Source: Blastococcus tunisiensis
GTDB lineage: Bacteria; Actinomycetota; Actinomycetes; Mycobacteriales; Geodermatophilaceae
Length of the DNA: 64,000 nucleotides
Direction of reading: 5' to 3'
Assembly: GCF_900112815.1 (NCBI RefSeq)
Contig: NZ_FOND01000003.1
Location: 1-64,000, forward strand
Part shown: positions 1 to 64,000 of the stretch, one piece after another
Layout of the letters: each line of letters begins with the position of its first letter
Numbering within the stretch: position 1 is the first letter of the stretch
Notes under the pieces: model-generated
What the model was told of the DNA's origin: nothing
Databases searched by the model: none
What the model saw: the letters and a program-made list of their open reading frames with translations, nothing else
Translations under genes and position numbers: made by a program

Positions 1-474
1 CGCCAGGTAGCCGTCCACGACGGCGACCAGCTCCTGGTGCCCCCCGACCACGGCGACCTGCGCGAACGCCGCATCGACCGCGGCCAGGTCGATGCCCTGG
101 TCGGCGGCCAGCCCCAGCGCACGCGGGGTGACCGCCCGGGCCACCTCGGCCACCTGCTCGGCCGACACCCCGCCCGCGCCGGCCGCGGCCGCCACCATCG
201 GCAACCGTTCCAGCGCCCGCCCGGCCCGCACCAGCCGGGCCGCCGCAGCCGGGGAGAGCCGGCAGTGCCCGCGCAGCCAGGACGCCATCGACTTCTGCCC
301 GTCGTGCTCGGGAGCCTGCACGTTCTCCGCGTGCCGCACGGTGCGGGCCAGCTCGGCGTCGATCCGGTTCCGCGCCCGCACCAGCTCGGCACAGCGGTCC
401 AGCAGCTGCGGGGCCACCAGCGCGTGCAGATCGTCGTCGGCGAGCGCGTCCAGCGCCGATACCAGCTCGCCCAC
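1..474 (-). CDS. DUF222 / 13E12-repeat family protein, N-terminal part
   Basis: The minus strand is open from an upstream TGA near 548 to the window edge and reads as the N-terminal half of a DUF222 (13E12 REP family) protein. Seen here: an acidic helical start, then an RARNRIDAELARTVRHAE helix, a QKSMASWLRGHCRLSP segment and alanine-rich helices. Family members usually carry a C-terminal HNH nuclease domain, which would lie outside the window, so nuclease activity cannot be judged. The GTG at 474 is the first usual start after the stop; a start a few codons further upstream is possible because the family-like sequence begins near 511. These proteins are very abundant and variable in Geodermatophilaceae, and their role is unknown. 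Confidence 0.8.
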   Translation of the reverse strand, partial: MGELVSALDALADDDLHALVAPQLLDRCAELVRARNRIDAELARTVRHAENVQAPEHDGQKSMASWLRGHCRLSPAAAARLVRAGRALERLPMVAAAAGAGGVSAEQVAEVARAVTPRALGLAADQGIDLAAVDAAFAQVAVVGGHQELVAVVDGYLA

Positions 475-718
475 GACACCTCCACACCACTCGATCAGGC
501 GTTCGAAGTCTACCGCGATCGAGTCACCCGAGAGACGCGAATCCCCAGGTCAGAGGCCTGTCCACAGCTTTCCGACGAGGATCGGCAGATGCTCCACCAT
601 GTGCGGCAAGGCTCGAGGTCGTCGCCGACCGCGTTCTCGAGTGGGAGACGGCCGCCGGCGATCCCGTGGTCGTAGTGGATCGACAGCCCCGAGTCGTCCC
701 GTCGCAGCCAAGAGAGCC
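475..718. other. Intergenic stretch without a recognisable gene
   Basis: This stretch separates the DUF222 gene, transcribed leftwards, from the start of the FKBP lipoprotein remnant. Open frames here have no recognisable protein content. It presumably holds the DUF222 promoter, but I see no convincing -10/-35 pair, tRNA or repeat. Confidence 0.4.
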
Positions 719-1113
719 ATGAACCGCCACACCACCCCGCGCCTGCTCGCCGTCCCGACCGCCGACCTCGCCCTCCTGCTCTCGCTCACCGCCTGCAGCG
801 GCGACTGTGGGGGTGACACCGGGCGAGGCCACCGCGCAGGCGTGCGGAGACCCGGGCGGAGACGGACGAGGCCTCGGCGCCGATCTCCACCGACGTCTCC
901 GAGAAGCCGGAGGTGCCGGCAACGGACGCACCGCCGCGGTGCGGACCGCAGATCAGCGACATCGTGGCCGGCGACGGCGCGAAGGCACCGGAGGGCGCGA
1001 CCGCCGAGGTGAAGTACGTCGCCTCGGTCAGCGGGGGACGCCGAGAGCGGTCGGGGCGTCGGGGCCGGGCCGATCGAGCCGCTGCCGGGTCCGCTGCACC
1101 GCTGCGCGGATGA
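719..1113 (+). pseudogene. Remnant of FKBP-type peptidyl-prolyl isomerase lipoprotein
   Basis: An ATG at 719 opens a lipoprotein signal peptide with basic start MNRH, a hydrophobic LALLLSL core and lipobox LTAC. After about 35 codons this frame turns into Arg-rich nonsense. A second frame then reads ETDEASAPISTDVSEKPEV and a piece resembling the start of an FKBP domain: DIVAGDGAKAPEGATAEVKYVASVSGG, given here as 883-1035 rather than quoted in full as one motif. The family has a glycine-rich GDGAxAxxGxxVxVxYVG opening there. Most of the catalytic domain is missing and the tail overlaps the HD gene on the other strand. I read this as a decayed FKBP isomerase lipoprotein with at least one frameshift and a large 3' deletion. 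The family call rests on a short match. Confidence 0.55.
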
Positions 1114-1606
1114 CCGGGGCGCGCAGCTCGTGCGCACGTGCGTTCGGGCTGTCGCTCCCGTGCCGCCGCAGCATGTCGGCCATCCGGTCCTCGGCGTCCA
1201 TCTCCTCGCCGGTGGGGCCGGTGGTCTGATCGGCGTAGGTCAGCGCGTCGGCCAGGGATCCCGTGGTGAACCGGCGGTCGTCGTAGCGGTGCATGTAGGG
1301 CGCCAGTCCACGGACGGCGGCGACGAAGCGGGCGGCGGAGTGGTGCGCCACCAGACCGGCGACCAGCGTCGGCCAGTGGTGGTCGGACAGGTGCCAGGCC
1401 CCGTCGAGGGGGTGGAAGGTGCTCCGTCGCAGCGGGTCGGCGTAGCCGATGTCGTGCAGCCAGGCAGCTGCGACCAGCAGTGGCCGGTCGTGCGCGTCGA
1501 CGGTGGGAGCGGCCTCCGTGGCCCGCCGCGCCACACCCTCGGTGTGGAGCCACCGTGCTCCCCGGCGGCCGAGCAGGTCGCCGGCCAGCCCGCGGGCACC
1601 GGCCAC
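1028..1606 (-). CDS. HD-domain protein (predicted phosphohydrolase)
   Basis: The protein has the usual HD layout of small actinobacterial HD-domain phosphohydrolases: RWLHTEGVARRA, where the first His is a candidate ligand, then LLVAAAWLHDIGYA with the HD pair, FHPLDGAWHL, and LVAHHSAA. The frame stays open upstream to 1762, but that part is Pro/Arg-rich and unlike the family. I therefore place the start at the GTG at 1606, giving 192 residues; the start is uncertain. Substrate is unknown; nucleotides are typical for the superfamily. It lies tail-to-tail with the FKBP remnant and just downstream of an alpha/beta hydrolase on the same strand, with no clear functional link. Confidence 0.75.
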   Translation of the reverse strand: MAGARGLAGDLLGRRGARWLHTEGVARRATEAAPTVDAHDRPLLVAAAWLHDIGYADPLRRSTFHPLDGAWHLSDHHWPTLVAGLVAHHSAARFVAAVRGLAPYMHRYDDRRFTTGSLADALTYADQTTGPTGEEMDAEDRMADMLRRHGSDSPNARAHELRAPVIRAAVQRTRQRLDRPGPDAPTALGVPR

Positions 1607-1774
1607 GAGCGGATGCGCGTGCAGACCGGTCGGCGCTGCTCCGTCGGGGGAACGATCCGCACCCCGGTGACGATCGGGCACCAGCGGACCGTACCGCCAC
1701 GAGCTCCGACCCCCGTCAGGCGGCTGCGGTGCGGCACCCCCGCCGGAACAGCGGGAGTGCACGCAGCAGACCGG

Positions 1775-2575
1775 TCAGGTGCGCTCGACGAATCCCAGGA
1801 TCTCTTCCGCCACGAGGCCGGGGTCGGCCAGCATCGCCACGTGGCCGTGCCCGACGAGCGGCACCACCTGGCTGTTCGGCAGGGCCTGTGCGACCCGAGC
1901 GGTCGCAGCGCGGAGTGCGGCGGGGCTCGCCGTGCCGTCGAGCAGCAGCGCTGGTGTGCCGGAGCCGGAGAACCGGGACGGGTCGAACCGGTAGGTCGCG
2001 CAGATCTCCTCCTCGCGGACGATCGTGTGCGCCGCGGCGACCCGCCCTGCCCAGGACGGCAGCGACCGCGACTGCTCGACCTGCTCCGGAGTCAGACCGG
2101 CCAGTTCCACGAGGAAGTAGGCCACCGCCTCGTCCCGCCGTCCCGCGGACACGAGGGCGGCCAGTTGCCGGCGCGTCTCCGGTGGCGCGGCGACCCCGAC
2201 CGGCGGCTCGTAGAGCACGAGCCGGCCGATCGCCGTCGTGAGCGTCGAGGCCTCCAGCGAGTAGAGCGCCCCCTGGGAGTGCCCGAAGACGTGTACCGGC
2301 GCGCCGATCGCCTCGGCCACGGCGGCGACGTCCTCGACCTCCCGCTCGAGTGAGAAGTCCGCCCGGTCACCGCTCGCGCCGCGGCCGCGCCGGTCCATCG
2401 CGTGCACCGTCACGCGCGGCTCCAGCAGCGGCAGCATCGCCTCCCAGCGGGTGTGGTCCGCCGTCGTGCCGTGGACCATCAGCAGATCGGGCCCCGTGCC
2501 GCTGGTCCACCACGCGATCCGGGTGCCGTCTGCGGAGGTCGTCGTCCGTTGCGTGGGTGCGGTCGTCGTGCTCAT
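1775..2575 (-). CDS. Alpha/beta hydrolase
   Basis: A 266-residue single-domain alpha/beta hydrolase. Visible elements are the oxyanion segment MVHGTTAD, the nucleophile elbow GHSQG, an acid in LLLDGTASP and the catalytic His in VGHGHVAML. The ATG at 2575 is preceded at good spacing by AAGGAGGT, which decides the start over the longer open frame. The cap region is helical and small, as in many esterases and lyase-like members. It follows the HD-GYP/LuxR gene on the same strand after about 100 bases, and similar hydrolases are often placed beside such regulators in actinobacteria. Substrate cannot be told from sequence. Confidence 0.85.
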   Translation of the reverse strand: MSTTTAPTQRTTTSADGTRIAWWTSGTGPDLLMVHGTTADHTRWEAMLPLLEPRVTVHAMDRRGRGASGDRADFSLEREVEDVAAVAEAIGAPVHVFGHSQGALYSLEASTLTTAIGRLVLYEPPVGVAAPPETRRQLAALVSAGRRDEAVAYFLVELAGLTPEQVEQSRSLPSWAGRVAAAHTIVREEEICATYRFDPSRFSGSGTPALLLDGTASPAALRAATARVAQALPNSQVVPLVGHGHVAMLADPGLVAEEILGFVERT

Positions 2576-2674
2576 CGTGCCCACCTCCTTCTCGTGTCGG
2601 CCGGGCGGAGGTTCGCGCGGCAGGGCCGAGCCTGGTCCCGCCCGTGCAACGGCACATCGGGTGAACACCCCAGC

Positions 2675-4234
2675 TCAGCCGCGCCCGTCGAGCAGGCCGT
2701 GCTCCGTGGCGAACAGCGTCGCGGCCGCCCGGGACGAGACCCCCGCCTTCGCGTAGACGCTCTCGACGTGCCGGCCGACCGTCTTCACCGAGATGCCCAG
2801 GCGGCCGGCCGCCTGTCGGTTGGTCGCTCCGCGCGCCACCAGCCGGAGCACCTCGACCTCCCGGTCGGTCAGCCCCGCCGGTCGGTGCCGCGGCAGCATC
2901 CCTGCAGGCTCGCCCGCCACGGTCAGCACGGCGGAGACGGCCTCCCGGTCCAACCGCCCTCCGGCGACCTCGTCGGCCAGCACGGCCCGCGCCTCGATGG
3001 GGGAGCGCGCCGGGCGGTGGGCCCGGTCCTCCCGCAGCGCGCACCAGACGTCGGCTGCGGCGAGCACCCGGGCGGCGGACGGGAGCTGCCCGGGCCCACA
3101 TCCGCGGTGGTAGCCCGAGCCGTCGAGCCGCTCGTGATGGGCTCCGGCGATCGCCGTCACCTCCGCCAGGCCGCCGCAGCGGCCGAGCACCCGCTCGGTC
3201 AGGTACGGGTGCAGCCGGATCCGCTCGTCGTCGGCGACCCGGAGCGGGCCGCGAGCCGCCCACACGCCTGCGGGCACCCCCACGGCCCCGAGGTCGGCCA
3301 CCGCGGCCGCCCGCTGCAGCGACGTGACGGTGCCGGCATCGAGCCCGCAGGCCAGGCCCGCACCGCGGGCCAGCGCCGCCATCCGGGCGGAGCGGCCGGC
3401 AGGCCACGTCGAACGCAGGTCGGCGAAGTCCCCGAGCGCGCCGAGTGCCCGGTCGAGCCGATCGGCGTCGAGCCGGCGGACCGGACCGGGTTCCGCGTCG
3501 AGCATGGCCTCCCACAGCGTTCCGTCCGTGGTCTGCTGGTGGCCCGCCGCGAGCAGGGCGTCCACGACGACGGGGTCGTACGCCCGCCCGCGGCGGCGCA
3601 GCAGCACGGCGCGGGCGGTGTCCTCGCCGGCGAGCCGCCGCCACAGCACGGCGTCCCGCGCGACGACGACGACGCGAACGGGCAGCGGTACGTCCTCGCC
3701 CGCGAGGCCGTCGGGCAGTCCGCGGCCGTCCCACCGCTCGTAGGCGTGGGCCAGCGAGCCGACGACGGCGTCCCCCAGCCCGAGCCGCGCGGCCAGCCGG
3801 GCACCGACCTCGCAGTGCGCCGTCAGCGCGCGGGCCTTGCCCCCGGGATCTCCGAGCGCCCGGACGACGAGCGCGGCGCGGCGGGCCGGCGGCAGGTGCG
3901 CGCCGAGAGCTCGCACCAGGGCGTGGAGCTCCTCGGCCGCAACTCCGTTGAGCACCGGCGCCATGGCCGCGTTCAGGCCGATGTGGTCTCCGCCGGCCTG
4001 CGCGGCCGCCTCGGGGGCGTCGGCCGTGCACCCCAGGAACCGCAGCAGCGCGACGTCGTAGACGTCCCGGACGGTGGCCGGCTCGGCTCCGGTGGACCGG
4101 GCGACACTCGTGGCCAGGAGACAGGTCTCCAGGGCGTGCTCGAGCGGCTGGCCGGTGACCAGGTCGGTGGCCAGGGAGGCCGCCGCGAGCAGCTCCGCCA
4201 GCCGGGGCCGCTCGCCGGGCGGATGGGCGCCCAC
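2675..4234 (-). CDS. HD-GYP-like domain protein with LuxR-type C-terminal DNA-binding domain
   Basis: A 519-residue protein. The N-terminal part is helical, and a degenerate HD-GYP half is visible around residues 140-190 ([10 protein letters not shown], then [10 protein letters not shown]). The second half, about residues 330-400, has [25 protein letters not shown] and [10 protein letters not shown], the last two like the HHE..DGxGYP and D signatures. A LuxR/FixJ HTH ([18 protein letters not shown] ... [15 protein letters not shown]) ends the protein. It is probably a transcription regulator whose HD-GYP part senses or hydrolyses a nucleotide; the GYP Pro is His here. The GTG at 4234 lies just after GAATACT, which suggests leaderless transcription. 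It is upstream of the alpha/beta hydrolase gene on the same strand and may control it. Confidence 0.8.
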
Positions 4235-4390
4235 CGACCGAGTATTCCGCCGGTCATGGCCACGGTCCAGGGGCCCGGCGTCTCCTCCGCCGTGCGGAGC
4301 CGCGTCCGGGTCGGCTGACGGGTGAGGCGGGGAGGGACGGTGCGACCGTGCCCATCGGAGGCTTGCGCCCCGTGCGGGGAAGCGGAACGA

Positions 4391-4426
4391 GAGAGGCCCT
4401 GGTCAGTCTCCTGACCAGGGCCTCTC
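4391..4426 (-). terminator. Strong hairpin downstream of tRNA-His
   Basis: A perfect 16-bp inverted repeat (GAGAGGCCCTGGTCAG and its complement) closes a 4-base loop. It begins 4 bases beyond the encoded CCA of tRNA-His. In the minus direction only a weak T-rich tract follows, which is common for high-GC actinobacterial terminators. It most likely ends tRNA-His transcription and may also block read-through towards the HD-GYP gene. Confidence 0.85.
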
Positions 4427-4430
4427 CGGG

Positions 4431-4507
4431 TGGGGTGAGTGACGGGGCTCGAACCCGCGACACCCAGGATCACAACCTGGTGCTCTACCAACTGAGCTAC
4501 ACCCACC
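4431..4507 (-). tRNA. tRNA-His (GTG anticodon)
   Basis: A complete cloverleaf on the minus strand. The 7-bp acceptor stem is GTGGGTG with CACTCAC. The D arm has GTAGCTCAGTTGGTAGAGC, the anticodon stem CCAGG/CCTGG carries loop TTGTGAT with anticodon GTG, and the T arm has GGGTTCGAGCCCC. The extra G at position -1 opposite discriminator C, the identity mark of tRNA-His, is encoded, and CCA is encoded. It sits downstream of orn on the same strand, a familiar actinobacterial arrangement. Confidence 0.97.
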
Positions 4508-4567
4508 ATCGGTCCCCGGCGGGCGCACGCGCCAGGAGGGGAACCGGAGCAACGATACCGGAGCGGG

Positions 4568-5257
4568 TCAGCTCCCCGACGCGGCCGGGGGTGCGACCTC
4601 GTCCACACCGGTGCGGGGGGTCGCGTCGCCGGCGGCGAGCACTTCGGCGAAGGACCCGACGACCTCCTCGGCCGCGCCCTTGGCCTGGTCGCTGCTGGGC
4701 CCCGGCGCCGCGACGAAGAGCGTCCGGCGGTAGTAGGCCAACTCGCGGATCGACTCGATGATGTCGGCCAGCGCCCGGTGGGCCAGGCCCTTGGGCGGCT
4801 GGGCGAAGTACACCCGCGGGAACCAGCGGCGCGCGAGCTCCTTGATCGAGGAGACGTCGACCATCCGGTAGTGCAGGTGGTCGTCGAGCTCGGGCATGTC
4901 GCGGGCCAGGAATCCCCGGTCGGTGCCGATCGAGTTGCCGCACAGCGGGGCGGTGCGGCGCTCCGGCACCCAGCGCTTGATGTAGGCGAGCACCTCCTGC
5001 TCCGCCTCGGCGACCGTGAGCGTCGAGGCCCGGACGGCGTCGGTGAGACCGGACTTGCGGTGCATCTCGACGACGACGTCGGTCATCCCGTCCAGGTCGG
5101 CGTCGTCGGCCGAGATGATCAGGTCCAGCCCGGGGTCGAGCACGTTCAGCTCGGAGTCGGTCACCACGACGGCGACCTCGATCAGCTTGTCCTTGACGAT
5201 GTCCAGCCCGGTCATCTCGCAGTCGATCCAGACCAGGTGCCCTGCGCTCTCTGCCAC
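4568..5257 (-). CDS. orn: Oligoribonuclease
   Basis: 3'-5' exoribonuclease of the DEDDh family that removes the final 2-5 nucleotide fragments of RNA decay; in bacteria it also clears linear pGpG made from c-di-GMP. Motifs are in order: [10 protein letters not shown] (Exo I, D and E), [12 protein letters not shown] (Exo II), and [12 protein letters not shown] (Exo III, H and D). At 229 residues it has a Pro/Ala-rich tail beyond the core of about 200. The start is GTG at 5257. It is divergent from the next membrane protein gene and followed by tRNA-His. Its pGpG activity could connect to the EAL-domain protein at 56-58 kb, but that is only inference. Confidence 0.97.
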
Positions 5258-5406
5258 GTGGTCCGACAGTACGCACCGCGTGCACCGCCCGCCCCGCCCG
5301 TCCGGGTGTCAGCACACGTGTCGCCGATGCGCCAGTCGAAGGCTCCGATCCGGGGACGGCGCGGCTAGGGTCGCAGGCCACGTCCATCGAGTGCGAGGAA
5401 GTTCCC

Positions 5407-6597
5407 GTGCCCTCTCCTGCTGCACCCGCCCGGGTCCGCCCGGCGGTACCGCCGGCGCCGGGAACGCTGCGCGCCGGGCTCGCCCACCCGATCCCGACCC
5501 TCCGCTGGCTCTGGGCGGCCTACATGACGCCCGGACGCCCCGGGCGCGCCACCACGCAGACCGAGCTGCGCTGGATCTACACCGCCTGGCTGGGCGCGTT
5601 CCTGCTGAAGATGCTCGGGTCCTCGTGGGACGTCTCCTGGCACTTCCGGTGGCTGCGCGACGACCTGGCGCCCCCGCACCTGCTGAACTCCGCGGGCACC
5701 GTCGTCGTCGTGGCGCTGGTCGTCTTCCACAGCTACAGCGGCTACGGCGTGGACCGGCGGGCCCTGCAGCTCATGCAGTGGGGCATCGGCGCCTTCCTGG
5801 TCGCCGTCCCCATCGACGTCCTCAACCACCGCATCAACGGCCTGGACATCACCAGCTGGAGCCCGAGCCACGCGCTGCTCTACCTCGGCACGGCCATCAT
5901 GCTGGCCGGGGCCATCCGCGGCTGGTGGCTCTCCGCCGCACCCGGGCGGATCCGCGACCTGGTCTCGCTGGGCCTGTGGCTGTTCTTCGTCGAGAACGTG
6001 CTCTTCCCCAACCAGCACCAGGAGTACGGGGTGCTCTCGCTGGAGGCCTACGACGCCGGGCGGACGACGGCCGAGCCACAGCTGCTGGACTTCGCCGCCT
6101 CGCAGGGGCAGTCGCCGGCGATGTTCATGCTGCCCGTGCCGTCCTGGGTGCACCCGGCCTGGCTGATCCTCGCCGGGCTGCTGTCGCTGGTGCTGGCCCG
6201 CCGCGTCGTCGGCCTGCGCTGGACGGCGACCATCATCGCGGCGACCTACCTCGCCTACCGGTCGGTCATGTGGCTGCTGCTGGTCGGCATGGACTTCCCG
6301 CCGTCGGTGCTGCCGTTCGTGCTCCTCGTGGGTGCGGTGCTGGTCGACGTCGCCGTCACCCGGGAGGTACCCGGCTGGCTGGCCGGTCCGCTGGTCGCCG
6401 GAGCCGTGTACGCCGCTGCCGTCGGGCAGGACGCGCTGGGCCTGCTCCCGCCGTGGAACTGGTGGTCGGTGCTGCCCGTCGCCGTGGCCTTCGGGCTGCT
6501 GTGGGCGGCCGCCGACGTGCTGGAGCGCAGCCGCTGGCTGGCCCGGTGGAAGGTCGCCGACGGCCCGGTCCCGCCCCGGGAGCCACTCGAGGTCTGA
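5407..6597 (+). CDS. Polytopic membrane protein of unknown function
   Basis: A 396-residue protein with about nine or ten predicted membrane segments separated by short, often Trp-rich loops (for example WDVSWHFRWLRDDL and YLGTAIMLAGAIRGWWL). A conserved-looking loop, LFPNQHQEYGVLSLEAYD, carries His and Glu residues that could bind metal. I recognise no named family. GTG at 5407 follows GAGGAAG at suitable spacing. It is divergently oriented from orn, with about 150 bases between them, and stands alone; the next gene is 190 bases away. Possible roles such as transporter or membrane-bound metalloprotein cannot be separated. Confidence 0.75.
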   Translation: MPSPAAPARVRPAVPPAPGTLRAGLAHPIPTLRWLWAAYMTPGRPGRATTQTELRWIYTAWLGAFLLKMLGSSWDVSWHFRWLRDDLAPPHLLNSAGTVVVVALVVFHSYSGYGVDRRALQLMQWGIGAFLVAVPIDVLNHRINGLDITSWSPSHALLYLGTAIMLAGAIRGWWLSAAPGRIRDLVSLGLWLFFVENVLFPNQHQEYGVLSLEAYDAGRTTAEPQLLDFAASQGQSPAMFMLPVPSWVHPAWLILAGLLSLVLARRVVGLRWTATIIAATYLAYRSVMWLLLVGMDFPPSVLPFVLLVGAVLVDVAVTREVPGWLAGPLVAGAVYAAAVGQDALGLLPPWNWWSVLPVAVAFGLLWAAADVLERSRWLARWKVADGPVPPREPLEV

Positions 6598-6789
6598 TGG
6601 CCCGCACCCGGCGAGGGCGCACGCTGCGTTCGCAGCGATGACGTAGCGTCGGGGGCAGCTGCCGGCGCCGGGTCGATCCCCTCGGGCAGTGCGCGCCGGG
6701 GGGCGCCCTGCTCGGCGGTCCACGCCGTCCGCCGCGAACGACAGACGGGAACGACAGAGCCCCACCGACCGCCCCGGAGGACACCCGAC

Positions 6790-8520
6790 GTGCTGGCCCT
6801 GACCCCGGCGCCGCTGCAGACCGCGGGGGAGAAGGCGCTCTTCGGCGAGCTGACCCGCTGGGACACCGGCGGCTCCGTCCGCGCCGCCGTCGTCGCCAGC
6901 ATCCCGCTGATCGACGGACCCCTGGGGCGGCGCATCTCCGACGCCGTCCTGCTGGTGCCCGAGGGGATCGCCGTCGTCCGCATCGCCGAGGTGCTCCGGC
7001 AGTCCGGCGTGGTCCGGGCCGTCCCCGAGGGCGCGTGGACGATCGCCCCCGAGTCAGGGCCGGGCCAGGCCCTGCAGCTCTCCGGTGGAGGGTCCACGCC
7101 GCTCGACGGGCTGATGCGGGCCGGCATGGACGTCGCGATGAAGCTGCGCCGCGCCGGGCTCGAGCCGGGGCGGATCGCGCGGCTGACCGTCCTCGTCGGT
7201 GACGTGACCGGGCTCGTCCCCGGGGACGGCGACCTCGGCGAGGGCGACCTGGTCTCCCTGCTGGAGCCGCGGTCGCTGCTGCTGGGCATCGCCCGGGCGA
7301 GCCGGTACGCCGGCGTCGACAACCCCCGCCTCTGGACGACGGCTGACGTGCGGGCCGCCCTGGAGGCACTGGAGCTCTCCGGGCGCGGGCCCTCGGTGGA
7401 GGAGCTCAACGGCGAGGGCTTCCCCTACTCCCCGTACGTCCTGCGCCGCCCCGAGCTCATGACCCCGGCGGCGATGGCGTCGGCCCCGCCGTCGGCGGGA
7501 CCCACCGCGGGCCCCGACGTCCCGAGGGACGCGCCCGCGCAGCCCCCGGTGCGCGAGCAGCCCAGCAAGTCCGCGATCGCCCAGGCGGTCGCCGCCTCGG
7601 CCGCCGCCGCACACGCCGCCGCGGCCCAGGAGTCCGAGGCATCCGAGGCGTCCGGGAGTTCCGCTGCCGCGGCCGAGGAGTCCCCGCGCGACACGGTGGC
7701 CGTGGACGGTCCGCCCGCTCCGCCGGACGACGGCGGCGGGATCGGCGGGCTGTTCGCCCGCGGCGAGCCCGAGCGGCCGCTGGGGCACGTCGTGCCGCCG
7801 CGGACGTCGGCCGCCCCGCCCCGGCGCGACGTGCCCCCGGCGGCGCCGCCGCTGTACTGGAGCCAGCACCAGCAGGCGGAGGAGGCCGAGGAGCGCACCG
7901 GCTTCCGCGGCCGGACGGCGGTCCTGGCGGTGGTCGGCGTGCTGGTCCTCGTCGCCCTCGGCGTGGGCGGCTGGCTGCTGCTGCGTGACCAGGACGGCGG
8001 CACCGCGACCGGTCCGACGGCCACGGCGACGACGCCGCCGGAGGGGCCGGCGGTGGGCGACGTCCAGGCGGTGGGCGGTGCGGAGTACCGGGTGGAGGCG
8101 GTGCAGGTGGACGAGACCTGCGCCGGTCACGCCTACGGCGACACGGCCGCCTTCCTCGCCGCGACCGACTGCACCGGGCTGTCCCGCGCGCTGTACTCCA
8201 CCCAGGTCGAGGGCGCCCCGGTCGTGGTCTCGGTCGTCCGCGTGCGGATGCCCGACACCGCCGTGGCTCGCCAGCTGCAGGCCCTCACCGACCGCGACGG
8301 GAGCGGCAACATCAGCGACCTCCTGCGCGAGGGGGTCCGCTACCCGGGCAGCCCGGCGGAGCTGTCCGGGGCGGAGTACGCGAGCGCCCTGTCCGGCACG
8401 GCCGTCACGATCGTCGAGACCGACTGGGTGGACGAGGGCGCCGCGGGCGGCTCGGCAGCGATCGACGCGGTCGCCGACGCCGGCCTCACCCTGCCGGTCC
8501 CCCCGCTCCCCGCCGAGTAG
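6790..8520 (+). CDS. Single-pass membrane protein with N-terminal globular domain, function unknown
   Basis: A 576-residue protein in three parts. The N-terminal domain (about 1-230) begins AGEKALFGELTRWD and has alternating beta/alpha character; the opening faintly resembles NERD (nuclease-related) domains, but I do not see the catalytic pattern, so this is only a hint. The middle (about 230-375) is Pro/Ala/Ser-rich and disordered. A membrane segment (AVLAVVGVLVLVALGVGGWLL) at about 378-398 is followed by a 175-residue extracytoplasmic domain with two Cys that could pair (ETCAGHAYG and ATDCTGLS). GTG at 6790 is preceded by CCGGAGG. No operon partner is evident. Family: unrecognised actinobacterial protein. 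Confidence 0.7.
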   Translation: MLALTPAPLQTAGEKALFGELTRWDTGGSVRAAVVASIPLIDGPLGRRISDAVLLVPEGIAVVRIAEVLRQSGVVRAVPEGAWTIAPESGPGQALQLSGGGSTPLDGLMRAGMDVAMKLRRAGLEPGRIARLTVLVGDVTGLVPGDGDLGEGDLVSLLEPRSLLLGIARASRYAGVDNPRLWTTADVRAALEALELSGRGPSVEELNGEGFPYSPYVLRRPELMTPAAMASAPPSAGPTAGPDVPRDAPAQPPVREQPSKSAIAQAVAASAAAAHAAAAQESEASEASGSSAAAAEESPRDTVAVDGPPAPPDDGGGIGGLFARGEPERPLGHVVPPRTSAAPPRRDVPPAAPPLYWSQHQQAEEAEERTGFRGRTAVLAVVGVLVLVALGVGGWLLLRDQDGGTATGPTATATTPPEGPAVGDVQAVGGAEYRVEAVQVDETCAGHAYGDTAAFLAATDCTGLSRALYSTQVEGAPVVVSVVRVRMPDTAVARQLQALTDRDGSGNISDLLREGVRYPGSPAELSGAEYASALSGTAVTIVETDWVDEGAAGGSAAIDAVADAGLTLPVPPLPAE

Positions 8521-8594
8521 CTCCTCGCCGCGATCGTGGCGGCGTGACCACGTCCGGAGTCCCAGGGGTGGTCAGGGTTCCATGATCGTCGGGG

Positions 8595-9212
8595 TCACGC
8601 CGTTGCGGCGGCCCAGGCCATCTCGGCCAGCAGCGCCGCCATCGACGCACGGCTCAGCCGCCCGGCGCTGTGCGGGGTGGAGTTGATCAGCCCGAAGACG
8701 GCGTGCGCGCGGGCGCGGCAGGCGGCGGCGTCGGCCGCGGGGTGCAGCCGCGCCAGCACCGCGACCCAGACCTCGACGTAGCGGCGCTGCAGCCGGCGCA
8801 CCTGGGCGGCGTCGGCGGCGGCCAGCGTGGCGAGGTCGCGGTCCTGCACCGTGATCAGGGCCGGGTTGTCCAGGGCGAAGTCCACCTGGAAGGCGATCAG
8901 GGCGCGCAGCTGGCCGGCCACGTCGTTCCCCGCCTGCGCCACGACGTCGCTGCCGCCGGCCAGCAGCCGCTCGCTGATCCGCAGCAGCATCTCGGCGAGC
9001 ATCGCGTCCTTGCTGGCGAAGTGCCGGTAGATCGCCGGGCCGGTGACCCCGACCGCAGCGCCGACGTCGTCCACGCCCACGGCGCGCGAGCCGCGTTCGG
9101 CGAACAGCTGCGCGGCGGCCTGCAGGATCTGCTCGCGGCGCGACGGGCGCGCGGCATCGACGTGCAGCGCCGTGTCGGAGGCGCGGCCACGATCGGCCCG
9201 CGTCGAGGTCAC
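8595..9212 (-). CDS. TetR-family repressor of the adjacent acyl-CoA operon
   Basis: A 205-residue TetR-family regulator. The N-terminal HTH reads REQILQAAAQLFAERGSRAVGVDDVGAAVGVTGPAIYRHFASKD in pieces (residues about 20-63), with the recognition helix TGPAIYRHF typical of regulators of acyl-CoA metabolism. The ligand domain is helical. The GTG at 9212 is chosen because the longer frame upstream is Arg/Ser-rich and overlaps the divergent gene. The only gap to the divergent carboxylase gene, 91 bases, holds two near-identical operator-like dyads. It probably represses that operon until an acyl-CoA, such as isovaleryl- or methylcrotonyl-CoA, binds; the ligand is inferred from context. Confidence 0.88.
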   Translation of the reverse strand: MTSTRADRGRASDTALHVDAARPSRREQILQAAAQLFAERGSRAVGVDDVGAAVGVTGPAIYRHFASKDAMLAEMLLRISERLLAGGSDVVAQAGNDVAGQLRALIAFQVDFALDNPALITVQDRDLATLAAADAAQVRRLQRRYVEVWVAVLARLHPAADAAACRARAHAVFGLINSTPHSAGRLSRASMAALLAEMAWAAATA

Positions 9213-9233
9213 GGACCCGATGCTAGCGCCGAC

Positions 9234-9249
9234 GTGAACCGGCGTTAAC
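9234..9249. promoter_or_regulatory. TetR operator candidate 1
   Basis: The dyad GTGAACCGGCGTTAAC lies 21 bases upstream of the TetR GTG and matches a second copy 45 bases downstream. The half sites are GTKAAC and GTTAAC. Its position in the divergent intergenic region supports use as a repressor site acting on both promoters. Confidence 0.65.
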
Positions 9250-9278
9250 CGTTCCGGGGTGTGCGGTAGACCATGGGA

Positions 9279-9294
9279 GTGAACGAGCGTTAAC
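9279..9294. promoter_or_regulatory. TetR operator candidate 2
   Basis: The dyad GTGAACGAGCGTTAAC ends 9 bases before the GTG of the carboxylase beta gene. It differs from copy 1 only in the centre. Binding here would cover the transcription start of the downstream operon, which appears to have almost no leader. Confidence 0.7.
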
Positions 9295-9303
9295 CTCGGT
9301 CCC

Positions 9304-10917
9304 GTGGATGCGCCCGTGCTCTCCCCAGTCGTCGCGGCGGACGCGGCGAGCGCCGCCCGCAACGCCGCGGCACACGCCGAGCTGGCCGCCGACCTCGCCG
9401 CGCAGCTGCGCCGGGTCGCCCTCGGCGGCGGTGAGCGGGCCCGGCAGCGGCACGTCGACCGCGGCAAGCTGCTGCCCCGCGAGCGGGTGGACACCCTGCT
9501 CGACCCGGGCAGCCCGTTCCTGGAACTCTCCCCGCTGGCCGCGCACGGCCTCTACGACGGCGAGGCCGCGGCGGCCGGGATCATCACCGGCATCGGCCGG
9601 ATCTCCGGGCGCGAGTGCGTGGTCGTGGCCAACGACGCCACCGTCAAGGGCGGCACCTACTACCCCATGACGGTGAAGAAGCACCTGCGCGCGCAGGAGG
9701 TCGCGCTGCAGAACCGGCTGCCCTGCGTCTACCTGGTCGACTCCGGCGGCGCGTTCCTGCCGATGCAGGACGAGGTCTTCCCCGACCGCGAGCACTTCGG
9801 CCGGATCTTCTTCAACCAGGCGAACCTCTCCAAGGCCGGGATCGCGCAGATCGCCGCCGTCCTCGGGTCGTGCACCGCCGGCGGGGCCTACGTGCCGGCG
9901 ATGAGCGACGAGGCGGTGATCGTCCGCGAGCAGGGCACGATCTTCCTCGGCGGCCCGCCGCTGGTGAAGGCCGCCACCGGCGAGGTCGTCACCGCCGAGG
10001 ACCTGGGCGGGGGAGACCTGCACTCCCGGGTCAGCGGCGTCACCGACCACCTGGCCGACGACGACGCGCACGCCCTGCAGCTGGTCCGCCAGATCGTCGG
10101 CACCCTGGGCCCGCGCGAGCCGCGGCCGTGGGACGTCGATCCGGTCGAGGAGCCACGGCACGCCCCGGAGTCGATCTACGAGGTCGTGCCGCCGGACCCG
10201 CGCACCCCCTACGACGTGCGCGAGGTCATCGCCCGACTGGTCGACGGCTCCCGGTTCGCCGAGTTCAAGCCGCTGTACGGGCCGACGCTGGTCACCGGCT
10301 TCGCCCGGCTGCACGGTCACCCGGTCGGGATCGTCGCCAACAACGGGGTGCTGTTCGGCGAGTCCGCGCTCAAGGGCGCGCACTTCATCGAGCTGTGCGA
10401 CCGGCGGAAGATCCCGCTGCTGTTCCTGCAGAACATCTCCGGCTTCATGGTGGGCCGGGACTACGAGGCGGGCGGCATCGCCAAGCACGGCGCCAAGATG
10501 GTCACTGCGGTGGCCTGCGCCCGGGTACCGAAGCTCACCGTGGTCATCGGCGGCTCGTTCGGGGCCGGCAACTACTCGATGTGCGGCCGGGCCTACTCGC
10601 CCCGGTTCCTCTTCACCTGGCCCAACGCCCGCATCTCGGTGATGGGCGGCGAGCAGGCCGCGTCGGTGCTGGCCCAGGTCCGGCGCGACGGGCTCGAGGC
10701 GCGCGGCGAGGAGTGGCCGGCCGCGGAGGAGGAGGCCTTCAAGGCGCCGATCCGCGAGCAGTACGAGGCGCAGGGCCATCCCTACTACGCCACGGCCCGC
10801 CTGTGGGACGACGGCGTGATCGATCCCGCGCAGACCCGCACGGTCCTCGGCCTGGCCCTCTCCGCCTGTGCCAACGCACCCCTCGACGACGTCGGCTACG
10901 GCGTCTTCCGGATGTGA
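9304..10917 (+). CDS. accD1: Methylcrotonoyl-CoA carboxylase carboxyltransferase (beta) subunit
   Basis: Carboxyltransferase subunit of a biotin-dependent acyl-CoA carboxylase, 537 residues. It moves CO2 from carboxybiotin to an acyl-CoA, here most likely 3-methylcrotonoyl-CoA in leucine breakdown. The crotonase-like halves are both present, with [19 protein letters not shown] and [16 protein letters not shown] in the N-half and [19 protein letters not shown] and [16 protein letters not shown] in the C-half, which are characteristic of MCC-beta rather than PccB/AccD5. GTG at 9304 has no clear Shine-Dalgarno sequence, so translation is probably leaderless. It is followed by the biotin subunit and an acyl-CoA dehydrogenase in the same operon, the order seen for accD1-accA1-fadE19 of Mycobacterium. 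Confidence 0.92.
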
Positions 10918-10966
10918 CCGCGGTGACCGCGCGCCGTGTCGCGATGACGCACCCAGGGGGCTGCTG

Positions 10967-12970
10967 ATGTTCGGAACCGTCCTCGTGGCCAACCGGGGCG
11001 AGATCGCCGTCCGGGTCATCCGCACGCTCCGCGAGATGGGCATCCGGTCCGTCGCCGTCCACAGCGACGCCGACGCCGGCGCGCTGCACACCCGGCTGGC
11101 CGACGTCGCCGTCCCGATCGGGCCCGCGCCCGCCGCCCAGAGCTACCTGTCGATCGAGCGGGTCGTCGAGGCGGCGCTGCGCACCGGAGCCGAGGCGATC
11201 CACCCCGGCTACGGGTTCCTGTCGGAGAACGTCGAGTTCGCCCGCGCGTGCGAGAAGGCCGGCATCGTCTTCATCGGTCCGCCGGTCGCCGCCATCGAGG
11301 CGATGGGCGACAAGATCCGCGCCAAGCAGACCGTCGTGGCCGCCGGCGTCCCCGTCGTCCCGGGGCGGACCGAGCCCGGCATGACCGACGAGCAGGTCAC
11401 CGACGCCGCGGTCGCCGTCGGCTTCCCGGTGCTGCTCAAGCCCAGCGCCGGGGGCGGCGGCAAGGGCATGCGGGTGGTGCGCGCGAAGGAGGAGCTCCCC
11501 GACGCGATCGCCGGCGCCCGCCGCGAGGCCACCAGCTCCTTCGGCGACGACACCCTGCTGGTCGAGCGGTACGTCGGGAACTCCCGGCACATCGAGGTCC
11601 AGGTCCTCGGTGACACCCACGGGAACGTCATCCACCTCGGCGAGCGCGAGTGCAGCCTGCAGCGCCGGCACCAGAAGGTGATCGAGGAGGCGCCGTCGCC
11701 GCTGCTGGACACGTCGATGCGCGCCTCGATGGGCCGGGCCGCCGTCGAGGCCGCCAGGGCCGTCGGCTACACCGGTGCGGGAACGGTGGAGTTCATCGTC
11801 GACGCCGACCGGCCGCGCGACTTCTTCTTCCTCGAGATGAACACCCGCCTGCAGGTGGAGCACCCGGTCACCGAGGCGATCACCGGCCTGGACCTGGTCG
11901 AGCAGCAGCTCCGGATCGCGGCGGGGGAGCGGCTGCCGATCGACCAGAGCGACGTGACGCTCGACGGGCACGCGATCGAGGCCCGGCTCTACGCGGAGGA
12001 CCCCTCCCGCGGCTTCCTCCCGCAGGCGGGCACCGTCCTCGGGCTGGTCGAGCCGACGGGCCCCGGCATCCGCGTCGACAGCTCGCTGGCCGTCGGCACG
12101 GTCGTCGGCTCCGACTACGACCCGATGCTGGCCAAGGTCATCGCCTGGGCACCGACCCGCGAGACCGCTCGGGCCCGGCTGGTCGGCGCCCTGGGGCACA
12201 CCGCCGTCCTCGGGGTGACCACGAACGCCGGGTTCCTCCGCGAGCTGCTGACCGACCCCGACGTCGTCGCCGGCCGGCTGGACACCGGGCTCATCGAGCG
12301 CCGCGGTGACGACCTGACCCTGCCGGAGCCCCCGCCGCCGCACGTCTACGCCGCCGCGGCGCTCGCGCTGCTCATCGAGAGCGAGCCCGCCGGCCCCGTC
12401 GTCGACCGCTGGGACGTGCCCGACGGCTGGCGGCTGGGCGAGCCGGCCTGGTCGGTGCGCCGGCTCCAGGTTCCCGGCGGCGACCCGGTGGAGGTCCGGC
12501 TGCGCGGCCGGTCGTCGGCCGCCGAGGTCCGGATCGGGGACGGCGAACCGGTGCCCGCGCGGGCCACCCGGGACGGCGGCCGGCTGACCGTGACCCTCGA
12601 CGGGCTCACCGCCTCCTACACCGTCGTCCACGCGGACGGGACGGTGTGGCTGGCCGCGGACGGCCGGGTCGCGGCACTGCGCGAGCAGGAACGGCTGGCC
12701 GCGCACGCCGAGGGCGCCGGCGCGGGAGGAGTGGTGACCGCACCCATGCCGGGGACGGTGACCGCGGTGCAGGCCGCGGTCGGCGACGAGGTGGCAGCGG
12801 GGACCCCGCTGCTGGTCGTCGAGGCGATGAAGATGGAGCACGTGCTGACCGCCCCCCTCGCGGGGACGGTCACCGAGCTCGGAGTGACAGCCGGCCAGAC
12901 GGTCGCGCTGGACGAGCGGGTGGCCCTGGTGACCCCGGTGGCGGCCGCGCCCGAGGAGCAGGAGAACTGA
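10967..12970 (+). CDS. accA1: Methylcrotonoyl-CoA carboxylase biotin-containing (alpha) subunit
   Basis: 667-residue alpha subunit combining biotin carboxylase and biotin carrier. The biotin carboxylase N-domain starts [19 protein letters not shown]-grasp features are [14 protein letters not shown], the HIEVQVLGD strand, and [14 protein letters not shown] with catalytic residues. The C-terminal carrier has EAMKMEH, whose Lys carries biotin. The middle BT linker is short, as in MCC-alpha. The ATG at 10967 follows an AGGGGG stretch; the longer frame upstream does not look like protein. It starts 49 bases after the beta gene and its TGA shares one base with the ATG of the next gene, indicating translational coupling. 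Confidence 0.95.
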
Positions 12971-14124
12971 TGCTGGACTACCGGCTCGACGCCGAGACCG
13001 AGGCCCTCCGCAAGACCGTGCGCCAGTTCGCGCAGGAGGTCATCGCCCCGCAGATCGGGGAGTTCTACGAGCGCGACGAGTTCCCCACGCAGATCGTGCG
13101 GCAGATGGGCGAGCTCGGCCTCTTCGGCCTGCCGTTCCCCGAGGAGTACGGCGGTGCCGGCGGCACCTACTTCGACCTGTGCGTGGTGCTCGAGGAGCTC
13201 GCCCGGGTGGACAGCTCCATGGCGATCACCGTGGAGGCCGGCGTCTCCCTGGGTGCCATGCCGATCTACCGGTTCGGCACCGAGGAGCAGAAGCGGGTGT
13301 GGCTGCCCCGGCTCTGCTCCGGCGAGGCGCTCGGCGCCTTCGGGCTGACCGAGCCCGGCGGTGGCTCGGACGCGGGTGCCACGCGCACCAGCGCGCGCCT
13401 CGAGGACGGCCACTGGGTGATCAACGGGTCGAAGGCGTTCATCACCAACTCCGGCACCGACCTCACCGAGCTCGTCATCGTCACCGCCGTCACCGGCACG
13501 CGGGCGGACGGCGGCAAGGAGATCTCGGCGATCCTCGTGCCGTCGGGGACGCCGGGCTTCGTCGTCGGCCAGCGGTACTCCAAGGTCGGCTGGAACGCCT
13601 CCGACACCCGGGAGCTGTCGTTCACCGACGTCCGCGTGCCCGAGGAGAACCTGGTGGGGGAGCGGGGCCGCGGCTACGCGCAGTTCCTCTCCATCCTCGA
13701 CGAGGGCCGGATCGCGATCTCGGCGCTGTCGGTCGGGCTGGCCCAGGGGTGCGTCGACGAGTCGGTGAAGTACGCCGGCGAGCGCGAGGCGTTCGGGCAG
13801 CCGATCGGGAAGAACCAGGCGATCCAGTTCATGATCGCCGACATGGAGGTGCGGGCCTCCACCGCGCGGCTGGCCTACTACCGGGCGGCGGAGAAGATGC
13901 TGCGCGGCGAGCCGTTCAAGCGCGAGGCCTCGATCGCCAAGCTGTACAGCTCCGAGGTCGCCATGGACAACGCGCGCTACGCCACCCAGGTGCACGGCGG
14001 GTACGGCTTCATGAACGAATTCCCGGTCGGGCGGTTCTACCGCGACGCGAAGATCCTGGAGATCGGCGAGGGGACCAGCGAGGTGCAGCGGATGCTCATC
14101 GCCCGCGACCTCGGCGTCGGCTGA
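12970..14124 (+). CDS. Acyl-CoA dehydrogenase (FadE19 / branched-chain acyl-CoA type)
   Basis: A 384-residue FAD-dependent acyl-CoA dehydrogenase. Signatures are GAFGLTEPGGGSDA, WVINGSKAFITNSG, and QVHGGYGFMNEFPVGRFYRD, followed by ILEIGEGTSEVQRMLIARDLG. Gene order suggests action on isovaleryl-CoA or another branched-chain acyl-CoA. However, the segment has Glu in GEGTSE, the catalytic-base position of short- and medium-chain dehydrogenases, whereas classical isovaleryl-CoA dehydrogenases have a small residue there and a base elsewhere. The name isovaleryl-CoA dehydrogenase is therefore not secure. ATG overlaps the TGA of the biotin subunit by one base; it ends the operon. Confidence 0.9.
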   Translation: MLDYRLDAETEALRKTVRQFAQEVIAPQIGEFYERDEFPTQIVRQMGELGLFGLPFPEEYGGAGGTYFDLCVVLEELARVDSSMAITVEAGVSLGAMPIYRFGTEEQKRVWLPRLCSGEALGAFGLTEPGGGSDAGATRTSARLEDGHWVINGSKAFITNSGTDLTELVIVTAVTGTRADGGKEISAILVPSGTPGFVVGQRYSKVGWNASDTRELSFTDVRVPEENLVGERGRGYAQFLSILDEGRIAISALSVGLAQGCVDESVKYAGEREAFGQPIGKNQAIQFMIADMEVRASTARLAYYRAAEKMLRGEPFKREASIAKLYSSEVAMDNARYATQVHGGYGFMNEFPVGRFYRDAKILEIGEGTSEVQRMLIARDLGVG

Positions 14125-14210
14125 TCCGGCTCCGGCGCCTTCCACGGGCGGGCAGCTTGGGCCTGTTACCGGCACCGACCTGCGCGTTCCCCGCACGGCG
14201 CGGCCGGGCG

Positions 14211-14324
14211 GCCGGTGCGGATGGTGCTGCCGGGAAGCCTGGGATTACGGCTCGCCATCGTCCCGGCGTGTTCGCGGGGGGTCCCGACCGGTCACGCCGG
14301 GTCTCGGCGACAGTCCGCACCGGC
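14211..14324 (+). promoter_or_regulatory. Candidate structured leader RNA ahead of a secreted-protein gene
   Basis: A perfect 11-bp helix pairs 14211-14221 (GCCGGTGCGGA) with 14314-14324. Inside it are a 9-bp stem, 14262-14270 with 14293-14301 (CCCGGCGTG), and a small AGCC/GGCT hairpin at about 14236-14253. Unpaired purine-rich joins (GGGAAG, TCTCGGCGACAG) connect them, as in an aptamer with a three-way junction. A competing 6-bp pairing, CCATCG 14255-14260 with CGATGG 14331-14336, reaches towards the ribosome binding site (GGAGGAG at about 14349). It does not match the conserved cores of c-di-AMP, cobalamin, c-di-GMP-I, SAM, TPP or FMN riboswitches that I know. High GC makes chance pairing easier. 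Confidence 0.4.
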
Positions 14325-14361
14325 TCCGGGCGATGGTCGTCGGGGGCCGGAGGAGATCCCG

Positions 14362-15729
14362 ATGCAGACCGTTGGCCAGTCCCGCCCCCGCGGATCCGTC
14401 CGCAGGCACCGTGGAGCCGCGCGCGGGTCGCTGGTCGGCGTCGGCCTGCTGCTCGCGACGACGACCTCCATGCCCGCGGCCCTCGCGACCGACGACGAGC
14501 TGCCCGAGGAGCTGCCGGGGGAGGAGCAGCCCGAGACGGCGGCCCCCTCGGCGGCACCGCTGGTCGACGCGCCCCCGCTGGGGGCGGCGACCGCGGACGG
14601 GGCGACGCTGGCCGCCCCGACCCTCGATGCCTACAGCGCGTACTTCGGCACCGGAAAGCTGATCCCGGCTCCGGCCATCCCGGTCACCACCCAGGGTGCG
14701 GTGCCGGCCGGGCTGGACCTGTCCGGCACCGAGTTCACCCTCACCGCACCCGGCCCGGGCGGGGCGACGTTCACCTGCACCACCGCGCGGACGGGCGCGG
14801 GTACCGACCTGTGCTCCTTCGACGAGGAGGCGCAGCCGCCCGCCGGCACGTACGCGCTCACCCAGACCGGGACGGTGACCGGCCTCGAGGGGGCCGCCGG
14901 GATCGGCACGGTCGAGATCTGCGAGGTCCCGTTCCCCACGGGGTCGTGCGGCGAGACCGTGGCGCCCGCGGTGGTCAACGGCTCGCTGTTCCGCACGCGT
15001 GTGCTGGCGAAGGTGCCGACGCCGGTGGCGACGGAGCCCGTGCGGTACGAGCTGGTCGGTCCCGCCGGGCAGCCGGACACCGGTGACGGCCGGGCGGCGG
15101 CCGCCACCACCGGCGTGACGCGGTGGGGGCCGGCCGACGCCGACCCCGATGGGCTGGTCGACTTCGCCGGGTACTTCGCGCCCGGGGCGACGTTCACGGT
15201 CCGCGCCGTCGACCTGGCCGGGGTGGACCAGGGTGAGGTGGTGCCCGCGTTCACCATCGCCGCACCGACCGTCACCGGAGCCGTTCGTCCCGCCTCCTGG
15301 CCGGTGTGGCTGGCCGGTGGAGCTCCGGATCCCGAAGCCCCGCCGGCGCCCCCGGTCGCGGATCCGCCGACGCCGTCCCCCGCGCCCACCACTGCGCCCA
15401 CCACTGCGCCGGCCCCTGCCCGGGCGGCGGCTCCCGCACCCGCTCGACCGTCCGCCGGCCCGGCCCCCGTCCCTGACGCGCGCACCGCACCGGCGGCGGG
15501 TGCCGCGGCGGCGGGCTCCACCACGCCGCCGTCCGTGAGCACCGGATCGCCGTCCCCGCGGACGACGGCGCCCGCCACCCCGTCGCCGGCGACGGTGGAG
15601 GCGCAGCCGCTCGAGACGGTCGGCAGCACGGCGTGGTCGATGCCGGTGATCGGCGTCGGCCTCGCCGTCCTGGCCGCGGGGATCGGCGGCCTCGGGTACC
15701 TGGCCCGGCGCCGTGCGCGACGGGGCTGA
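14362..15729 (+). CDS. Secreted, C-terminally membrane-anchored surface protein, function unknown
   Basis: A 455-residue protein with a twin-basic N-terminus, hydrophobic SLVGVGLLLATTTSM and a signal-peptidase site near ALAT. Residues about 30-310 are Asp/Gly/Thr-rich beta-type sequence with several Cys (FTCTT, DLCSF, VEICEVP, GSCGE) suggesting disulfides. A Pro/Ala/Thr-rich wall-spanning stretch (about 315-425) follows, then a final hydrophobic helix (VIGVGLAVLAAGIGGLGYLA) and the Arg tail RRRARRG. This is a cell-wall protein layout, but I see no LPXTG sorting motif; the tail alone could retain it in the membrane. ATG at 14362 has GGAGGAG upstream. A structured RNA candidate precedes it. Confidence 0.8.
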   Translation: MQTVGQSRPRGSVRRHRGAARGSLVGVGLLLATTTSMPAALATDDELPEELPGEEQPETAAPSAAPLVDAPPLGAATADGATLAAPTLDAYSAYFGTGKLIPAPAIPVTTQGAVPAGLDLSGTEFTLTAPGPGGATFTCTTARTGAGTDLCSFDEEAQPPAGTYALTQTGTVTGLEGAAGIGTVEICEVPFPTGSCGETVAPAVVNGSLFRTRVLAKVPTPVATEPVRYELVGPAGQPDTGDGRAAAATTGVTRWGPADADPDGLVDFAGYFAPGATFTVRAVDLAGVDQGEVVPAFTIAAPTVTGAVRPASWPVWLAGGAPDPEAPPAPPVADPPTPSPAPTTAPTTAPAPARAAAPAPARPSAGPAPVPDARTAPAAGAAAAGSTTPPSVSTGSPSPRTTAPATPSPATVEAQPLETVGSTAWSMPVIGVGLAVLAAGIGGLGYLARRRARRG

Positions 15730-16348
15730 CGACGGCACGGGGACCTGGTGGGCGCGGCTGCCGGAACCAGGCCAGCCGGCCCGACGGGTCGTCGTGGGTG
15801 TCCACTCGCCGGACTTCCCTGCGGGGTCCGTCGTCGACCTGCCGGCGGGACGTCGCCCGTCGGGGTGGCTGATGGCGGCTCGGGTCGACCTGGCAGGCGG
15901 TCGCGTGCACGCCGTCGAGGTGGCGATGCCGGCGGCGCCGCACTGCTGGTACGTCGAGCTGCCCGAGCCGGACGCGACCCCGCCGGCGGCGACGCTCGTC
16001 GCGTTCTCCGATCTGCGGTTCCCCGAGGGCACGGTCCTGGACGCCGGCCAGGCGGAGGCGGCGGGGGTGTCCGCCGCGCACCAGGTGGCGGCGTTCCGCT
16101 GGTGGCCGGGGTCCGGCCTGGTCCACCAGATCTACGTGGGCGCCGAGCACCGGCGTCGAGGGCTGGCGGTCAAGCTCGGGCTGGTCACGTTCGGCATGCA
16201 GGTGGCGCGAGGGCTGCCGCACCTGCACGACGACGGGCGACGCACCGACCTCGGGGAGACCTGGCGGCAGGCGCTGCCGGAGTTCATGAGCGCGACGATG
16301 GCAGAGCGCAGCGAGTGGCTGCCGCCGATGACCCCGGCCGCCGTCTGA
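15713..16348 (+). CDS. GNAT-like protein, function unknown
   Basis: A 211-residue soluble protein overlapping the end of the preceding gene by 17 bases. The C-terminal part has IYVGAEHRRRGLAVKL, resembling the acetyl-CoA-binding V-x4-RRxGLAxxL segment of GNAT acetyltransferases, followed by an aromatic helix. The N-terminal 120 residues show a beta-rich region with PHCWYVELPEPD and no recognised domain. The start at GTG 15713 is the first available. Coupling with the surface protein gene suggests co-expression, but no shared role is evident. It is convergent with nirK, only four bases away. Confidence 0.65.
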   Translation: MRDGADDGTGTWWARLPEPGQPARRVVVGVHSPDFPAGSVVDLPAGRRPSGWLMAARVDLAGGRVHAVEVAMPAAPHCWYVELPEPDATPPAATLVAFSDLRFPEGTVLDAGQAEAAGVSAAHQVAAFRWWPGSGLVHQIYVGAEHRRRGLAVKLGLVTFGMQVARGLPHLHDDGRRTDLGETWRQALPEFMSATMAERSEWLPPMTPAAV

Positions 16349-16352
16349 ACGT

Positions 16353-18953
16353 TCACGGCGACACCCGGACGAGGCCGTGGGCGCCGCGTTCGGCGTCGAC
16401 CATGACGTGCGACACGAACGGGTAGTCGCCGGCCTCCGGGAACGCCAGCTCGACGAACCCGCCCTGGGCCGGTGCCAGCGCGAGCGCCTGGCTGCCGCCG
16501 TCCCCCGGCCGCAGCAGGTAGCCGCCCTCGGCGTAGACGGTGTCGAACTGGCCGCCGACGACGTGGAAGCTGGTCGCCCGGTTCGGGCCGGCGTCGAGCA
16601 CCCAGATCCGGACCCGCTCACCGACGCGGGCTGCCAGCGGCCGGGCGTCGTACTGGTTCGCGTATCCGTTGAACACGACCGCGTCGGGCCGTTCCCCGGC
16701 GAGCTTCGCGGTGTCCACCGTGCCGCCCTGCGGCCCCAGGTACAGCTCGGACTGCAGCAGCAGGTAGCTGCGGTCCACCGCCGGCAGGTCCGGCGGCTCG
16801 ATCACCACGGCGCCGAACATGCCGTTGGCGATGTGCGCCGACATGGGCATCGTCGAGCAGTGGTACATCCACACCCCGGCCCGGATCGCCGTGAAGCGGT
16901 AGACCAGCGACTCGCCGGGCGGGATCGTGCGCATCGGCCCGTCCGGGGCCAGGGCCCCGGCGTGGAAGTCGATCGAGTGCCCGATCGTGCCGTCGTTGAC
17001 CAGGGTGATCTCGAAGACGTCGCCCACCCGGCCGTGCAGGACCGGGCCCGGCGCCGTGCCGGCGAAGGTCCAGAGCCGCTGGGTCACACCCGGCGCGACC
17101 TCCCGCTCCACCTCGGCCACGGGAAGGGTGAACCGGCGCACGCGCTCGTCGGTCAGCGGGGGGAGCACGGGGTCGTGCGGGGTGAAGGAGCCGGCCGGCG
17201 CGGTGGCGAAGTCGAGGTCGTCGGCCGCGTCGCCGGCAGCGTTCTCCCCGTGGTGCGGAGCAGCCTCGGGAGTGGCCGCCCCGACCGCGCGGACCTGGAG
17301 GGTCATGCCCATCTGGCGGTGCCCGACCACCGAGCACCAGCCGTCGACGTCGCCACCGATGACGCCGGCGTCCAGGGTCGTCGATCCACCCGGGGACAGC
17401 CGCTCGGTGGCCGGCCCGGAGGAGAGGACCAGGTCGTGCACCGTGTCGGGGTCGCTGTTGACGAGCTCGATGACGAGCCGGTCGCCGACCGGCACCTCGA
17501 CCGTGTCGGGGGCGAAGCGCATGCCGGCGGCCGCGACCTGGACGGTGGTGGTCCGGCCGGTGGCCGCCACGTCGGCGGACGGCGCGGACATCGCGCGGAC
17601 GTCGGCGAGGGCGGCGGGGTCGACGGCCACGCCGGCCGCCACGGCGATCAGCACCGCCGCCACGCCGGTGGCGGCCAGGCCGGTGACCTGGCCGGCGGGG
17701 CGGCCGGTCCCGCGGGCGGGGACGGCGCCTCCCTCGGCCTCCCGCTTCGTGCGGCGGACGGTCCGGATGGCGAGGAACAGCAGCGGGACGAAGGTCGCCA
17801 GCCCGGCGAGGACCAGCATCGAGCAGAGCACCCGGACGACGCTCGGCACCGGCAGCGCGCAGAGCAGCAGCCCGGCGTTCACGACGGCGATCCGCAGGGC
17901 GCCGCCGCGGTCGAGCACCTCGTTCGCCGCGCGCACCGGACCGGCCCCGCCGCCCAGCGCCACCGGGACCAGGTAGGAGAGCGCACCCAGGAGGACCTGG
18001 GCGCCGAAGCCGGCGGCCAGGAACGGCGTCAGCCAGCGGAAGCGCTCGCCGGCCTCGGCCCAGGTGGGCGCCGTGCCCACCGCCAGTGCGGCCGCGAGCA
18101 GGCACCCGGCGAGCCAGAGCAGGCCGGCGGCCACCGACCAGGCGGGGTAGGACGACGGCGGCCGGGCGCGCGCGGTGGCGACCAGCGCCCGGGCGAGGAG
18201 CGCCAGGCCGCCCAGGTAGCCGGCAAGGCCCAGCCCGGCCACCCACTGCGGGCCGGCCACGGCGCCGCCGACCGTCAGCGCGAGGGCTGCGCCCAGGACG
18301 GGCAACGCCCGCCGCGCCGAGCGCTCGGCGTCCTCGGCGATGCGGGTGCGCAGCATGGTCGGCCACAGCGTCACCAGCGTCCCGGCGACGGTCAGCCCCA
18401 TCCAGCCCAGCACGTTGACCACGGCATGGGCCAGCGTCAGCCGGTCGTGCCAGGGGCCGGGCAGCCCGCGGGCCAGCAGGGTGCCGAGAACGGCCCCGAC
18501 GGGCAGCAGCGCCGCGGCGGTCAGGTAGTAGCGGACCGTCGTCCGGAAGCGGCCACCCAGCGAGCGGCGGAGCTGCGCGGCGAGGGCGAGGCCGTGCCAG
18601 CCGACGGCGGTGACGACCGCCGCCGCACCCGCGACCGTCAGCGGCCAGACGGCCAGGCTCACGCCGGCCATCACCAGCAGCGCACCGCCGTTGAGCAGCA
18701 GCAGGCGCCGCGACTGGGCCCGGCGGTCGCCCGGGCGGGAGTCGGTGCGCAGCAGGGCGTCGGCGAAGTGCCGGCTCCACACCAGGATCGCGTGGCTGAC
18801 CGCGCCGAGCAGCAGCAGGTGGATGAGCAACCACCGCGGGGCCGGCAGGGCGGGGTGCACCAGCGCGACCACGGCCGTGGCGAGCAGCCAGAACACCACC
18901 GGCAGGTCGCGCAGCGGCCAGAACCCCCGCGCCTGCCCGGCCGACGGGCTCAT
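16353..18953 (-). CDS. nirK: Membrane-fused copper nitrite reductase (NirK) with extra cupredoxin domain
   Basis: Reduces nitrite to nitric oxide. The 866-residue protein has three parts: a polytopic membrane region (about 15-450, roughly 11-12 helices), a plastocyanin-like cupredoxin (about 470-557), and a two-domain NirK core (about 600-866). All copper ligands are visible. In the extra cupredoxin, type 1 ligands are H506, C540, H545 and M550. In NirK, type 1 ligands are H659, C699, H707 and M712; type 2 ligands are H664, H698 and H849; catalytic D662 and H797 are present. The membrane part could take electrons from the quinone pool or an outer-face carrier and pass them through the cupredoxin to NirK. 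ATG overlaps the previous stop (ATGA). Confidence 0.93.
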   Translation of the reverse strand: MSPSAGQARGFWPLRDLPVVFWLLATAVVALVHPALPAPRWLLIHLLLLGAVSHAILVWSRHFADALLRTDSRPGDRRAQSRRLLLLNGGALLVMAGVSLAVWPLTVAGAAAVVTAVGWHGLALAAQLRRSLGGRFRTTVRYYLTAAALLPVGAVLGTLLARGLPGPWHDRLTLAHAVVNVLGWMGLTVAGTLVTLWPTMLRTRIAEDAERSARRALPVLGAALALTVGGAVAGPQWVAGLGLAGYLGGLALLARALVATARARPPSSYPAWSVAAGLLWLAGCLLAAALAVGTAPTWAEAGERFRWLTPFLAAGFGAQVLLGALSYLVPVALGGGAGPVRAANEVLDRGGALRIAVVNAGLLLCALPVPSVVRVLCSMLVLAGLATFVPLLFLAIRTVRRTKREAEGGAVPARGTGRPAGQVTGLAATGVAAVLIAVAAGVAVDPAALADVRAMSAPSADVAATGRTTTVQVAAAGMRFAPDTVEVPVGDRLVIELVNSDPDTVHDLVLSSGPATERLSPGGSTTLDAGVIGGDVDGWCSVVGHRQMGMTLQVRAVGAATPEAAPHHGENAAGDAADDLDFATAPAGSFTPHDPVLPPLTDERVRRFTLPVAEVEREVAPGVTQRLWTFAGTAPGPVLHGRVGDVFEITLVNDGTIGHSIDFHAGALAPDGPMRTIPPGESLVYRFTAIRAGVWMYHCSTMPMSAHIANGMFGAVVIEPPDLPAVDRSYLLLQSELYLGPQGGTVDTAKLAGERPDAVVFNGYANQYDARPLAARVGERVRIWVLDAGPNRATSFHVVGGQFDTVYAEGGYLLRPGDGGSQALALAPAQGGFVELAFPEAGDYPFVSHVMVDAERGAHGLVRVSP

Positions 18954-20128
18954 CGGGGCGCACCCACGCGCCGCGCGGCGAGGAGGACCGAGCCGACGGC
19001 CAGCGCCACGAACAGCACGACGGCCGCGATGTTCAGCACCCCGCCCCAGCGCCAGGCGGCCTCGTGCCCCAGCGCGTCACCGGCCCACAACCGCAGGGCC
19101 AGCGAGCCGTGCAGCAGGACGGCGGGAGCCACCAGCGCCGGGGTGTAGGGCAGCGGCCGCCGGAGGACGGCAGGGAGGATGACCGGCGCGTGCGCCATGA
19201 TCATCGAGATCGTGAAGCCGAGGAACACGGCGTGGACGACGGCGTCGTAGCGCACCCCCGTGGTCGCCGGTCCACCCACGAGCCAGATGGCGCCGGCGAC
19301 GCCGAGCCAGACGTAGCCGGCGAGCATGCAGCCGGCCATGAACCGGGTCAGGCCGCGCGCCCGGATCGTCCGCCGCGCCACGTCGTGCGCGGCCAGCCAG
19401 CCGACGAGGGCCAGCAGCGCCGTGCCGAGGAGCGCGGTGCCGGCGGCCGGCCAGAGCAGCGCGGCCACGATGCCGCCGAGCAGCCCGGCCGCCAGCAGCA
19501 CCAGCGTCGTCCCGGCACCGGGCCCCATCGCCAGCCGGGCCAGCTCCAGCCGTTCCCCGCCGATGGTGAGGACGACGAAGCCGACCAGCCAGGGCAGCAG
19601 CAGCGGAACGGGCACGCCGCCGAGCCAGAGGATCGCCGCACCCCCGGCCAGAGCGGCGCCCAGTGCCTGCACCAGGACGGCGTCGTCGCGCTGCCGGCGC
19701 CACAGGGCCACGTACACCCCGACGAAGGCCGCGGCGCCGAGCACCTGGACCGTCTGTCCCAGCTGCAGCGGCAGCGGGGTGATCAGCAGCAGGCCGCCGA
19801 GGCCGAGCAGCGCCGGGGCGAGGAAACCGGCCGGCCGGCGCAGTGCCACCGCGCGCTCGAGCGCGACCAGCGTCCCGACGAACCCGAGGACGAGCAGCAC
19901 GCCGTGCACCTGCGGCAGCCGGTCGAGCCGCACCGGGGCCGGCAGGTCCAGCAGGATCAGCGCGGCGTCCAGGCCCGCCAGCAGCGCGACGCCGCCGGGC
20001 AGCAGGAGGGCCAGCCGGCCTGCCACGGGGCGACGCGCAGCTCCGGGGGAGATCGCGGGCCGTGCGGCCGGGCCGTCGGGAGGTGCGGTGGCCGCCGTCG
20101 GGACCGCCGCGGCCAGGGCCTCACTCAT
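18950..20128 (-). CDS. Polytopic membrane protein of the nirK operon (NnrS-like)
   Basis: A 392-residue integral membrane protein with about 12 predicted helices. It carries a QVHGVLLVLGFVGTLVALERAVALRRP segment near residues 75-100 and HAVFLGFTISMIMAHAPVILP near 275-300, with conserved-looking His residues that could hold heme or copper. The fold resembles NnrS-type proteins, which ease nitrosative stress, and the membrane half of the neighbouring NirK, but identity is uncertain. The ATG at 20128 overlaps the stop of the regulator gene, and its own stop overlaps nirK's ATG, so the three genes are translationally coupled. A role in electron supply, copper handling or NO tolerance for NirK is inferred. 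Confidence 0.75.
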   Translation of the reverse strand: MSEALAAAVPTAATAPPDGPAARPAISPGAARRPVAGRLALLLPGGVALLAGLDAALILLDLPAPVRLDRLPQVHGVLLVLGFVGTLVALERAVALRRPAGFLAPALLGLGGLLLITPLPLQLGQTVQVLGAAAFVGVYVALWRRQRDDAVLVQALGAALAGGAAILWLGGVPVPLLLPWLVGFVVLTIGGERLELARLAMGPGAGTTLVLLAAGLLGGIVAALLWPAAGTALLGTALLALVGWLAAHDVARRTIRARGLTRFMAGCMLAGYVWLGVAGAIWLVGGPATTGVRYDAVVHAVFLGFTISMIMAHAPVILPAVLRRPLPYTPALVAPAVLLHGSLALRLWAGDALGHEAAWRWGGVLNIAAVVLFVALAVGSVLLAARRVGAPR

Positions 20129-20840
20129 CCGTGCCGCCGCCGGCGAGGGTCGTGTCCAGGTGGAGGCGGCAGGCGCCGGGCTCGGCGAAGGGCAGCAGGG
20201 CGGTCGGCTCGGGATCCCCGCCGGAGTGCTCGAGCGCGCCCCGCACGATCCCGAGGTGCACCTGGCACACCACCTCCGGGTACTGCCGGGCGGCGTCGAG
20301 CAGCGGGCAGCGGCGCAGCGCCACGGTGGTCGCGGCGGCGTCGGCCTCGGGGGCGAAGCCCAGCTCGTCGAGCAGGTCGACGACGCCGTGCCGGGGACTC
20401 GTGGCCGGCCCGACCGCGGGGCGGTGGGCGACCAGCGTCCGGCCCCAGTCCCGCCCGGCGGCCAGGCCCTCGGCGGCGGGGTCGGCGGCGGTACGGGTGA
20501 GGTGCCCGGCCAGCGCGCCGGCCAGGGCGGCGTAGTCGCGCACCCGGACGTCGGGCTCGAGCCGGTCCGCCGCTGCGGCGTAGCGCCACGCCGGCCGGCC
20601 ACGGCCCTGCGCGGGCGCGCGCTCCCGGACCGCCAGCCCCCGCTCGACGAGCGCGTCGAGGTGCTCGCGCGCGGTGTTGGCGTGCACGCCCATCTCCGCG
20701 GCGAGACCGGCGATCGTCACCGGTCGCGCCGCCCGCTGGAGGCGCTCCAGCACGGCGCCGCGGGCACCCGACAGCGGCGCGCCGACCGAGCCGCGGACCG
20801 GGGCCGGACCGAACTCCGGAGCGTCGCTCTTGTTTTTCAC
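20121..20840 (-). CDS. HTH regulator with C-terminal Cys cluster (COG2345/SufR-like), nirK operon
   Basis: A 239-residue regulator. A winged HTH (about 22-90) reads AVLERLQRAARPVTIAGLAAEMGVHANTAREHL in parts, followed by a wing with GRGRPAWRY. The C-terminal half has RCPLLDAARQYPEVVCQVH and a third Cys in EPGACRLHL, giving C-x13-C-x31-C plus His. SufR-type regulators use a similar arrangement to bind a Fe-S cluster, so redox or NO sensing is plausible. A paralogue with the same layout is at 23710-24435. Start GTG at 20840, with the divergent hemerythrin gene 62 bases away; it may control both directions. Its stop overlaps the next ATG. Confidence 0.85.
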   Translation of the reverse strand: MKNKSDAPEFGPAPVRGSVGAPLSGARGAVLERLQRAARPVTIAGLAAEMGVHANTAREHLDALVERGLAVRERAPAQGRGRPAWRYAAAADRLEPDVRVRDYAALAGALAGHLTRTAADPAAEGLAAGRDWGRTLVAHRPAVGPATSPRHGVVDLLDELGFAPEADAAATTVALRRCPLLDAARQYPEVVCQVHLGIVRGALEHSGGDPEPTALLPFAEPGACRLHLDTTLAGGGTDE

Positions 20841-20845
20841 GGTGC

Positions 20846-20854
20846 CTACCGTAG
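20846..20854. promoter_or_regulatory. Short dyad in the nirK divergent promoter region
   Basis: CTACCGTAG, a 4-bp dyad with one central base, lies 6 bases upstream of the regulator start in the 62-base gap shared with the hemerythrin operon. It is a possible operator half for the Cys-rich regulator; the short length keeps confidence low. Confidence 0.3.
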
Positions 20855-20902
20855 TAAATTGCCGACCAGACGGCCAGCGTGACCGTCCAGAAGGAGGAAG
20901 AC

Positions 20903-21706
20903 GTGACCACCACCCTGCCGCCCGACGCCGTCGACATGGTCCTGGCCTCGGACGCGGACGATGCCGCCGCCGTCGAGGCCGTGAAGCAGCACCACGCCGA
21001 ACTGGCCGGCCAGTTGTCCGCGCACGTCGACGCCCTGCTCGCGGCAGCCGACCGGGGTGTCGGCTTCGCGCAGGCACGAGCTGCCGCGCTGGGCTTCCTC
21101 GGCGGCGAGCTGCTCCCGCACGCCGCGGCCGAGGAGCGTTCGCTGTACCCGGCCGCCGCCGCGTCGGAGCGGCTCCGGCTGCTCGTCGAGGCGATGACGA
21201 CCGAGCACCGGGTGCTCGAGGGCCTGGTGCGCGAGCTGGACCGGGCCGCGGAACCCGTGCGCGCCGCGGCCGTCGGCCACGCGCTGCGCGTCCTCTTCGA
21301 CACGCACCTGGCCAAGGAGAACGACCTCGTGCTGCCCGCGGTCGCCGCCGATCCGGCCCTCTCGCTGGCCGGCGTGCTCGCCGGCATGCACGAGCTCCTG
21401 GGCGAGGATGCGCACGGGCACGACCGGGGCACCCCGCAGGCGCCTGCGCCGGGCAGCTGCGGCTGCGGTGGCCACGACGACGAGATCCCCGTCCTCGACG
21501 TGCGGGCGGTGCCGCACGCGATCCGCCACGCCACCGTCTTCGGCGCGTTCGACGCCGTGCCCCAGGGCGGCTCGCTGCTGCTGGTGGCGCCGCACGACCC
21601 GCTGCCCCTGCTGCGGCAGCTCTCCGCGCGGGCCGGGGGTGCGCTCGCCGTCGACTACGAGGAGCGCGGTCCGGAGGCCTGGCGGCTGCGGCTGACCCGT
21701 GCCTGA
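20903..21706 (+). CDS. Hemerythrin domain protein fused to DUF2249
   Basis: A 267-residue two-domain protein. The N-terminal hemerythrin HHE four-helix bundle (about 20-160) has expected iron ligands in QHHAEL, LPHAAAEE, TTEHRVLEG and FDTHLAKEND. A linker with GSCGCGGHDD, possibly a small metal site, leads to a C-terminal DUF2249 domain (about 195-267) with LDVRAVPHAIRH and LLLVAPHDPLPLL. Hemerythrins bind O2 or NO, and DUF2249 occurs in TusA-like or NO-related proteins; with divergent nirK this suggests NO sensing or detoxification. GTG at 20903 follows AAGGAGG, which rules out the earlier GTG at 20879. It overlaps the next gene by 8 bases. Confidence 0.88.
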   Translation: MTTTLPPDAVDMVLASDADDAAAVEAVKQHHAELAGQLSAHVDALLAAADRGVGFAQARAAALGFLGGELLPHAAAEERSLYPAAAASERLRLLVEAMTTEHRVLEGLVRELDRAAEPVRAAAVGHALRVLFDTHLAKENDLVLPAVAADPALSLAGVLAGMHELLGEDAHGHDRGTPQAPAPGSCGCGGHDDEIPVLDVRAVPHAIRHATVFGAFDAVPQGGSLLLVAPHDPLPLLRQLSARAGGALAVDYEERGPEAWRLRLTRA

Positions 21707-22265
21707 CGGACTCGTTCCTGACGCAGCGCGCCGACCACGCGCGTGGCTCCCCGCCGCGCCGTGGCCGGCCGTTGCCGGGCGCCTCGTGCTCGGCGGGGTG
21801 CTGGTCGTCGCCGGCGCGGTGAAGATCCCCGATCCGGCGGCCGCGGTCCGTGCCGTCCGCGCCTACCAGCTGATCCCCGAGCCGCTGGTCGCCCCGGTCG
21901 CCTTCGGGCTGCCGGTCCTCGAGGTGGCCCTCGGGCTGGCCCTGATCGCCGGCGTCCTCGTGCGGGCCGCCGCCCTGGCGGCCGCCGTCCTGCTGGTCGT
22001 CTTCATGGTCGGCGTCGCGTCCGCGTGGGCCCGCGGGCTGCAGATCGACTGCGGCTGCTTCGGCGGCGGCGGTGAGGTCGCCGCCGGCGACACCGCCTAC
22101 CCCGGCGAGCTGCTGCGCGACCTCGGCCTCCTGGCGGTCGCCCTGCTGCTGGCCCGCCGGCCACGCTCCCGGACCTGTCCGGCCGGAGCACCCCGCACCG
22201 CCCCGACCCTGCCCGGCGCACCCTCGCCGGCCGCACCCCTCCCGGAGGAGAGCCATGCCCGTTGA
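21699..22265 (+). CDS. MauE/DoxX-family membrane protein
   Basis: A 188-residue membrane protein of the MauE/DoxX group with four hydrophobic helices. VLGGVLVVAGAVKIPDP and a C-proximal IDCGCFGGGG motif are typical; related proteins work in disulfide handling of periplasmic redox enzymes (MauE with MauD). The tail after residue 150 is Pro/Ala-rich. GTG at 21699 overlaps the hemerythrin gene end, and the gene end overlaps the DsbA-like gene by 11 bases. It presumably passes reducing or oxidising power to that protein. A link to maturation of copper- or cysteine-containing nitrite proteins is inferred from position only. Confidence 0.85.
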   Translation: MPDGLVPDAARRPRAWLPAAPWPAVAGRLVLGGVLVVAGAVKIPDPAAAVRAVRAYQLIPEPLVAPVAFGLPVLEVALGLALIAGVLVRAAALAAAVLLVVFMVGVASAWARGLQIDCGCFGGGGEVAAGDTAYPGELLRDLGLLAVALLLARRPRSRTCPAGAPRTAPTLPGAPSPAAPLPEESHAR

Positions 22266-23025
22266 CCAGGTGACCGACCAGCGGCCCGCCCCGGGGAGGA
22301 AAGTGCCCGCGAAGCAGCGGATCGCCGCCCGCCGGGCCGCGGAGGCAGCCCGGGCCCGTGCGGCCCAGCGCCGGCGGACGCTCGCCCGCAGCGCCGTCGC
22401 CGCGGCCGTGCTCGTCGCGGTGGTCGTGCTCGCGATCGTCGTCCAGTCGCAGCGCACCTCCTCGGCACCGGACGCGGCCGTGCCGGCGAACACGGTCGAC
22501 GGCGGCATGGCGGTCGAGGTGGGCCGGGCGGACGCCCCCGCGACCCTCGATGTGTACGAGGACTTCCAGTGCCCGGCCTGTGCCCGGTTCGAGGCGCTCA
22601 GCGCCGGGACCATGGCTGCGCTGGTGGACGACGGCAGCGCTCGGGTGCGCTACCACCCGATGGCGTTCATCGACGAGTACTCGACCCGGGCGCTCAACGC
22701 CGCCGGCGTCGTCGTGGACGCCGCCGGCCCGGACGCCTTCGTCGAGTTCGCCGGCCTCCTCTACGACCGGCAGCCGGTCGAGGGCGGCCCGGGGCTCACC
22801 GACGACCAGCTGATCGAGCTGGCCGGGCAGGTCGGCGCCGCGGGTGCCGACGTCGAGCGCGGGATCCGCGACCTGGTGTTCGAGGACTGGACCAGATCGC
22901 TCACCGACCAGGCCAGCCGGGACGGCGTGAACAGCACCCCGACGATCCTGCTGGACGGGCAGCCGCTGGCCCCGGCGCAGCTCCAGCCGGTCGCGCTGGC
23001 CGAGGCGGTGCACGCCGCCGCCTGA
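22255..23025 (+). CDS. Membrane-anchored DsbA/thioredoxin-like protein
   Basis: A 256-residue protein with an Arg/Ala-rich cytoplasmic N-terminus, one membrane helix (about 42-62, SAVAAAVLVAVVVLAIVV) and an external thioredoxin-fold domain. The redox motif is CPAC in YEDFQCPACARFE near residue 103, and the cis-Pro loop is NSTPTILLDG, as in DsbA-like thiol-disulfide oxidoreductases. ATG at 22255 has GGAGGAG 5 bases upstream. It is the last gene of the hemerythrin-MauE-DsbA operon and is followed by a perfect hairpin. It likely forms or reshuffles disulfides in exported proteins, with the MauE-like partner. Confidence 0.9.
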   Translation: MPVDQVTDQRPAPGRKVPAKQRIAARRAAEAARARAAQRRRTLARSAVAAAVLVAVVVLAIVVQSQRTSSAPDAAVPANTVDGGMAVEVGRADAPATLDVYEDFQCPACARFEALSAGTMAALVDDGSARVRYHPMAFIDEYSTRALNAAGVVVDAAGPDAFVEFAGLLYDRQPVEGGPGLTDDQLIELAGQVGAAGADVERGIRDLVFEDWTRSLTDQASRDGVNSTPTILLDGQPLAPAQLQPVALAEAVHAAA

Positions 23026-23043
23026 TCGGCCCCGCGTCCGACA

Positions 23044-23081
23044 TGCCACTGGCCGCACAGCGGAGGGTGCGGCCAGTGGCA
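23044..23081 (+). terminator. Terminator-like hairpin after the DsbA-like gene
   Basis: A perfect 15-bp inverted repeat (TGCCACTGGCCGCAC and its complement) with an 8-base loop starts 19 bases after the stop codon. No T run follows. It works as a terminator candidate for the plus-strand operon and lies just beyond the minus-strand cupin fragment, so it could serve both sides. Confidence 0.75.
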
Positions 23082-23097
23082 GGTCAGGAGATGGGCT

Positions 23098-23227
23098 TCA
23101 GCGCCCACCACCCGCGGCTGCCCCCACGAGCTCCGGTGCGTCCTGCAGGAGGGTGTCCAGGTCCACGCCCGCGTCGGTGAGCGCGGGGAGGAGGTGGCGG
23201 TTCTCGTGGTGGACGCACACGTCGAAC
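23098..23227 (-). pseudogene. Possible frameshifted C-terminal extension of the cupin gene
   Basis: Directly after the cupin stop, another frame reads ADLFDVCVHHENRHLLPAL followed by TDAGVDLDTLLQDAPEL and a glycine-rich end with TGA at 23098. The sequence is protein-like, with helical periodicity and an HHEN pattern reminiscent of hemerythrin-type ligands. One base gained or lost in the C-rich run near 23240-23255 would join it in frame to the cupin. It could also be an independent 40-codon gene from GTG 23220. I favour a frameshift or assembly error. Confidence 0.4.
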
Positions 23228-23230
23228 AGG

Positions 23231-23599
23231 TCAGCGGGCGCCGGAGGGGGCGCGCTGCGGGACGGCGACGTTGAGCATCACCACGGAGTCCTCGTCGGCG
23301 TGCAGGCTGTGCCGGCGGTCGGGGATGGGGACGATCTGCGAGGGGCCGAGTTCATCGGTGTGCTCCCCGGCGACCAGCCGGACCCGACCGCGGAGGACCA
23401 GGAGGCTGGCCGGCCCCGGGCTCTCGTGCTCGGCCAGCTGCTGCCCGCGGATCAGCGCGATCACCGTCTGCCGCAGCCCGTCCACGGGGTGCGGGAGCGT
23501 GTGCGCGGCACGCAGCGCGTTCTGCATCGCCGCGTCCGCCAGGAGCTCGGTGGCCAGTTCGTCCAGGTTCACGGGTCCTCGGGAGTCCACGACCTCCAT
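23231..23599 (-). CDS. Cupin-fold protein
   Basis: A 122-residue protein. The core from residue 55 (AEHESPGPASLLVLRGRVRLVAGEHTDELGPSQIVPIP, in parts) matches a small single-domain cupin; one His in RRHSLHADED fits the second cupin motif, but the full metal-binding set is not evident. Residues 1-50 are helical (LATELLADAAMQNALRAAHTL). ATG at 23599 follows GGAGGG at good spacing. It is divergent from the second Cys-rich regulator at the head of the nar region, so it may be controlled by that regulator. Its stop lies just before a coding-like segment in another frame, suggesting the annotated end may be premature. Confidence 0.7.
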   Translation of the reverse strand: MEVVDSRGPVNLDELATELLADAAMQNALRAAHTLPHPVDGLRQTVIALIRGQQLAEHESPGPASLLVLRGRVRLVAGEHTDELGPSQIVPIPDRRHSLHADEDSVVMLNVAVPQRAPSGAR

Positions 23600-23640
23600 C
23601 GTGCCCCTCCGGCACGCGGGCGGCGAACGGGGGTGCGGCC

Positions 23641-23653
23641 GCATCGGGGATGC
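23641..23653. promoter_or_regulatory. Dyad between cupin and nar-region regulator
   Basis: GCATC-GGG-GATGC is a perfect 5-bp dyad with a 3-base centre, in the divergent gap about 57 bases before the regulator start and 42 bases before the cupin start. It is a candidate operator; its brevity limits confidence. Confidence 0.3.
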
Positions 23654-23709
23654 ACTCGATGTGGGCAGATCGGGAGCGGGTGTGCCGGTTGCCGCTCACA
23701 ATGGTGGGC

Positions 23710-24435
23710 ATGTCCGACCGAGCCCCCGCGGTCGTCGGGGACGATCCCAGCGGGCGGCGGCACGTGGCGCTCGCCGTGCGGTCGCGTCGGCGGATGCTCG
23801 ACGCGCTGCGGGCGGCCGGGCGTCCGCTCCCCGTCGTGGAGCTGGCGGCCGCCGTGGGGTTGCACGTCACCACGGCACGGATCCATCTGCGGACACTGGA
23901 GGCAGCCGGGCTCGTCGCGCGGACCCCGCAGCCGCCGGCCGGCCGTGGTCGGCCCGGTCACCTCTACGCGGCGGTCGCCGGCGGCGCGCCGGTGGAGGGC
24001 CACCGCCAGCTCGCCGAGCTGCTCGCCGCCGCTCTCGAGGCCGGCGACCCGGACGGGCCGCGCCGGGCGGAGCAGGTCGGTCGCCGGTGGGCCGCGGACC
24101 AGGTTCCCGAGCTCGGCGACCTCTCCTGGGAGGAGGCCCTCGGCGGCCTGGAGGGGCTGTTCGACCGGCTGGGTTTCGCGCCGCGCCGGATCGATGTCGA
24201 TCACCGGTTCCGGGTCGCGCTCGACCGCTGCCCTTTCCGGGAGGTAGCGCGGTCGCACCCGTCCGTGGTCTGCTCACTGCACCTGGGGCTGATGCGGGGG
24301 GCGCTGTCCCGGTACGGCTGGGAGACGGCCGCCGCCTCCGCCGTGCTCGAACCGTTCGTGGCCTCGGAGCTGTGCCTGGCCGAGGTTCCCGGAGCTCCGC
24401 CGCCGAGCGGTTCGCACCCGCTCGGCGGCGATTAA
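23710..24435 (+). CDS. HTH regulator with C-terminal Cys cluster, nar region (paralogue of the nirK regulator)
   Basis: A 241-residue regulator with the layout of the protein at 20121-20840: winged HTH (LPVVELAAAVGLHVTTARIHL, wing GRGRPGHLY), a helical middle, and a C-terminal RCPFREVARSHPSVVCSLHLGLMRGAL with third Cys in SELCLAEV. The spacing is C-x13-C-x33-C, so a Fe-S or metal sensor is likely. It heads a plus-strand run of ferredoxin, narGHJI and narK, and diverges from a cupin. ATG at 23710 is chosen; ATG 23701 and GTG 23704 are alternatives, and no good ribosome binding site is present, so it may be leaderless. Confidence 0.83.
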   Translation: MSDRAPAVVGDDPSGRRHVALAVRSRRRMLDALRAAGRPLPVVELAAAVGLHVTTARIHLRTLEAAGLVARTPQPPAGRGRPGHLYAAVAGGAPVEGHRQLAELLAAALEAGDPDGPRRAEQVGRRWAADQVPELGDLSWEEALGGLEGLFDRLGFAPRRIDVDHRFRVALDRCPFREVARSHPSVVCSLHLGLMRGALSRYGWETAAASAVLEPFVASELCLAEVPGAPPPSGSHPLGGD

Positions 24436-24492
24436 AGAGGGCCGATACGCTCCGATCGTCGGCCACGCTGGGGGAGTCGGAGGGAGCGTCAG

Positions 24493-24834
24493 GTGACGTA
24501 CGTGATCGCCGAACCGTGCATCGACGTATTGGATCGAGCCTGTGTCGACGAGTGCCCTGTCGACTGCATCTACGAGGGTGAGCGGGCGCTCTACATCCAT
24601 CCCGACGAGTGCGTCGACTGCGGGGCCTGCGAGCCGGTCTGCCCCGTGGAGGCCATCTACTACGAGGACGACGTCCCCGGGAAGTGGTCGGTGTTCACCG
24701 CCGACAACGCCCTCTTCTTCAGCGAACCGCTGCCCGGCCGCGACGCACCGCTCGGCTCTCCCGGCGGTGCGGCGAGGACGGGTGCCGTCGGGGTGGACAC
24801 CCCGCTGGTCGGTGGCCACCCGCGCCAGGCCTGA
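24493..24834 (+). CDS. fdxA: 7Fe (3Fe-4S/4Fe-4S) ferredoxin
   Basis: A 113-residue ferredoxin of the actinobacterial FdxA type. The first cluster region has EPCIDVLDRACVDECPVDC and the second has CVDCGACEPVCP followed by the closing VEAIYYEDDVP. The C-terminal 40 residues are a variable tail. GTG at 24493 is preceded by GGAGGGAGCG. It sits between the Cys-rich regulator and narG, so it may supply electrons to nitrate or nitrite enzymes or to Fe-S assembly under low oxygen. The expected electron partner is not shown by sequence. Confidence 0.93.
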   Translation: MTYVIAEPCIDVLDRACVDECPVDCIYEGERALYIHPDECVDCGACEPVCPVEAIYYEDDVPGKWSVFTADNALFFSEPLPGRDAPLGSPGGAARTGAVGVDTPLVGGHPRQA

Positions 24835-24953
24835 ACCGGTGTCCGGCGGCGCCCCCGGCGCGTCGGGATGCGGCCCCGCCCGGTGGCCGGTGTGATGCAG
24901 AGGGCGGGCCTTTGTGCCGGGGGACACGATCTACACGACGCAGAAGGAGAGCT

Positions 24954-27900
24954 GTGACGCTCGCACCTGAAGGCAGCCGGCAGGCCACTGACGGGAAGGC
25001 CGGGTTCGACGGCGGCCTGTCGGAGGCGCTGGTCAAGACCTCGCGGTTCTTCCGCAAGGGGGAGGTCAGTGCCGACCAGCGGTCGCTGCACCAGATCGGC
25101 GGGCGGGACGCCGACAGCTTCTACCGGGACCGGTGGTCGCACGACAAGGTCGTCCGGTCCACGCACGGCGTGAACTGCACCGGCTCCTGCTCGTGGAAGG
25201 TCTACGTCAAGGACGGGATCATCACCTGGGAGGCGCAGCAGACCGACTACCCGTCGACGGGCGCCGACCGGCCGGAGTACGAGCCCCGCGGCTGCCCGCG
25301 CGGCGCCGCCTTCTCCTGGTACACCTACTCGCCGACCCGGGTGCGCTACCCCTACGTCCGCGGGTCCCTCCTGCAGATGTACCGCGAAGCCCGGCAGCGC
25401 CTCGGTGACCCCGTCCTCGCCTGGGCGGACATCGTCGACGACCCGGAGAAGGCCCGCACCTACAAGTCGCAGCGCGGCAAGGGCGGCCTGGTCCGCTCCA
25501 GCTGGGACGAGGCGACCGAGATGATCGCCGCCGCCCACGTCCACACGATCAAGAAGTACGGGCCGGACCGGATCGCCGGGTTCTCCCCGATCCCGGCCAT
25601 GTCGATGGTGTCGCACGCCGCCGGTGCGCGCTTCATGTCGCTCATCGGCGCACCCATGCTGTCCTTCTACGACTGGTACGCCGACCTGCCGGTCGCCTCG
25701 CCGCAGGTGTTCGGCGACCAGACCGACGTCCCCGAGTCCGGTGACTGGTGGGACGCGGCCTACCTCATCCTCTGGGGCTCCAACGTCCCGGTGACCCGCA
25801 CGCCCGACGCGCACTGGATGACCGAGGCCCGTTACCGGGGCCAGAAGGTCGTCGTCATGAGCCCCGACTACTCCGACGCGACCAAGTTCGCCGACGACTG
25901 GCTGGCCCCACACCCGGGCACCGACGGCGCCCTGGCCATGGCCATGGGGCACGTCGTGCTCAAGGAGTTCTTCGTCGACCGGCAGGTGCCCCGCTTCACC
26001 GAGTACGTGAAGAAGTACTCCGACCTGCCGTTCCTGCTCACGCTCACCCCGCACGGCGACAGTTACGTCCCGGGCAAGTTCCTCACCGCCGCCGACCTCG
26101 GGGACATGGAGGAGGGCGCGGAGTTCAAGACCGTGCTCGTCGACTCCGCCACCGACGAGCCGCACGTCCCCAACGGCTCGCTCGGCTTCCGCTTCGGCGA
26201 GTCGGGCAAGGGCAAGTGGAACCTCGACCTCGGGGACGTCGATCCGCGGCTGAGCCTCTACGACGGCGCCGCCGAGACGGTGACCGTCGACCTCGCCCGC
26301 TTCGACACCGCCCGCGGCGAGGGGGCGGCGATGCGCCGCGGCGTGCCGGTGCGCCGGCTCGGCAAGCACCTGGTGACCACGGTGTACGACGTGCTGCTGG
26401 CCCAGTTCGGTGTCGGCCGCGCCGGCCTGCCCGGGGAGTGGCCGGCCGGGCTGGACGACGCCTCGCAGCCCTACACCCCCGCGTGGCAGGAGCAGTTCAC
26501 CGGCGTGTCCGCGGCCGCCGCGGCGCGGATCGGCCGGGAGTTCGCGCAGAACGCCGACGAGTCCAAGGGCCGGTCCATGATCATCATGGGGGCCGGGACC
26601 AACCACTGGTTCCACTCCGACACGATCTACCGCGCCTTCCTGACCCTGACCACGCTCACCGGCTGCCAGGGCGTGAACGGCGGCGGCTGGGCGCACTACG
26701 TCGGCCAGGAGAAGTGCCGCCCGGTCACCGGCTGGACGACGCTCGCCTCCGCCCTGGACTGGGCCCGACCGCCGCGGCAGATGATCCAGACCGCCTACTG
26801 GTACCTGCACACCGACCAGTGGCGCTACGACCAGACGACGCTGGACGGCTTCGCCTCGCCGCTGGGCAAGGGCAGCTTCGACGGCAGGACGCCGGCCGAC
26901 GTGCTCGCGCAGTCGGCCCGCATGGGCTGGATGCCGTCCTACCCGACCTTCAACCGCAACCCGCTCGACCTCGCCGACGAGGCGGCCGCCGCGGGCAAGG
27001 AGCCGGGGGAGCACGTGATCGACGGGCTGCGCGACGGCAGCCTGCGCTTCGCCGCCGAGGACCCCGACGCCCCCGAGAACTTCCCCCGGGTCCTGACCAT
27101 CTGGCGGGCCAACCTGCTCGGCTCCTCGGCGAAGGGGAACGAGTACTTCCTCAAGCACCTGCTCGGCACCGACAACGCCGTCCGCGCCGAGGAGGCCCCG
27201 CCGGAGGCGCGGCCGCAGGACCTGGTCTGGCGGGAGGAGGCACCCACCGGCAAGTTGGACCTGCTCCTCGCCCTGGATTTCCGGATGACCAGCACGACGA
27301 TCTACTCCGACATCACGCTGCCGGCCGCCACCTGGTACGAGAAGCACGACCTCAACACCACGGACATGCACCCGTACGTGCACTCGTTCAACCCGGCCAT
27401 CGCGCCACCGTGGGAGACGCGCACCGACTTCGACGCCTTCGGCACGATCGCCCGCCAGTTCAGCCGGCTGGCCGCCACCCACCTCGGCGTCCGCAAGGAC
27501 CTGATGGCGCTGCCGCTGATGCACGACACCCCGGACGCGATGGCCAACCCCCGCGGGGTGGTGCGCGACTGGAAGGCCGGCGAGTGCGACCCGGTGCCCG
27601 GCCGGACGATGCCGAAGTTCGTCGTCCAGGAGCGGGACTACTCGGCGATCGCCCAGAAGTGGTCGGCGCTCGGCCCGCTGGTGGAGAAGCTGGGCCTGAC
27701 CACCAAGGGCGTCACCACGATGCCCGACAAGGAGGTCGAGTACCTCAAGCACAAGAACGGCGTCATCCGTGACGGTGCGGCGGCCGGGCGGCCGGCGCTG
27801 GCCCGTGACGTGCATTGGTGCGAGGCGATCCTGGCCCTGTCCGGGACGACGAACGGGCGGCTGGCCACCCAGGGCTTCCACCGGGCCGAGGAGCGCACCG

Positions 27901-28670
27901 GCATGCGGATGGCCGACCTGGCCGAGGAGCACGAGGGCAAGCTGGTCACCTTCAGCGACACCCAGTCCCGGCCGACCCCCGTGATCACCTCCCCGGAGTG
28001 GTCGGGCAGCGAGACCGGTGGACGCCGCTACTCGCCGTTCACCATCAACGTGGAGCGGCTGAAGCCCTGGCACACGCTCACCGGCCGCATGCAGTTCTTC
28101 CTCGACCACGACTGGATGACCGAGGCGGGGGAGAACCTGCCGGTGTTCCGGCCGCCGCTGGACATGCACACCCTGTTCGGCGAGCCGCACGTCGGTGAGC
28201 AGGGCGAGCTGGGCATCACCGTCCGGTACCTGACCCCGCACAACAAGTGGTCGATCCACTCGGAGTACCAGGACAACCTGTTCATGCTGTCGCTGTCCCG
28301 CGGTGGGCAGACGATCTGGATGAGCGTCCAGGACGCCGCCAAGGTCGGGGTGAAGGACAACGACTGGATCGAGGCGGTCAACCGCAACGGCGTCGTGGCC
28401 GCCCGCGCGATCGTGTCCACCCGCATGCCGGAGGGCACCGTCTACATGCACCACGCGCAGGACCGGCTCATCGACGTCCCGCTCACCGAGACCTCCGGCA
28501 AGCGCGGCGGCATCCACAACTCGCTGACCCGGCTGTTCCTCAAGCCCACCCACCTGATCGGCGGGTACGCGCAGCTGTCGTTCGCCTTCAACTACCTCGG
28601 GCCGACCGGGAACCAGCGCGACGAAGTGACCGTGATCCGCCGCCGCAGCAACCAGGAGGTCCAGTACTGA
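24954..28670 (+). CDS. narG: Respiratory nitrate reductase, alpha subunit
   Basis: Catalytic subunit of the membrane-bound NarGHI complex; reduces nitrate to nitrite at a molybdenum bis-MGD centre on the cytoplasmic side. The 1238 residues match the family length of about 1230. The FS0 cluster ligands H71, C75, C79 (HGVNCTGSCSW) and C114 (RGCPRG) are in place, and YDWYADLP carries the molybdenum-binding Asp. GTG at 24954 is preceded by AAGGAGA and begins the family-like sequence; the open frame extends further upstream across fdxA but is not coding. Its TGA overlaps the narH ATG by one base. Confidence 0.98.
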   Translation: MTLAPEGSRQATDGKAGFDGGLSEALVKTSRFFRKGEVSADQRSLHQIGGRDADSFYRDRWSHDKVVRSTHGVNCTGSCSWKVYVKDGIITWEAQQTDYPSTGADRPEYEPRGCPRGAAFSWYTYSPTRVRYPYVRGSLLQMYREARQRLGDPVLAWADIVDDPEKARTYKSQRGKGGLVRSSWDEATEMIAAAHVHTIKKYGPDRIAGFSPIPAMSMVSHAAGARFMSLIGAPMLSFYDWYADLPVASPQVFGDQTDVPESGDWWDAAYLILWGSNVPVTRTPDAHWMTEARYRGQKVVVMSPDYSDATKFADDWLAPHPGTDGALAMAMGHVVLKEFFVDRQVPRFTEYVKKYSDLPFLLTLTPHGDSYVPGKFLTAADLGDMEEGAEFKTVLVDSATDEPHVPNGSLGFRFGESGKGKWNLDLGDVDPRLSLYDGAAETVTVDLARFDTARGEGAAMRRGVPVRRLGKHLVTTVYDVLLAQFGVGRAGLPGEWPAGLDDASQPYTPAWQEQFTGVSAAAAARIGREFAQNADESKGRSMIIMGAGTNHWFHSDTIYRAFLTLTTLTGCQGVNGGGWAHYVGQEKCRPVTGWTTLASALDWARPPRQMIQTAYWYLHTDQWRYDQTTLDGFASPLGKGSFDGRTPADVLAQSARMGWMPSYPTFNRNPLDLADEAAAAGKEPGEHVIDGLRDGSLRFAAEDPDAPENFPRVLTIWRANLLGSSAKGNEYFLKHLLGTDNAVRAEEAPPEARPQDLVWREEAPTGKLDLLLALDFRMTSTTIYSDITLPAATWYEKHDLNTTDMHPYVHSFNPAIAPPWETRTDFDAFGTIARQFSRLAATHLGVRKDLMALPLMHDTPDAMANPRGVVRDWKAGECDPVPGRTMPKFVVQERDYSAIAQKWSALGPLVEKLGLTTKGVTTMPDKEVEYLKHKNGVIRDGAAAGRPALARDVHWCEAILALSGTTNGRLATQGFHRAEERTGMRMADLAEEHEGKLVTFSDTQSRPTPVITSPEWSGSETGGRRYSPFTINVERLKPWHTLTGRMQFFLDHDWMTEAGENLPVFRPPLDMHTLFGEPHVGEQGELGITVRYLTPHNKWSIHSEYQDNLFMLSLSRGGQTIWMSVQDAAKVGVKDNDWIEAVNRNGVVAARAIVSTRMPEGTVYMHHAQDRLIDVPLTETSGKRGGIHNSLTRLFLKPTHLIGGYAQLSFAFNYLGPTGNQRDEVTVIRRRSNQEVQY

Positions 28671-30370
28671 TGCGTGTCATGGCCCAGATGGGCATGGTCA
28701 TGAACCTCGACAAGTGCATCGGCTGCCACACCTGCTCGGTCACCTGCAAGCAGGCGTGGACCAACCGCAGCGGTGTCGAGTACGTCTGGTTCAACAACGT
28801 TGAGACCCGGCCGGGCCAGGGCTACCCGCGGACCTACGAGGACCAGGAGAAGTGGAAGGGCGGCTGGCAGGTCGGCCGCAACGGCAAGCTCCAGCTGCGC
28901 ACGGGGAGCCGGCTCAAGCGGCTGCTGCAGATCTTCTCCAGCCCGAAGATGCCCTCGATCCAGGAGTACTACGAACCCTGGACCTACGACTACGAGACCC
29001 TGACCAACGCCCCGCTCCAGGAGCACACCCCGGTCGCGCAGCCCCGCTCGCTGCTGACGAACGAGCCGATGAACATCGAGTGGAGCGCCAACTGGGACGA
29101 CAACCTCGGTGGCGCGCCCGAACTGACCCAGCAGGACCCGGTCCTGCAGAAGATCTCGGCGGAGATCAAGGAGAAGTTCGAGCAGACCTACATGTTCTAC
29201 CTGCCGCGGATCTGCGAGCACTGCATCAACCCGTCGTGCGCGGCCTCCTGCCCGTCGGGCGCGATCTACAAGCGCGAGGAGGACGGCATCGTCCTCGTCG
29301 ACCAGGACCGCTGCCGCGGCTGGCGCCAGTGCGTCACCGGGTGCCCGTACAAGAAGGTCTACTTCAACCACCGCACCGGCAAGGCCGAGAAGTGCACGTT
29401 CTGCTTCCCGCGCGTGGAGGTGGGCATCCCGACGGTCTGCTCGGAGACCTGCGTCGGCCGGCTGCGCTACATCGGCATCGTCCTCTACGACGCCGACCGC
29501 GTCCTCGAGGCGGCGTCCACACCGGACGACCAGGACCTCTACATGGCCCAGCGGTCGATCATCCTGGACCCGCACGATCCGCAGGTCATCCGCGCCGCCG
29601 AGCAGGCCGGCATCTCGCGGGACTGGATCGAGTCGGCGCAGCGCTCGCCGATCTACTCGCTGATCACCAGGTTCGAGGTGGCCCTCCCGCTGCACCCGGA
29701 GTACCGCACCATGCCGATGGTCTGGTACATCCCGCCGCTGTCACCGGTCGTGGACGCGCTCACCGACACCGGCCACGACGGCGAGGACGCCGGCAACATC
29801 TTCGGCGCCATCGAGTCGCTGCGGATCCCGGTCGAGTACCTGGCCGAGCTGTTCGCGGCCGGGGACACGAACCTGGTCACCGGGGTGCTCAAGAAGCTGG
29901 GCGCCATGCGTGCCTACATGCGTGACCTGAACCTGGGACGTCCGGCCGACGAGTCGATCGCCACCGCGGTCGGTATGACCGGTCAGGACATCCAGGACAT
30001 GCACCGGCTGCTCGCGATCGCCAAGTACGACGAGCGGTACGTGATCCCGCAGATCCACGCCGAGCAGGGCCCCCGCCAGGAGGAGTTCGACAGCGGCTGC
30101 TCGCTGGACTACGACGACGGTCCCGGCATGGGCGGCTGGGGTCCGTTCGGCGAGGCATCGGGCGGCACGACTCCGATCGCCGTGGAGAACTTCCACATGC
30201 TGGCCGCCCGGCAGACGGCCGACACCATGGCCGCACCGGGGGACAAGGCGCAGCGGGTCAACCTGCTCAACTGGGACGGCAAGGGGGCACCCGAGGGGCT
30301 CTTCCCCGACCGGGCGGAGGACGACGGGGTCGGCTCGGACTCGCCGGCCGTGACGGAGCCCAAGCCGTGA
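28670..30370 (+). CDS. narH: Respiratory nitrate reductase, beta subunit
   Basis: Electron-transfer subunit with four Fe-S clusters, 566 residues. Cys motifs are CIGCHTCSVTCK (near residue 16), CEHCINPSCAASCP, CRGWRQCVTGCPYKK and CTFCFPRVEVG...CSETCVGR. The Trp in CRGWRQC replaces a Cys, as in NarH, giving a 3Fe-4S cluster. It is somewhat longer than the E. coli protein owing to a C-terminal extension of about 60 residues, rich in Gly/Pro/Asp. ATG at 28670 overlaps narG's stop, and the end overlaps narJ's GTG. Confidence 0.98.
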   Translation: MRVMAQMGMVMNLDKCIGCHTCSVTCKQAWTNRSGVEYVWFNNVETRPGQGYPRTYEDQEKWKGGWQVGRNGKLQLRTGSRLKRLLQIFSSPKMPSIQEYYEPWTYDYETLTNAPLQEHTPVAQPRSLLTNEPMNIEWSANWDDNLGGAPELTQQDPVLQKISAEIKEKFEQTYMFYLPRICEHCINPSCAASCPSGAIYKREEDGIVLVDQDRCRGWRQCVTGCPYKKVYFNHRTGKAEKCTFCFPRVEVGIPTVCSETCVGRLRYIGIVLYDADRVLEAASTPDDQDLYMAQRSIILDPHDPQVIRAAEQAGISRDWIESAQRSPIYSLITRFEVALPLHPEYRTMPMVWYIPPLSPVVDALTDTGHDGEDAGNIFGAIESLRIPVEYLAELFAAGDTNLVTGVLKKLGAMRAYMRDLNLGRPADESIATAVGMTGQDIQDMHRLLAIAKYDERYVIPQIHAEQGPRQEEFDSGCSLDYDDGPGMGGWGPFGEASGGTTPIAVENFHMLAARQTADTMAAPGDKAQRVNLLNWDGKGAPEGLFPDRAEDDGVGSDSPAVTEPKP

Positions 30371-31065
30371 GCCCGCGGCTGCTGTCCCGCCGGCCGGGGC
30401 CGACCGCCGCCGAGGTGGCCACCGCCCGTCAAGCGGCGTCCCTGCTGCTCGGCTACCCGGACGAGGACCTGCTCGCCCGGCTGCCCGTGCTGCGGGCGGC
30501 GGTGGCACCGCTACCGGTGGAGTTCGCCGGGCCGCTGGGCCGGTTCCTCGACCACCTGGAGACCACGCCCCTGCAGCAGCAGCAGGCCGAGTACGTGGAG
30601 ACGTTCGACCTGCGGCGCAAGTGCTGCCTGTACCTGACCTACTTCACGCACGGGGACACCCGCAAGCGCGGCATGGCGCTGGTCCAGTTCAAGCACCTGT
30701 ACTCGCGCGCCGGGATGACGCTGTCGGACGAGGAGCTGCCCGACCACCTCGCGGTCGTGCTCGAGTTCGCCGCCATCGGTGACGCCGCGCGGGGCGAGCG
30801 GCTGCTCACCGAGTACCGCCCCGGCCTGGAGCTCATCCGGCTGTCCCTGGACGACCGGGGCTCGCCGTACGCCGCGGTCCTGCAGGCGGTGTCGGCCACG
30901 TTGCCCCCGGTGCAGGCGGACGACCGGGCCGCGGTGCTGCGGCTGGCCCGCGAGGGGCCCCCCGGTGAGGACGTCGGCCTCGACCCCTACGGCGCGCTGC
31001 CGTTCGCGCCACCGGAGTTCATCCCCCAGCCCACGTCCGGCGCGTCCGCAGGAGCCCCCGCATGA
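30367..31065 (+). CDS. narJ: Nitrate reductase molybdenum cofactor assembly chaperone
   Basis: NarJ-type redox enzyme maturation chaperone of 232 residues. It is needed to insert cofactor into NarG and is not part of the final enzyme. The helical core has ASLLLGYPDEDLL, QQAEYVETFDLRRKCCLYLTYFTHGDTRKRG in parts, and ELPDHLAVVLEF, all typical of the family. GTG at 30367 overlaps the end of narH by four bases (GTGA). The stop overlaps the ATG of a 20-codon reading frame that runs exactly to the start of narI. Confidence 0.95.
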   Translation: MSPRLLSRRPGPTAAEVATARQAASLLLGYPDEDLLARLPVLRAAVAPLPVEFAGPLGRFLDHLETTPLQQQQAEYVETFDLRRKCCLYLTYFTHGDTRKRGMALVQFKHLYSRAGMTLSDEELPDHLAVVLEFAAIGDAARGERLLTEYRPGLELIRLSLDDRGSPYAAVLQAVSATLPPVQADDRAAVLRLAREGPPGEDVGLDPYGALPFAPPEFIPQPTSGASAGAPA

Positions 31066-31124
31066 ACCGACCCCACGACGTCGGCCCGCTGTCGTTCCAC
31101 GTCGCGGCGGGGACCCTCAAATGA
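31062..31124 (+). CDS. Small 20-codon reading frame bridging narJ and narI
   Basis: An ATG at 31062 overlaps narJ's stop (ATGA), and the TGA at 31122-31124 overlaps narI's ATG (ATGA). The encoded 20-residue peptide begins MNRPHDVGPL and ends in Leu-Lys. It fills the whole gap, so ribosomes finishing narJ could re-initiate here and then again at narI. It has no recognisable domain. It may be a translational relay rather than a functional peptide. Confidence 0.45.
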   Translation: MNRPHDVGPLSFHVAAGTLK

Positions 31125-31858
31125 GCGCGCTCGAGATCCTCCTCTGGGTCGTGCTGCCCTACGTCAGCCTGGCGATCTTCATCGGCGGGCACATCTGGCG
31201 GTACAAGTACGACAAGTTCGGGTGGACCACCCGATCCAGCCAGCTCTACGAGCGGAAGCTGCTGCGCTGGGGGAGCCCGCTGTTCCACTTCGGCATCCTC
31301 GCCGCCCTCATCGGGCACGTCGCAGGCCTCGGCATCCCCAAGTCCTGGACGGACGCGGTGGGGATCAGCGAGGCGATGTACCACGCCATGGCGGTCGGGA
31401 TCGGTGCGATCGCCGGGTTCTGCACGCTCGCGGGTCTGGCCATCCTGATCTACCGGCGGCGGACGGTCGGCCCGGTGTTCTCGGCGACCACGAAGAACGA
31501 CAAGTTCATGTACGTCTTCCTGACCGTGACGATCCTGACCGGTCTGACCAACACGGTGCTCGGCGCGCTGCCCGACCACGTCGGGTACCGGGAGACGGTG
31601 TCGCCCTGGTTCCGCAGCATCTTCTACTTCAACCCGCAGGCCGAGCTGATGGCCGACGCCGCGCTGGGGTTCAAGGTGCACGCCGTCTCGGCGCTCCTGC
31701 TGTTCGCGATCTGGCCGTTCACCCGGCTCGTGCACGTGTTCAGCGCCCCGCTGGGCTACTTCACCCGGCCCTACATCGTCTACCGCAGCCGCGACCAGCA
31801 CCTGGGCAACCGGGCGACGCCGCGCGGCTGGGACCGAGTGGGAGGTCCACGCTCGTGA
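31121..31858 (+). CDS. narI: Respiratory nitrate reductase, gamma (cytochrome b) subunit
   Basis: Membrane anchor and quinol oxidase of NarGHI, 245 residues with five hydrophobic helices. It carries two b hemes; candidate ligands include His in PLFHFGILAALIGHVAG and in KVHAVSALLLFAIWPFTRLVHVFSAP, matching family positions. ATG at 31121 is in the ATGA overlap with the small frame upstream. No strong ribosome binding site precedes it, which fits translational coupling. Its stop overlaps the GTG of narK (GTGA). Confidence 0.97.
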   Translation: MSALEILLWVVLPYVSLAIFIGGHIWRYKYDKFGWTTRSSQLYERKLLRWGSPLFHFGILAALIGHVAGLGIPKSWTDAVGISEAMYHAMAVGIGAIAGFCTLAGLAILIYRRRTVGPVFSATTKNDKFMYVFLTVTILTGLTNTVLGALPDHVGYRETVSPWFRSIFYFNPQAELMADAALGFKVHAVSALLLFAIWPFTRLVHVFSAPLGYFTRPYIVYRSRDQHLGNRATPRGWDRVGGPRS

Positions 31859-33099
31859 CTGCCGCACCGATGCCGGGCGCCCACGGGGCGCCCGGGGCCG
31901 CCGTCGACGGCGTTCCCCGGCAGGCCTGGGTGATGCTGGCGGTGGCCACCGTCGGCTTCGCCATCAACTTCTGGGCCTGGGCGCTGGTCAGCCCGCTGGG
32001 TGGGTTCTACACCGACGCGCTCGGGCTGAGCGCCCTGGAGAAGTCCCTGCTGGTCGCCGTGCCGGTGATCGTCGGGTCGTTGGGCCGCATCCCCGTCGGG
32101 GCGCTCACCGACCGCTTCGGGGCGCGGACCATGTTTCCGCTGCTCAGTGCCCTGACCATCGTCCCGGTCCTGTTCATCGGCTACGTGGCCAGCGACAGCT
32201 ACGCCCTGATGCTGCTCGGCGGGTTCGTGCTCGGCCTCGGTGGGACGACGTTCGCGGTCGGTGTCCCGCTGGTCAACGCGTGGTTCCCGCCCGCCAAGCG
32301 AGGGATGGCGCTCGGCATCTTCGGTGCCGGTATGGGCGGCACCGCGATCTCGGCGTTCACCACCGTCTCGCTGCGGCGTTCCGTCGGCCTGGAGTTCCCC
32401 TTCACGCTCGTCGCGGTGCTGCTGGCCGTCTATGCCGTCGTCTCGTGGCTGCTGCTCCGGGACGCCCCCGGCCGGCCGGCGCCCGCCGGGGGTAGCTTCC
32501 TGCAGCGGACGTGGGACACCTTCCGGCTGCCCGTCACCTTGCAGCTCTCCTTCCTCTACGCGGTCGGTTTCGGCGGATTCGTGGCCTTCAGCGTCTACCT
32601 GCCCACCTATCTCCGCGACGCGTTCGCACTGGACGCGAACGATGCCGCGCTCCGTACGGCGGGGTTCGTCGTCCTGGCCGTGATCATGCGTCCGGTCGGC
32701 GGCACCCTGTCCGACCGCTTCCACCCGCTACCCGTGCTGACGACGTGCTTCGCCGTCGTGACGTTGTTCGCGGCGATCTCCGCCCTCGAGCAGCCGCTGG
32801 CACCGCTGGGCACGATCGCCTTCCTCGCGATGGCCGCGGCACTCGGGGCAGCCTCCGGCGCCGTGTTCGCCCTGGTGGCGATCGCGGCACCGGCCGGAAA
32901 GGTAGGCGCCGTGACCGGCATCGTGGGTGCAGCCGGTGGCCTCGGTGGTTTCGCGCCGCCACTGGTCATGGGCGCCATCTACGGCTGGATGGGGAATTAC
33001 CAGGCCGGGCTGTGGCTGCTCGCGATCACCGCTGCGGTCGCCGCGTGCTACACGGCCTGGGGCATGCGCGTGTCGGACTCGCCGACGTCGGCGGCGTGA
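31855..33099 (+). CDS. narK: Nitrate/nitrite transporter (MFS, NarK family)
   Basis: A 414-residue major facilitator superfamily transporter with 12 hydrophobic helices. Family features are GRIPVGALTDRFGARTMFPLLS after helix 2, the nitrate-signature-like GFVLGLGGTTFAVGVPLVNAWFPPAKRGMALGIFG (about 120-155), and the C-half GAVTGIVGAAGGLGGFAPP. It probably exchanges nitrate in for nitrite out, or imports nitrate with protons. GTG at 31855 overlaps narI's stop, with GGGAGG upstream, so it is the last gene of the operon. A hairpin follows. Confidence 0.95.
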   Translation: MTAAPMPGAHGAPGAAVDGVPRQAWVMLAVATVGFAINFWAWALVSPLGGFYTDALGLSALEKSLLVAVPVIVGSLGRIPVGALTDRFGARTMFPLLSALTIVPVLFIGYVASDSYALMLLGGFVLGLGGTTFAVGVPLVNAWFPPAKRGMALGIFGAGMGGTAISAFTTVSLRRSVGLEFPFTLVAVLLAVYAVVSWLLLRDAPGRPAPAGGSFLQRTWDTFRLPVTLQLSFLYAVGFGGFVAFSVYLPTYLRDAFALDANDAALRTAGFVVLAVIMRPVGGTLSDRFHPLPVLTTCFAVVTLFAAISALEQPLAPLGTIAFLAMAAALGAASGAVFALVAIAAPAGKVGAVTGIVGAAGGLGGFAPPLVMGAIYGWMGNYQAGLWLLAITAAVAACYTAWGMRVSDSPTSAA

Positions 33100-33139
33100 G
33101 GGGCGGTCCGTCGCTCGTCCGGATGGAGCGCGGATCGGT

Positions 33140-33156
33140 CCCGCGCGCAGCGCGGG
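33140..33156. terminator. Short hairpin between convergent narK and TDT genes
   Basis: CCCGCGC-GCA-GCGCGGG is a perfect 7-bp dyad with a 3-base loop, 41 bases after narK's stop and 5 bases from the stop of the convergent TDT gene. It could end transcription from both directions, although no T run is present. Confidence 0.5.
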
Positions 33157-33160
33157 CGGG

Positions 33161-34246
33161 TCAGTACGAGCTGGCGTCGCTGCGCCGTTCCGCGTAGCCG
33201 GTTCCGGCACGGGTGGCGGTGACCACCATGGCGGCAAGCACGAGGCTCCACACCGCGAAGGCCGCCCAGATGCCCACCGCGCCCACGACGCCCACCAGGG
33301 GCAGGTCGTCGGCCCGGCTGAGGTAGGTCGCGGCGACGGCGTACATCCCCATCGGGAACACCATGCTCCACAGGGACGGCTCGTAGCGCAGGGGCACGCG
33401 GTGGGTGCGGTGCCGCCACCAGCCGGCGGCCACCAGCACCGGGATCAGCCATGTACCGAACGCCCAGATGCTCACCGAGACACCGGCCACCAGGCCCCGT
33501 GTGGCCTCGACCATCGGCGTGTCGACCATCTCGACGATGCGGGCCCCGGCGAGCACGGTGATCGCGCTGGCGCCCATCGCCACCCAGTACGGAGGGGTCA
33601 GGTCGGTCGGCCGTAGTTCGAAGAGGAGCAGCCGCAGGGACACCATGATCCCCACGGCGGCGTACAGGAACAGGCTCACCGACCAGGAGAAGACGGCCAC
33701 CACCGCCAACGCGTCGCGCAGGGCAGGCATGGCGGGCTGCAGCGTGGCGGCCGACGTGGCCACCGACTGGCCCGCGACGACCCAGATGAACCACGTGCCG
33801 TTGGCCTTGGTCAGCACCGGCCGCTCGGCGCGGCCGAGGACGGCGGTCCAGGGGATGACGTAGCCGAGGAACAGCCAGGCTGCGAAGCCGACTCCCGCGA
33901 GTGCCGCCGCGACACCGATGTGGCCGTCCATGGCGAGCCGGACGCCCAGGACGTTGCCGCCGGCGATGAAGGTGAAGAAGCCGAACCCGCGTGCGGGATC
34001 GAGGAAGTCCTCGGCCACGGCGTCGCGATGGCCGATCAGTCGCCAGACGTTGAGCACCACGAGGACGACGAATGCTGTGGCACACACGGCCAGCAGGAGC
34101 ACCGACACCGTGATGTGCCCGCCGAGCCGCATGCCCACCGAGATGATGCCGCTCGCCATGACGAGGGCGAAGTAGCCCGGCGTCAGTTCGCGGACCTGCC
34201 TGTGCGCGAGGCCCAGCTGGTCACCTCCCGTGCCGGTGCTCGCCAC
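33161..34246 (-). CDS. TDT-family (TehA/SLAC1-like) transporter
   Basis: A 361-residue membrane protein with ten hydrophobic helices, in the tellurite-resistance/dicarboxylate transporter (TDT) family. It has the family-like TPGYFALVMASGIISVG start and the ANGTWFIWVVAGQSVAT segment. Members export sulfite, malate or other anions, and SLAC1 relatives are anion channels passing nitrate. Located beside narK and FNT, it might move nitrite or nitrate; this is inference. Start at GTG 34246 avoids a non-hydrophobic basic extension; the frame is open to 34345. It diverges from a hemerythrin gene. Confidence 0.85.
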   Translation of the reverse strand: MASTGTGGDQLGLAHRQVRELTPGYFALVMASGIISVGMRLGGHITVSVLLLAVCATAFVVLVVLNVWRLIGHRDAVAEDFLDPARGFGFFTFIAGGNVLGVRLAMDGHIGVAAALAGVGFAAWLFLGYVIPWTAVLGRAERPVLTKANGTWFIWVVAGQSVATSAATLQPAMPALRDALAVVAVFSWSVSLFLYAAVGIMVSLRLLLFELRPTDLTPPYWVAMGASAITVLAGARIVEMVDTPMVEATRGLVAGVSVSIWAFGTWLIPVLVAAGWWRHRTHRVPLRYEPSLWSMVFPMGMYAVAATYLSRADDLPLVGVVGAVGIWAAFAVWSLVLAAMVVTATRAGTGYAERRSDASSY

Positions 34247-34391
34247 GCCTTCACAGTGCCCGAGCCGGCCGGCCGTGACCAGTGGCGACCACCGGCGTGG
34301 CGAAGGCTCGGATGCGTGCCATCGGCGGTCCGTGGCGTGCATCATCCCGAGGGCGGGGAATCACCAGCCCCGGGCCGCCGCTGACAGTGGT

Positions 34392-34410
34392 GACGGCATG
34401 TTCTGCCGTC
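34392..34410. promoter_or_regulatory. Operator-like dyad upstream of the hemerythrin gene
   Basis: GACGGCA-TGTTC-TGCCGTC is a perfect 7-bp dyad with a 5-base centre, ending 60 bases before the hemerythrin start at 34471. It lies in the 224-base divergent region shared with the TDT gene. The size suits a dimeric regulator. Confidence 0.5.
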
Positions 34411-34470
34411 GTCCATCGCCGGCGGCTGGACCGTCGGGCGGGCGGACCCCCGACGGAAGGGATGTCACCG

Positions 34471-34947
34471 ATGTGCGACCACTGCGGCTGCCGGGACCTG
34501 ACACCCATCGCCCGGCTGATGGACGAGCACGACCGGCTGCGCGAGCTCAGCACGCACATCCGCGGGCACCTCGCCTCGGGGGACGACGCCGCCGCCCGGG
34601 CCCACTTCGACGAGCTCCTCGTCCTCCTCGGCCCGCACGTCATGAAGGAGGAGGGCGTCCTCTTCCCCCTGCTGCGGCGCAGCGAGGACCTGGCCGAGCA
34701 CGTCGGCGTCCTCGAGGCCGAGCACGCCGGCCTCTACGACGACGTCGACGACCTCGACGACGCGGCCGCCCAGGCGTGGCGCGAGGGCATGGTGCGCATC
34801 CTCGACGACCTCGCCGAGCACATGTACAAGGAGGACTTCGGCCTCTTCCCCGCGGCCCTGGCCACGCTCGACGGCGCGGACTGGGACGCCGTGGATAAGT
34901 GGGAGGCCGATCGCGGGGAGGCCGCTGCGTCCCCCGTCACGCGGTGA
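34471..34947 (+). CDS. Stand-alone hemerythrin domain protein
   Basis: A 158-residue hemerythrin HHE domain protein with N-terminal MCDHCGCRDL, a Cys/His cluster. Iron ligands are visible: LMDEHDRLREL, LLGPHVMKEEGVLFP, LEAEHAGLYDD and LAEHMYKEDFGLFP. This di-iron bundle with an extra Cys motif matches proteins that sense or scavenge NO or O2. A GGAAGG at 34455-34460 precedes ATG 34471; ATG 34462 is too close to it. Position between nitrate genes and an FNT channel supports a nitrosative-stress role (inference). It overlaps the convergent quinone reductase gene end by 11 bases. Confidence 0.9.
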   Translation: MCDHCGCRDLTPIARLMDEHDRLRELSTHIRGHLASGDDAAARAHFDELLVLLGPHVMKEEGVLFPLLRRSEDLAEHVGVLEAEHAGLYDDVDDLDDAAAQAWREGMVRILDDLAEHMYKEDFGLFPAALATLDGADWDAVDKWEADRGEAAASPVTR

Positions 34948-35950
34948 CGTCGATGAGCACCTTGCCGACGGCGCCGTCCTGCACCGCCTGGTGGGCCTGC
35001 GCCGCCTGATCGAGCGGGAAGACGTGCAGCGGCAGGCCGGCCTCCCGGCCCACGCGGACCGCGCCGTCGAGCACCGCGGCGTTGACGTCCTCGACCCCGA
35101 TCTCCTTCGCGCGGGCCGGCTCGGTGTAGACGAGGACGAACTGCCAGCGGGCGTTCGGGCCCATCTGCAGCCGCACGGGGACGGTGATCTCCGCCCCGCC
35201 GTCGTCGGCGTACATCGCGACCGCGCCGTGCATGCCGATGACCTGGGCGTCGATGCCGGCGTTCACGGCGGCCGATACCTCCACGATCGAGTCGACCCCC
35301 TGCGGCGCGACCTTGCGCACCTCGGCGACGACGTCCTGGCGCCGGTAGTCCACGACGTGGTCGGCGCCCGCCGCGGCCGCCAGTTGCGCCTTCTCCGGGC
35401 TGCTCACCGTGGCGACGACCGTCGCGTCGGCCCACCGGGCCAGCTGGACGGCGGCGTTGCCGACCGCCCCCGCGCCGCCCTGCACCAGCACCGTGCGGCC
35501 CTGCAGCGAGCCGGGCCCGATCCGGTCGGGCAGGGACTCGGCGACGGTGAGGCAGCGGTGCGCGGTCAGGAAGGGGATGCCGAGGGCGGCGCCGAGCTCG
35601 AAGGACGGCTCCGCGCCCAGCAGCACGGTCTGCCGGGCCGGGACGACGGTGTACTCCGCCGCCGTGCCCCAGCGCCGCTGCCAGGCGGCCTCCCAGATCC
35701 AGACCCGTTCACCGACCAGGACCGGGTCGACGCCCTGACCGACGGCGTCGACGGTGCCCGAGCCGTCCTGGTCCGGGATCTGCCCGTCCGGGCCCGGCGG
35801 CGTCTTGCTGCGCGACTTCCAGTCGGTCGGGTTGACCCCGGAGAAGGCGACCCGGACCCGGACCTCACCGGGGCCGGGGTCGGGCACGGGGGCGTCGCGG
35901 AGCTCGAGGACGTCGGGACCGCCGGGCTGGGAGTAGGTGATGGCACGCAC
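34937..35950 (-). CDS. NADPH:quinone reductase-like zinc-independent oxidoreductase
   Basis: A 337-residue medium-chain dehydrogenase/reductase of the quinone oxidoreductase group. Features are GPGEVRVRVAFSGVNPTDWK, NADPH-binding VQGGAGAVGNAAVQLARW with GxGxxG-like AxxGxxG, and ADHVVDYRRQDV. Structural and catalytic Zn Cys clusters of alcohol dehydrogenases are absent. Start is GTG at 35950. It reduces quinones or unsaturated carbonyls using NADPH; the substrate is unknown. Convergent with hemerythrin and divergent from a DUF1905-type gene. No operon partner. Confidence 0.9.
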   Translation of the reverse strand: MRAITYSQPGGPDVLELRDAPVPDPGPGEVRVRVAFSGVNPTDWKSRSKTPPGPDGQIPDQDGSGTVDAVGQGVDPVLVGERVWIWEAAWQRRWGTAAEYTVVPARQTVLLGAEPSFELGAALGIPFLTAHRCLTVAESLPDRIGPGSLQGRTVLVQGGAGAVGNAAVQLARWADATVVATVSSPEKAQLAAAAGADHVVDYRRQDVVAEVRKVAPQGVDSIVEVSAAVNAGIDAQVIGMHGAVAMYADDGGAEITVPVRLQMGPNARWQFVLVYTEPARAKEIGVEDVNAAVLDGAVRVGREAGLPLHVFPLDQAAQAHQAVQDGAVGKVLIDVTA

Positions 35951-36021
35951 GGCGTCCTTCCTACCCCCGGTCGGCGTCGGGGGCGCGATGAGTTCCGCGG
36001 GTGCCGCCGGTCTTCTCTGCC

Positions 36022-36306
36022 GTGAGCACTCTCCCGCAGCCCTTGGACCTGACCGTCACCGCGCCGATCGAGAAGGACGGCGCCTTCGCCACCTTCGTCA
36101 CCGTGCCCGGCTCCGCGGAGGTGCTCGGCACGCGGCGGGCGGTGAAGGTGGGCGGCACGATCGACGGACACGAGTTCGCCGCCACCCTCATGCCGTCGGG
36201 CGAGGGGCCGCACTGGCTGCCGCTGCGGTCCGCGCTGTGCCGGGCCACCGGCAAGTCGCGCGCCGGCGAGCAGGTCACGATCGTCCTCCAGCGGCGTCTC
36301 AGCTGA
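36022..36306 (+). CDS. DUF1905-domain protein
   Basis: A 94-residue protein with LDLTVTAPIEKDGAFATFVTVP, GGTIDGHEFAATLMPSGEGPHWLPL and GEQVTIVLQR, the usual DUF1905 beta-barrel pattern. Such domains often accompany YdeI-like families; the function is unknown. GTG at 36022 is preferred over GTG 36001 because the family begins near there. It stands alone between divergent quinone reductase and a frameshifted minus-strand gene. Confidence 0.75.
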   Translation: MSTLPQPLDLTVTAPIEKDGAFATFVTVPGSAEVLGTRRAVKVGGTIDGHEFAATLMPSGEGPHWLPLRSALCRATGKSRAGEQVTIVLQRRLS

Positions 36307-36316
36307 CGACGCCGGA

Positions 36317-36653
36317 CTATCCGGCGGGCATGTCGTCGTCGGTGGGCCACTCGGGGCCGGGCAGCCCGGCCAGCGTCATCAGCCGGTCGACCGTCTCCTC
36401 GACGATCTCGTCCGGCGGCGGCGCACCCGACGGCGAGGCCATGAGGTGCCGCACGTCGTCCGGGTCGACGTCGCCGTCGACGGCCTCCCTCACCCAGCGG
36501 GCGAACCCGGCCGCCCGAGGCGTCGGCGGCGCGGTAGTCGACCGTCGCGACGCGGCTGTCGTGCACGTCGAGGAGGAGGAACGGCACCGCGGTCGGCCGG
36601 CCGGCGCGCCACTGCCCGTCGCTGTACGCGAGCCTGCCGGAGTACCCCACCAC
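36317..36653 (-). pseudogene. Hypothetical protein gene with an internal frameshift
   Basis: GTG at 36653 opens MVGYSGRLAYSDGQWRAGRP and continues through FLLLDVHDSRVATVDYRAADASGG. This frame then degenerates. The neighbouring frame carries AGFARWVREAVDGDVDPDD, then acidic helical sequence ending PTDDDMPAG with TGA at 36317. One extra base in the GGGCGG run near 36505-36510 explains the switch. The joined protein would be about 111 residues, of unknown family. A sequencing error or a real mutation would look the same. Confidence 0.6.
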
Positions 36654-36736
36654 CGGAGGCTATCGGCCACCGCCTCCTGACCCGTTCCGCTCCTCCGGAG
36701 GCCGTCGGCCACCGCCTCCTGACCCGCTCCGCTCCT
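36653..36736. repeat. Tandem duplication, 2 x 42 bp
   Basis: Two adjacent 42-base copies (36653-36694 and 36695-36736) differ at three positions. Each covers 14 codons of the membrane protein gene on the minus strand, making its C-terminus a repeated Arg-Ser/Asn-Gly-Ser-Gly4-Arg sequence. The left copy abuts the start codon of the frameshifted gene. Confidence 0.9.
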
Positions 36737-37283
36737 TGCCGCGGTCGATGACCGCCAGCAGCACGACCGTGAGGACGACGACGGCGAGGGAGGCGATCCA
36801 CCACCACGGGGTGGGCAGCCGCAGGGTGAACGCGAGGAGGAGGTCGCCGCCGAAGACCAGCCGCGCGACGAACGGCGCCACCCCGTTGTAGAGCCCGACC
36901 AGGAGCACCAGGCCGGAGAGGGCGTCGTAGCCGGCGGCCCGGTCGGCGCCCGGGTCCTCGTCCGCCGTGCTCTCGGGCGGGCTCACCGTCGCGCCGTCGA
37001 CGGGTCGGACGGGCGGCACGTGCCGTTCCCGCGCGCGGTGGATGGCCGCCAGGAGCGCGCCCGCGACGGCCACGACGCCCAGGCAGGCGATCCACCACCA
37101 CGGGGCGGGCAGCCACAGCGCGGGCGCGAACCGCTGGTCGGCGCCGAAGACCGGCCGGACGACGAGCGGCACCGCTCCCTGGTACAGCCCGAGGAACGTG
37201 ACGATGCCCGATGCCACGTCGTAGCGGCGCACTCCGGTTCCCGGCACGTGGACCAGTCGACGGCAGCGTGGCCTCCGGGACAT
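36660..37283 (-). CDS. Small membrane protein with internal duplication, unknown function
   Basis: A 207-residue protein made of two similar halves. Each half has two hydrophobic helices: YDVASGIVTFLGLYQGAVPLV ... PAPWWWIACLGVVAV ... AAIHRARER (about 20-90) and YDALSGLVLLVGLYNGVAPFV ... PTPWWWIASLAVVVL ... AVIDRGKER (about 125-190). An acidic linker lies between. The tail is Gly-rich because of the 42-bp tandem repeat. Start at ATG 37283; the frame is open further but basic and unlike the protein. No known family was recognised; it is divergent from the FNT gene. Confidence 0.7.
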   Translation of the reverse strand: MSRRPRCRRLVHVPGTGVRRYDVASGIVTFLGLYQGAVPLVVRPVFGADQRFAPALWLPAPWWWIACLGVVAVAGALLAAIHRARERHVPPVRPVDGATVSPPESTADEDPGADRAAGYDALSGLVLLVGLYNGVAPFVARLVFGGDLLLAFTLRLPTPWWWIASLAVVVLTVVLLAVIDRGKERSGSGGGGRRPPEERNGSGGGGR

Positions 37284-37387
37284 CGGCCATCGGTCGATCC
37301 CGGTCCGACCGAAGTCGAGGGCGTGGCGGGGGCCCGGAACGGGCACAACGGGCCGCAACCGGTGGAGCAGACCCAGTGGAGGCGCTC

Positions 37388-38236
37388 GTGTCCGCACGTG
37401 AACCAGCGGAGATGGCCCAGGTCGCGGCCGAGACAGGTGCCAAGAAGACCCGCCGCACCTGGGACCGGGTGCTGGTCAGCGCCTTCCTGGCCGGTGCCTA
37501 CATCTCCTTCGGCGCCCTGGTCGCCATCACGGTGTCCTCCGGGCTGGACCAGTCGACCTGGGGAACGCTGCCGACGCTGTTCACCGGCGCGGCCTTCACC
37601 CTCGGCCTGGTGCTCGTGCTGGTCGCCGGCTCCGACCTGGCGACCGGCAACATGATGCTGGTCCCGCTCGGCGCCATGCGCGGCCGGATCGAACTTGGCG
37701 ACGTCGCCAAGAACCTCACGCTGGTGCTGCTGGGCAATCTCGTCGGCGCTCTCGTCGTCGCGTTCTTCCTGGCCGTGCAGACCGGCGTGATCGGCGACGC
37801 GGACTCCCTCGGCAGCAGCGGGCTCACCTACGACCGGCTCGCCGACATCGCGCAGGGCAAGGCCTCCGGGCACACCGCCTGGGAGACGTTCCTGCGGGGC
37901 GTGGGCTGCAACTGGCTGGTCTGCCTCGCCGTGTGGATGTCGCTGGCCGCGAGCACGGTCTCGGGCAAGGTCCTGGCGATCTTCTTCCCGATCATGGCCT
38001 TCGTGGCGATGGGGTTCGACCACGTCGTCGCCAACATGTTCTTCCTGCCGGCGGCGATCTTCGCCGGGGTCCCCGACATCGGCTGGGGGGACACGCTGCT
38101 CAACTGGCTGCTGGCCGGTACCGGCAACCTGGTCGGCGCGGTCATCTTCGTGTCGACGTCGTACTGGTACCTGTTCCTCCGGGACCAGCCGGAGAAGCCG
38201 GAGGTCGCCGAGGCGGAGCCCGCCGAGCGCGGCTGA
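37388..38236 (+). CDS. Formate/nitrite transporter (FNT family)
   Basis: A 282-residue pentameric channel-type transporter with six main hydrophobic helices. Family features are SFLAGAYISFGALVAITVSSG-like helix 1, GSDLATGNMMLVPLGAMRGRI, GNLVGALVVA, CNWLVCLAVWMSLAA (as in NirC) and GFDHVVANMFFLPAAIF, whose His is the central gating residue. In this neighbourhood nitrite export or import is most likely; formate is the alternative. GTG at 37388 follows GGAGG; a GTG at 37376 is possible. It stands as a single gene about 5 kb from narK. Confidence 0.93.
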   Translation: MSAREPAEMAQVAAETGAKKTRRTWDRVLVSAFLAGAYISFGALVAITVSSGLDQSTWGTLPTLFTGAAFTLGLVLVLVAGSDLATGNMMLVPLGAMRGRIELGDVAKNLTLVLLGNLVGALVVAFFLAVQTGVIGDADSLGSSGLTYDRLADIAQGKASGHTAWETFLRGVGCNWLVCLAVWMSLAASTVSGKVLAIFFPIMAFVAMGFDHVVANMFFLPAAIFAGVPDIGWGDTLLNWLLAGTGNLVGAVIFVSTSYWYLFLRDQPEKPEVAEAEPAERG

Positions 38237-38307
38237 TCCCCGGCCCGGTGATCCCGTGGGCCCGGTGCCACGACCGGCTGCCGCACCGGCACGGCATCGA
38301 CGCGGCG

Positions 38308-38349
38308 TGCACGCATGTCCAAGTGCGGGGCCCCCGGGCTTCCTAGCGT
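38308..38349 (+). promoter_or_regulatory. Nitrilase promoter with element shared with the flavin monooxygenase gene
   Basis: A probable activator site TGCAC-N5-TCC-N4-GCGG (38308-38328) lies just upstream of CCCGGGCTTCCTAGCGT (38333-38349), which contains the -10-like TAGCGT. The same two blocks occur before the flavin monooxygenase gene. The ATG is only 6 bases past TAGCGT, implying a leaderless transcript. Confidence 0.7.
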
Positions 38350-38355
38350 GCGGGC

Positions 38356-39411
38356 ATGTCGAACACTCCCCCCATCGTCAAGGTCGCGGCGGTCCACGCC
38401 GCGGCACCGTTCCTGGACCTCGACGCCGGTGTCCGCAAGGCCTGCGAGTTCATCCGCGAGGCCGGTCGCGCCGGGGCGAAGCTCGTGGCGTTTCCGGAGA
38501 CCTTCCTGCCGGGCTATCCGTACTGGATCTGGTCGCACACCACCAAGTACGCGGCGCCCTTCTTCGCCGAGCTCTACGCCAACGCCGTGGAACTGCCCAG
38601 CGAGGCATCGCGGGCGATCGGTGCGGCGGCGCGCGAGGCCGGTACCTGGGTGGTCATGGGACTCGACGAGAAGGAGGGCGGCACTCTCTACAACACCCAG
38701 GCCTACTTCGCACCCACCGGAGAACTGGTGGCGCGGCACCGCAAGCTGCACCCGACCAACGCCGAGCGCACGGTCTGGGGGCGCGGGGACGGCCGGGACG
38801 TCTTCGTCGTCGACACCGGCTTCGGCCGCCTCGGTGGGCTGATCTGCTTCGAGCACAGCATGGACCTCAACCGCTACGCGCTCGCTGCCCTCGGCGAGCA
38901 GATCCACGTCGCGGCCTGGCCGGCGATCAGCGCCACGCACGCCGATCCCAACGCTGACAACTTCGACCACTACTCCAGCACGCTGTCCAGCGCCCACGCG
39001 ATCTGTGCCCAGACCTACGTCATCGTGGTCCAGGGTCGGATCAGCGAGGAGATCGTGGAACGGCTCGGTGTTCCCGAGGGTCCGGACGCCCCGACGGTCG
39101 GCGGCGGGATGACCGGCTTCATGGGCCCGGACGGCAGGTGGCTCCAGGAGCCGCACCGGGACGACGAGGCGATCGTGTACGCCGAGCTGGATCTGAGCGT
39201 GATCGCGTTCGCCAAGTACTTCGCCGACGGGGCGGGGCACTACGCCCGGCCGGACGTGTTCAGCTTCGGCGTCGACCGCACGCCGCAGGTGCCGCTGACC
39301 ACCCAGCGGGTCTCGGCGCTCGACGGGATCCCCGTGCCCGAGGAGCGGCATGCCGGCGACGGCGAGGAGGACGCCGCCGGGGTCGTCCTCTCGGTCCTGC
39401 CCCGGGACTGA
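38356..39411 (+). CDS. Nitrilase-family hydrolase
   Basis: A 351-residue carbon-nitrogen hydrolase. The catalytic triad is visible: E48 in AFPETFLPGYPYW, K130 in RHRKLHPT and C164 in GLICFEH. Long length, PGYPYW and the C-terminal half fit nitrilases (nitrile to acid plus ammonia) rather than amidases. Phe after Cys, where many nitrilases have Trp, is a small variation. It is probably leaderless. It faces a convergent AraC regulator and shares a promoter element with the flavin monooxygenase gene at 40.6-41.7 kb, suggesting co-induction, perhaps to use a nitrile or aldoxime-derived compound (inference). Confidence 0.92.
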   Translation: MSNTPPIVKVAAVHAAAPFLDLDAGVRKACEFIREAGRAGAKLVAFPETFLPGYPYWIWSHTTKYAAPFFAELYANAVELPSEASRAIGAAAREAGTWVVMGLDEKEGGTLYNTQAYFAPTGELVARHRKLHPTNAERTVWGRGDGRDVFVVDTGFGRLGGLICFEHSMDLNRYALAALGEQIHVAAWPAISATHADPNADNFDHYSSTLSSAHAICAQTYVIVVQGRISEEIVERLGVPEGPDAPTVGGGMTGFMGPDGRWLQEPHRDDEAIVYAELDLSVIAFAKYFADGAGHYARPDVFSFGVDRTPQVPLTTQRVSALDGIPVPEERHAGDGEEDAAGVVLSVLPRD

Positions 39412-39429
39412 CGGGCGGCCGCCGTGCGG

Positions 39430-40449
39430 TCAGGTGTCGTCCCCGGGGCCTGACCGCACGGTCCGCGGCGCCCCTGCCGACGGGGCGGCGTCCGCCAGCC
39501 TGCTCTCCCGGCGGAAGGTGCGCGGGGATCGGCCGTACGCCCGGCGGAACAGCCGGCTGAAATGCGCTGCGTCGGGATATCCGCATTCGACGGCGACGTC
39601 GGCGACGCTGAGTTCGTCCGCCGCCGACCGGATCAGTAGGTCGCGGGCCCGCTCCAGCCGCACGGTCCGCACGTAGTGCGCGACCGGGCCGACCTCGGCG
39701 GCGAAGAGGGCGTAGAGGTAGCGGCGCGAGACGCCCAGCGCGGCCGCCACGAAACCGGGGGTCAGCCCGGGATCGTCGAGTCGTGCAGCGATCAGCTCCT
39801 TCGCCGCCGCGAGGATGACGTCGGTGTTGCGAGGACCGGTCAACCGCACCGGGAGTGCCTGCCGGATCAGGTGGTCGACGGCGGCCATCACCTCGTCGAG
39901 CACCGGCGGTCCCGGGTTCCCGGCGGCCAGCGCCAGGAGGTCGTTCCGCACCGGACTCAGCCGGTCCCCGGTCAGCGCGGTGGCCGCCACCGCGGCGACA
40001 CGGTCCCGGCCGGCGTCGAGCACGTCCTGGCGGATCCGTACGACCAGCAGCCCGAACGGGACGTCACCGCTGACGCTGTAGGGCTCCGAGGTGTCGTAGA
40101 CGGTGACGTCCCCGGGGCCGAGGCCGACCCGGCGGCCGTGCTGGCTCACGACCGACCGTCCGCGCAGCCCGACCGCGATCTTGTAGTGACCCGCACCTGC
40201 GCCGTCCGCCAGCCGGGCGTCCCTCGTCGCTACGTGCGGCGTGGCCGTGAGGCGGCAGAAACTGGCGCCGGCCACCTCCCGGCCGGCGATCACGCCGAGG
40301 ATGGAGGCGTCGCGCGCGGTGATCCGCATCGGTACGAGGAAGCGGGCGGTCGCCTTCTCCCAGAGGCCCACCTGGACGGGCGGCGCCACCCGACGCGAGT
40401 CGAACGCCGTCGCACCCACCGGCGTACCGAGGACCGCGTGCAGACTCAC
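39430..40449 (-). CDS. AraC-family regulator
   Basis: A 339-residue regulator with an N-terminal AraC_binding_2-like ligand domain (about 1-220; GREVAGASFCRLTATPH, LGPGDVTVYDTSEPYS) and a C-terminal AraC HTH pair (about 235-325). The first HTH is GFVAAALGVSRRYLYALFAAE, the second SVADVAVECGYPDAAHFSRLFRRAYGRSP. This architecture is common among activators of nitrile and aromatic catabolism, such as NitR. GTG at 40449. It lies between nitrilase and flavin monooxygenase genes and is the likely activator at their shared promoter element. Confidence 0.9.
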   Translation of the reverse strand: MSLHAVLGTPVGATAFDSRRVAPPVQVGLWEKATARFLVPMRITARDASILGVIAGREVAGASFCRLTATPHVATRDARLADGAGAGHYKIAVGLRGRSVVSQHGRRVGLGPGDVTVYDTSEPYSVSGDVPFGLLVVRIRQDVLDAGRDRVAAVAATALTGDRLSPVRNDLLALAAGNPGPPVLDEVMAAVDHLIRQALPVRLTGPRNTDVILAAAKELIAARLDDPGLTPGFVAAALGVSRRYLYALFAAEVGPVAHYVRTVRLERARDLLIRSAADELSVADVAVECGYPDAAHFSRLFRRAYGRSPRTFRRESRLADAAPSAGAPRTVRSGPGDDT

Positions 40450-40583
40450 GGCCCCAGCCTGCCCGATCGAGGCCGCCCCGGGGAGCCCCGGAGCACACTG
40501 TCGGCGTGACGATGACGGTCTGAGCGGGCGGCGGCCCTCGTGGCAGCACGGTGGCGCCGATCCGCTCCGTCCCGCTCTGCTGC

Positions 40584-41735
40584 TCAGCCGGCGGTCATCG
40601 ACGCCGGAGCTGCCGCGGCGGGCGTCCCGGCCATCCGGCGGGCGACGTGCCGGGCCACGAAACCGGCGTCGCGGCCGACGCCGCCGATGAGCATCGAGTA
40701 GAAGCCCTGCAGGAAGGGCAGGCCGACGAAGTAGAGGCCGGGCGCGTCGGCCACGACTCCGCGCGTCTGGGCCGGCCAGCGCTCCTCGCCGATCGGGACC
40801 TGGATCCAGTCGGTGTCCTTGCCGAAACCGGTGCACCAGACGACGTTGGCGACGTCGAGGACCCGGCCGTCGCCGAGGACCGGCTTTCCGTCCTGCACGC
40901 CGACGGTCCGCTCCGGGGTGTACTCCACGCCGGCGGCCTCGAGATCGCTCCTCTTGACCCGGATGAGCGGGCCGCCGCCGGCCCGGACGTGCCCGGCGAC
41001 CTTCCGGCCGAGCGGCGTCCGCATCGTGAGGACGTGGTTGGCGGCGAACCAGAGGATCGGCAGCAGGACGTGCGCCGTCCGGCTCTCGATCCGGAACGGG
41101 ATCTCGCCCTGGATCGGCCCCGAGAGATACGTGCGGTGGGTCGGGGCGAGTTCCACGGCCAGGTCCGGCCCCGAGTGGCTGGCCCCGACCAGGAGGACGG
41201 GGCCGGGCTGGAGCTGCGAGGGGTTGCGGTACTCCGCGGAGTGCATCTGCCGGATGGCGGGATCGAGCTCGTCGGCGAACTCGGGGACGATCGGGCTCTG
41301 CCACGTGCCCGACGCGACGACGACGTTCGCGGCCTCGAACCGGCGGTGCCCCGAGGTGACGACGTAGTGCTCGCCCTCCCTCGAGAGGTTGTCCACGCTG
41401 ATCCCCGTGCGCACCGGCAACCCGAAGGCGGTGGCGTAGGCCTCGAGGTAGTCCGCCATGTCGTGTCCCGTCGGGAAGTCCCACCGGGGCAGCGGGAACG
41501 GCATGCCGGGGAGGCCGTCGTAGCCGGCGGGGCTGAACAGGCGCAGGGAGTCGAAGCGCTGCCGCCAGACGTCGCCGACGCGCTCGCTGCCCTCGAGCAC
41601 CACGTGCGGCCGGCCCTGTCGCGCCAGGTGGTACGACGTGGCCAGCCCGGCCTGCCCACCGCCGATGACGACGGTCTCGACGTGCTCGGGTGCGGCGAAG
41701 CCGAGGTCGGCGGGGGTGGATCCTGAGCGGGTCAT
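40584..41735 (-). CDS. Flavin-containing monooxygenase-like oxidoreductase (YUCCA/CzcO type)
   Basis: A 383-residue FAD/NADPH monooxygenase-like protein. It has the FAD fingerprint VVIGGGQAGLATSYHL, the monooxygenase hinge QMHSAEYRNP, the NADPH fingerprint LLVGASHSGPDLAVEL and the late FAD segment VVWCTGFGKD. Group B monooxygenases of this kind hydroxylate N, S or C atoms, and YUCCA members act in indole-3-acetate synthesis. ATG at 41735 has GGAGG 6 bases ahead; an earlier start 4 codons up is weaker. Its promoter shares a two-block element with the nitrilase. Together these may convert an amine or aldoxime through a nitrile; substrate unknown. Confidence 0.88.
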   Translation of the reverse strand: MTRSGSTPADLGFAAPEHVETVVIGGGQAGLATSYHLARQGRPHVVLEGSERVGDVWRQRFDSLRLFSPAGYDGLPGMPFPLPRWDFPTGHDMADYLEAYATAFGLPVRTGISVDNLSREGEHYVVTSGHRRFEAANVVVASGTWQSPIVPEFADELDPAIRQMHSAEYRNPSQLQPGPVLLVGASHSGPDLAVELAPTHRTYLSGPIQGEIPFRIESRTAHVLLPILWFAANHVLTMRTPLGRKVAGHVRAGGGPLIRVKRSDLEAAGVEYTPERTVGVQDGKPVLGDGRVLDVANVVWCTGFGKDTDWIQVPIGEERWPAQTRGVVADAPGLYFVGLPFLQGFYSMLIGGVGRDAGFVARHVARRMAGTPAAAAPASMTAG

Positions 41736-41774
41736 CGGAACCTCCATCGGGTGTCGTCCGAACTGATGGGGACG

Positions 41775-41819
41775 ACGCTAGGAAGCCCGGGCACCGTGCC
41801 GCGTCGGGAGAACTGTGCA
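41775..41819 (-). promoter_or_regulatory. Flavin monooxygenase promoter with element shared with the nitrilase
   Basis: On the minus strand TGCAC-N5-TCC-N4-GCGG (41819-41799) is followed after 7 bases by CCCGGGCTTCCTAGCGT (41791-41775), the same 17 bases as before the nitrilase. Here TAGCGT ends 39 bases upstream of the ATG, leaving a short leader with a GGAGG site. Confidence 0.7.
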
Positions 41820-41833
41820 GATCGGTGGTCGGC

Positions 41834-43495
41834 TCAGGCCAGGTGGTGCTGGTACGCGTAGGCCGTCGCGGCGGCCCGCGACGGGACGTCGATCTTGGTG
41901 AAGATGTTGGCGACGTGCCGGGCCACCGTCTTCTCCGACAGGAAGAGGTCGCCGGCGATGGCCCGGTTCGTGCGGCCGGTCGCGACGAGCCGGAGCACCT
42001 CGAGCTCCCGCGTCGTCAGGCCTCCCGGCGCGGTCGCCCGCGGGGTGTGCCCGGCCAGCTCGGCGACGCGCGCGGCGTCGGGTCCCGCGCCGAGCTGCGC
42101 GAAGGTCCACCCCGCGGCGGCCAGTTCCAGGGCGGCGGTGTCGTGGTCGTCGAGCGCCCGGCAGGCCAGGCCGATGAGCACGCGGGTGCGGGCGGCGTCG
42201 TACGGCGCCCCGATCTCCTGCCACGCCGACCACGCCCGGCGCAGCGTCCCGACGGCGTCGCGGGAGGCGCCTCGGGCCAGCAGGACGGCACCGGTGGCCT
42301 GCAGGGCCATGGCGTGGAGCAGCGGGGCGTCGATCCTGCTCGCCATCTCCGACAGCTCCGATGCGGCACCCTCCGCGCCGCCGAGGTCGCCGGCGGCGAC
42401 GAGCACCTCGACGCACCCAGCCAGCAACCGGGGCCGGTGAGGGCCCGACTCGTGCTCCTCGGCGAGGGCCCGGCGGATCGCCGCGGTCGCGGCGTCGACC
42501 CTGCCCTGCGCGACCCGGAGCAGGGCGAGCCCGGGCTGCGGGTCACGGCCGTGCCGGCTCGCCCGCGTGTACGCCGCTTCGGCGGCGTCGTACGCGCCGC
42601 GGAGCCGGTGCAGGTCGCCCACCTCGTGCCAGGCCATCCCGGTGGCGGTCTGACCAGGGGCTCGCTCCAGTTGTCCGCACGCCCGTCCGGCCTCGGTCAT
42701 GGCATCGGGCCATGCCCCGTGCAGCTGCAGGATCTCGGCACGGTGCACCAGGCACTGACCGCGGTACGGGACCATGTCCGGCTGCGCGGCGCACCACCGG
42801 GTGAGGGCGCCGGTCCACTCCTGCGCCCGCCGCAGGTCCCAGCTGTCGAGGCAGGTGGCGATCACCGCGCAGTAGACGAGCCCCGCCACGTGGGTCGAGG
42901 TCTCCCCGGTGGTGACGGCGACCATCGCCTCGTCGAGCAGGGCGAGCCCGCCGGCGACGTCGCCCAGCATGGCGAGACTCTGGCCGCGCCCGAGCCGGCC
43001 GAGCGTCATGAGGTCGGCTTCGCCGAAGCGGTCACCGACGGCGGCGGCCCGGGTGAAGCCGTCGTAGGCGGTCCGCGCATCACCGCCGTACATGGCCTGG
43101 ACGGCGGGCGGGAGCTGCACGTACCCGTGGACGGGGGAGTCGCCCACCCCGGCGGCGTCGAGGACCGCCAGTGCCCGCCCCAGCCACCCGCCGGCCTGAG
43201 CGCCCTCCCCGCGCAGCGCCAGCCCCCAGGCCAGCCAGAACGCGCACCGGGCCGCCCGCTCCGGGTCGCCGGCGGCCAGGTGGCGGCGGTGCGCCCGCTC
43301 CCACGCCGCGGCGCACTCGGCGTCCCGGCCCGTGAGGTAGGCGGCCAGTGCGAGCCGCTCCAGGTCGTCCGCGTGCTCCGGTTCGCCGGAGGCGACCGCA
43401 CCGGCCAGTCGCCGGTACGCCTCCTCCCACGCCTGTCGGGCGTAGGCGGTGCGCCCCGCGTCGAGCTCCGATCCGGGAACCGGCACGCGGGCCAT
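41834..43495 (-). CDS. TPR-type LuxR-family regulator
   Basis: A 553-residue regulator. Residues about 1-470 are helical repeats of TPR character (YARQAWEEAYRRLAGAVAS, WLGRALAVLDAAG and many similar pairs). The end is a LuxR HTH: LTTRELEVLRLVATGRTNRAIAGDLFLSEKTVARHVANIFTK (in parts, about 490-550). No Walker-type ATPase domain is seen, so it is not a full LAL regulator. ATG at 43495. It lies 15 bases upstream of the flavin monooxygenase promoter element on the same strand and downstream of fbiC. Target genes are unknown. Confidence 0.87.
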   Translation of the reverse strand: MARVPVPGSELDAGRTAYARQAWEEAYRRLAGAVASGEPEHADDLERLALAAYLTGRDAECAAAWERAHRRHLAAGDPERAARCAFWLAWGLALRGEGAQAGGWLGRALAVLDAAGVGDSPVHGYVQLPPAVQAMYGGDARTAYDGFTRAAAVGDRFGEADLMTLGRLGRGQSLAMLGDVAGGLALLDEAMVAVTTGETSTHVAGLVYCAVIATCLDSWDLRRAQEWTGALTRWCAAQPDMVPYRGQCLVHRAEILQLHGAWPDAMTEAGRACGQLERAPGQTATGMAWHEVGDLHRLRGAYDAAEAAYTRASRHGRDPQPGLALLRVAQGRVDAATAAIRRALAEEHESGPHRPRLLAGCVEVLVAAGDLGGAEGAASELSEMASRIDAPLLHAMALQATGAVLLARGASRDAVGTLRRAWSAWQEIGAPYDAARTRVLIGLACRALDDHDTAALELAAAGWTFAQLGAGPDAARVAELAGHTPRATAPGGLTTRELEVLRLVATGRTNRAIAGDLFLSEKTVARHVANIFTKIDVPSRAAATAYAYQHHLA

Positions 43496-43544
43496 GGTCC
43501 TCGTGGACTCGCACGGGTCAACGGGTCCGGTCGTCCCGGCCGGG

Positions 43545-46148
43545 TCAGCTCGGCGTGATCGACAACGTGAGCCGGCGGCGGCCCTCGTCGGAGCGCGCCG
43601 TGGCGAGGCGCTCGGCGGACGGGGTGCCGTACTCCGTCGTCCGCTGGCGGGCCGGCCGGCCGATCGCGGCGGCCATCGCCTCCAGCTCGGCGATGGTCTT
43701 CAGCGAGCCGTTCTCGCTGCCGGCCATCCGGCTGATCGTCTCCTCCATCAGCGTGCCGCCGAGGTCGTTGGCGCCGCCCTGCAGCACCGCCTGGGTCCCG
43801 GTGTCGCCGAGCTTGACCCAGGACGTCTGGATGTTGCCGATCCGGCCGTGCAGCAGCAGCCGGGCGACCGCGTGCACCGCCCGGTTCTCCCGCACGGTCG
43901 GCCCGGGGCGGGCGACACCGGCGAGGTAGATCGGCGAGTTGTGGTGCACGAACGGCAGTAGCACGAACTCGGTGAATCCGCCGGTGCGGTCCTGCAGGGC
44001 GGCGAGCGTGCGCAGGTGCCCGACCCAGTGGGCGGGGGTGTCGACGTGGCCGTACATCATCGTCGACGTCGTCGGGATCCCGACCTGGTGCGCGGTCGCG
44101 ATGATCTCCAGCCAGGTCGCGGTCGGCAGCTTGCCCTTGGTCAGCACCCAGCGGACGTCGTCGTCGAGGATCTCGGCCGCCGTGCCGGGGATCGAGTCGA
44201 GCCCGGCGGCCTTGGCCTCGGTGAGGAAGTCGCGGAAGGACAGCCCGGTGCGGGCGGCGCCGTTGACGATCTCCATGGGGGAGAAGGCGTGCAGGTGGAT
44301 GCCGGGCCGGCGCTCCTTCACCTCGCGGGCGAGGTCGAAGTACGCGGTGCCGGGCAGGTCGGGGTGGATGCCGCCCTGCATGCAGATCTCGGTCGCCCCG
44401 GCCGCCCAGGCCTCGTCGACGCGGTCGCCGACCTGGGCCATCGAGAGCGTGTACGCGTCGGCGTCGGTGCGGCGCTGGGCGAAGGCGCAGAACCGGCAGC
44501 CGGTGTAGCAGACGTTGGTGAAGTTGATGTTCCGGTTCACCACGTAGGTGACGTCGTCGCCGGTGACGTCGGCCCGGACGGCGTCGGCCAGGGCGCACAG
44601 GTTCTCCAGGTCGGTCCCATCGGCGCCCAGCAGCGCCAGGTACTCCGCGTCGGAGAGGCCGGCCGGGTCCTGCTCGGCGTGCAGCAGCGCGGCCAGCACC
44701 TCGCGGTCGCCGGCGTGCAGCGCCGTGGAGTGCCCGTCCCGCGCCGCCGTCGTGCGGTCGCGGAGCTCTGCCCAGTCGCCGTAGACGGCGTCGAAGTCGG
44801 AGCGGCGGTCCGCCGTCCGGCCGACGGTGTCGACCTCGACGTGCAGGTCGGTCCGGCCGGAGGCGGTCCAGGACTCGTCCGGCTCCTGCCACGGCAGGCC
44901 CACCGGCAGCCGCCCCTCGACGGCCAGCCCGTCGGGGCCGGCCAGCGCGTCGACGTGCGGGCGCACCCGCGGGTCCAGCCACGGCTCGGGCTGCCGGACG
45001 TACGGCGGCTGGGCGGCCAGCCGCTCGCGCAGCTCGAAGCCGGTGTCACTCGACAGTTCCGCCAGCTTGTCCAGTTCCGGCCACGGCCGCTCGGGGTTCA
45101 CGTGGTCCGGCGTCAGTGGGGAGACGCCGCCCCAGTCGTCGACGCCGGCCCGCAGCAGCAGCCCCAGCTCGGTGGAGTCGGACAGGTTCGGCGGTGCCTG
45201 CACGCGGGCCTTCGGGCCGAGCAGCAGCCGGGTGACGGCGACGGCGGCGACGTACTCCTGCAGCTCCAGGTCGTCGTGCGCCTGCATCGCCGTGCGTGGC
45301 TTGGCGCGGAAGTTCTGGACGATGACCTCCTGCACGTGCCCGTGCCGCTGGGCCGCCGCCCGGATCTGCAGGACGGCGTCCACGCGCTCGGCGTAGTCCT
45401 CGCCGATGCCCAGCAGCACCCCGGTGGTGAACGGGACGGCGGACCGCCCGGCATCCTCCAGCACCCGCAGCCGGACGGCGGGCTCCTTGTCGGGCGAGCC
45501 GAAGTGGGGGCCGCCGGGCTCCGACCACAGCCGGGTCGCCGTCGTCTCCAGCATCATCCCCATCGACGCCGACACCGGCTTGAGCCGCTGGATCTCCTCC
45601 CACGACAGGACGCCGGGGTTGAGGTGGGGGAGCAGCCCGGTCTCCTCGAGCACCCGGATCGCCATCGCCCGCAGGTAGCCCAGCGTCGAGTCGAAGCCGT
45701 GCGCCTCCAGCCACTCCGCCGCCACCGGCCAGCGGTCCTCGGGACGGTCGCCGAGGGTGAACAGCGCCTCCTTGCAGCCCATCGCCGCACCGGCCCGCGC
45801 GATGTCGAGCACCTCGTCGGGGGAGAGGTAGGGCGCCCTGCCCTGTGCGCGCAGCTGCCCCGGCGTCGTCACGAAGGTGCAGTAGTGGCAGCGGTCGCGG
45901 CACAGGTGGGTGAGCGGGATGAACACCTTGCGGCTGTAGGTGACCACGCCCGGGCGCCCGGCCGAGGCCAGCCCGGCGTCGCGCACCCGGCCGGCCGCGG
46001 TGAGCAGCCGGTCCAGCGGCTCGCCGTCGCCCAGGCCGCGGGCGTGCAACAGCGTCTCGGCCTCGACGGCGTCGAGGGGCACGCCGCGCTCGGCGCGGGT
46101 CAGCGCGCGGCGGAGTGCGGACTCGGAAGGGGCAGGCAGAGCGCTCAT
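43545..46148 (-). CDS. fbiC: FO synthase (fused CofG/CofH), coenzyme F420 biosynthesis
   Basis: 867-residue bifunctional radical SAM enzyme making the deazaflavin FO from tyrosine and 5-amino-6-ribitylaminouracil. The N-terminal CofG half has CRDRCHYC (C83, C87, C90), and the C-terminal CofH half has [10 protein letters not shown] near residue 565. Fusion of the two is the actinobacterial form. ATG at 46148 is chosen; the open frame upstream to 46319 crosses a decayed metS copy and is not part of FbiC. Next to an LLM-family gene, typical F420 users. It is probably transcribed alone. Confidence 0.97.
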
Positions 46149-46200
46149 ATCGGCCCCGACGCTAGTCGAAGGACCCCTCGGCCCCCACCACTCGCTCGCA

Positions 46201-46310
46201 GCAGGCCGGCGATCGCCTGGGCGGCCCCTGATCACGAGCATCGCCATCATCACGATCGCGGCGTGCGCATCAGGGGCCTTCCCTCGTGGTGTCCGGCTCC
46301 CGGCCGCGTG
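46201..46310 (-). pseudogene. Decayed copy of the MetS small-subunit gene
   Basis: On the minus strand this stretch aligns over about 110 bases with 47465-47590, which holds the start of the intact metS gene and its upstream sequence. Shared pieces include GATCACGAGCATCGCC, ATCATCACGATCGCGGC and TCCCTCGT. The copy retains [10 protein letters not shown] coding but has small deletions and lacks the start and end. It is a fossil of a duplication, located just upstream of fbiC. Confidence 0.75.
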
Positions 46311-46343
46311 CAACCGCATGGCCGGCCCACGGCGAAGGTCCCG

Positions 46344-47330
46344 CTACCCCTGGATCAGCTCACCCAGCGTGCGCCACGCTCGCTCCACCTCGTCGAACGG
46401 CGCATCCGGGGCAGGCCCGATGACGACCAGGTGGTCCAGCCCGAGGTTCCGCAGGCCGGCCAGCCGCTCGGCGCAGGAGTCCGGGGTGCCGAGGATGCCG
46501 AAGCGGTCCAGCAGGTCGTCCGGGACCGGGGCGGCAGCTCCCGTCGCGTGCCTGTCCATCCGGTAGTCGGCCGCCAGCTGCTCCAGCCGGCCCCGGTCGA
46601 CGGGATCCACATCGGGCGCCGCCCGGCCCGTCATCGCCGAGAACCGGGCGAAGACCGCGAGCGGCCCCCGGCCGATGGCCCTGGCCACCTCGCCGTCGGG
46701 ATGGACGACCACGTTCACGTGGGCGCCGAAGGCGACGTCCCGCGGGTCCCGGCCCGCCGCCTCGCAGGCAACCTCGACCGCCGCCCGCGCCGCCAGGATC
46801 CGCCCGGGATCCGCCCCCACCGCCACGGTGACGGCGTCTGCCTGTCGGGCGGCCACCGCCATGACCTTGGGTCCGGTCGCGGCGATGTCGACCGGTACTG
46901 CCCTTCCCGCTCCGTCGATCCACCGGTTCCTCGCCGGCACCGTGCCGTCCTCGCTGCCGAGCAGGTAGCTCTTCACCTCGCGGACGTAGGACTCGAAGTC
47001 GGCTACCGAGGCCAGTGGGCGGTCGATCGTGGCCACCGACGAGTCGCCGCGCCCGATCCCGAGAACGGCGCGGCCGTCGGACACGAGGTCGACCGTCGCG
47101 ATGGCATTCGCCGTCACCGAGGGGTGCCGGGTCACCGGGTTGGTCACCGAGGTACGCAGCAGCAGTCGCTCGGTGCAGCCCGCTGCCAGCGTCAGGGAGG
47201 AGTAGACGTCGGGTGCCAGGTTCTGGGTGTCGGTGAACCCCAGGCCGGCGTATCCCGAGTCCTCCGCCAGCCGCGCGAGTTCCACGACCCGCCTGGGCAG
47301 CGGGAAGCTCGTCATCCACACGGGGGTCAT
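46344..47330 (-). CDS. LLM-class (F420-dependent type) oxidoreductase
   Basis: A 328-residue luciferase-like TIM-barrel protein. Typical features are GLGFTDTQNLAPDVYSSL, RTSVTNPVTRHPSVTANAIATVD and the GRAVLGIGRGDSSV loop. The mycobacterial homologues are mostly F420-dependent, and the fbiC neighbour supports this, although FMN cannot be excluded. ATG at 47330 with GAGGG upstream; a GTG three codons earlier is possible. Substrate unknown. The gene runs towards fbiC's upstream region, with the metS fossil between. Confidence 0.85.
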   Translation of the reverse strand: MTPVWMTSFPLPRRVVELARLAEDSGYAGLGFTDTQNLAPDVYSSLTLAAGCTERLLLRTSVTNPVTRHPSVTANAIATVDLVSDGRAVLGIGRGDSSVATIDRPLASVADFESYVREVKSYLLGSEDGTVPARNRWIDGAGRAVPVDIAATGPKVMAVAARQADAVTVAVGADPGRILAARAAVEVACEAAGRDPRDVAFGAHVNVVVHPDGEVARAIGRGPLAVFARFSAMTGRAAPDVDPVDRGRLEQLAADYRMDRHATGAAAPVPDDLLDRFGILGTPDSCAERLAGLRNLGLDHLVVIGPAPDAPFDEVERAWRTLGELIQG

Positions 47331-47354
47331 GCCGGGCACCCTCGCAGATGTGCT

Positions 47355-47372
47355 CGAGGCAGGAAAGCCTCG
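47355..47372 (-). terminator. Hairpin after metS
   Basis: CGAGGC-AGGAAA-GCCTCG is a perfect 6-bp dyad 36 bases beyond the metS stop and 25 bases ahead of the LLM gene. Read in the minus direction it could terminate the symporter operon. It is short and lacks a T run. Confidence 0.4.
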
Positions 47373-47407
47373 TGCCGTGCACCGCGTCGGCGCGCCGTCC
47401 GCCGAGG

Positions 47408-47542
47408 TCAGCGGTCCCGGTGCAGGTTCTCGGCGCGGTCCTCGACGGCGCCGTGGCGCACCAGGCTGGCGATCGCCAGGGCGAGACCGCCCCAGATCAC
47501 GAGCATCGCCACCACCATCATCACGATCGCGGCCGTGCTCAT
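47408..47542 (-). CDS. MetS-like small subunit of NSS amino-acid importer
   Basis: A 44-residue single-helix protein: MSTAAIVMMVVAMLVIWGGLALAIASLV followed by a charged tail (RHGAVEDRAENLHRDR). It matches the methionine/alanine importer small subunit MetS, which is required by MetP in corynebacteria. ATG at 47542 overlaps the large subunit's stop (ATGA) and has GGGAGG upstream. A degraded second copy lies about 1.2 kb away. Confidence 0.88.
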   Translation of the reverse strand: MSTAAIVMMVVAMLVIWGGLALAIASLVRHGAVEDRAENLHRDR

Positions 47543-49173
47543 CGGGGTCCTCCCTCGTCCTGACCGGTTCCCGGCCGGTTGCCGGGGGGCGGCTCGGCCG
47601 CGGCCGTGGCGGACACCGGCGTCGCCGGATCCGCGCCGGGCGGTGGCCCGTCCAGGTGCGTCCCGGCGCGCCACGGCAGCCGGGCGACGAGGAAGCCGAC
47701 CAGCGGCAGCGCCACGACCAGCCCCCAGCCGAGGACCAGCAGGAGCCAGCCGGGGTAGTCCTCGTAGGGCGCGGACAGGTCGTCCTGGAGCGCGAAGACC
47801 AGCACGACCGCCAGGCCCGCCGGAGCGACGAGGCTCGTCAGCACCCGCCAGCCGGTGCCGACCCGGGGACGGCCGTGCACGTTGAGGTGCTCGCCGAGGC
47901 CGGTCAGGGCGCGGAGCGCCCACGCGACGACCAGCATGCTGATCAGCGCCACCACGAGGATGCCGTACTGGTTGACGAAGTGGTCGACGACGTCGAGCAC
48001 GTAGATGCCGCTCGTCGTGCTGAAGAGGACCAGGCTGAGCACGGCGGCGGGGACGCCGACCACCAGGGTCGCGGCGAGGCGGCCGGTGTCGAGCTTGTCG
48101 CGGACGGCGGAGATCACCACCTCGAGCACGCTGACCAGCGAGGTGATCCCGGCGATGACCAGCGAGCCGAAGAACAGCACCCCCAGCAGGGCGCCGGCCG
48201 GGGCCTCGCTGATGATCGTCGGGAAGGCGATGAAGGCCAGCCCGATCCCGTCGCTGGCGACCTCGCCGACCGCGACCCCGCCGGCCTGGGCCATGAAGCC
48301 GAGAGCGGCGAACACGCCGATGCCGGCCAGCAGCTCGAAGCCGGAGTTCGAGAAGCCGACGACGAGACCGGAGCCGATCATATCCTCGCGCCGGCCCACG
48401 TACGAGGCGTACGTGATCATGATGCCGAAGCCGATCGACAGCGAGAAGAAGATCTGGCCGAACGCGGCGGCCCAGACCGGCGCCGAGGTGAGCGCCGACC
48501 AGTCGGGCGTGAACAGCGCGTCGAGGCCGCCGGCCGCCCCCGGCAGCAGCAGCGCCTGCACCACGAGGGCGGCGAAGGCGAGCACCAGCAGCGGGATGAA
48601 GACCAGCGAGACCGCACCGATCCCGCGCTGGACGCCGAGAGCCATGATCACGAGGACGGCCAGCCACACCAGTGCGAGGGGCACCAGCACCCCGGGCACC
48701 ACGTCGGCGGTGACCCGGACGTCCCCGGCCTGCAGGAACTCGCCGAAGAAGAAGCCCTCGGGGTCGGCGCCCCACGACTCGTCGAGGGAGAAGAAGGTGT
48801 AGCGCAGCGCCCACGCGATGACCGCGGCGTAGTAGACGGCGATGACGAAGCAGATGCCCACCTGCCACCAGCCGAGCCCCTCGGTGCCGCGGCGCAGCCG
48901 AGCGAAGGACAGCGGTGCCGAGCCGCGGTGGCGGTGGCCGATCGCGTAGTCGAGCAGCAGGAACGGGATGCCGGCGGTCAGCAGCGCCACCAGGTAGGGC
49001 ACCACGAACGCGCCGCCGCCGTTCTCGTAGGCCACGTAGGGGAACCGCCAGATGTTCCCGAGCCCGACCGCCGACCCGATCGCGGCCAGGATGAAGACCC
49101 GCCGGGAGCTGAACCCGCCGCGGCGGCGCTCCTGGTCGGCCTGCTGCCTGGCTCCCCCCGCCGTCGTGCTCAT
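47539..49173 (-). CDS. Sodium:neurotransmitter symporter family (MetP-like) transporter
   Basis: A 544-residue NSS-family secondary transporter with 12 hydrophobic helices. FILAAIGSAVGLGNIWRFPYVAYENGGGAFVVPYL at residues about 22-56 is the family signature for Na+ and substrate binding. With the small MetS-like partner it most likely imports methionine or small neutral amino acids with Na+. ATG at 49173 has GGGGAGG 5 bases upstream. It is translationally coupled to the small subunit. A Pro/Ala-rich C-tail of about 35 residues is variable. Confidence 0.92.
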   Translation of the reverse strand: MSTTAGGARQQADQERRRGGFSSRRVFILAAIGSAVGLGNIWRFPYVAYENGGGAFVVPYLVALLTAGIPFLLLDYAIGHRHRGSAPLSFARLRRGTEGLGWWQVGICFVIAVYYAAVIAWALRYTFFSLDESWGADPEGFFFGEFLQAGDVRVTADVVPGVLVPLALVWLAVLVIMALGVQRGIGAVSLVFIPLLVLAFAALVVQALLLPGAAGGLDALFTPDWSALTSAPVWAAAFGQIFFSLSIGFGIMITYASYVGRREDMIGSGLVVGFSNSGFELLAGIGVFAALGFMAQAGGVAVGEVASDGIGLAFIAFPTIISEAPAGALLGVLFFGSLVIAGITSLVSVLEVVISAVRDKLDTGRLAATLVVGVPAAVLSLVLFSTTSGIYVLDVVDHFVNQYGILVVALISMLVVAWALRALTGLGEHLNVHGRPRVGTGWRVLTSLVAPAGLAVVLVFALQDDLSAPYEDYPGWLLLVLGWGLVVALPLVGFLVARLPWRAGTHLDGPPPGADPATPVSATAAAEPPPGNRPGTGQDEGGPR

Positions 49174-49360
49174 GCGACCTCCCCAGTCCCGACCGGCGGC
49201 TCGACGTCGCGCCGTCGGAGAGAGGATGTCAGGACTCGCGCGTCCCGGCAGCCGCGACCGGATGTCCACGACGACCCCGCCCCGAGCCTGCGAAGGCCCG
49301 CGGCCGGCGTCCGGAGGCTCGCGCGAGCGTGCGAACGGGGAGGAGGAGGGGGGTCCTTCC

Positions 49361-50209
49361 TCAGACGTCGCGGCGCTGGAAGGACAGGGCGGTCAGGCCC
49401 AGGATCACCGCGATCCACACCGCGGCCCACGTCAGGTACGCCGGGGTCAGCGGCGCCTCGCTCAGGAACGGGAAGCCGCCCTCGCCGGGCCCCATCTGGA
49501 CCAGCGCGATCGGGTCCTGGAAGGCGTTCATCGCCCCGCGCCACAGCCCGTCAGTGGGGAGGATCACCCGGGAGACGGTGCCGACGCGCTCCACGCCCTC
49601 GTTGCCCAGGGCGCCGCCGATGCCGCCGACGACGCCGGCCACCCAGGTCGCCCCGAAGAGGCCGACCGAGATGATCCCCGAGGCCATCGGCGAGACGACG
49701 CTGGACAGCAGGAGGGCCAGGGTCAGCAGCACGACCGTCTCGGCCGCCAGCAGCGCCAGCCCGGAGGTAGGCGACGGCGGCCAGTAGCCGACCACGGCGC
49801 GCACGACGAGCAGCTGGGCGAGCCCGGCCAGGATCACGTAGCCGCAGCCGAAGGTGAGCAGCCCCAGCCACTTGCCCAGCAGCACCGACGACCGGCGGAC
49901 CGGCCGGGCGAGCATCGCCAGCGCCTGCCCCGACTCCACCTCGCCGGCGAGCGTGGGACCGGCCAGGAACGCCGTGCCGATCGCGGCGATCAGGCTGAAC
50001 CCGAACATGATCAGGTTGATCAGCAGCGAGGCCACCAGCCGCGCCTCGCCGCTGGTCATGGTGCCGAGGTCGGTGTCCAGACCGATCAGCTTCGAGAAGC
50101 CCCAGCCGCTGAGGACCAGCAGGGCCACCGTCAGGACGAGGAGCGCCCAGACCACCCGCCGGCGGAAGGCCTCGCGCAGGGTCAGGCCGGCGACGGTCAG
50201 CACGATCAC
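49361..50209 (-). CDS. ABC transporter permease (ABC-2 type)
   Basis: A 282-residue permease with six hydrophobic helices. Features are TLREAFRRRVVWALLVLTVALLVLSGWG at the start and LAGEVESGQALAMLARPVRRSSVLLGKWLG, the cytoplasmic motif of ABC-2 permeases. GTG at 50209 overlaps the ATPase stop (GTGA). With the ATPase it forms a two-gene exporter; substrate unknown. It is downstream of a sigma/anti-sigma pair on the same strand, and might be part of its response. Confidence 0.88.
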   Translation of the reverse strand: MIVLTVAGLTLREAFRRRVVWALLVLTVALLVLSGWGFSKLIGLDTDLGTMTSGEARLVASLLINLIMFGFSLIAAIGTAFLAGPTLAGEVESGQALAMLARPVRRSSVLLGKWLGLLTFGCGYVILAGLAQLLVVRAVVGYWPPSPTSGLALLAAETVVLLTLALLLSSVVSPMASGIISVGLFGATWVAGVVGGIGGALGNEGVERVGTVSRVILPTDGLWRGAMNAFQDPIALVQMGPGEGGFPFLSEAPLTPAYLTWAAVWIAVILGLTALSFQRRDV

Positions 50210-51165
50210 CGGGGCGCCGCCTCGGGCTCGTCGTGCCGCAGGACGGCGAGCAACCGCTCCTCGAGGCTGATCCGCACCGGCTCGACGGCGTGCACCCGCA
50301 CGCCGAGGCCGACGAGGTCGCGCACCAGGTCGGGCACGGTGACGCCGTCGTCCTCGCTGGCGAGCTGCACGGTGAACCAGTCGCCGCTGCGGTTCAGGGA
50401 GCCGGCCGCCCGCAGGCGGTCCTCCCCGGCGCCGTCCACCCCCGCCAGCCGCAGCCGGACCTCCCGCTGGCCGAGCAGCTCGGCGAGGGTGCCCGACGCC
50501 GCCACCCGCCCCCGGTCCAGGATGACGACCCGGTCGCACACCCGCTCCACCTCGCCGATGAGGTGCGAGTTGAGCAGCACGGCGACGCCGCGCGCCTTCA
50601 GCGAGAGCACGATGTCGCGGACGTCGACCCGGCCGACCGGGTCCAGCGCGCTGGTGGGCTCGTCGAGCACGACGAGCTCGGGGCGGGCGACCAGGGCGAC
50701 GGCCAGACCGAGCCGCTGCTGCATGCCCTTGGAGAAGCCGCCCACGCGGTCGCCGGTCCGGCCGGCGAGCCCGACGAGCGCCAGGCACTCCTCCCGCTCG
50801 GCGGCGGTGACGTCGGCGCGGGCCAGCCGCACGTGCAGGTCGAGCACCTCGGTCGGCGTCAGCCACGGCTGGTAGCGGAAGAGCTCGGGCAGGTACCCGA
50901 CGGCGCTGCGGGAGCGCGGGTCGGACGCGCGCCGGCCCAGCAGCAGCACCTCGCCGGCATCGGGCCGCACCAGGCCCAGCAGCATCTTGATGACGCTGGT
51001 CTTGCCCGCGCCGTTGGGGCCCAGCAGGCCCAGCACCTCGCCGCGGGCCACCGTGAAGGAGACCTCCTCGACGGCGGTCCGGCGCCCGTACCGCTTGCGC
51101 AGCCCGGAGCACCAGACCGCCGGGGACGGCGGGAGGTCGGCGAGGGCGCCGGTCTCGGAGGTCAC
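50206..51165 (-). CDS. ABC transporter ATP-binding protein
   Basis: A 319-residue ATPase. Walker A LLGPNGAGKTSVIKML, Q-loop region GYLPELFRYQPW, signature GGFSKGMQQRLGLA, Walker B PELVVLDEPTSALDP and H-loop LLNSHLIGE are all intact. The C-terminal 90 residues form a DUF4162-like extension. GTG at 51165 avoids overlap with the anti-sigma gene; GTG at 51198 would overlap it by 14 bases. Coupled with the downstream permease. Confidence 0.93.
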   Translation of the reverse strand: MTSETGALADLPPSPAVWCSGLRKRYGRRTAVEEVSFTVARGEVLGLLGPNGAGKTSVIKMLLGLVRPDAGEVLLLGRRASDPRSRSAVGYLPELFRYQPWLTPTEVLDLHVRLARADVTAAEREECLALVGLAGRTGDRVGGFSKGMQQRLGLAVALVARPELVVLDEPTSALDPVGRVDVRDIVLSLKARGVAVLLNSHLIGEVERVCDRVVILDRGRVAASGTLAELLGQREVRLRLAGVDGAGEDRLRAAGSLNRSGDWFTVQLASEDDGVTVPDLVRDLVGLGVRVHAVEPVRISLEERLLAVLRHDEPEAAPR

Positions 51166-51184
51166 CCTGCGGACGGTAGCGGCG

Positions 51185-52276
51185 TCAGCCGAGGCCACGG
51201 GCGACCGACAGCAGCTCCTCGGCGCTCAGCGTTCCGGCGACCCCGGTCATCACGCCGTCCTCCACCCAGACCACGCCGGCGAACAGCCCGTTGCGGGAGG
51301 TGAGCACGGTCGCATCGACGCCGCCGACGTCGGCGGTCGAGCTGGTCACCAGCTCGGCCGGGACGGGCAGCGGGAGGGTGCCGCCGTCCGCGGAGAGGTC
51401 GCGCAGCTGGTCGGCCAGGCCGTCCGGGAGACCGGGCAGCGACAGCAGGTAGTCGCGCACGGTCTCGAAGGGCACCCCCGACGACTGGACCGTCGGGGCC
51501 CCCACCCGGGCGACGACCAGCGTCGGCACCCCGGTCGGCTGCGACCACATGGCCGCGACCCCGGGGCCGGCCTGCAGCCGGAGCTGGCTGCCGTCGAGGC
51601 CGGCGGGCGGGGGCGGCAGCACCTCGCCCTCGGCCGCCGCGGCCTGCGCGGCCTTGTCGGCCGAGAAGGTGAACACGGCCTCGACGACGCCGGCCACCTG
51701 GTACGCCGGGTCCCCGGAGACGCCGTCGGGCAGGTCGGCGACCTCGGGGACGTCGAGACCGGTCCGCTCGCGCGCGGCGTCGGCGTCGGCCACCACCTCG
51801 GGGTCGGGCTCCTGGACGACCTGCAGGTCGCCGTAGGCGGACAGGTCGGGCACCTGCACCAGGTCGCCGGCGGTGACCTCGACCGGGTCGACGCGTTCGG
51901 TGGAGAAGATCGGCAGCCAGTCGTTGGCCGCCGCGACGCCCGCGCCGGTCACCAGCACCACGGCGCCGAGCGCGGCGACGGCCGGCCGGCGCACCGCGGT
52001 CGTCCACCGGCGGCGCCCCGCAGGAGCCGCCGGGCGGAACGCGGGCACGGCGCCCGGCGCGGTGGCGGACGTCAGCCGGGCCCAGGCGGCGTCGGCATCG
52101 GGCTCCCCGGCCCGGGGTGCGGCGAGCGCGGCACCGACGAGCTCGGCGTCGGCCCGGGCGGTGTCCAGCGCGCGCAGGCACGCCGGGCAGGAGGCCACGT
52201 GGGCGCGGTCGTCGTCGGTCACGCCGGCGGGCTCGTCGACCAGTCGGCGCAGGACGCCCTCACTCGGGTGACGCAT
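51185..52276 (-). CDS. Membrane anti-sigma factor (zinc-finger type)
   Basis: A 363-residue single-pass protein. The N-terminal domain has HVASCPACLRAL, matching the H-x3-C-x2-C zinc anti-sigma (ZAS) motif. A membrane helix (AVAALGAVVLVTGAGVAAA) lies at about 98-117, and the external domain of about 245 residues is DUF4367-like, with FETVRDYLLSLPGLP. It overlaps the ECF sigma gene by 17 bases. It likely holds the sigma factor inactive until an external signal acts. ATG at 52276. Confidence 0.85.
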   Translation of the reverse strand: MRHPSEGVLRRLVDEPAGVTDDDRAHVASCPACLRALDTARADAELVGAALAAPRAGEPDADAAWARLTSATAPGAVPAFRPAAPAGRRRWTTAVRRPAVAALGAVVLVTGAGVAAANDWLPIFSTERVDPVEVTAGDLVQVPDLSAYGDLQVVQEPDPEVVADADAARERTGLDVPEVADLPDGVSGDPAYQVAGVVEAVFTFSADKAAQAAAAEGEVLPPPPAGLDGSQLRLQAGPGVAAMWSQPTGVPTLVVARVGAPTVQSSGVPFETVRDYLLSLPGLPDGLADQLRDLSADGGTLPLPVPAELVTSSTADVGGVDATVLTSRNGLFAGVVWVEDGVMTGVAGTLSAEELLSVARGLG

Positions 52277-52772
52277 GGCGGTTCAGCTCCTTGAGCAGTA
52301 CGGATTCGGCGCGGCGCACGGTGGTGCCCACGCTGCCTGGCGAGAGATCGAGGGCGGCGGCCACCTCGGCGTAGCTGAGGCCGCTGTGCCGGAGCACCAG
52401 CGCGGCCGCCTGCCGGTGCGGCAGCCTGGCCAGCGCTGCCCGCACGGAGCTGCGCTCCTCCCGGGTGACCACGAGGTCGGCGACGTCCGGGGCCGCGGTC
52501 GGGCCGTCCCCGGCGAGCTCCTCCCGGGCGCTGCGGCGGCGTCCCGAGCGGAGCAGGTTGAGGGCGGTGTGCGTCGCGGCGACGGTCAGCCAGCCGCCCG
52601 CCTCGTCGGCGGGCACCGACGAGCGGCCGAAGGAGAGGAAGACCTCCTGGGCGACGTCCTCGGCGGAGTCCCGGGAACCGAGCACGCGCGCGGCGACGGC
52701 GACGACGCCCGCGTAGTGGGTGCGGAAGACCTGCTCGAGGTCGGTCCGCACGTCGACCCGTCCGCGCGACAT
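52260..52772 (-). CDS. ECF-family RNA polymerase sigma factor
   Basis: A 170-residue sigma factor. Region 2 has THYAGVVAVAARVLGSRDSAEDVAQEVFLSFG, and region 4 has ALARLPHRQAAALVLRHSGLSYAEVAAALDLSPGSVGTTVRRAESVL (pieces quoted by position, about 18-50 and 115-160). The linker is of average size. ATG at 52772 begins the family; an upstream start at 52862 would add a low-complexity extension. Overlap with the anti-sigma gene and the following ABC exporter suggest one regulon. Confidence 0.88.
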   Translation of the reverse strand: MSRGRVDVRTDLEQVFRTHYAGVVAVAARVLGSRDSAEDVAQEVFLSFGRSSVPADEAGGWLTVAATHTALNLLRSGRRRSAREELAGDGPTAAPDVADLVVTREERSSVRAALARLPHRQAAALVLRHSGLSYAEVAAALDLSPGSVGTTVRRAESVLLKELNRHASPE

Positions 52773-52925
52773 GCCGCTGCCCCGATCAGCACGGGACCGC
52801 GCGGCCCCGCGCAGCCCCGGGAAGGGCACTGCGGCAGCGGCCGACGGTCGGAACGGTTCCACACCTCGTCAGCACCGCCGGTGCCCGGGATGTGACAGGT
52901 CCCGGAGATATTTCTGCCGGCACCC

Positions 52926-53438
52926 TCACGGCCGGCCCGGAGGGTGGCCCGTCGCGTCGACGTAGCGGCCGCGGTGCCGCAGCAGGGGGCCGCCCGCGGG
53001 GCCGCCCGGCAGGACCTCGTCGACGGCGAGCAGGGCCAGGACGTGGTCGCCGGCCTCGACCAGGCGCTCCAGCCGGCAGTCCAGGGCGGTCAGGCCGTCG
53101 TCGAGCACGATCGCCTCGCTGCCAGGGGCCCGTGACCACGGCACCGACTCGAGCAGATGGCGTGCGCTGGGCCGCCCGGCGGAGGAGAACCGTGCGGCGA
53201 CGATCGCGTGCTGCGCGCCGAGCACGGTCAGCCCGCAGGTGCCGACCTCCTCGAGCACCTCCGCCGGGTAGCCGGCTGCCGAGAGCCCCACGGCGACCAG
53301 CGGGGGATCGGCGGAGACGCTCATCACCGAGCTGACCGTCGTCCCGACGTCGTCGATCCCGTCCCGGACGGTCAGCAGGCAGACCCCGGCGGCGTACTGG
53401 CCCAGGGCGGCGGTGAACTCGGCGCGGTCGACCGGCAT
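52926..53438 (-). CDS. Flavin reductase-like FMN-binding protein
   Basis: A 170-residue split-barrel flavin reductase (HpaC/RutF family). Visible are LGQYAAGVCLLTV, GTTVSSVMSVSADPPLVAVGL (flavin-binding region), CGLTVLGAQH and the C-terminal GGPLLRHRGRYVDA. Such proteins supply reduced flavin to monooxygenases; partners could be the flavin or LLM monooxygenases of this window, but no operon shows this. ATG at 53438; divergent from the disulfide-oxidoreductase gene at 53.5 kb. Confidence 0.87.
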   Translation of the reverse strand: MPVDRAEFTAALGQYAAGVCLLTVRDGIDDVGTTVSSVMSVSADPPLVAVGLSAAGYPAEVLEEVGTCGLTVLGAQHAIVAARFSSAGRPSARHLLESVPWSRAPGSEAIVLDDGLTALDCRLERLVEAGDHVLALLAVDEVLPGGPAGGPLLRHRGRYVDATGHPPGRP

Positions 53439-53539
53439 GGCGGCCAGTCGACCACACCGACAGGATGACCGGTGAGCGGACAGGGGCGTGCGCAGCGCAG
53501 CGAGGAGCGGAGACGCCCCCCGGCAGCGGATGGGGAACG

Positions 53540-54949
53540 GTGGAGCAGACCTACGACGTGATCGTGCTCGGTGCCGGGTCGACGGCGGAGAACGTCGCCG
53601 ACGTCGTCGTCCGGGGCGGGCTGAGCGCCGTCCTGGTGGAGAGCGAGCTGGTGGGCGGGGAGTGCTCCTACTGGGCGTGCATGCCGAGCAAGGCCCTCCT
53701 CCGGGGCACCGAGGTGCTCGCCGAGGCCCGTGCCGTCGACGGGGCGCGGCAGGCCGTGACCGGGGAGCAGGACGTCGCGGCCACGCTGGAGCGGCGCAGC
53801 TCCTTCACCTCGCACTGGGACGACTCCGGGCAGATCGAGTGGGTGCACGGCGCCGGCATCGAGCTGATCCGGGGCACCGGACGGCTGGCCGGGGAGCGCA
53901 CCGTCGTCGTCACCGGGGACGACGGCACGCAGACGCGGCTGACCGCGCGGCACGCGGTGGCCGTGTGCACGGGGTCGACGGCCGCCATGCCGCCGGTCGA
54001 CGGGCTGGCCGACGTGCAGCCGTGGAGCCCCCGGGAGGCGACCAGCGCCAAGGAGGCGCCCGGCCGGCTGCTCGTCCTCGGGGGCGGCTACGTCGGGTGC
54101 GAGATGGCGACCGCGTGGCAGGCCCTGGGCTCCCGGGTGACGGTGCTGCAGCACGGCGAGCGGGTCCTGGAGGGCGCCGAACCGGCCGCCTCCGACGCCG
54201 TGCTCGGCGGGCTGCGGGCTGCCGGCGTCGACGTGCGGCTCGACACGGAGGTCACCGCCGCCCGCCGGGAGGGCGACGAGGTGGTCCTCAGCACGTCGGG
54301 CGGGGAGTTCCGCGGCGACGAGGTGCTGGTCGCCGTCGGGCGGGCCGCCCGCACCGGCGACATCGGGCTGGAGACCGTCGGCCTCGAGCCGGGCGAGTAC
54401 CTCGACGTCGACGACACGCTGCGCGTCGACGGCGTCCCGTGGCTCTACGGGGTGGGCGACGCGAACGGCCGGCGGCTCCTCACCCACATGGGCAAGTACC
54501 AGGCCCGCCAGGCCGGCGCGGCCATCGTGGCGCGGGCGCAGGGGGAGGAGCCGGACACCTCCGACTGGTCACCGTTCGTCGCCACCGCCGACGAGCACGC
54601 GACCCCGTCGGTCGTCTTCACCATGCCGCAGGTGGCCAGCGTCGGGCGCACCGCCGCCGAAGCGGAGAAGGCCGGGCTGGCGCACCGCGTGATCGACATC
54701 CCGCTGAAGGTCGCGGGCTCCTCGCTGTTCGCCGACGGGTACGAGGGGCGCGCGATCGCCGTCGTCGACACCGACCGCGAGGTGCTCGTCGGGCTGACCT
54801 TCGTCGGGCCGGCCGTGGCCGAGCTGCTGCAGGCGGCGACGATCGCCGTCGTCGGAGAGGTGCCGATCCGGCGGCTGTGGCACGCCGTCCCCGCCTACCC
54901 GACGATCAACGAGATCTGGCTCCGGCTGCTGGAGGCCTACCGCGGCTGA
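53540..54949 (+). CDS. Pyridine nucleotide-disulfide oxidoreductase family flavoprotein
   Basis: A 469-residue flavoenzyme of the lipoamide dehydrogenase/mercuric reductase family. FAD fingerprint is VIVLGAGSTAENVAD, the redox motif GGECSYWACMPSKALL has the C-x4-C pair, and NAD(P) binding is LLVLGGGYVGCEMATAW. The C-terminal interface reads WHAVPAYPTINEIW, replacing the usual His-x-His-Pro-Thr-x-x-Glu. It is probably a disulfide or quinone reductase, and the exact substrate is unclear. GTG at 53540 starts the family sequence; the frame is open 25 codons upstream but Gly/Arg-rich. Confidence 0.9.
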   Translation: MEQTYDVIVLGAGSTAENVADVVVRGGLSAVLVESELVGGECSYWACMPSKALLRGTEVLAEARAVDGARQAVTGEQDVAATLERRSSFTSHWDDSGQIEWVHGAGIELIRGTGRLAGERTVVVTGDDGTQTRLTARHAVAVCTGSTAAMPPVDGLADVQPWSPREATSAKEAPGRLLVLGGGYVGCEMATAWQALGSRVTVLQHGERVLEGAEPAASDAVLGGLRAAGVDVRLDTEVTAARREGDEVVLSTSGGEFRGDEVLVAVGRAARTGDIGLETVGLEPGEYLDVDDTLRVDGVPWLYGVGDANGRRLLTHMGKYQARQAGAAIVARAQGEEPDTSDWSPFVATADEHATPSVVFTMPQVASVGRTAAEAEKAGLAHRVIDIPLKVAGSSLFADGYEGRAIAVVDTDREVLVGLTFVGPAVAELLQAATIAVVGEVPIRRLWHAVPAYPTINEIWLRLLEAYRG

Positions 54950-54955
54950 CCGCGG

Positions 54956-55750
54956 TCAGGGCAGCGGGAACGGGGCGTCGGCCGGAGCCGGCAGCGGACC
55001 GTCCGTCGTCGCCGTGACGGTCATGCCCTCGAATCGCGCGATGCCGCCGAACAGCGACAGGAACGCCGTGTCGGCGGCATCCCGGCCCGAGCAGATGCGC
55101 ACCAGCGCGCTGGTGGGGGCCAGCCGCGTCGCGTCCACCACCGACCAGACGCCGTCGATGTCGGCCTCGACGACGGCGTGGAAGTCCATCGGGGAGAGCC
55201 CCGGTGCGTACACCGCGACCAGGCGGGAGGGGATCTCCAGGGCCCGCAGCAGGGTGATCGTCAGGTGCGCGTAGTCCCGGCACACCCCCTGTCCGGCGAG
55301 CAGGGTGTCGACGGCGGTGTCGACCGGGCGGCTGGCGCCGGAGGTGTAGACCAGCCGTCGGTTCACCCAGGCGGCCACGGCCGGCACCAGCTCGGTACGG
55401 GGCCGGGTCCGGTCGAACTCGGTGCCCGCGAATCCCTCGAGCTGGTCGGACGGGCAGTAGCGGCTCGGGCGCAGCGCCTCCGCCCACTCGGCCGGGGTGA
55501 CCTTCCGCGGGGATCCGCCGTCCTGCACCGATGCGGAGTACGTGACCGTGGTGTCGCCGGTGAGCAGCTGCAGCCGGTGCACCCGGGCGCCGTCCACCTC
55601 GAACTCCTCCGGCTCGACCGGGGTGCCGTCGGAGAGCACGGTGAGCTGCTCGGTGGCCGGATCGGCGACGGCCACCTGCAGCAGCGCGGTCGCCGGCTCG
55701 GGCGAGCTCATGGTGAGGGTGGCGGCGACGTCGGTGCGCATGCGGCCCAT
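54956..55750 (-). CDS. Transglutaminase-like domain protein
   Basis: A 264-residue protein with the transglutaminase triad: Cys in GQGVCRDYAHLTITLL, His in MDFHAVVEADI and Asp in VVDATRLAP. The N-terminal 100 residues are a beta-sandwich, as in bacterial transglutaminase-like (SirTDG/DUF) peptidases. It lacks a signal peptide, so it is probably a cytoplasmic peptidase or cross-linker. ATG at 55750; an ATG three codons later also fits. It is convergent with the flavoenzyme gene, with 6 bases between. Confidence 0.9.
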   Translation of the reverse strand: MGRMRTDVAATLTMSSPEPATALLQVAVADPATEQLTVLSDGTPVEPEEFEVDGARVHRLQLLTGDTTVTYSASVQDGGSPRKVTPAEWAEALRPSRYCPSDQLEGFAGTEFDRTRPRTELVPAVAAWVNRRLVYTSGASRPVDTAVDTLLAGQGVCRDYAHLTITLLRALEIPSRLVAVYAPGLSPMDFHAVVEADIDGVWSVVDATRLAPTSALVRICSGRDAADTAFLSLFGGIARFEGMTVTATTDGPLPAPADAPFPLP

Positions 55751-55776
55751 CCTGGCCCACCTGCGGTTTCCTCCGC

Positions 55777-55942
55777 ATGACGGTGATCACGCCCGCGGCG
55801 GCTCCGCGCCGCACTGGCCGAGGAGGCCGCGTGGCTGCGCGGGTTCGTGGCCCCCTGGATCGCCCGCCGGGTGCGCGGTCGCTCCTCGGGGGACGGCCGG
55901 GCACCGAAGCGCCCGGTCCCGCTGGTCCTGCCTCGGCACTGA
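55777..55942 (+). pseudogene. Short protein-like remnant
   Basis: An ATG at 55777 opens only MTVITPAAAP before Arg/Gly nonsense, but another frame reads ALAEEAAWLRGFVAPWIARRVRG and then a basic tail ending LVLPRH with TGA at 55942. The latter has helical, protein-like composition but no start. It could be a small gene with one frameshift, or chance. No family was recognised. Confidence 0.3.
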
Positions 55943-56041
55943 CCGTGACCCTCGTCGTTCATCGCCGGCGTGCACGGCCGGCCGGGGTGTCCGGCGGGGT
56001 CGCAGGCACGCGGACGACGAACGACACCGCGTGGTCCGGAT

Positions 56042-57994
56042 TCAGCAGTCCTCGGGATCGCCCTGCTCGTCGGGGATCTGCCCGCGGGCGAAGGCGCCGG
56101 TGTCGTCGAGGTCGGTCGTGCGCAACGACGGGTGGCTGCGCTGCTGCGGCAGGGCGGGGACCTCGAGCTCCTCCGGCAGCAGCTCGCCGGCGACGTCCTC
56201 GGCCGGGGCGTCGGTCATCTCGCCGATGAACACCGCGGCCGGGCTGGGCAGCGGGGCCGGGCGGCCGAACGCGTAGCCCTGCGCCATCGCGCAGCCGTGG
56301 TCGAGCAGCCAGGCCGCCTGGTCGAGGTCCTCGATGCCCTCGGCGATGACCTGGAGCCCCATGCCGCGGCCCAGCTGCAGCAGCCCCTGCACCAGGGCGG
56401 CCGTGGAGGGCTCGGTGACCACGTCGGCCACGAAGGACCGGTCGATCTTGACGGTGTGGATGGGCAGCCGGTGCAGGGCGGTGATCGCCGAGTAGCCGGT
56501 GCCGAAGTCGTCCAGCGCCAGCGTCACGCCCTGGTCGGTGACGACGGCGACCGAGTGCAGCGTGGCCTCGGCGGCGAACAGCGCCGTCGACTCGGTGATC
56601 TCCAGCTCGAGCCGGTGCGGGGCCAGCCCCGACAGCGCGAGCGCCTCGGCGACCAGTTCGCTGAAGCCCTCCTCGGCCAGGTGCCGGGCCGAGACGTTGA
56701 CGTGCACGCGCAGGTCGTCGGGCCACGCGGCGGCGTCGGTGCACGCGCGGTGCAGCACCCAGGCGCCGAGCTTGGAGGTCAGCCGGTTGTTCTCGGCCGC
56801 GTCGAGGAAGGCGGCCGGGGGGAGGAGCCCTCGGGTGGGGTGCTCCCAGCGGACCAGCGCCTCGTAGCCGAGCAGCGTCTCGTCCGCGAGGTGCACGATC
56901 GGCTGGTAGAACAGCCGCAGCTCCTCGTTGTCCAGTGCGTGCTTGAGGTCGGTCTCCAACTGGAGCGCGTCGACGTCGTCCCGGCTGAGCGCGCCCTCGT
57001 GCACCTCGATCCGGGCCCGGCTGCCGTCGGCCTTGGCGCGGGTGAGCGCGCTCTGCGCCTGGCGGAGCAGGTCGTCGGGCGTGGTGTCGGAGCCGAGCGT
57101 GAGCCCGACGCTCGCCGAGAGGGAGATCTCCCGGTCGTGCACGAGGAAGGGCTCGTCGAGCACGGCCAGCAGGCGGTCGGCGAGGGCCCGCAGGCCGTCG
57201 AGGTCCTCGACGTCCTCGGCGACGACGAGGAACTCGTCGGCACCGAGCCGGACGGCGGTGTCCTCGACGCGGGTGCTCCAGCGCAGCCGGTCGGCGACCT
57301 GGCTGAGCAGCTGGTCGCCGGCCTCGTGGCCGAGGGTGTCGTTGACGGCCTTGAAGCGGTCGATGTTGAGGTGCACCAGGCCGACGTGCAGGCCGCGGCG
57401 ACGGGAGAGCGCGACGGCGTGACGCAGGCGGTCGGTCAGCGCGCGCCGGTTGGGCAGCCCGGTGAGCGGGTCGGTGAACGCCCGCCGGACGAGGTCGTCC
57501 TCCGCGCGGCGCCGGTCGGTGACGTCGACGAGGGACAGGACGACGAACTGCGCCTCGCCGTTGTTGTGGCGGACGATCTCGTGCGACTGCACGACCCACA
57601 GCTCGGTGCTGTCCGACCGACGCAGGCGCCGCTCGCCGTCCAGCATCAGGTGCGGGTCGAGGTCGGCCGGTTCGTCCGGACCGGGCACCAGGCCGAGGTC
57701 GGCGACCGGCGGGTCGTCGGGGTGGGCGAACAGGTCGACGTGCCGGCCGGCCAGCTCCTCCGCCGTCCGGCCGGTGAGGGCGCACAGCCTCGGGTTGGCC
57801 ACCAGGATGTGCCCGTCGAGGTCGACCAGGGCCTTGGGGATCGGCGCGGACAGGAACAGGGCCTGGAACAGCTGGCCGCGATCGGCGAGGAGCGTGTCGA
57901 TGGCCCGCATGCGCTGCCCGACGGCGCTGCCGGTCGCGGCGGGCGTCCGAGGCGTCTCGGAGGCAGGAAGGCTCACTCCCACAGGGTCACCCAT
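56042..57994 (-). CDS. PAS-GGDEF-EAL protein (c-di-GMP turnover)
   Basis: A 650-residue signalling protein: PAS domain (about 45-170, KALVDLDGHILVANPRLCALTG), GGDEF domain (about 180-345) and EAL domain (about 355-600). The GGDEF signature is GADEF, with an intact RVED inhibitory site five residues before it. The EAL domain keeps YEALVRWEHP, NVSARHL, ELEITES, DDFGTGYSAI, KIDRSFV, AEGIED and QGYAFGRP, a full phosphodiesterase set. It therefore probably breaks down c-di-GMP, with the GGDEF part weakened. No membrane helix. ATG at 57994 is used; GTG 58048 would add 18 residues. Confidence 0.92.
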   Translation of the reverse strand: MGDPVGVSLPASETPRTPAATGSAVGQRMRAIDTLLADRGQLFQALFLSAPIPKALVDLDGHILVANPRLCALTGRTAEELAGRHVDLFAHPDDPPVADLGLVPGPDEPADLDPHLMLDGERRLRRSDSTELWVVQSHEIVRHNNGEAQFVVLSLVDVTDRRRAEDDLVRRAFTDPLTGLPNRRALTDRLRHAVALSRRRGLHVGLVHLNIDRFKAVNDTLGHEAGDQLLSQVADRLRWSTRVEDTAVRLGADEFLVVAEDVEDLDGLRALADRLLAVLDEPFLVHDREISLSASVGLTLGSDTTPDDLLRQAQSALTRAKADGSRARIEVHEGALSRDDVDALQLETDLKHALDNEELRLFYQPIVHLADETLLGYEALVRWEHPTRGLLPPAAFLDAAENNRLTSKLGAWVLHRACTDAAAWPDDLRVHVNVSARHLAEEGFSELVAEALALSGLAPHRLELEITESTALFAAEATLHSVAVVTDQGVTLALDDFGTGYSAITALHRLPIHTVKIDRSFVADVVTEPSTAALVQGLLQLGRGMGLQVIAEGIEDLDQAAWLLDHGCAMAQGYAFGRPAPLPSPAAVFIGEMTDAPAEDVAGELLPEELEVPALPQQRSHPSLRTTDLDDTGAFARGQIPDEQGDPEDC

Positions 57995-58173
57995 CGTGGG
58001 CGTGAAGTGACGGAACCGGGTCACGGAGAGTCGTGATCGTGCCGTCACACGCTGTTAGTTCTCGACGCGGGTTCGGCGGGTTGTGCCAAGTGGCGGGGAC
58101 CGGCCCGTCACATCCCGCTCCCGCGGTCGCTCGGGGCCGTGCGCTGCTCCGTCGTCCGTGCCTGGGCGAGAGG

Positions 58174-58227
58174 GCAGTTGTGGTCGCCCGCCACGGCGTG
58201 TCCCCCCGTGTCGGCGACCACAACTGC
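58174..58227. repeat. Long hairpin element in a divergent intergenic region
   Basis: A perfect 15-bp inverted repeat, GCAGTTGTGGTCGCC (58174-58188) with its complement at 58213-58227, encloses an inner CACGG/CCGTG pair. It lies between the starts of the EAL protein and the LLM monooxygenase, where neither transcript needs termination. It may be a repetitive extragenic palindrome or a regulatory element. Confidence 0.7.
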
Positions 58228-58285
58228 ACTGTCGCCGGCGGCGGCACCCGGGAACAGGCGGTGCGCGCGCTGCGCTTCCCCCCGC

Positions 58286-59320
58286 GTGGAGAAGAAGATC
58301 GGATTCCTGTCCTTCGGGCACTGGCAGCCCATCCCCGGGTCGCAGGTGCGCACCGGTCGGGACGCGCTGGTGCAGAGCGTGGAGCTGGCCGTCGCCGCCG
58401 AGGAGCTCGGCGTGGACGGCGCCTCCGTGCGGGTGCACCACTTCGCCCGGCAGCTGGCCTCGCCGTTCCCCCTGCTGGCCGCGATGGCCGCCCGCACCCA
58501 CCGGATCGAGATCGGCACCGGCGTCGTCGACATGCGCTACGAGAACCCGCTGTACATGGCCGAGGAGGCCGCGGCGACCGACCTGCTCTCCGACGGCCGG
58601 CTGCAGCTGGGCATCAGCCGCGGCTCACCGGAGACGGCGTTGCGCGGCTCCGAGGCGTTCGGCTACGTGCCGCCGGAGGGGGTGAGCGACGCCGACCTCG
58701 CGCGCGACAAGACGGCGCTCTTCCTCGCCGCGATCGAGGGGCGGACCGTCGTCGACGCCGATCCCGGTATGACGGGAGGAGCCCGCGGCCGGCTGGCGGT
58801 CCAGCCGCAGTCGGAGGGGCTGCGCGACCGCATCTGGTGGGGGTCGGGCACCCGGGCGACGGCGGAGTGGACGGCGCAGCAGGGGATGAACCTGATGAGC
58901 TCGACGCTGCTGGTCGAGGACACCGGGGTGCCGTTCGACGAGCTGCAGGCCGAGCAGATCGCCCGCTTCCGGGCCGCGTGGGCGCAGGCCGGGTGGGAGC
59001 GCGAGCCGCGGGTCTCGGTCAGCCGCAGCGTGCTGCCGATCGTGAGCGACGAGGACCGCGCCTACTTCGGCGGCGAGCGCTCCGGTCAGGACCAGGTCGG
59101 CGTCCTCGAGGGCGTGCGGGCCCGGTTCGGGAAGAGCTACGCGGGCGAGCCCGACCAGCTGGCCGAGGAGCTGTCCAAGGACGCCGCCGTGCGCGATGCC
59201 GACACCCTGCTGATCACCGTCCCCAACATGCTGGGCGTCGACTACAACGCGCGGCTGCTGGAGAACATCGTGCAGCACGTCGCGCCCGCGATCGGCTGGG
59301 TGCACCCCGACCAGCGCTGA
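58286..59320 (+). CDS. LLM-class luciferase-like monooxygenase
   Basis: A 344-residue TIM-barrel LLM flavin enzyme. KKIGFLSFGHW at the start, ASVRVHHFARQLASPFPLLAAMAART, IGTGVVDMRYENPLYMAEEAA and LGISRGSPETALRG are family motifs of FMN-dependent alkanal or alkanesulfonate-like monooxygenases. It differs from the F420-type protein at 46-47 kb by its insert and longer C-terminus. GTG at 58286 begins the family sequence; the ribosome site is weak. A reduced flavin supply, for example from the flavin reductase at 53 kb, is needed in this family; link inferred. Confidence 0.87.
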   Translation: MEKKIGFLSFGHWQPIPGSQVRTGRDALVQSVELAVAAEELGVDGASVRVHHFARQLASPFPLLAAMAARTHRIEIGTGVVDMRYENPLYMAEEAAATDLLSDGRLQLGISRGSPETALRGSEAFGYVPPEGVSDADLARDKTALFLAAIEGRTVVDADPGMTGGARGRLAVQPQSEGLRDRIWWGSGTRATAEWTAQQGMNLMSSTLLVEDTGVPFDELQAEQIARFRAAWAQAGWEREPRVSVSRSVLPIVSDEDRAYFGGERSGQDQVGVLEGVRARFGKSYAGEPDQLAEELSKDAAVRDADTLLITVPNMLGVDYNARLLENIVQHVAPAIGWVHPDQR

Positions 59321-59327
59321 CGACGAC

Positions 59328-60224
59328 TCAGCCGCGGAGGTCGAACCCGAGGTCGAGCACCGGGGCGCTGTGGGTGAGCGCGCCGACGGCGAGGTAGTCG
59401 ACGCCGGTCGCCGCCACCTCGTGCGCCCGGTCCAGGGACAGCCCGCCGCTGGCCTCCAGCCGGACACCGGACCCGCGCACGAGCTCCACCGCCGTCCGGG
59501 TGTCGGCGAGCGGGAAGTTGTCCAGCAGCACCAGCTCGACACCGGCCGCGATCGCCTCGCGCACCTGGTCGAGCGTGTCGCACTCGACCTCCAGGGTGAC
59601 CCCCGGCGCGGCGGCCCGCACCGCGTCCACGGCGGCCCGGATCCCGCCGGCCGCGGCGACGTGGTTGTCCTTGACCAGGGCGGCGTCCCCGAGCGCCATC
59701 CGGTGGTTGACCCCGCCCCCGCACCGGACGGCGTACTTCTCCAGCGCCCGCAGCCCGGGCGTGGTCTTGCGGGTGTCGCGGACGGCGGCGTCCGTGCCGT
59801 CGACGGCGTCGACCCACCGGCGGGTCAGCGTGGCGATCCCGGAGAGGTGGCTGATCAGGTTCAGCGCGGTGCGCTCCGCGGTGAGCAGTGCCCGGGTCGG
59901 ACCGGCCACGGTCAGCACCGGCTTCCCGGGTTCCGCGGCCGTCCCGTCACCGGCGCGGAGATCGACCTCGACGTCCGGCCCGCCGACCAGCTCGAACACC
60001 GCCGCGGCCACCGGCACCCCGGCCAGCACACCGGGTGTCCGCGGCACGACGTCACCGGTCGTCCGGGAGTCCGCCGGCACGGTGGAGTTCGTGGTGACGT
60101 CGGGGCCGAGCGCCAGGTCCTCGTCGAGCGCGCGGCGGATGACCCGCACCACCTCGGCCGGGTCCAGCCCGGCCACGGCGAGCGCGGCTGCCAGGGCGGG
60201 GCGCAGCGCGCCGTCGCCGGTCAC
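59328..60224 (-). CDS. nadC: Quinolinate phosphoribosyltransferase
   Basis: Makes nicotinate mononucleotide from quinolinate and PRPP, the third step of de novo NAD synthesis. The 298 residues include ERTALNLISHLSGIAT, DTRKTTPGLRALEKYAVRCGGGVNHRMALGDAALVKDNH (active-site Arg, Lys and His, in pieces), ECDTLDQVREA, LLDNF and EASGGL. GTG at 60224 overlaps the nadB stop. It is the last gene of nadABC and is convergent with the LLM gene. Confidence 0.97.
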   Translation of the reverse strand: MTGDGALRPALAAALAVAGLDPAEVVRVIRRALDEDLALGPDVTTNSTVPADSRTTGDVVPRTPGVLAGVPVAAAVFELVGGPDVEVDLRAGDGTAAEPGKPVLTVAGPTRALLTAERTALNLISHLSGIATLTRRWVDAVDGTDAAVRDTRKTTPGLRALEKYAVRCGGGVNHRMALGDAALVKDNHVAAAGGIRAAVDAVRAAAPGVTLEVECDTLDQVREAIAAGVELVLLDNFPLADTRTAVELVRGSGVRLEASGGLSLDRAHEVAATGVDYLAVGALTHSAPVLDLGFDLRG

Positions 60225-61888
60225 GCCACCACCTGCGCCGCCGCGAGCAGCCGGACCGGCTCCGTGCGGGTGTGCACGGAGCCGCTCCGGTCGAGCCGGT
60301 GCACCAGGCGGACCTGCCAGTCGGGGCGGGTCTCCGGGGCGTCGAGGCGGCGGTGGCAGCCCCGGCTCTCGGTCCGTGCCAGGGCGGCGGCGGTCAGCAG
60401 GGTGGCCACGGTGTGCAGCGCCGTCGTCTCGACCGTCGCGGCGTCCAGGGCGGCTCCGGGGATGAGCCGGGGGAGTCCGCCGAGGAGGCCGGCCAGCTCG
60501 GCGAGGCCGTCTGCGTCCCGGACGACGCCGGCGTGCCGCGTGGTGGCGGCGGTGATCTCCGCGCGGGCCGCCGGGTCGACCGCGTCGACCGGGCCGCGCG
60601 GCGGCACCGGTGCTGCCGCGGCCGGCAGGTCCTCGGCCAGCAGCGCGGCGCAGCGCCGGGCCGCGACGAGGCCCTCCGTGATGGAGTTGGACGCCAGTCG
60701 GTTGGCACCCTGCACGCCGGTGCAGGCCACCTCGCCGACGGCGTACAGGCCCGGCACCGTCGTCCGCCCGTCCAGGTCGGCGACCACCCCGCCGCAGGCG
60801 TAGTGCGCCGCCGGCGCGACCGGCACCGGCTCGCGGGTCAGGTCGAACCCGGCCGCTGCGCAGGCGGCGGTGATCCCGGGGAAGCGCCGGGCGACGAAGT
60901 CCGCACCCAGGTGCGAGGCGTCCAGGAAGACGGAGTCCGCGCCGGTGGCCCGGAGGGAGGCGGCGATCGTCGCCGAGACGACGTCGCGCGGGGCGAGGTC
61001 GGCCAGCGGGTGCGCCCCGAGCATGATCCGCCGTCCGTCCGCGTCGACCAGCACGGCGCCCTCGCCGCGCACCGCTTCGGAGACGAGCACCTGCTGGCCC
61101 GCGGCGCCGGGCCCGGTCCACAGCACGGTGGGGTGGAACTGCACCATCTCGACGTCGGCGACCTCGGCGCCGGCCCGCAGCGCCAGGGCGAGCCCGTCGC
61201 CGGTGGCGCCCGCCGGGTTGGAGCTCGCGGCGTAGAGCTGGCCGTACCCGCCGGTCGCCAGGACGACGGCCCGCGCGTGCAGGTCCCCGGCGTCGACGAG
61301 CGCGCCGTCGGAGATCCGCGCGACCCGCAGGCCGGCGACCCGGCCGTCCGCGCTGAGCAGCGCGTCGAGGGCCGCGGTGTGCTCGAGCACCTCGATGCCG
61401 CGCACCCGCAGCGCGTCGCCGAGCGTCCGGGTCACCTCGGCGCCGCTGGCGTCACCCCCGGCGTGCACGATCCGGTCGCGGCTGTGCCCGCCCTCCCGCG
61501 TCAGGGCCGGACGGCCGGTCCGGTCCAGGTCGAGCCGGGCACCGAGCCCCTGCAGGTGCGCCACGGCGGCCGGCGCCTCGGCCACCAGGGTGCGCACGGC
61601 CTCCTCGTCGCAGAGGCCGGCGCCGGCGACCAGGGTGTCGTGCACGTGCAGCTCCGGGTCGTCGTCGGCGCCGAGCACTGCGGCGAGGCCGCCCTGGGCC
61701 CAGGTGGTGCTGCCGTCGCCGAGCGCGCCCTTGGTCACGACGGTGACTGCACGCCCGGCGTCGGCCAGCGCCACCGCCGTCATCAGCCCGGCGGCTCCGC
61801 TGCCGACCACGACGACGTCGGTGCCGCGGGTCCAGCCCGCCACCGGGAGCGGCAGCGCCGGGACGACGCGGGCAAGGTTCGTCGACAC
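60221..61888 (-). CDS. nadB: L-aspartate oxidase
   Basis: Flavoenzyme oxidising L-aspartate to iminoaspartate for NAD synthesis. The 555 residues have the FAD fingerprint VVVGSGAAGLMTAVALADAG, STTWAQGGLAAV, THSR-like GGHSRDRIVHAGGDASG, VQFHPTVLW, and YAVGEVACTGVQGANRLASNSITEGLV. GTG at 61888 is the first family-like start; nadA's stop ends 1 base upstream. Middle gene of the nadABC operon. Confidence 0.97.
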   Translation of the reverse strand: MSTNLARVVPALPLPVAGWTRGTDVVVVGSGAAGLMTAVALADAGRAVTVVTKGALGDGSTTWAQGGLAAVLGADDDPELHVHDTLVAGAGLCDEEAVRTLVAEAPAAVAHLQGLGARLDLDRTGRPALTREGGHSRDRIVHAGGDASGAEVTRTLGDALRVRGIEVLEHTAALDALLSADGRVAGLRVARISDGALVDAGDLHARAVVLATGGYGQLYAASSNPAGATGDGLALALRAGAEVADVEMVQFHPTVLWTGPGAAGQQVLVSEAVRGEGAVLVDADGRRIMLGAHPLADLAPRDVVSATIAASLRATGADSVFLDASHLGADFVARRFPGITAACAAAGFDLTREPVPVAPAAHYACGGVVADLDGRTTVPGLYAVGEVACTGVQGANRLASNSITEGLVAARRCAALLAEDLPAAAAPVPPRGPVDAVDPAARAEITAATTRHAGVVRDADGLAELAGLLGGLPRLIPGAALDAATVETTALHTVATLLTAAALARTESRGCHRRLDAPETRPDWQVRLVHRLDRSGSVHTRTEPVRLLAAAQVVA

Positions 61889-61889
61889 G

Positions 61890-62903
61890 TCACTCGCCGA
61901 CCGGCGACGGCGTGCCGATGGCGACCATGGCCTCGACCGCCGCACGGGCCCGCGCGGCGATCTCCGGGTCGACGGTCACCTCGTCGCGGCCCTCGCGGAG
62001 GGCGCGCAGCAGCTTCTCCGGCGTCGACATCTTCATGTAGGGGCAGGCCGCGCGGGAGTTGACCGGCTCGAACGAGGTGCCCGGGTTGGCCTGGCGCAGC
62101 TGGTGCAGCATGCCGATCTCGGTGGCGACCAGGACGCGCTTCGCCGTCGTCCGGCGGGCCTCGTCGAGCATCCCGCCGGTGGAGAGGATGTGCACCCGTT
62201 CGGTGGGCAGCTGGCCGTCGGACACCATCCACAGCGCGCTGGTGGCGCAACCGCACTCGGGGTGCACGAGCAGCTCGGCGTCCGGGGCAGCCTCGACGCT
62301 GGCCCGGAGGTCGGTGGGGGAGATGCCCGCGTGGACGTGGCACTCGCCCATCCAGATGCGCATGTTCTGCCGGCCGGTGACCCGCTGGACGTGCGCGCCG
62401 AGGAACTGGTCGGGCAGGAACAGCACCTCGCGGTCGGCCGGGACGGATTCGACGACCTCGACGGCGTTGGACGACGTGCAGCAGATGTCGGTCTCGGCCT
62501 TCACCTCGGCCGAGGTGTTCACGTAGGAGACGACGACGGCGCCGGGGTGCTCGGCCTTCCACGCCCGGAGCTGGTCGGCGGTGATGGTGTCGGCCAGGGA
62601 GCAGCCGGCGTTCGCGTCGGGCACCAGCACGGTCTTCTCCGGCGCGAGGATCTTGGCGGTCTCGGCCATGAAGTGCACGCCGGCGAAGACGATGGTGCTC
62701 GCCTCGCTGGCGGCCGCGCGGCGGGAGAGGGCGAGCGAGTCGCCCACGTGGTCGGCGACGTCCTGGATCTCCGGGGCCTGGTAGTTGTGCGCCAGGACGA
62801 CGGCGTCGCGCTCGGCGGCGAGCCGGCGGACCTCGTCACGCCAGGCATCCCACTGGTCCGGCGACCAGCTCGGAGCGGCAGGGGCGTTCAGCGTTGCGGT
62901 CAC
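61890..62903 (-). CDS. nadA: Quinolinate synthase
   Basis: [4Fe-4S] enzyme condensing iminoaspartate with dihydroxyacetone phosphate to quinolinate. The 337 residues carry [30 protein letters not shown], the cluster ligands in [21 protein letters not shown] and [13 protein letters not shown] at 62903 has CCGGAGG 5 bases upstream, which decides against the GTG at 62936. First gene of nadABC, divergent from nrtR with a 71-base gap that holds a dyad. Confidence 0.97.
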
Positions 62904-62933
62904 CGGGACCTCCGGAGGAGTGGGTTTCATACT

Positions 62934-62951
62934 CACAGTCGAAAACCTGTG
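62934..62951. promoter_or_regulatory. Dyad between nadA and nrtR (NrtR operator candidate)
   Basis: CACAG-TCGAAAAC-CTGTG, a 5-bp dyad with an 8-base centre, lies in the gap between divergent nadA and nrtR. A -10-like TAGCAT follows at 62962-62967 for nrtR, giving a leaderless start at 62975. Position fits an operator for NrtR acting on both genes. Confidence 0.5.
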
Positions 62952-62974
62952 GGACAGACCCTAGCATTCCCGTC

Positions 62975-63724
62975 GTGCCCTCCGTGTGGTCCTCGCCGGA
63001 CCGACCCGCCTACCCGCACCACGCGCTCGCCGCGGTCCTGCAGGTCCGGACGGCGCGGGTGCACGTGATGCTGTGGCGGCGGGCGAACGAGCCGTTCGCC
63101 GGTACCTGGGCGCTGCCCGGCGGACCGCTGCTGCCCGACGAGCGCCTGGGCACCTCGATCGCCCGTCAGCTGGCGAGCAAGGTCGAGGTGCACCAGCTCG
63201 CCCACCTGGAGCAGCTGGAGACGCGCAGCGATCCCGACCGCGACCCCCGCGGGCGGACGGTGGCCACCGCCTACCTCGGCCTGGTGCCCTCCCACCTGGA
63301 CCCGCTCCTGCCCGAGGACACCGCGTGGCACCCGGTCGACGCGCTGCCGGCCACGGCGTTCGACCACGGTTCGATCGTCGGGTCGGCGCTCGCCCGGCTG
63401 CGGGCCAAGCTGTCCTACACGAACGTCGGCTTCGCCCTGGCGCCGCCGGCGTTCACCATCGCCGACCTCCGCGAGATCTACGTCGCGGCGATCGGCTACG
63501 ACGTCACCCCGACCAACCTCCAGCGGGTCCTGCTGCGCCGGGGCGTCCTCGAGGCGACCGGCGAGCTGTCGGCCCCGGGACGGTCGGGTGGGCGGCCCGC
63601 CATGCTCTACCGCTTCGCGTCGGCGAGCCTCGAGGTCACCGACCCGTTCGCGGTGTTCCGGCCGCCAACGGCACGGACGCCGCAGGCCTCACGGGCAGGT
63701 CGGGAGATCGGGCAGGAGGGGTAG
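62975..63724 (+). CDS. nrtR: NrtR-family regulator of NAD metabolism
   Basis: A 249-residue protein with an N-terminal Nudix-like domain (about 10-145) and a C-terminal winged HTH (about 155-230). The Nudix box is degenerate: GGPLLPDERLGTSIARQLASK lacks the REUXEE glutamates. NrtR proteins bind ADP-ribose with this inactive fold and repress NAD synthesis genes, and nadABC is divergent here. The HTH part has IADLREIYVAAIGYDVTPTNLQRVLLRRGVLE. GTG at 62975 is likely leaderless. The end overlaps the convergent proline-rich gene by 36 bases. Confidence 0.93.
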   Translation: MPSVWSSPDRPAYPHHALAAVLQVRTARVHVMLWRRANEPFAGTWALPGGPLLPDERLGTSIARQLASKVEVHQLAHLEQLETRSDPDRDPRGRTVATAYLGLVPSHLDPLLPEDTAWHPVDALPATAFDHGSIVGSALARLRAKLSYTNVGFALAPPAFTIADLREIYVAAIGYDVTPTNLQRVLLRRGVLEATGELSAPGRSGGRPAMLYRFASASLEVTDPFAVFRPPTARTPQASRAGREIGQEG

Positions 63725-64000
63725 GCCGAGCGGGCCGAGCAGCGTGCAGGTCACCCCGGGCACCAGCTCGGTCACGACCGGGGGTGCCGGGGGCGGGGGA
63801 GGAGCGGGTGCCGGGGCCGCAGGTACGGGGACCGGGACGGGCAGGGGCAGCGCCGGTGGTGCGGGGGCCGGTGCACCGCCGGCGGGTGCCGGCGGCGGGT
63901 CGGCCGGCCGCGGGGCCGGGTCGGCCGGCGGCGGCGGCGGCGCGGTCCCCTGCTGCGGCGTCGATCCGCTCGAACCGCTGCCCGGAGCCGGTTGCGCCGG
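63689..64000 (-). CDS. C-terminal part of a proline-rich protein, runs off the window
   Basis: The minus strand is open from the window edge to TGA at 63689, 103 residues. It is Pro/Ala-rich (runs of PPPPP and PAPAPP) and ends PGVTCTLLGPLGLPLLPDLPTCP, where two Cys flank a Leu/Pro-rich loop. Such tails occur in secreted or wall-spanning actinobacterial proteins. The N-terminal domain is outside the window, so function cannot be stated. Confidence 0.6.
   Translation of the reverse strand, partial: PAQPAPGSGSSGSTPQQGTAPPPPPADPAPRPADPPPAPAGGAPAPAPPALPLPVPVPVPAAPAPAPPPPPAPPVVTELVPGVTCTLLGPLGLPLLPDLPTCP

Follow-up and report, generated by a model that had tools for sequence, protein, structure and literature searches.

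The nirK locus of Blastococcus tunisiensis

Two facing operons with six genes in all were found on contig NZ_FOND01000003.1 of Blastococcus tunisiensis. The window, i.e. the whole stretch of DNA analyzed, comprises 64,000 nucleotides. The locus is quite likely a self-regulated nitrite-respiration divergon, in which a SufR-like and probably nitrite/NO-responsive switch would govern membrane nitrite reduction and NO handling. A divergon that makes and handles NO under an Fe-S-type sensor had already been proposed in the first-pass annotation, and this is supported by synteny, the SufR-like cysteine pattern of the regulator and a shared candidate operator.

In the proposed mechanism, the regulator would control both operons by binding a single palindrome that spans its -10 box and the leaderless GTG with which it begins. 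Following the example of SufR, exposure to NO would damage the Fe-S cluster of the regulator and repression would be lifted. One arm would then yield the NnrS-like membrane protein and NirK, which would be tethered by a 13-helix part, the first 12 helices having a predicted heme-copper-oxidase (HCO) fold, and would turn nitrite from the neighboring Nar enzyme into NO outside the membrane. In the other arm, the hemerythrin-DUF2249 protein may bind NO or iron in the cell and signal the nitrate or NO status, a role modeled on the proposal for DUF2249 proteins in the nitrate respiration of Thermus.

Organization and conservation of the locus

The six genes, their overlaps and the 62-base divergent region reported in the first-pass annotation were all borne out by the coordinates. 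On the minus strand, the gene of the regulator (REG, 20121..20840, GTG start at 20838-20840) overlaps that of the NnrS-like protein (18950..20128) by 8 bases, and the latter overlaps nirK (16353..18953) by 4 bases. The gene gap at 20841..20902 represents the divergent promoter region. The plus strand carries the genes of the hemerythrin-DUF2249 protein (20903..21706), a MauE/DoxX membrane protein (21699..22265) and a DsbA-like protein (22255..23025), with overlaps of 8 and 11 bases. These are followed on the same strand by a paralogous Cys regulator, REG2 (23650..24435; Pfam, NCBIfam), whose true start may be nearer 23710, and by the ferredoxin FdxA (24493..24834; NCBIfam) just ahead of narG, which begins about 4 kb beyond the regulator.

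Among 80 related nirK loci, the NnrS-like gene was present in 66, each time directly upstream of nirK, a tally that excludes the count in which the NirK membrane part can pass as NnrS-like (L165, L170, L171); some of the 14 loci without the gene are cut by contig ends. REG was found in 63 loci, DUF2249 in 61 and a hemerythrin (HHE) domain in 34, the last being counted by similarity to the window's own domain, so that other hemerythrins were missed. Two main layouts occur: either DUF2249 faces REG, NnrS-like gene and nirK, or REG faces DUF2249, NnrS-like gene and nirK. Most loci keep together a core made up of the regulator, the NnrS-like gene, nirK and a DUF2249 gene, the last either including hemerythrin or not. 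To this extent the expected conservation of the six-gene neighborhood was found, while it did not extend to MauE and DsbA, which were matched once each. nirK occurs patchily, being carried by 2 of 16 congeners and by 10 of 112 genomes of the family. Of 394 genomes sampled from the class, 54 were found to contain a NirK of the membrane-fused kind or part of one.

The membrane-fused nitrite reductase

The nirK product, a membrane-fused copper nitrite reductase of 866 aa, was assigned via Pfam, NCBIfam and predicted fold, and contains Pfam Cupredoxin_1 and multicopper oxidase domains. TIGR02376 matches residues 604-864 with an E-value of 2.1e-48 and a score of 165.3 bits, below the NCBIfam equivalog cut-off of 296.3, and the protein is therefore a divergent NirK. 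Residues were assigned following the copper ligand scheme of NirK. In the catalytic domains (16362..17144, minus strand; TIGR02376), H659, D662, H664, H698, C699, H707, H797 and H849 are invariant in all 30 aligned full-length NirK proteins. The type-1 ligand M712 is kept in 28 of them and replaced by Leu in the other two. This confirms the earlier observation that all copper ligands are present. The ligands of the extra cupredoxin domain (H506, C540, H545, M550; 17289..17567, minus strand; Pfam Cupredoxin_1) are likewise invariant (30/30).

Residues 1-424 (17682..18953, minus strand) form 12 helices, for which the AlphaFold model reached a pLDDT of 94.1. In a Foldseek search against the PDB, the top 43 matches were all oxidases or NO reductases, the best one having an E-value of 4.8e-4, a probability of 1.00 and a TM-score of 0.64 to cbb3, and four matches lay at E ≤ 0.001. 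This part is thus predicted, on the basis of the model, to have the 12-helix subunit I fold of heme-copper oxidases. PF00115 (COX1) matched 4 of 30 members at E ≤ 1 (best 5.3e-4) and 1 of 57 at E ≤ 0.1, and matches of the profiles to the genome's own aa3 oxidases were weak and short. H45 and H176 are conserved in 30 and H120 in 29 of the 30 proteins of alignment A3, and all three in 57/57 of alignment A4. The hydropathy maximum (2.42) lies at residue 426, and residues 425-445 (17619..17681, minus strand) form a probable 13th transmembrane helix, which would place the copper domains outside the membrane.

An actinobacterial NirK of the Propionibacterium acnes type, about 900 aa long, is described in PMC4770552; besides an extra cupredoxin it has a predicted transmembrane domain of 400 aa, the function of which is printed there as unknown. 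Compared with this type, the predicted HCO fold, the conserved gene context and the conserved palindrome are added here. The predicted fold opens direct tests, namely of heme content and quinol-dependent activity. NirK might even be a one-chain menaquinol:nitrite reductase, although we regard this as a tentative and rather doubtful extension: the HCO-fold domain, lacking an oxygen site, would pass quinol electrons via the adjoining cupredoxin to the nitrite-reducing copper centers, the two being arranged like oxidase subunits I and II, and the NnrS-like HCO-fold protein would be an NO-binding paralogue and partner.

The NnrS-like protein and the case for detoxification

The NnrS-like protein (18950..20128, minus strand) has 12 membrane helices and no Pfam match at E ≤ 0.01. 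All members of its family tested against Pfam NnrS (PF05940) missed the gathering score of 28 bits; 1 of 24 matched at an E-value of 0.14 and 0 of 49 at E ≤ 0.1, and one proteobacterial orthologue scored 13.4 bits. The reading of the gene as a plain NnrS was dropped for this reason. A weak match to the NnrS profile was obtained with an E-value of 2.7e-4 vs. 0.28 for the reversed profile, and His304 of NnrS (invariant, 5/5) aligns with H299. The Foldseek search listed only oxidases or NO reductases among the top 20 PDB matches, with NorB as the best (E 1.1e-3) and none at E ≤ 0.001, and the predicted model again points to an HCO fold. The label from the first-pass annotation needs care: the protein is related to NnrS by fold and, weakly, by profile, while its family stays below the Pfam cut-off. 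The predicted HCO fold of both this protein and the NirK part is new here.

Direct homology of the two by BLAST was discarded, since it was no better than for reversed sequences. Profile comparison of A9 with A2 and A4 gave probabilities of 54% and 69% (reversed 0.8% and 2.9%), and that of A5 with A4 26% (reversed 0.4%), which is at most suggestive of a relationship. The NirK part reached a probability of 1.9% with the NnrS profile, and 65% with one NnrS sequence, a value obtained in a shifted register and not paired with a reversed control.

Heme-copper oxidases use six His ligands for the hemes and CuB/FeB. Fewer are conserved here: H45, H120 and H176 in the NirK part, plus H33 in a closer set, and H75, H299 and H313 in the NnrS-like protein. 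In helix 7, neither protein has a His that is conserved in the alignments, nor does the NirK part have one in helix 10; a canonical binuclear center is therefore absent, in contrast to the heme-copper oxidase or NO reductase subunit I whose fold is predicted for both. An assignment of either protein as NO reductase was rejected because the conserved ligands are insufficient.

Proteobacterial plasmids carry orthologues of the NnrS-like protein, so far unannotated, in the vicinity of NO genes: genes for NO reductase, hmp, Rrf2 or hemerythrin are no more than about 6 kb away. Separate NnrS genes adjoin the orthologues or lie within about 4 kb on Variovorax, Paraburkholderia and Jiella plasmids (two checked by Pfam), which again sets the family apart from NnrS despite its NO-linked neighbors; in the window's phylum, Pfam NnrS was detected in 1 of 296 genomes. 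The family thus occurs near NO genes in two phyla, and no Pfam entry is reached by its members.

These neighborhoods would also suit detoxification instead of respiration, in which case NirK, the NnrS-like protein and hemerythrin would jointly remove nitrite and NO leaked by Nar and protect the cell without net energy gain. All four PF00115 proteins found in the genome belong to the aa3 type of oxidase, and by this test no NO reductase is seen; in Proteobacteria nirK, nnrS and the hemerythrin-like dnrN are reported under NO-responsive regulators (PMC1274295), which belong to other families (NsrR and the FNR-like NnrR) than the one here. However, NirK produces NO and on its own would aggravate NO stress, narG is close by, and of three loci without nirK that were followed, two have narG only a few kb from the regulator. 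A purely protective role is consequently considered unlikely, and nitrite respiration is preferred.

The hemerythrin-DUF2249 protein

Facing the regulator, the gene at 20903..21706 (plus strand) encodes a hemerythrin domain (residues 23-146; E 1.2e-18, 68.3 bits, Pfam cut-off 25.3) and DUF2249 (residues 197-266; E 9.6e-25, 86.7 bits, cut-off 29.5). The four hemerythrin motifs of the first-pass annotation were checked via the Pfam match alone. The relatives carry DUF2249 either joined to a hemerythrin domain or on its own, in most cases with a CxCG motif. The DUF2249 proteins DrpA and DrpB of Thermus nitrate respiration clusters are proposed in PMC6282519 to be nitrate sensors, and nar expression became nitrate-independent in the absence of both; unlike these, DUF2249 is found here hemerythrin-fused or alone and opposite an Fe-S-type regulator. 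DrpB consists of DUF1858 and two DUF2249 domains according to the same source, and was dropped as a counterpart of the NnrS-like protein.

The regulator

The regulator shares an N-terminal winged HTH (PF12840) and three C-terminal cysteines with SufR of cyanobacteria, Mycobacterium and Streptomyces. Its cysteines (C178-x13-C192-x31-C224) and an additional H195 are all present in 62 of 62 aligned rows, and it probably holds an Fe-S cluster through the three invariant cysteines. In M. tuberculosis SufR, the corresponding spacing is C203-x12-C216-x27-C244, and these residues are stated to be required for function (PMC6034842). Unlike SufR, the regulator is encoded beside nirK and nar, has the extra invariant His and scores 19.5 bits against NCBIfam SufR_cyano, far below the cut-off of 178.8.

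Damage to the SufR cluster by NO or ROS is reported to abolish repression (PMC9045647). By itself, the SufR pattern is compatible with more than one signal, and binding of the cyanobacterial protein is described as altered by cluster presence and redox state (PMC6034842), which would fit a sensor of iron or oxygen, in a SufR/IscR-like role, with control of nirK being secondary. The palindrome sites followed outside the standard layout, a chosen few of the survey, adjoin nirK, hemerythrin/DUF2249, narK-moaA and FdxA genes, and such a sensor is accordingly judged improbable compared with a response to nitrite or NO.

The candidate operator

The palindrome TTTACTAC-N10-GTGAAAAA (20833..20858, minus strand) overlaps the regulator start and is described here for the first time as a candidate operator, presumably the site of the regulator. 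It includes a -10-like TACGGT (20848-20853) 7 bases before the GTG, and judged by the promoter spacing of leaderless genes, the regulator start is probably leaderless. Within the 5.04 Mb genome, one exact site was found, which lies at the nirK divergon and is the sole site up to 2 mismatches; the next-best ones have 3 mismatches, the same as the control.

In 28 chosen genomes, 24 of which carry nirK, the palindrome was detected at ≤1 mismatch in 17 and the reversed pattern in none. Seven of the 24 nirK genomes lack it at this threshold (G057, G333, G287, G247, G289, G192, G367), and in G116 and G470 it is present, but not at nirK. In G088, where REG and nirK are located on different contigs, it occurs both at REG and directly before nirK, and a hemerythrin gene is preceded by a 2-mismatch copy at a distance of about 350 bases. 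For genomes without a detected nirK, three chosen sites are all at REG beside DUF2249, two of them with a hemerythrin domain. When the motif was scored on the 80 extracted regions, from which it had itself been derived, 16 gave low values, and several of these have the second layout. A survey of the class at ≤1 mismatch yielded 52 of 394 genomes, many of which are small genomes of one family that are also positive for the control pattern.

The palindrome would be no operator if its conservation reflected just the -10 box, a leaderless start and the regulator's initial codons. In most loci the right arm indeed encodes the regulator's first residues, and before nirK in G088 the corresponding GTG seems, by eye, to open a short reading frame that enters the nirK start. 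The left arm, however, reaches beyond the -10 box, and palindromes lacking a regulator start are found in G470, between narK and moaA (1 mismatch), and in G029, ahead of two hemerythrin genes (1 and 2 mismatches), which makes this explanation very unlikely. The gene names narK and moaA in L214 were given by eye and are presumptive. As a single exact site in the genome, accompanied in some relatives by sites at hemerythrin and nar/moa genes, the candidate operator offers a ready experimental handle.

MauE and DsbA-like genes as a probable local addition

The MauE/DoxX protein (21699..22265, plus strand), which has a CGC motif, matches Pfam MauE with an E-value of 1e-27 and 97.4 bits (cut-off 27). 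The DsbA-like thioredoxin-fold protein (22255..23025, plus strand) has one N-terminal hydrophobic stretch and matches Thioredoxin_4 (E 1.7e-21, 77.6 bits, cut-off 23.2), while its 23.7 bits against PF01323 are under the cut-off of 25.6; the CPAC motif noted earlier was located at 22570-22581. Together they may keep exported thiols oxidized.

The 80 related nirK loci contain one weak match each, for MauE in L102 (at ≥38 bits, 46 residues, 50% identity) and for DsbA in L109 (31% identity, about 7.7 kb from nirK), and both were for this reason dropped as core members. A 55-residue piece in L045, cut at the same place as the match in L102, had no Pfam match. Thiol-redox support, suggested in the first-pass annotation, was not supported as a general feature, since outside the family MauE and DsbA were matched near nirK only by these single hits, a finding that speaks against it on that annotation's own terms. 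Among 60 other stretches, full-length MauE was found only in L041, L043, L046 and L048, and DsbA in the same four and in L075 (5 kb off, 35%). The pair adjoins the regulator in 5 of 10 nirK genomes of the window's family and was seen only there. In L048, which belongs to this family, MauE and DsbA face the operator without hemerythrin-DUF2249, and the two genes therefore look like a lineage-specific member of the regulon, added locally.

Conservation of the divergon

The window indeed contains the six genes, with the overlaps and the 62-base divergent gap (20841-20902) that the first-pass annotation had described. The domain assignments of that annotation were confirmed by domain scans, except that the NnrS-like protein (18950-20128, minus strand) reached no Pfam family. 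The genome comprises 5.04 Mb in 43 contigs. NirK of the window type is distributed patchily and was found in 2 of 16 congeners (E <= 1e-30), 10 of 112 family genomes (E <= 1e-60) and 54 of 394 class genomes (E <= 1e-80), some of the 54 matches spanning the copper part alone or the membrane part alone.

The nirK neighbourhoods were examined in 60 fetched stretches and 80 named loci, the latter being the best 80 of at least 511 confirmed loci found by pattern scan. Of these 80, 79 have titles consistent with Actinomycetota and one (L167) is a MAG titled Acidobacteria; the genera include Blastococcus, Nocardioides, Pseudonocardia, Mycobacterium, Streptomyces, Rhodococcus, Microbacterium, Oerskovia and Knoellia. 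Neighbours were counted by tblastn (E <= 1e-3, at least 38 bits) inside the locus, with at most 9 kb per side, and several loci end at contig edges, where full scoring is impossible. Among the best 80 of at least 511 loci, the NnrS-like gene was detected in 66, the regulator gene REG in 63, DUF2249 in 61, hemerythrin in 34 and NarG in 13. In 66/66 cases the NnrS-like gene is co-directional with nirK and ends at most 400 bases from the nirK start. Two layouts recur: REG-NnrS-like-NirK opposite DUF2249, with or without hemerythrin, and DUF2249-NnrS-like-NirK opposite REG.

In four loci of large-genome relatives (L072, L077, L095, L096) the NnrS-like gene precedes nirK, narG lies within a few kb and no regulator was recognised; control of nirK may differ there. 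The DUF2249-only loci (L105, L116, L143 and others) encode proteins of about 100 amino acids. Most of these begin with CxCG and continue with a PHAIRH stretch, a possible metal-binding feature; those of L153 and L176 are without CxCG.

MauE and DsbA had been counted as members of the module, a reading that was given up. They adjoin REG in 5 of 10 family nirK genomes (the window, L041, L043, L046 and L048), one of the other five loci (L042) ending at the hemerythrin gene, and each occurs in 1/80 of the best 80 of at least 511 loci. In L048, hemerythrin-DUF2249 is absent and MauE lies opposite REG across about 60 bases containing the palindrome described below. Because of this distribution and arrangement, both look like add-ons using the common promoter, outside the conserved system.

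Published work covers the fused NirK (PMC4770552), links DUF2249 to nitrate respiration (PMC6282519, PMC11218638) and describes NO regulons that contain nirK, nnrS and dnrN (PMC1274295). A search of literature that includes few subscription papers returned no publication on the predicted heme-copper oxidase fold of the NirK membrane part, the palindrome at REG or the divergon.

Membrane parts of NirK and the NnrS-like protein

Both AlphaFold models are confident (pLDDT 94.1 for the NirK part, residues 1-424, and 91.7 for the NnrS-like protein). In a PDB comparison, the 43 top-ranked structures for the NirK part are without exception heme-copper oxidases or NO reductase; cbb3 CcoN ranks first (E 4.8e-4, probability 1.00, TM 0.64), and four matches reach E <= 0.001. 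For the NnrS-like protein, the first 20 matches belong to the same superfamily, headed by NorB (E 1.1e-3), then ba3 and cbb3, none at E <= 0.001. The TM-scores, mostly 0.5-0.7, mean a predicted fold in common, not close kinship.

Conserved histidines are H45 (helix 2), H120 (helix 4; 29/30 in the widest set) and H176 (helix 6) in NirK, and H75 (helix 2), H299 and H313 (both helix 10) in the NnrS-like protein. H45 and H75/H299 fit the positions of low-spin heme ligands in oxidases, and H176 fits that of the metal ligand in helix 6. Since the alignments contain no conserved helix-7 histidine in either, oxidase or NO reductase activity is not expected of the two proteins. The hydrophobic stretch at NirK residues 425-445 would place the copper domains outside. 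In L050 and L053 (2/30 aligned), Leu replaces the type-1 copper Met712.

The NnrS-like family matched the NnrS profile with E 2.7e-4 (reversed control 0.28) and the NirK part profiles with E 1.2e-4 and 4.5e-5 (reversed controls 0.066 and 0.015), so that kinship with both is supported by profile comparison, though not strongly. The NirK part gave no match to the NnrS profile.

The regulator and its candidate operator

REG (20121-20840, minus strand) misses the SufR family cut-off. C178, C192, C224 and H195 are present in all 62 aligned rows, i.e., REG, its paralogue REG2 and 60 loci passing the filter. Their spacing, C-x13-C-x31-C, is similar to that of SufR (C203-x12-C216-x27-C244), in which all three cysteines are required in vivo (PMC6034842); damage to the SufR 4Fe-4S cluster by NO or ROS abolishes repression (PMC9045647). 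REG2, the second Cys regulator (23650-24435, plus strand), is followed by FdxA and narG (24493-28670), and a similar set in one relative (G116) bears a palindrome of like kind.

The candidate operator (20833-20858) covers the REG start. Its motif was derived by eye from 80 divergent regions (that of the window and those of the loci, among 140 fetched in two sets with some genomes in common, that have REG opposite hemerythrin or DUF2249) and reached a score of at least 15 in 64/80 of those very regions. The consensus of 55 unique segments from high-scoring regions is AATTTAYTACANTNNNNNCCGTGRAAAATA, in which GTG is the REG start codon. TACANT stands 7 bases 5' of GTG, a spacing that would suit a leaderless promoter.

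TTTAYTAC-N10-GTRRWAAA has a single exact site in the 5.04-Mb genome; its own reverse reads as two mismatches and the sole other place has three, equal to the control. At <= 2 mismatches the palindrome was found in 64/140 fetched loci (reversed pattern 2/140), and at <= 1 mismatch in 17/28 chosen genomes (reversed 0/28). In 15 of these 17 it lies at the nirK-locus regulator or before nirK, and in G116 and G470 elsewhere. No site at <= 1 mismatch was found in 7/24 nirK genomes or in 4/4 congeners without nirK. Among the 394 class genomes, eight contain the exact palindrome, of which seven belong to the 54 nirK-bearing genomes (Fisher p 5e-6), and 52 contain it at <= 1 mismatch (15/54 with nirK vs 37/340 without, p 0.002), both p values being only a guide as the genomes are related. 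Many nirK-less genomes with <= 1-mismatch sites are small and match the control pattern too, so single sites of this kind are weak.

G088 has its regulator and nirK genes on separate contigs (108 and 370 kb), and the palindrome precedes both. There, a hemerythrin gene whose DUF2249 match is sub-threshold has a 2-mismatch site about 350 bases upstream. After the palindrome before nirK (L047, 8108-8160), a short reading frame opens at GTG and apparently runs over the start of nirK, an arrangement that looks like the outcome of a deletion of REG and the NnrS-like gene from between the promoter and nirK. Extra sites occur in G029 before two further hemerythrin genes (1 and 2 mismatches; one common to REG2), in G470 between genes that we take to be a narK-narG operon and a moaA-like gene, and in G116 before FdxA beside the REG2-like gene; these may be sites of REG2.

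Three of the 37 site-bearing genomes without nirK, chosen as most like the full motif, were followed (L226, L227 and L228). In 3/3 the site lies at a regulator opposite DUF2249; two of the three also have a recognisable hemerythrin, and two have narG close by. REG, palindrome and DUF2249 are thus kept where no nirK of the window type was detected.

Candidate NO handlers and proteobacterial orthologues

The four PF00115 proteins found in the genome are all aa3-type, so that this test revealed no NO reductase. Hemerythrin and the NnrS-like protein are candidate NO handlers.

Matches to the NnrS-like protein by tblastn were found on eight proteobacterial plasmid records, two from one strain, each covering 21-28% of the query. 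Four whole genes show 34-38% identity in alignment, and the one from Paraburkholderia matches at 39% over 274 residues. The plasmid orthologues L186, L187, L188 and L190 are unannotated, and members of this membrane family reach no Pfam entry. Neighbours of the four orthologues are DUF2249, a DUF59-type Fe-S assembly protein, hemerythrin, Rrf2-type regulators, and NO reductase or hmp, which ties the NnrS-like family to NO independently of nirK. A separate NnrS gene lies near three of the four.
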